In this document: one piece after another, positions 1 to 8,111 of the stretch
How the letters are laid out: every line of letters begins with the position of its first letter
Numbering within the stretch: the stretch's first letter is position 1
NCBI GenBank assembly: GCA_014239715.1
Contig: JAAZYJ010000408.1
Coordinates: forward strand, 1-8,111
DNA: 8,111 nt
Direction: 5' to 3'
Origin: Flavobacteriales bacterium
GTDB lineage: Bacteria > Bacteroidota > Bacteroidia > Flavobacteriales > Parvicellaceae
The notes under the pieces: model-generated
Told to the model about the DNA's origin: nothing
Database searches by the model: none
The model's input: only the letters and a program-made list of their open reading frames with translations
Program-made: the position numbers and the translations under genes

Positions 1-233
1 CAGACGAATTTCATGTATTTTCAATTATTTGGAACTCGAGCTCCATACAGTTCTTATTGGACGACGTTGTTTTCCGAACTGCCGATATTACCCCGGCAGG
101 ACTTAGCGCATTTCACGAAAACTTCTTCCTTATTTTTAACGTTGCCGTAGGAGGAAATTGGCCCGGAGACCCTGATGCCACAACCGTATTTCCTCAGAAA
201 ATGTATGTGGATTACGTTCGAGTATTTCAATAG
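1..233 (+). CDS. Glycoside hydrolase family 16 protein (laminarinase/beta-glucanase type), 3' end only
   Basis: The frame is open from position 3 to the TAG at 231-233 and gives the last 76 residues of a protein whose start lies outside the window. The sequence is typical of the C-terminal half of the GH16 jelly-roll. An opening DEFHVFSIIWN is followed by a strand with FLLDD, then the FNVAVGGNWPGDPDATTVFP block and a final YVDYVRVFQ strand. In bacterial GH16 enzymes of the laminarinase/lichenase group this segment closes the beta-sandwich and lines the glucan cleft. The catalytic E-x-D-x-(x)-E motif would lie upstream and cannot be seen. The protein stops right after the catalytic fold, with no T9SS sorting domain, so export or anchoring would depend on the unseen N-terminus, for example as a lipoprotein. 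The family is clear; the exact substrate (laminarin versus another beta-glucan) is inferred from the neighbours. Confidence 0.9.
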   Translation, partial: DEFHVFSIIWNSSSIQFLLDDVVFRTADITPAGLSAFHENFFLIFNVAVGGNWPGDPDATTVFPQKMYVDYVRVFQ

Positions 234-280
234 TCGGAAAAGACATTAAGAAAACGTTCTTGGTCGCGGATTGGATCCCA

Positions 281-303
281 CTTATCAAACAGAACTTTAT
301 AAG
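281..303. promoter_or_regulatory. Weak, degenerate operator-like palindrome upstream of the Nudix regulator gene
   Basis: CTTAT and ATAAG are separated by 13 bp. This is the same 23-bp geometry and the same outer arms as the two strong palindromes at 1236-1258 and 7718-7740. The inner TGT/ACA trinucleotides of those sites are not conserved here. It lies about 60 bp upstream of the putative -7 element at 365-372. It could be a low-affinity autoregulatory site, but a chance match in AT-rich DNA is possible. Confidence 0.25.
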
Positions 304-364
304 CGTCATTACATCTGCGTTTACCATTAAATCACCCTTTTCTGAACAGGTTTTTATAAAACAT

Positions 365-372
365 TACTTTTG
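365..372 (+). promoter_or_regulatory. Bacteroidota-type -7 promoter element for the Nudix regulator gene
   Basis: TACTTTTG matches the Bacteroidota sigma-factor -7 consensus TAnnTTTG exactly. It sits 30 bp before the ATG at 403, which would give a short leader of about 23-25 nt. No clean -33 TTG is visible at the usual distance; TTTTCTG at 338-344 is only a rough candidate. Confidence 0.5.
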
Positions 373-402
373 TAGGTGAATTTTTACTGAAAAGAAACTG
401 CA

Positions 403-1086
403 ATGCCTCTAGATAATTTCAATTACTCTGTATCCATTGATTGTGTGATCTTCGGATATGACACAACTGACCTTAAAGTGTTGCTTATAAAAAGAGGTGA
501 AGCGCCTTATCTCAATTACTGGGCTTTGCCGGGTGACCTAATAAAAGAAAAGGAAAACATAGACAGTGCTGTTTCCCGAGTATTGAAAGATCTGACCGGA
601 CTGTCCAACGTTTATATGGATCAGGTAAAGACGTTCGGAGAAGTAGGAAGACACCCACTGGGTAGAGTTTTTACCGTTGCCTACTTCAGTCTCTTAAAAA
701 TTTCCGACTACCAGCTGAATCCATCATCCTTTGCAACAGAAGCAAAATGGCATTCGGTAAAGCGGATAGGTGAGCTGGCATTTGACCATAACAAGATCTT
801 TGCAACATGTAAACAGGAGCTCGTAAATTCAGTCAAAGTAAAACCATTAGGTTTTGAGCTACTACCGGAAGAATTCACGTTAACCGAGCTGCAAAATTTA
901 TATGAGACAATCCTGCAAACGACTTTTGACACTCGTAATTTCAGAAAAAAGATTCACTCTGTTGGATTGCTTACAGACACCGGAGAATTGCAAAAGAGTG
1001 TCTCACACCGTCCTGCCAAGCTGTACCGTTTTGACAAATCGAAATATCGGAAATTGATCAAAAGCGGATATAATTTTGAGATCTGA
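403..1086 (+). CDS. Nudix-like transcriptional regulator with C-terminal winged helix (NrtR/AraR-type family)
   Basis: This is a 227-residue cytoplasmic protein. Residues about 8-145 form a Nudix fold (VSIDCVIFGY, LKVLLIKRG, NYWALPG), and residues about 148-225 match the family's winged helix (FTLTELQNLYETIL, DTRNFRKKI, RPAKLYRF). The Nudix box at 45-67 is degenerate. The canonical Gly is D45; E51, R59 and G66 remain, but the REUxEE glutamates are V60, D63 and L64. Hydrolysis is therefore unlikely, and the domain probably serves as an effector sensor. Known relatives include the NAD regulator NrtR and sugar regulators of Bacteroidota such as the arabinose regulator AraR. The gene lies between a GH16 gene and two secreted-protein genes. 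A palindrome upstream of the next gene recurs upstream of zwf, so I infer control of beta-glucan and glucose catabolism. The effector is unknown; a sugar or sugar phosphate is the likeliest guess. Confidence 0.9.
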   Translation: MPLDNFNYSVSIDCVIFGYDTTDLKVLLIKRGEAPYLNYWALPGDLIKEKENIDSAVSRVLKDLTGLSNVYMDQVKTFGEVGRHPLGRVFTVAYFSLLKISDYQLNPSSFATEAKWHSVKRIGELAFDHNKIFATCKQELVNSVKVKPLGFELLPEEFTLTELQNLYETILQTTFDTRNFRKKIHSVGLLTDTGELQKSVSHRPAKLYRFDKSKYRKLIKSGYNFEI

Positions 1087-1200
1087 TCTGCAGTGTCCAT
1101 CGGCAACTAGTTTTGTTTTCCCGTTTTAAAGAGTGTTTGACGTCTAGCAAAACCTAAATATTTTTAGCTATTCTTATAAATAGACTCCTTAAAGTAAAAA

Positions 1201-1208
1201 TAAACTTG
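1201..1208 (+). promoter_or_regulatory. Possible -7 promoter element for the 1286 secreted-protein gene
   Basis: TAAACTTG differs from the Bacteroidota -7 consensus TAnnTTTG at one base. It would start transcription near 1215 and place the palindrome at 1236-1258 just downstream of the start, a location suited to repression. No convincing -33 element is seen, and TATTTTTA at 1159-1166 is a rival candidate. The rest of 1087-1285 holds no gene that I can recognise. Confidence 0.22.
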
Positions 1209-1235
1209 CTTTTTCAATAAAAAATGCTGAAATTA

Positions 1236-1258
1236 GTTATTGTAACTAGAACAATAAC
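1236..1258. promoter_or_regulatory. Putative operator: perfect 8-bp inverted repeat, GTTATTGT-N7-ACAATAAC
   Basis: The arms are perfect reverse complements, separated by the 7-bp spacer AACTAGA. The site ends 27 bp before the ATG of the first secreted-protein gene. The same architecture, with arms differing only at the outermost base pair, recurs at 7718-7740 upstream of zwf. Spacing of the half-sites by roughly one and a half helical turns fits a homodimeric winged-helix regulator. The Nudix-wHTH protein encoded immediately upstream is the best candidate binder, by inference from position. Confidence 0.72.
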
Positions 1259-1285
1259 ATTACGATTAAACTAAATATACAGAAT

Positions 1286-2077
1286 ATGAAAAATCTTTAC
1301 CTTTTATTTTTTATAAGCATTTCGTTCTCTCTTTCCGCTCAGGTTGAGGGCACGTGGAAACTAGCACCAATGGCTGGAGCATTAGCTGTTGGACCTACTC
1401 AAGGCGATGGCTCATGGTGGGCCAATTCCCTAGCCGAAGTTACCACCAGAGGTTGTTTATTTGACGACTCCATTAAATTCGATGCTTCAGGCAATATTAC
1501 GCATTACATGGATGGAAGTACATGGTTAGAAACGTGGCAAGGGGCAGCTAGTGATGCATGTGGCACACCAGTTTCTCCACACGACGGGGCTGGTGCATTT
1601 ACGTATACTTCTACAGCTAGTCAGCTTACAGTTAATGGTGTAGGCGCTCATATTGGTCTTCCAAAAGCAATTAATGGTAGTGAGATCAGTGATCCGGCTA
1701 ACGCTGCTTCAACCATCACCTACGAAATCATGATGTCATCTGCTGGTGACACCATGACGGCGGATATTGAGATTAGCGGAGGATGGTGGAGATTTATCTA
1801 TCACAAAATAAGTTCATCATCACCAACTGAGATAATCGGAAATGAAGCCAATGAGGTATCTTTTTATCCTAATCCGGCCAGTGCTCAAATCAGGATCAAA
1901 GCAGACAAAGTTATTGATGAAGTTAGAGTACGTGATCTGACCGGAAAAGTGATATTGTCGACAACAAATGTGTTGCCGAATGAAGTCATTGACGTGTCTG
2001 GTCTTTCTAGCAGTGTTTATCTTCTGGAGTTCAGAACAGACTCGAAAAAGGTTGTGAAAAAATTAATTATTAAATAA
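1286..2077 (+). CDS. Secreted T9SS cargo protein with uncharacterised beta-rich domain, candidate beta-glucan-binding protein
   Basis: This is a 263-residue protein. Residues 1-19 are a Sec signal peptide (lysine, hydrophobic core, SLSAQ). Residues about 20-175 form a domain rich in Trp, Gly and Thr, with GTWKLAP, GDGSWW, CLFDD, WQGA, ACGTPVSPHDG and a terminal GGWWRF. C57 and C92 could form a disulfide. A Ser/Pro linker leads to a type A T9SS sorting domain at 191-263 (YPNPAS, VRDLTGKV, SSSVYLLEF, terminal KKLIIK). I see no catalytic signature of a known hydrolase. From memory, similar domains occur beside or inside GH16 proteins of marine Bacteroidota, and the exposed aromatics suggest carbohydrate binding; both points are inference. 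The palindromic operator upstream and the regulator gene next door suggest glucan-responsive expression. It is probably surface-attached or released after T9SS export. Confidence 0.82.
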   Translation: MKNLYLLFFISISFSLSAQVEGTWKLAPMAGALAVGPTQGDGSWWANSLAEVTTRGCLFDDSIKFDASGNITHYMDGSTWLETWQGAASDACGTPVSPHDGAGAFTYTSTASQLTVNGVGAHIGLPKAINGSEISDPANAASTITYEIMMSSAGDTMTADIEISGGWWRFIYHKISSSSPTEIIGNEANEVSFYPNPASAQIRIKADKVIDEVRVRDLTGKVILSTTNVLPNEVIDVSGLSSSVYLLEFRTDSKKVVKKLIIK

Positions 2078-2095
2078 ATCAGCAAGGAGTGTGAC

Positions 2096-2112
2096 GGGGG
2101 GTAAAGCCCCCC
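2096..2112 (+). terminator. GC hairpin between the two secreted-protein genes, terminator or attenuator
   Basis: GGGGGG and CCCCCC enclose the 5-nt loop TAAAG, 18 bp after the stop codon of the upstream gene. The following tract is only TTATT, so termination may be partial. Outer GGAG/CTCC pairing could extend the structure across internal mismatches. Incomplete termination would set a ratio between the two gene products, or the hairpin could protect the upstream mRNA's 3' end. Confidence 0.6.
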
Positions 2113-2205
2113 TTATTCTCCAAGTTGATTTTAACTAAGCAACTGTAATTCTATATCATAATCAGATTAAACTACAACAAACCATACATACTTATCTATA
2201 ACATC

Positions 2206-3075
2206 ATGAACATTAAACAGAACATACTACTTGCCGGCTTTTGTCTTTGCTCTACACTATCCTACACACAAAATACTGTTGAAGTCAGTGTAACGGATTC
2301 TTGGGGAGCATGGATCAATTGGTTTGATCTTGGCGGCACTTATGTAGCTGGAAGCGCATGGGGAGTTTCCGATCTGAAAACTACTTTAGATTCTGCTGCA
2401 AACACGATCACTCTTCAACCAAATTTTAATGTTTACGACTCTACAGATGCTTACTGGACAGATCCATCAACTTTTCTTGGAGCAAAATTAATGGAAGGCA
2501 CCACAGTTGCTGAACCCGGCACCTCCTTTAACGGAGTGGATCTAACGTTTCATGGGTCAGTATCTGCACACACTTTAGATACTTCATTGTATGAAGCGCG
2601 TTATTTCATTAAGGCATTGGACCCAGGCGCTGGATATGCCGATGCGCTTGGCGGATCAGGAACTTTTGATCTACCCATGAGCGGAAACTTTTCGGTAACG
2701 GTTCCGGGAGCTAGTATGCCTGCAGGGTTAATTATACAATACGGCTTTACCATTTACGGTATAAATGCTAATCCAGTGAACGAAGCCGCTTTGGGCAGCG
2801 TAGTTGTAACCGCCTCTACTGCGTCAGGTCTTGCTCAATATGAGACCAACGGGATATCCATCTTCCCAAATCCGGCCAGCTCGCAATTGCACATAAGAAC
2901 AGACCAGCTCATCGACCAGATGTACGTCAGAGACCTTGGTGGGAAGCAATTACTGACTGCCGCAGCCCTTGGCCTGAACCATACCATTGACACTTCAATG
3001 TTACCAAGTGGCATATACATCGCCGAATTCAGGAATGGCAACAACAGAATATTTAAGAGGTTCGTTATACAATAA
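2206..3075 (+). CDS. Secreted T9SS cargo protein with second uncharacterised beta-sandwich-like domain, candidate glycan-binding protein
   Basis: This is a 289-residue protein. Residues 1-22 are a signal peptide ending SYTQ. Residues about 23-205 form one extracellular domain beginning VEVSVTDSWGAWINWFDLGG, then WGVSDLKTTLD, TITLQPNFNVYD, FNGVDLTFHGSVS, ARYFIKALDPGAGY and GSGTFDLPMSGNFSVTVPG. The alternating hydrophobic strands and aromatics look like a carbohydrate-binding beta-sandwich, but I recognise no named family. A type A T9SS sorting domain occupies 217-289 (IFPNPAS, VRDLGGKQL, LPSGIYIAEFR, terminal FKRFVIQ). That domain is related to the one in the preceding protein, while the N-terminal domains are not obviously related. 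The gene lies 128 bp downstream of the other secreted-protein gene in the same direction. No palindrome like 1236-1258 is seen in that gap, so read-through from upstream is likely. From memory, similar proteins accompany GH16 enzymes in marine Bacteroidota. Confidence 0.8.
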   Translation: MNIKQNILLAGFCLCSTLSYTQNTVEVSVTDSWGAWINWFDLGGTYVAGSAWGVSDLKTTLDSAANTITLQPNFNVYDSTDAYWTDPSTFLGAKLMEGTTVAEPGTSFNGVDLTFHGSVSAHTLDTSLYEARYFIKALDPGAGYADALGGSGTFDLPMSGNFSVTVPGASMPAGLIIQYGFTIYGINANPVNEAALGSVVVTASTASGLAQYETNGISIFPNPASSQLHIRTDQLIDQMYVRDLGGKQLLTAAALGLNHTIDTSMLPSGIYIAEFRNGNNRIFKRFVIQ

Positions 3076-3104
3076 GAACGGAGAGTGGAGATAAGTGAAG
3101 TATT

Positions 3105-3130
3105 AAAGGGGGATATTGCCGTTCCCCTTT
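3105..3130. terminator. Bidirectional rho-independent terminator between convergent transcription units
   Basis: AAAGGGGGA pairs with TTCCCCTTT (one G-T wobble) around the 8-nt loop TATTGCCG. On the plus strand the stem runs into a T tract at 3128-3133, which fits termination of the secreted-protein unit ending at 3075. On the minus strand the stem is followed by TTTAATA and lies 67 bp beyond the eda stop, so it can end the zwf-pgl-edd-eda transcript too. Confidence 0.78.
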
Positions 3131-3196
3131 TTTATTGTCCAGATGTAAGCGCAAAACCTGTAGGAATCATTCGCTTTTCAATTGCAACAAACAAAT

Positions 3197-3760
3197 TCAT
3201 TCAGACAGCCACGACCCGCCAACAGCGACTACATTGTCCAAAGCAAGAAAATCCTTGTAATTCTCGGAACTAATTCCACCTGTAGGACAAAATTTGATGC
3301 CCCGAAACAATTTTCCGTATGAGCGCACAGCTTCCAATCCTCCAAACAAATTTGAAGGAAAAAACTTTAAGAAACCGCAACCCAGCTCCATAGCCAGTAC
3401 TATTTCAGACGGCGTGGCAACACCCGGAAGAAACGGAATGCTCGAAGCGTCCATTGCCTTTACCATATTCCTGGTTAACCCCGGACTGACCATAAAGTCG
3501 ACCTTACTTTTGGAACAACGTTCAACGTCTTCTTCAGTCAGAACTGTCCCTACTCCAACCAGAAGTTGATCACCATATTTTTCCTGAAAAACGTGGATTG
3601 CATCCCAGGCTGCCAAGCTACGCAATGTTACTTCTACACAATTAATGGATCGGCTCAATATTGTTTTTGCAATCGTGTCCACTTCGTTCACATCATTAAC
3701 CGTAACTACCGGTATCAATTGATGTTTTTCTACTATGTTGGCTATTCCGTTTTGTAACAT
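3197..3760 (-). CDS. eda: 2-dehydro-3-deoxy-6-phosphogluconate (KDPG) aldolase, short form
   Basis: The enzyme splits KDPG into pyruvate and glyceraldehyde-3-phosphate, the last Entner-Doudoroff step, in the cytoplasm. I chose ATG 3760, which follows the edd TAA after 4 nt; the longer frame starts at TTG 3799 inside edd, and the ATG version aligns with the E. coli N-terminus. The protein is a 187-residue TIM-barrel class I aldolase. The proton-relay Glu and phosphate-contacting Arg are in VEVTLR (E43, R47). GVGTVL is at 69-74 and SPGLT at 92-96. The Schiff-base lysine is K132 in LKFFPSN, and CPTGGIS is at 158-164. The protein ends right after GGSWLSE, so it lacks the roughly 25-residue C-terminal helix present in E. 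coli Eda (213 residues). All recognisable catalytic residues remain, so activity is likely. It is the last gene of the operon. Confidence 0.94.
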   Translation of the reverse strand: MLQNGIANIVEKHQLIPVVTVNDVNEVDTIAKTILSRSINCVEVTLRSLAAWDAIHVFQEKYGDQLLVGVGTVLTEEDVERCSKSKVDFMVSPGLTRNMVKAMDASSIPFLPGVATPSEIVLAMELGCGFLKFFPSNLFGGLEAVRSYGKLFRGIKFCPTGGISSENYKDFLALDNVVAVGGSWLSE

Positions 3761-3764
3761 TGAA

Positions 3765-5567
3765 TTATAATATTCCTGCTCCGTCTTCGCTTTTTCCAAC
3801 GATCTTTCTCAGGTTTTCAAACAGACCTCGGCCGTGACTGTCGTTGTAAATATCCGATGTGCGCATTGGACGTTCTTCAACACGATCTTCAAGACACTCC
3901 AACAGTCCTTCTGTTGCATTTAATCGGATTCGATCCCCGTCGCGCAATTTACCGATGACCCCTCCATCGCAAGCTTCAGGACTAACATGAATAGCAGCAG
4001 GCACCTTTCCGGAGGCCCCGGACATCCTTCCATCTGTGATCAACCCTACCTTAAACCCCCGTTTCTGCAGCACAGTAAGGGTTGGTGTTAATTTGTGGAG
4101 CTCAGGCATTCCTTTTTGCCTCGGGCCCTGAAAAGGCAGTATCGCAATAAAGTCCTGATCAAGCTCACCTGCCTTAAACCTATTGATCAGATCATCCTGA
4201 TCGTCAAAAACAATAGCTTTTGCCTCTACTGATCGATGCACAGGATCCACTGCGGAGGTCTTTATTATTGCTGTTCCGAGATTTCCTTTTAAAACTTTTA
4301 ATCCTCCGGCCGAATCAAATGGCTCTTCAGCCGACCTGATGACCTTGCTATTTAGCGATTCCTTTGGACCTTCCTTGTAAACAATCTGATCGTTAATGAG
4401 CTTAGGCTCCATTGTGAATTTTCTCAGTCCACTCCCAAGAATTGTATTCACGTCTTCATGTAACAGGCCATTTTCCAGCAGCGTGTAGATTACATATGGC
4501 ATACCACCCGAAGCATGAAAATGGTTGACATCAGCCGGCCCATTAGGATATATCCGTGTTATCAATGGAACTACTTCAGCCAGCTCAGAAAAGTCATCCC
4601 ATCTCAGCTTAATACCGGCGGCTTTCGCTATGGCCAACAGATGCAAAGTGTGATTTGTTGAACCGCCAGTAGCCAAAAGACCAACTACTCCATTCACAAT
4701 TGCCTTTGCATCAATAATAAATCCTACGCTTCTAGTAATGTCTTTGGTTCTGATGTTTTCGATCAGTACCTTAACAGCTTCACGATTCAATGCTGATCGC
4801 ATAGGTGTATCCGGATTAACAAAGCTGGAACCGGGCAGCTGAAGACCCATTATTTCCATCAGCATTTGATTGCTGTTTGCAGTTCCATAAAATGTGCACG
4901 TTCCCGGAGAATGATAAGAGTCAGATTCCCCTTTCAGCAGCTCGGCACGATCTATCTTACCCTCCGCAAAATCCTGTCGGATCCGTGCTTTTTCGTCATT
5001 TGTGATCCCAGTATGCATCGGACCTCCAGGCATAAATACAGTTGGCAAATGTCCGAAGCTCAAATTTCCAATTAACAGGCCCGGTACTATTTTATCACAA
5101 ATACCCAGACTGACGGCACCATCGAACATGTCATGCGACAAGCCTATAGCAGTGGATAGTGCAATTACATCTCGACTAAGAAGCGACAAGTCCATCCCCG
5201 GCTGACCTTGAGTCACACCATCACACATTGCCGGTGTAGCTCCGGCTACCTGAGCAGTTCCCTCAAATTCATTTGCATATTCCCGTATTATTTTCGGATA
5301 GTCTTCATACGTCTTGTGTGCAGACAGCATGTCGTTATAGGCGGTAATAATGCCAATATTGGGTTCTATGCCCTCAGACAAAAGTTTTTTATCATCCACA
5401 CCGCAAGCCGCAAAACCATGCGCCAAATTACCACAGCTCAGATGAGTCCTATTCACTGAATGGTTAAAATTTCGTTCACATTTTTCCAAATATCTCGACC
5501 TCACTTCACCGCTTCTTTCTCGAATCCGATCTGTTACCCTCTCAATATTTTGGTTTAATTTACTCAC
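3765..5567 (-). CDS. edd: 6-phosphogluconate dehydratase
   Basis: The enzyme dehydrates 6-phosphogluconate to KDPG, the committing Entner-Doudoroff step, using an iron-sulfur cluster (IlvD/Edd family). I chose the GTG start at 5567. It gives 600 residues (E. coli Edd has 603), begins MSKLNQNIERVTDRIRERS like the family, and overlaps the pgl stop by 8 nt; a start at 5627 would add 20 unrelated residues. Family motifs are intact: CGNLAHGFAAC (45-55), ITAYNDMLSAH (74-84), AMCDGVTQGQ with C115, ICDKIVPG with C157, PGTCTFYGTANSNQ with C224, then LLATGGSTNHTLHL, YPNGPADVNHF, LLHEDVNT and the closing LITDGRMSGASGKVPAAIHVSPE. Cys115 and Cys157 are probable cluster ligands by family comparison. The length and motifs favour Edd over dihydroxyacid dehydratase (IlvD), and the zwf-pgl-edd-eda context confirms the role. 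Confidence 0.97.
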   Translation of the reverse strand: MSKLNQNIERVTDRIRERSGEVRSRYLEKCERNFNHSVNRTHLSCGNLAHGFAACGVDDKKLLSEGIEPNIGIITAYNDMLSAHKTYEDYPKIIREYANEFEGTAQVAGATPAMCDGVTQGQPGMDLSLLSRDVIALSTAIGLSHDMFDGAVSLGICDKIVPGLLIGNLSFGHLPTVFMPGGPMHTGITNDEKARIRQDFAEGKIDRAELLKGESDSYHSPGTCTFYGTANSNQMLMEIMGLQLPGSSFVNPDTPMRSALNREAVKVLIENIRTKDITRSVGFIIDAKAIVNGVVGLLATGGSTNHTLHLLAIAKAAGIKLRWDDFSELAEVVPLITRIYPNGPADVNHFHASGGMPYVIYTLLENGLLHEDVNTILGSGLRKFTMEPKLINDQIVYKEGPKESLNSKVIRSAEEPFDSAGGLKVLKGNLGTAIIKTSAVDPVHRSVEAKAIVFDDQDDLINRFKAGELDQDFIAILPFQGPRQKGMPELHKLTPTLTVLQKRGFKVGLITDGRMSGASGKVPAAIHVSPEACDGGVIGKLRDGDRIRLNATEGLLECLEDRVEERPMRTSDIYNDSHGRGLFENLRKIVGKSEDGAGIL

Positions 5568-6240
5568 TCCAATAAATTTTAATGTCAGGCCGTTCTTCCA
5601 GAAAGCTATGAATCGGCAGCTGCTCACCTTCCATCAGTAGATCTCGTTTTTCGTTTCCGCTGATCAGCAAGAATATGTTGGTAGCTTTACAAAGGAGATG
5701 TTTGCTGCAGGTGATCCTTTGAAAAGGAAAGATCGGTGAGGTGGTGTAATGATAATGCTCTGTCTTTGTGGTTAAAGCGGCAACTGAGGCTTCATCATAT
5801 GGGAATATAGAGGCCGTATGCCCATCTGTACCCATACCCAGAATAACCAGATCGGTTTTTTCCTCGAAACAGGAATACTGCATTGTCAATTGATCCAGAT
5901 TATACTGCTTATCCACCCGATCTATAACCATTCCTAAAAATTTACCATTGGACGCCTCATCCCTAAGCAATGATTCAAAAATCAATTTTTCATTGCTGTA
6001 CTCACTCTCCCTCGACACAAATCTGTCATCAACCAGTCCAACGGTTATTTTGTGCCAGGGCAAAGCAACTTTGGATAGTTTTGCATACACCGGGATGGGT
6101 GTTGAGCCGCCGGAAAGTAATAAATTAGGGTTCAATCCTGCATCCAAAGACCTCTTTATTATCTCTTCGCATGAACTAACCACGGATTGATACATTTCAG
6201 ATATCGTCTGAAAACTGCACATATTCAATTCTTTCACCAT
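5560..6240 (-). CDS. pgl: 6-phosphogluconolactonase (DevB/Pgl family)
   Basis: The enzyme hydrolyses 6-phosphogluconolactone, the unstable product of Zwf, to 6-phosphogluconate. The protein has 226 residues, close to the family's usual length. It carries the phosphosugar-binding LLSGGSTP (41-48), a VGLVDDRFV strand (67-75; DERxV in most relatives), the ESEYSNEKLIFESLL helix, and the hallmark GMGTDGHTASIFP (135-147). RIT followed by a C-terminal LLISGNEKRDLL completes the fold. The ATG at 6240 is embedded in the zwf end (ATGGTGA), a 7-nt overlap typical of translational coupling, and has a strong AAGGAG upstream. An in-frame ATG at codon 7 is less likely because of that ribosome binding site. 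The 3' end overlaps the edd GTG start. This is not the unrelated YbhE-type (beta-propeller) lactonase. Confidence 0.95.
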   Translation of the reverse strand: MVKELNMCSFQTISEMYQSVVSSCEEIIKRSLDAGLNPNLLLSGGSTPIPVYAKLSKVALPWHKITVGLVDDRFVSRESEYSNEKLIFESLLRDEASNGKFLGMVIDRVDKQYNLDQLTMQYSCFEEKTDLVILGMGTDGHTASIFPYDEASVAALTTKTEHYHYTTSPIFPFQRITCSKHLLCKATNIFLLISGNEKRDLLMEGEQLPIHSFLEERPDIKIYWSE

Positions 6241-7697
6241 TGTAATTCTCCTTCCATTATTTCTTCACCCGGTCCCCAGGTACCAGATTCATATAAAACC
6301 AACCTCGACTCTTTCATCCAGTTCCTGGTAATAGACTCTATCCAAGTCCAAGCGGCTTCTAATTCGTCGTGTCTCATAAAAAGTGTCTGATTCCCCCGTA
6401 ATATATCTATGATCAGTCGCTCATATGCGTACTGCATTCTTTTCTTAAATGAGTCAACAAAATCCAGCTTAAGTGAGATTGGTTTAAATCTATACCCTCC
6501 GGGCCCCGGAATCTTGCTCATCTGCACCAGCTCAATACGCTCTTCAGGCTGTAGCCGAATGATCAATTTATTTACCATATCAAATTGAGAATCCGGAAAT
6601 ATATTGTGCTGAACCGCTTTGAAATTGATCACAATATCAGAGTATCTCTTTTTCAGTCTTTTTCCGGTGCGTAAATAGAATGGGGTATTCTTCCATCTCC
6701 AATTATCAATGTAGGCCTTTATGGCAACAAAAGTCTCTGTGTCAGAATTGTATTTTTCGATATCCTCCAGGTAAGAATTAACTTTTTCTCCTCTTATGGT
6801 ACCTCTTGTATACTGGCCACGAACCAAATTGTCTCCAGCCATTTTTTTATCAAATAAGCGTAGCGATTGCAGTACTTTCAGCTTTTCATTCCTCACCGCA
6901 TCAGGGGTCAGCTGAGATGGTGGTTCCATTGCTATAAGGCACAGCAGTTGAAGCAAGTGGTTCTGCACCATATCAAGCAACGCTCCGGTCTTATCATAAT
7001 AGCCGGCCCTGTTTTCAACGCCGAGCTTTTCCGCAACCGTTATTTGAATACAGTCAATGTTCTCTGCGTTCCATGCCCGCTCGAAAAGATGATTGGCAAA
7101 ACGAAGAACCATGAGATTCTGAACCGTTTCCTTCCCCAGATAATGATCGATCCTGAATATTTGCTTTTCGGAGAATGCTCCTAGAACCGTATTGTTTATT
7201 AGTTTACTTGATTCCAGATCATGTCCCAGTGGCTTCTCCAATACAACTTTGCTATTTGGCTGGATCAACTTTTTGGATTTCAGCACACCACATATTTCAG
7301 CAAAAGCAGAAGATGGAACGGATAGATAATACACCCTTTGCCATTCTTGATGCTCATTTACAATCATCGCCAGCTTTTCAAACTCTTTGTCTGTCATCTT
7401 AGCAAGATTGACCAGGTGAACCTTCTTAAAAAACTCCTCGACCAGCCCCATTTGACCATTTTGGTCAACGGCTTCCTTAATGAAACCGCGTAGCTTACTT
7501 TTTAGTTTCTTCTCTTCCTTAATAGATCGGGAAATGCACAGAACCTTGAAGTCCATATCAAGCTGACCATCCAACCAACGATAAAAGAAGGCAGGAATGA
7601 TCTTGCGTGTTGACAGATCTCCATCACCTCCAAATATGATTGCATAAAATGGTTTTATTTCGGTATTGGTATTCAGCTGAGTTTTCGATCCTTGCAT
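6234..7697 (-). CDS. zwf: Glucose-6-phosphate 1-dehydrogenase
   Basis: The enzyme oxidises glucose-6-phosphate to 6-phosphogluconolactone with NADP+ or NAD+, the entry to both the Entner-Doudoroff and pentose phosphate routes. With the ATG at 7697 the protein has 487 residues, as usual for bacteria; the frame extends to a TTG at 7709, but that adds only four residues. The Rossmann segment is IIFGGDGDLSTRK (20-32), a GxxGDL nucleotide motif, and EKPLGHDL is at 154-161. The substrate site RIDHYLGKE is at 182-190 with H185. VENRAGYYDKTGALLDMVQNH ends at the catalytic base H247, 62 residues after H185 exactly as in the Leuconostoc enzyme (H178/H240). The C-terminal half has FYLRTGKRL and RHDELEAAWTW. 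It is the first gene of the operon, and a perfect palindrome lies 20 bp before its start. Confidence 0.97.
   Translation of the reverse strand: MQGSKTQLNTNTEIKPFYAIIFGGDGDLSTRKIIPAFFYRWLDGQLDMDFKVLCISRSIKEEKKLKSKLRGFIKEAVDQNGQMGLVEEFFKKVHLVNLAKMTDKEFEKLAMIVNEHQEWQRVYYLSVPSSAFAEICGVLKSKKLIQPNSKVVLEKPLGHDLESSKLINNTVLGAFSEKQIFRIDHYLGKETVQNLMVLRFANHLFERAWNAENIDCIQITVAEKLGVENRAGYYDKTGALLDMVQNHLLQLLCLIAMEPPSQLTPDAVRNEKLKVLQSLRLFDKKMAGDNLVRGQYTRGTIRGEKVNSYLEDIEKYNSDTETFVAIKAYIDNWRWKNTPFYLRTGKRLKKRYSDIVINFKAVQHNIFPDSQFDMVNKLIIRLQPEERIELVQMSKIPGPGGYRFKPISLKLDFVDSFKKRMQYAYERLIIDILRGNQTLFMRHDELEAAWTWIESITRNWMKESRLVLYESGTWGPGEEIMEGELQW
6248..6253 (-). promoter_or_regulatory. Strong Shine-Dalgarno for pgl inside the zwf 3' end
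   Basis: On the minus strand AAGGAG sits 7 nt before the pgl ATG at 6240, within the last codons of zwf. Such a good match is unusual for Bacteroidota, whose genes mostly lack clear Shine-Dalgarno sites. It supports the chosen pgl start over the ATG at codon 7. Confidence 0.6.
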
Positions 7698-7713
7698 ACG
7701 AACACGCAAGATA

Positions 7714-7721
7714 CAACCTTA
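7714..7721 (-). promoter_or_regulatory. Possible -7 element of the zwf operon overlapping the operator
   Basis: On the minus strand TAAGGTTG differs from TAnnTTTG at one base and overlaps the palindrome at 7718-7740 by 4 bp. It would give a very short leader before the ATG at 7697. No clear -33 TTG is present at the right distance. If real, a protein on the palindrome would block RNA polymerase directly. Confidence 0.22.
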
Positions 7722-7740
7722 TTGTATATTAAACAATAAG
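7718..7740. promoter_or_regulatory. Putative operator upstream of the zwf operon: CTTATTGT-N7-ACAATAAG
   Basis: This is a perfect 8-bp inverted repeat with the 7-bp spacer ATATTAA, ending 20 bp before the zwf ATG. Apart from the outer base pair, the arms are identical to those of the palindrome at 1236-1258, and the spacer length is the same while the spacer sequence differs. This is the pattern expected of two binding sites for one dimeric regulator. The AT-rich stretch 7741-7867 beyond it holds a lone half-site, TTATTGT at 7839-7845, and no recognisable gene. Confidence 0.72.
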
Positions 7741-7867
7741 ATGTGATTTAAATATTTGTAAAATTCAAATTATCTGAGGGAGTAATAACGATACGATCTT
7801 AATTTTGATAAATTCATTTTTTCAACAAAATCGTTGTTTTATTGTGTTTTTAATGATTTTTTGATTC

Positions 7868-7902
7868 AAAACAGCAATAAAACTGCAACTATATGCTGTT
7901 TT
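7868..7902 (-). terminator. Hairpin downstream of the NlpC/P60-like gene, probable terminator
   Basis: AAAACAGCA and TGCTGTTTT form perfect 9-bp arms around a 17-nt loop. On the minus strand the hairpin starts 37 nt after the stop codon at 7940 and its 3' arm ends in TTTT. It would separate that gene from the zwf operon, which therefore needs its own promoter in 7698-7867. Confidence 0.55.
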
Positions 7903-7939
7903 AGACATTTTATATTTTCGTAGAAATGCGTGTTTGGCA

Positions 7940-8111
7940 TCACTTTCTAACCTCGCTCACTTCCGGTTTTGAAGGATAATCCAGCACATTAGTGATGAGC
8001 ATTTTCCGGGATTTCCAGTACTTGCCGTAGTCTGAAGTAATGTGCACTCCTTTTGAAATGCAGTGAATGATCTTTATTTGTCCGGCATGGTTTTCATATA
8101 TGATTCCCGCA
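7940..8111 (-). CDS. NlpC/P60-like (C40) peptidase, 3' end only
   Basis: The minus-strand frame is open from the window edge to the TGA at 7940-7942 and gives the last 56 residues. It reads GIIYENHAGQIKIIHCISKGVHIT, then DYGKYWKSRKM and a polar tail ending EVSEVRK. In NlpC/P60 cell-wall peptidases the corresponding region holds a strand such as the 'HVGIYLGNGKFIHASS-KGV' type, followed by a Y(Y/W)KxR motif near the end. The catalytic Cys and first His would lie outside the window. The assignment rests on this short tail, so another papain-like or YiiX-type peptidase fold is possible. The gene points the same way as the zwf operon but is separated by 242 bp and a hairpin, and there is no sign of a functional link. 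Confidence 0.5.
   Translation of the reverse strand, partial: AGIIYENHAGQIKIIHCISKGVHITSDYGKYWKSRKMLITNVLDYPSKPEVSEVRK

Follow-up and report, generated by a model that had tools for sequence, protein, structure and literature searches.

Two matched palindromes as candidate operators of a Nudix-type sugar regulator at a flavobacterial Entner-Doudoroff locus

The stretch of DNA analysed here, termed the window, comprises 8,111 nucleotides of a Flavobacteriales contig. It carries, in order, the end of a GH16 gene, a Nudix-wHTH gene, a first palindromic site and two T9SS genes, followed on the opposite strand by eda, edd, pgl, zwf and a second palindromic site (Table 1). The Entner-Doudoroff (ED) operon recognised in the initial annotation is borne out, as each of its four genes scores above an NCBIfam cut-off; the edd profile match begins at residue 26, and thus the true start of this gene is probably further in. 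The two proteins encoded behind site 1 had also been described as secreted glucan proteins. Their secretion (T9SS tails) and the glucan context stand, but neither contains a recognised glucan domain: apart from the sorting tail, nothing in either protein exceeds the Pfam or NCBIfam profile cut-offs. What ties them to glucan is context, namely the GH16 piece at 3-230 together with homologous SusC/SusD/GH16/GH3 loci. A relative of the first secreted protein is encoded in 79 of the 399 sampled genomes of the order. Its N-terminal region of approx. 180 residues (window positions 1286-1830) belongs to no Pfam family, yet it is recurrent, sometimes occurring twice per gene or side by side.

Table 1. 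Genes and candidate regulatory sites of the window
Feature	Coordinates	Strand	Remarks
GH16 glycoside hydrolase, C-terminal end (beta-glucanase type)	3..233	+	profile scan of 3-230
Nudix-wHTH transcription factor of the NrtR/AraR kind, likely binder of both operators	403..1086	+	
Candidate operator 1, GTTATTGT-aactaga-ACAATAAC	1236..1258	.	5' of the T9SS-tailed protein gene 1286-2077
Secreted protein with T9SS type A tail, first gene behind operator 1	1286..2077	+	N-terminal part without Pfam family
Second T9SS-tailed protein	2206..3075	+	128 bases downstream; own operator not found
eda, KDPG aldolase	3197..3799	-	TIGR01182 above cut-off
edd, phosphogluconate dehydratase	3765..5627	-	TIGR01196 above cut-off
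pgl, 6-phosphogluconolactonase	5560..6240	-	TIGR01198 above cut-off
zwf, glucose-6-phosphate dehydrogenase, first gene of the ED operon	6234..7709 (TTG 7709 or ATG 7697)	-	TIGR00871 above cut-off
Candidate operator 2, CTTATTGT-atattaa-ACAATAAG	7718..7740	.	5' of zwf (ED operon)

Both palindromes are perfect inverted repeats with a gap of 7 bp and, as first described, they are unlike only in the spacer and the outermost pair. They are the only perfect inverted repeats with 8-bp arms and gaps of 0-12 in the window. When the window was shuffled 1000 times with dinucleotide composition retained, 8-N7-8 repeats arose at a mean of 0.176 per shuffle; at least two were present in 9 of the 1000 shuffles, and two with a common 7-bp core in none. 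The pair is real and is not a product of chance. Each site had also been placed less than 30 bp from a first gene, and the measured distances agree: site 1 is separated from the ATG at 1286 by 27 bases, and site 2 from the zwf ATG at 7697 by 20 (8 if the TTG at 7709 is used). At up to three mismatches, the core pattern has one extra match in the window, an unconvincing one at 5555-5575 within the edd reading frame, and no site was found 5' of the regulator gene itself. Because three matches at this tolerance were also reached by 14 of 200 window shuffles, the in-window weight is placed on the exact matches only.

The protein encoded at 403-1086 scores above cut-off for PF00293, PF21906 and PF19368. 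Profiles and predicted fold agree in assigning it to the NrtR/AraR-type factors, with a predicted N-terminal Nudix-like domain and a C-terminal NrtR-type wHTH. The Nudix catalytic box has decayed relative to the consensus GX5-EX7REUXEEXGU; in particular, three of its four glutamates are replaced by V60, D63 and L64, and its first glycine by D45. Among the loci fetched, the closest regulator (74-75% identity) is that of a Flavobacteriales MAG (L001); closer entries in the protein collection are 94% and 87% identical to the window regulator, and proteins there carry the names 'NUDIX hydrolase' and '8-oxo-dGTP diphosphatase'. Furthermore, no relatives were found in the viral contigs searched.

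Relatives were sampled as the best 80 of at least 569 confirmed regulator homologues, which gave 81 sequences including the window. Since the motif TTAKTGT-N7-ACAMTAA was seeded from the window and these same loci, the relevant comparison is a change of gap. With up to two mismatches, the 7-bp gap yielded 100 sites (63 of them intergenic) in the 81 loci, against 18-52 for gaps of 3-6 and 8-11; within 300 bases of the ends of the factor gene there were 31 sites in 29 of the 81 loci, against 2-12 sites for the other gaps. Sixty permuted half-sites, a softer control than the gap, averaged 17.2 intergenic and 4.75 factor-adjacent sites (maxima 45 and 22; observed 63 and 31). Inverted repeats counted independently of their sequence exceeded shuffles at many gaps across the loci and showed no excess particular to gap 7; the gap-7 excess is a property of the sequence-specific motif only. 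These counts bear on the idea that the repeats are chance structures or RNA-level hairpins that have no protein partner. Inverted repeats do come readily in AT-rich intergenic DNA, and the many gaps above shuffles accord with this idea; however, both the 7-bp gap and the sequence are kept across genomes and genes, and no shuffle produced the pair, which leaves it barely credible.

At the level of whole genomes, 55 factor-bearing genomes contained 89 exact sites versus 4 backward controls, whereas 66 relatives without a factor match at 1e-40 contained 17 versus 42. The former come from several GTDB families and comprise four additional genomes besides those of 51 fetched loci (of 80), and the latter are members of one GTDB family (that of genome G004). 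As the comparison runs across taxa and the sites are not independent, no weight is given to the p-value of this test. No exact site was found in 19 of the 55 factor-bearing genomes. The genome-wide claim uses exact sites only because at one mismatch the whole-genome counts (forward/control 10/12, 17/12, 15/11, 20/8, 18/15, 14/6, 6/6 and 6/4) lay barely above, or under, the backward control in several genomes. A count over 131 promoters was set aside, as it took in loci picked for having sites. The motif scan proposed at the outset, run on relatives, has thus shown that the motif is not randomly scattered, that it is kept 5' of orthologous genes and that it tracks the Nudix regulator.

Conservation 5' of the secreted-protein gene was assessed in 30 loci taken from the best matches to the 1286-2077 protein, with approx. 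250 bases upstream of the gene scanned. A site with up to two mismatches was present in 24 of the 30 loci (exact in 6), and nine other gaps gave 0-6 each, none exact. Among the gap controls, the 12-bp gap was the highest, with 6/30 in this set and 4/15 in the GAPDH/zwf set considered below. All but one of these 30 genomes encode a factor homologue, 7 at 68-73% identity and the rest at 45-52%. Five of the seven genomes with the closer factor have an exact site, and the other two (G205, G193) have sites with 3-4 mismatches. The 1.6-Mb genome G244 has an exact site 5' of the secreted-protein gene and no factor was found in it, perhaps because the assembly is incomplete. In six genomes (G436, G445, G506, G501, G523, G346), the genes of the factor and the secreted protein are immediate neighbours, as they are in the window; in three of these six the site has 3 mismatches. 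The arrangement in G356 is more extended and comprises, in order, an MFS transporter, the factor, an exact site, a SusC-type receptor, SusD, a PKD protein, one unnamed gene, GH3, a site and the secreted protein. Loci L247-L272 (e.g., L253), the factors of which are 45-48% identical to that of the window, have an asymmetric site, CTTATTGT-N7-ACTATATT, 5' of the gene of the secreted protein, a pattern suggestive of divergence of one half-site together with the factor.

Site 2 was compared with the upstream regions of zwf genes that are preceded by an intergenic stretch of at least 90 bases. Mismatches to the site numbered 0 in the window, 1 in L175, 2 in L171, 2 in L172 and its near twin L173, and 3 in L174; zwf has the site in independent ED loci. 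No site was found 5' of zwf in L176 and L177 (genomes G007 and G001, respectively), where zwf follows a kinase-type gene of the same strand at a distance of only 32 and 4 bases, respectively, and these zwf genes may therefore be operon-internal. Several genomes resemble the window more widely. G004 and its near twin G046 have sites 5' of zwf and of T9SS proteins and a further one that separates the factor from a sugar-kinase gene; the G004 locus also contains GH3 and a gene that matches the GH2 barrel. In G006, the centre of a site is 37 bases 5' of the zwf start, and in G005 a site separates the divergent kinase and zwf genes. G001 has one site 5' of an SSF symporter and another (2 mismatches) 5' of a SusC gene, and G083 has sites 5' of the kinase, of pfkA and of a GluP-like transporter that scores just under cut-off. 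The gapA gene has a site in G002, G003, G005, G006 and G007, and none was found 5' of gapA in G001, G010, G046 and G083 or of the second copies in G005 and G006; at up to two mismatches, 6 of 10 GAPDH genes, some of them paralogues, lacked a site.

The operator-linked kinase was considered as glucokinase-like, an assignment that was dropped: the gene has no Pfam or NCBIfam match in G004, G083, G005 or G001, and its relatives in the PDB are GlcNAc/MurNAc kinases, by which it is best described as a putative amino-sugar-kinase-type enzyme. Copies in G006 and Pedobacter are 44% and 39% identical, respectively. G005 contains near-identical copies of its mgsA and ED regions on separate contigs (L120/L121, L143/L144), which reflect either duplication or mixed strains.

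Loci L179-L239 hold 64 exact sites, and 57 genes behind them were taken for Pfam analysis. Omitted were L181 (factor, sugar kinase and phosphofructokinase, a region profiled separately), L206 and L207 (intragenic sites), one L239 gene, and L199 and L208 (no convincing gene). At divergent pairs or where shorter ORFs lay nearer, the target was picked by eye; the nearer ORF passed over was acyl-carrier-like for pyruvate kinase in L191 and L217 and 59-74 residues long for GAPDH in L182, L201 and L215. With targets chosen in this way, GAPDH accounts for 13 of the 57 genes (13 genomes) and pyruvate kinase for 7 (6 genomes), and PEPCK, FBPase, GlgE-type and SSF genes appear once each among the matches listed (the first 25 of 40 families). 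Some targets suit this pattern poorly, namely a sulfate permease, a MeaB/mutase-like gene, two M28 peptidases, a solute-binding protein and an anion symporter. The initial annotation had pictured a special bridge between polysaccharide capture and the ED pathway. This picture proved too narrow, as the operators of relatives also lie 5' of GAPDH, pyruvate kinase and phosphofructokinase; further targets are the putative amino-sugar-kinase-type sugar kinase, methylglyoxal synthase, FBPase, PEPCK and glycogen-type genes. Exact operators also precede three similar small proteins in three genomes (L198, L204, L209); the L198 protein has an AMPK1-type glycogen-binding module, a family matched by 2 of the 57 scanned genes. 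In G003, an exact operator (L127 2558) lies 5' of a gene that matches GlnII-type glutamine synthetase under cut-off, where a carbon-nitrogen link or a chance site is possible.

The best-characterised relative for comparison is BtAraR (BT0354), the NrtR-family L-arabinose repressor of Bacteroides thetaiotaomicron, which was crystallised with the operator GTGT-N7-ACAC (PMC4666351, Table 2). The 4-N7-4 spacing of this operator equals that of the window sites; the half-site is TTGT in the window and GTGT in BtAraR. In the co-crystal, K179 reads the first G of GTGT, and K179, R180, N181, K184, K204 and R205 are absolutely conserved in AraR (PMC4666351). Four of these six base-contacting residues are kept in the window factor (R178, N179, K182, R203), whereas K179 and K204 correspond to T177 and H202, so that the full AraR set is not present. 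The proteins are ~35% identical overall, and the BtAraR pocket residues F36 and F49 are E33 and L46 in the window; arabinose genes, which AraR controls as the ara operon and arabinan genes, were not found in the window or among the identified targets in relatives. When loci with mixed or unread residues are omitted, half-sites of factors with T at position 177 carry T 26 times and G 2 times, and those of K-type factors carry G 54, T 42 and A 4 times. A role of residue 177 (K or T) in setting the half-site base is no more than suggestive: at the genome level, the covariation is not significant (p 0.066, with three T-type sequences that have listed exact sites), and the K-type genomes G004, G045 and G046 also contain T-T sites.

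As the presence of the factor predicts the sites, the sites adjoin its gene and the spacing equals that of the BtAraR co-crystal, the factor is supported, not proven, as their binder, and on sequence grounds it is very likely to be the protein that occupies them. The assignment competes with another dimeric regulator, for instance a Crp-like one, that merely co-occurs with the Nudix factor. Crp-like sites of Bacteroides also lie 5' of sugar operons according to the available portion of PMC3878776, and the assignment to the Nudix factor draws on sequence comparison. However, the consensus published there, wwwTATGTTnTAnAACATAwww, has another half-site and a 4-bp gap. The palindromes share half-site core and gap with the operator crystallised with BtAraR, the Nudix gene itself is flanked by sites in 29 of the 81 loci, and exact sites are enriched only where the Nudix factor is present, which makes a different binder unlikely.

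The reading preferred here, to which we assign a probability of roughly 0.85, is that both palindromes are operators of the Nudix-wHTH protein within a wider central-sugar regulon. The factor is probably a dimer that would place each recognition helix on one TTGT/ACAA half-site across the 7-bp gap. It would switch the T9SS secreted-protein gene and zwf-pgl-edd-eda together in response to sugar, and the wider regulon common to relatives would comprise the sugar kinase, pfkA, gapA, pyk, mgsA, sugar symporters and SusC-type glucan loci. By analogy with BtAraR, the factor plausibly acts mainly as a repressor freed by its ligand, and it seems somewhat favoured that this ligand is a hexose-derived sugar or sugar phosphate and not ADP-ribose or L-arabinose. 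The best reading of the regulon is one that would be HexR-like in its targets and unrelated to HexR in its protein. HexR, a Proteobacterial member of the RpiR family, controls zwf-pgl, edd, eda, glk and pykA, and wider glycolysis in some lineages, as given in the accessible part of PMC5343134. The zwf-pgl-edd-eda and pyk targets are shared, here as judged by operator position. The protein family (RpiR versus Nudix-wHTH) and the operator differ, and the present regulon would also include T9SS and SusC-type capture genes as well as the amino-sugar-kinase-type kinase.

Sugar regulators of the NrtR family, AraR and XylR, have been published (PMC4666351 and the available portion of PMC3878776), and no description of ED or glycolysis control by a Nudix regulator in Bacteroidota was found in the open-licence papers searched. 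In the parts of the sources available, PMC5343134 treats NrtR and HexR apart, in Proteobacteria, and PMC5507952 marks HexR and CceR regulons; neither the latter text nor that of PMC5698469 mentions Nudix or NrtR there. To our knowledge, none of HexR, Cra and CggR is well known from Bacteroidota, so that the coordination of glycolysis with polysaccharide capture in this phylum is largely an open question. With one factor whose operator can be read, such coordination becomes directly testable in cultured hosts. If the preferred reading is true, a protein now called a hydrolase or diphosphatase becomes a sugar regulator, and glucan-use regulons become readable from genomes.

A further alternative is that the Nudix factor governs NAD metabolism, like the classical ADP-ribose-responsive NrtR of Shewanella and others, and that its link to sugar genes is incidental. 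Among NCBIfam models, the one nearest to the factor is indeed an ADP-ribose-responsive repressor, though the score lies far under cut-off (145.6 of 400 bits), and operators lie 5' of nicotinate phosphoribosyltransferase in L074 (Myxococcota; L074 670; exact) and L073 (Acidobacteriota; L073 8257; 2 mismatches). However, in a tree of 101 factors, the window falls inside a 77-row Bacteroidota clade (98/87), and the rows with NAD-type neighbours, those of L074 and L073 included, fall outside it. Moreover, the targets of the window and its kin are mostly sugar genes, and the ADP-ribose contacts of SoNrtR (K76, R98 and N43 in the portion of the source available) align with L64, L86 and E33 of the window, so that control of NAD metabolism appears quite improbable. 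The factors of L102-L111, which belong to this outside group with NAD-type neighbours, adjoin genes read by eye as PRPP-synthetase-like.

BtXylR (BT0791), a predicted NrtR-family xylose regulator of Bacteroidetes according to PMC4666351 and the available part of PMC3878776, belongs to the same family and phylum as the window factor. The xylose-linked kin L037 and L059 form their own branch (100/97) outside the 77-row clade, and in their genomes the operator lies 5' of xylose isomerase (L238) and of a xylulokinase-like gene (L059; under the XylB cut-off). Because the same operator stands before xylose-type and NAD-type genes outside the clade, it seems older than the regulon. One may go further and picture the Nudix-fold factor as a general glycolysis/ED regulator, equivalent to Cra, HexR or CggR, in much of Bacteroidota. 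It would sense a phosphorylated sugar in its decayed nucleotide pocket, and one 21-bp operator would have persisted through shifts of the regulon among NAD salvage, pentoses, lower glycolysis and glucan capture; we hold this proposal tentatively, at slightly under even odds. In the Cytophagaceae MAG G124, the genome of L037, exact operators (L238, L239) lie 5' of xylose isomerase and of a gene with weak xylanase/esterase similarity, which suggests an XylR-type branch.
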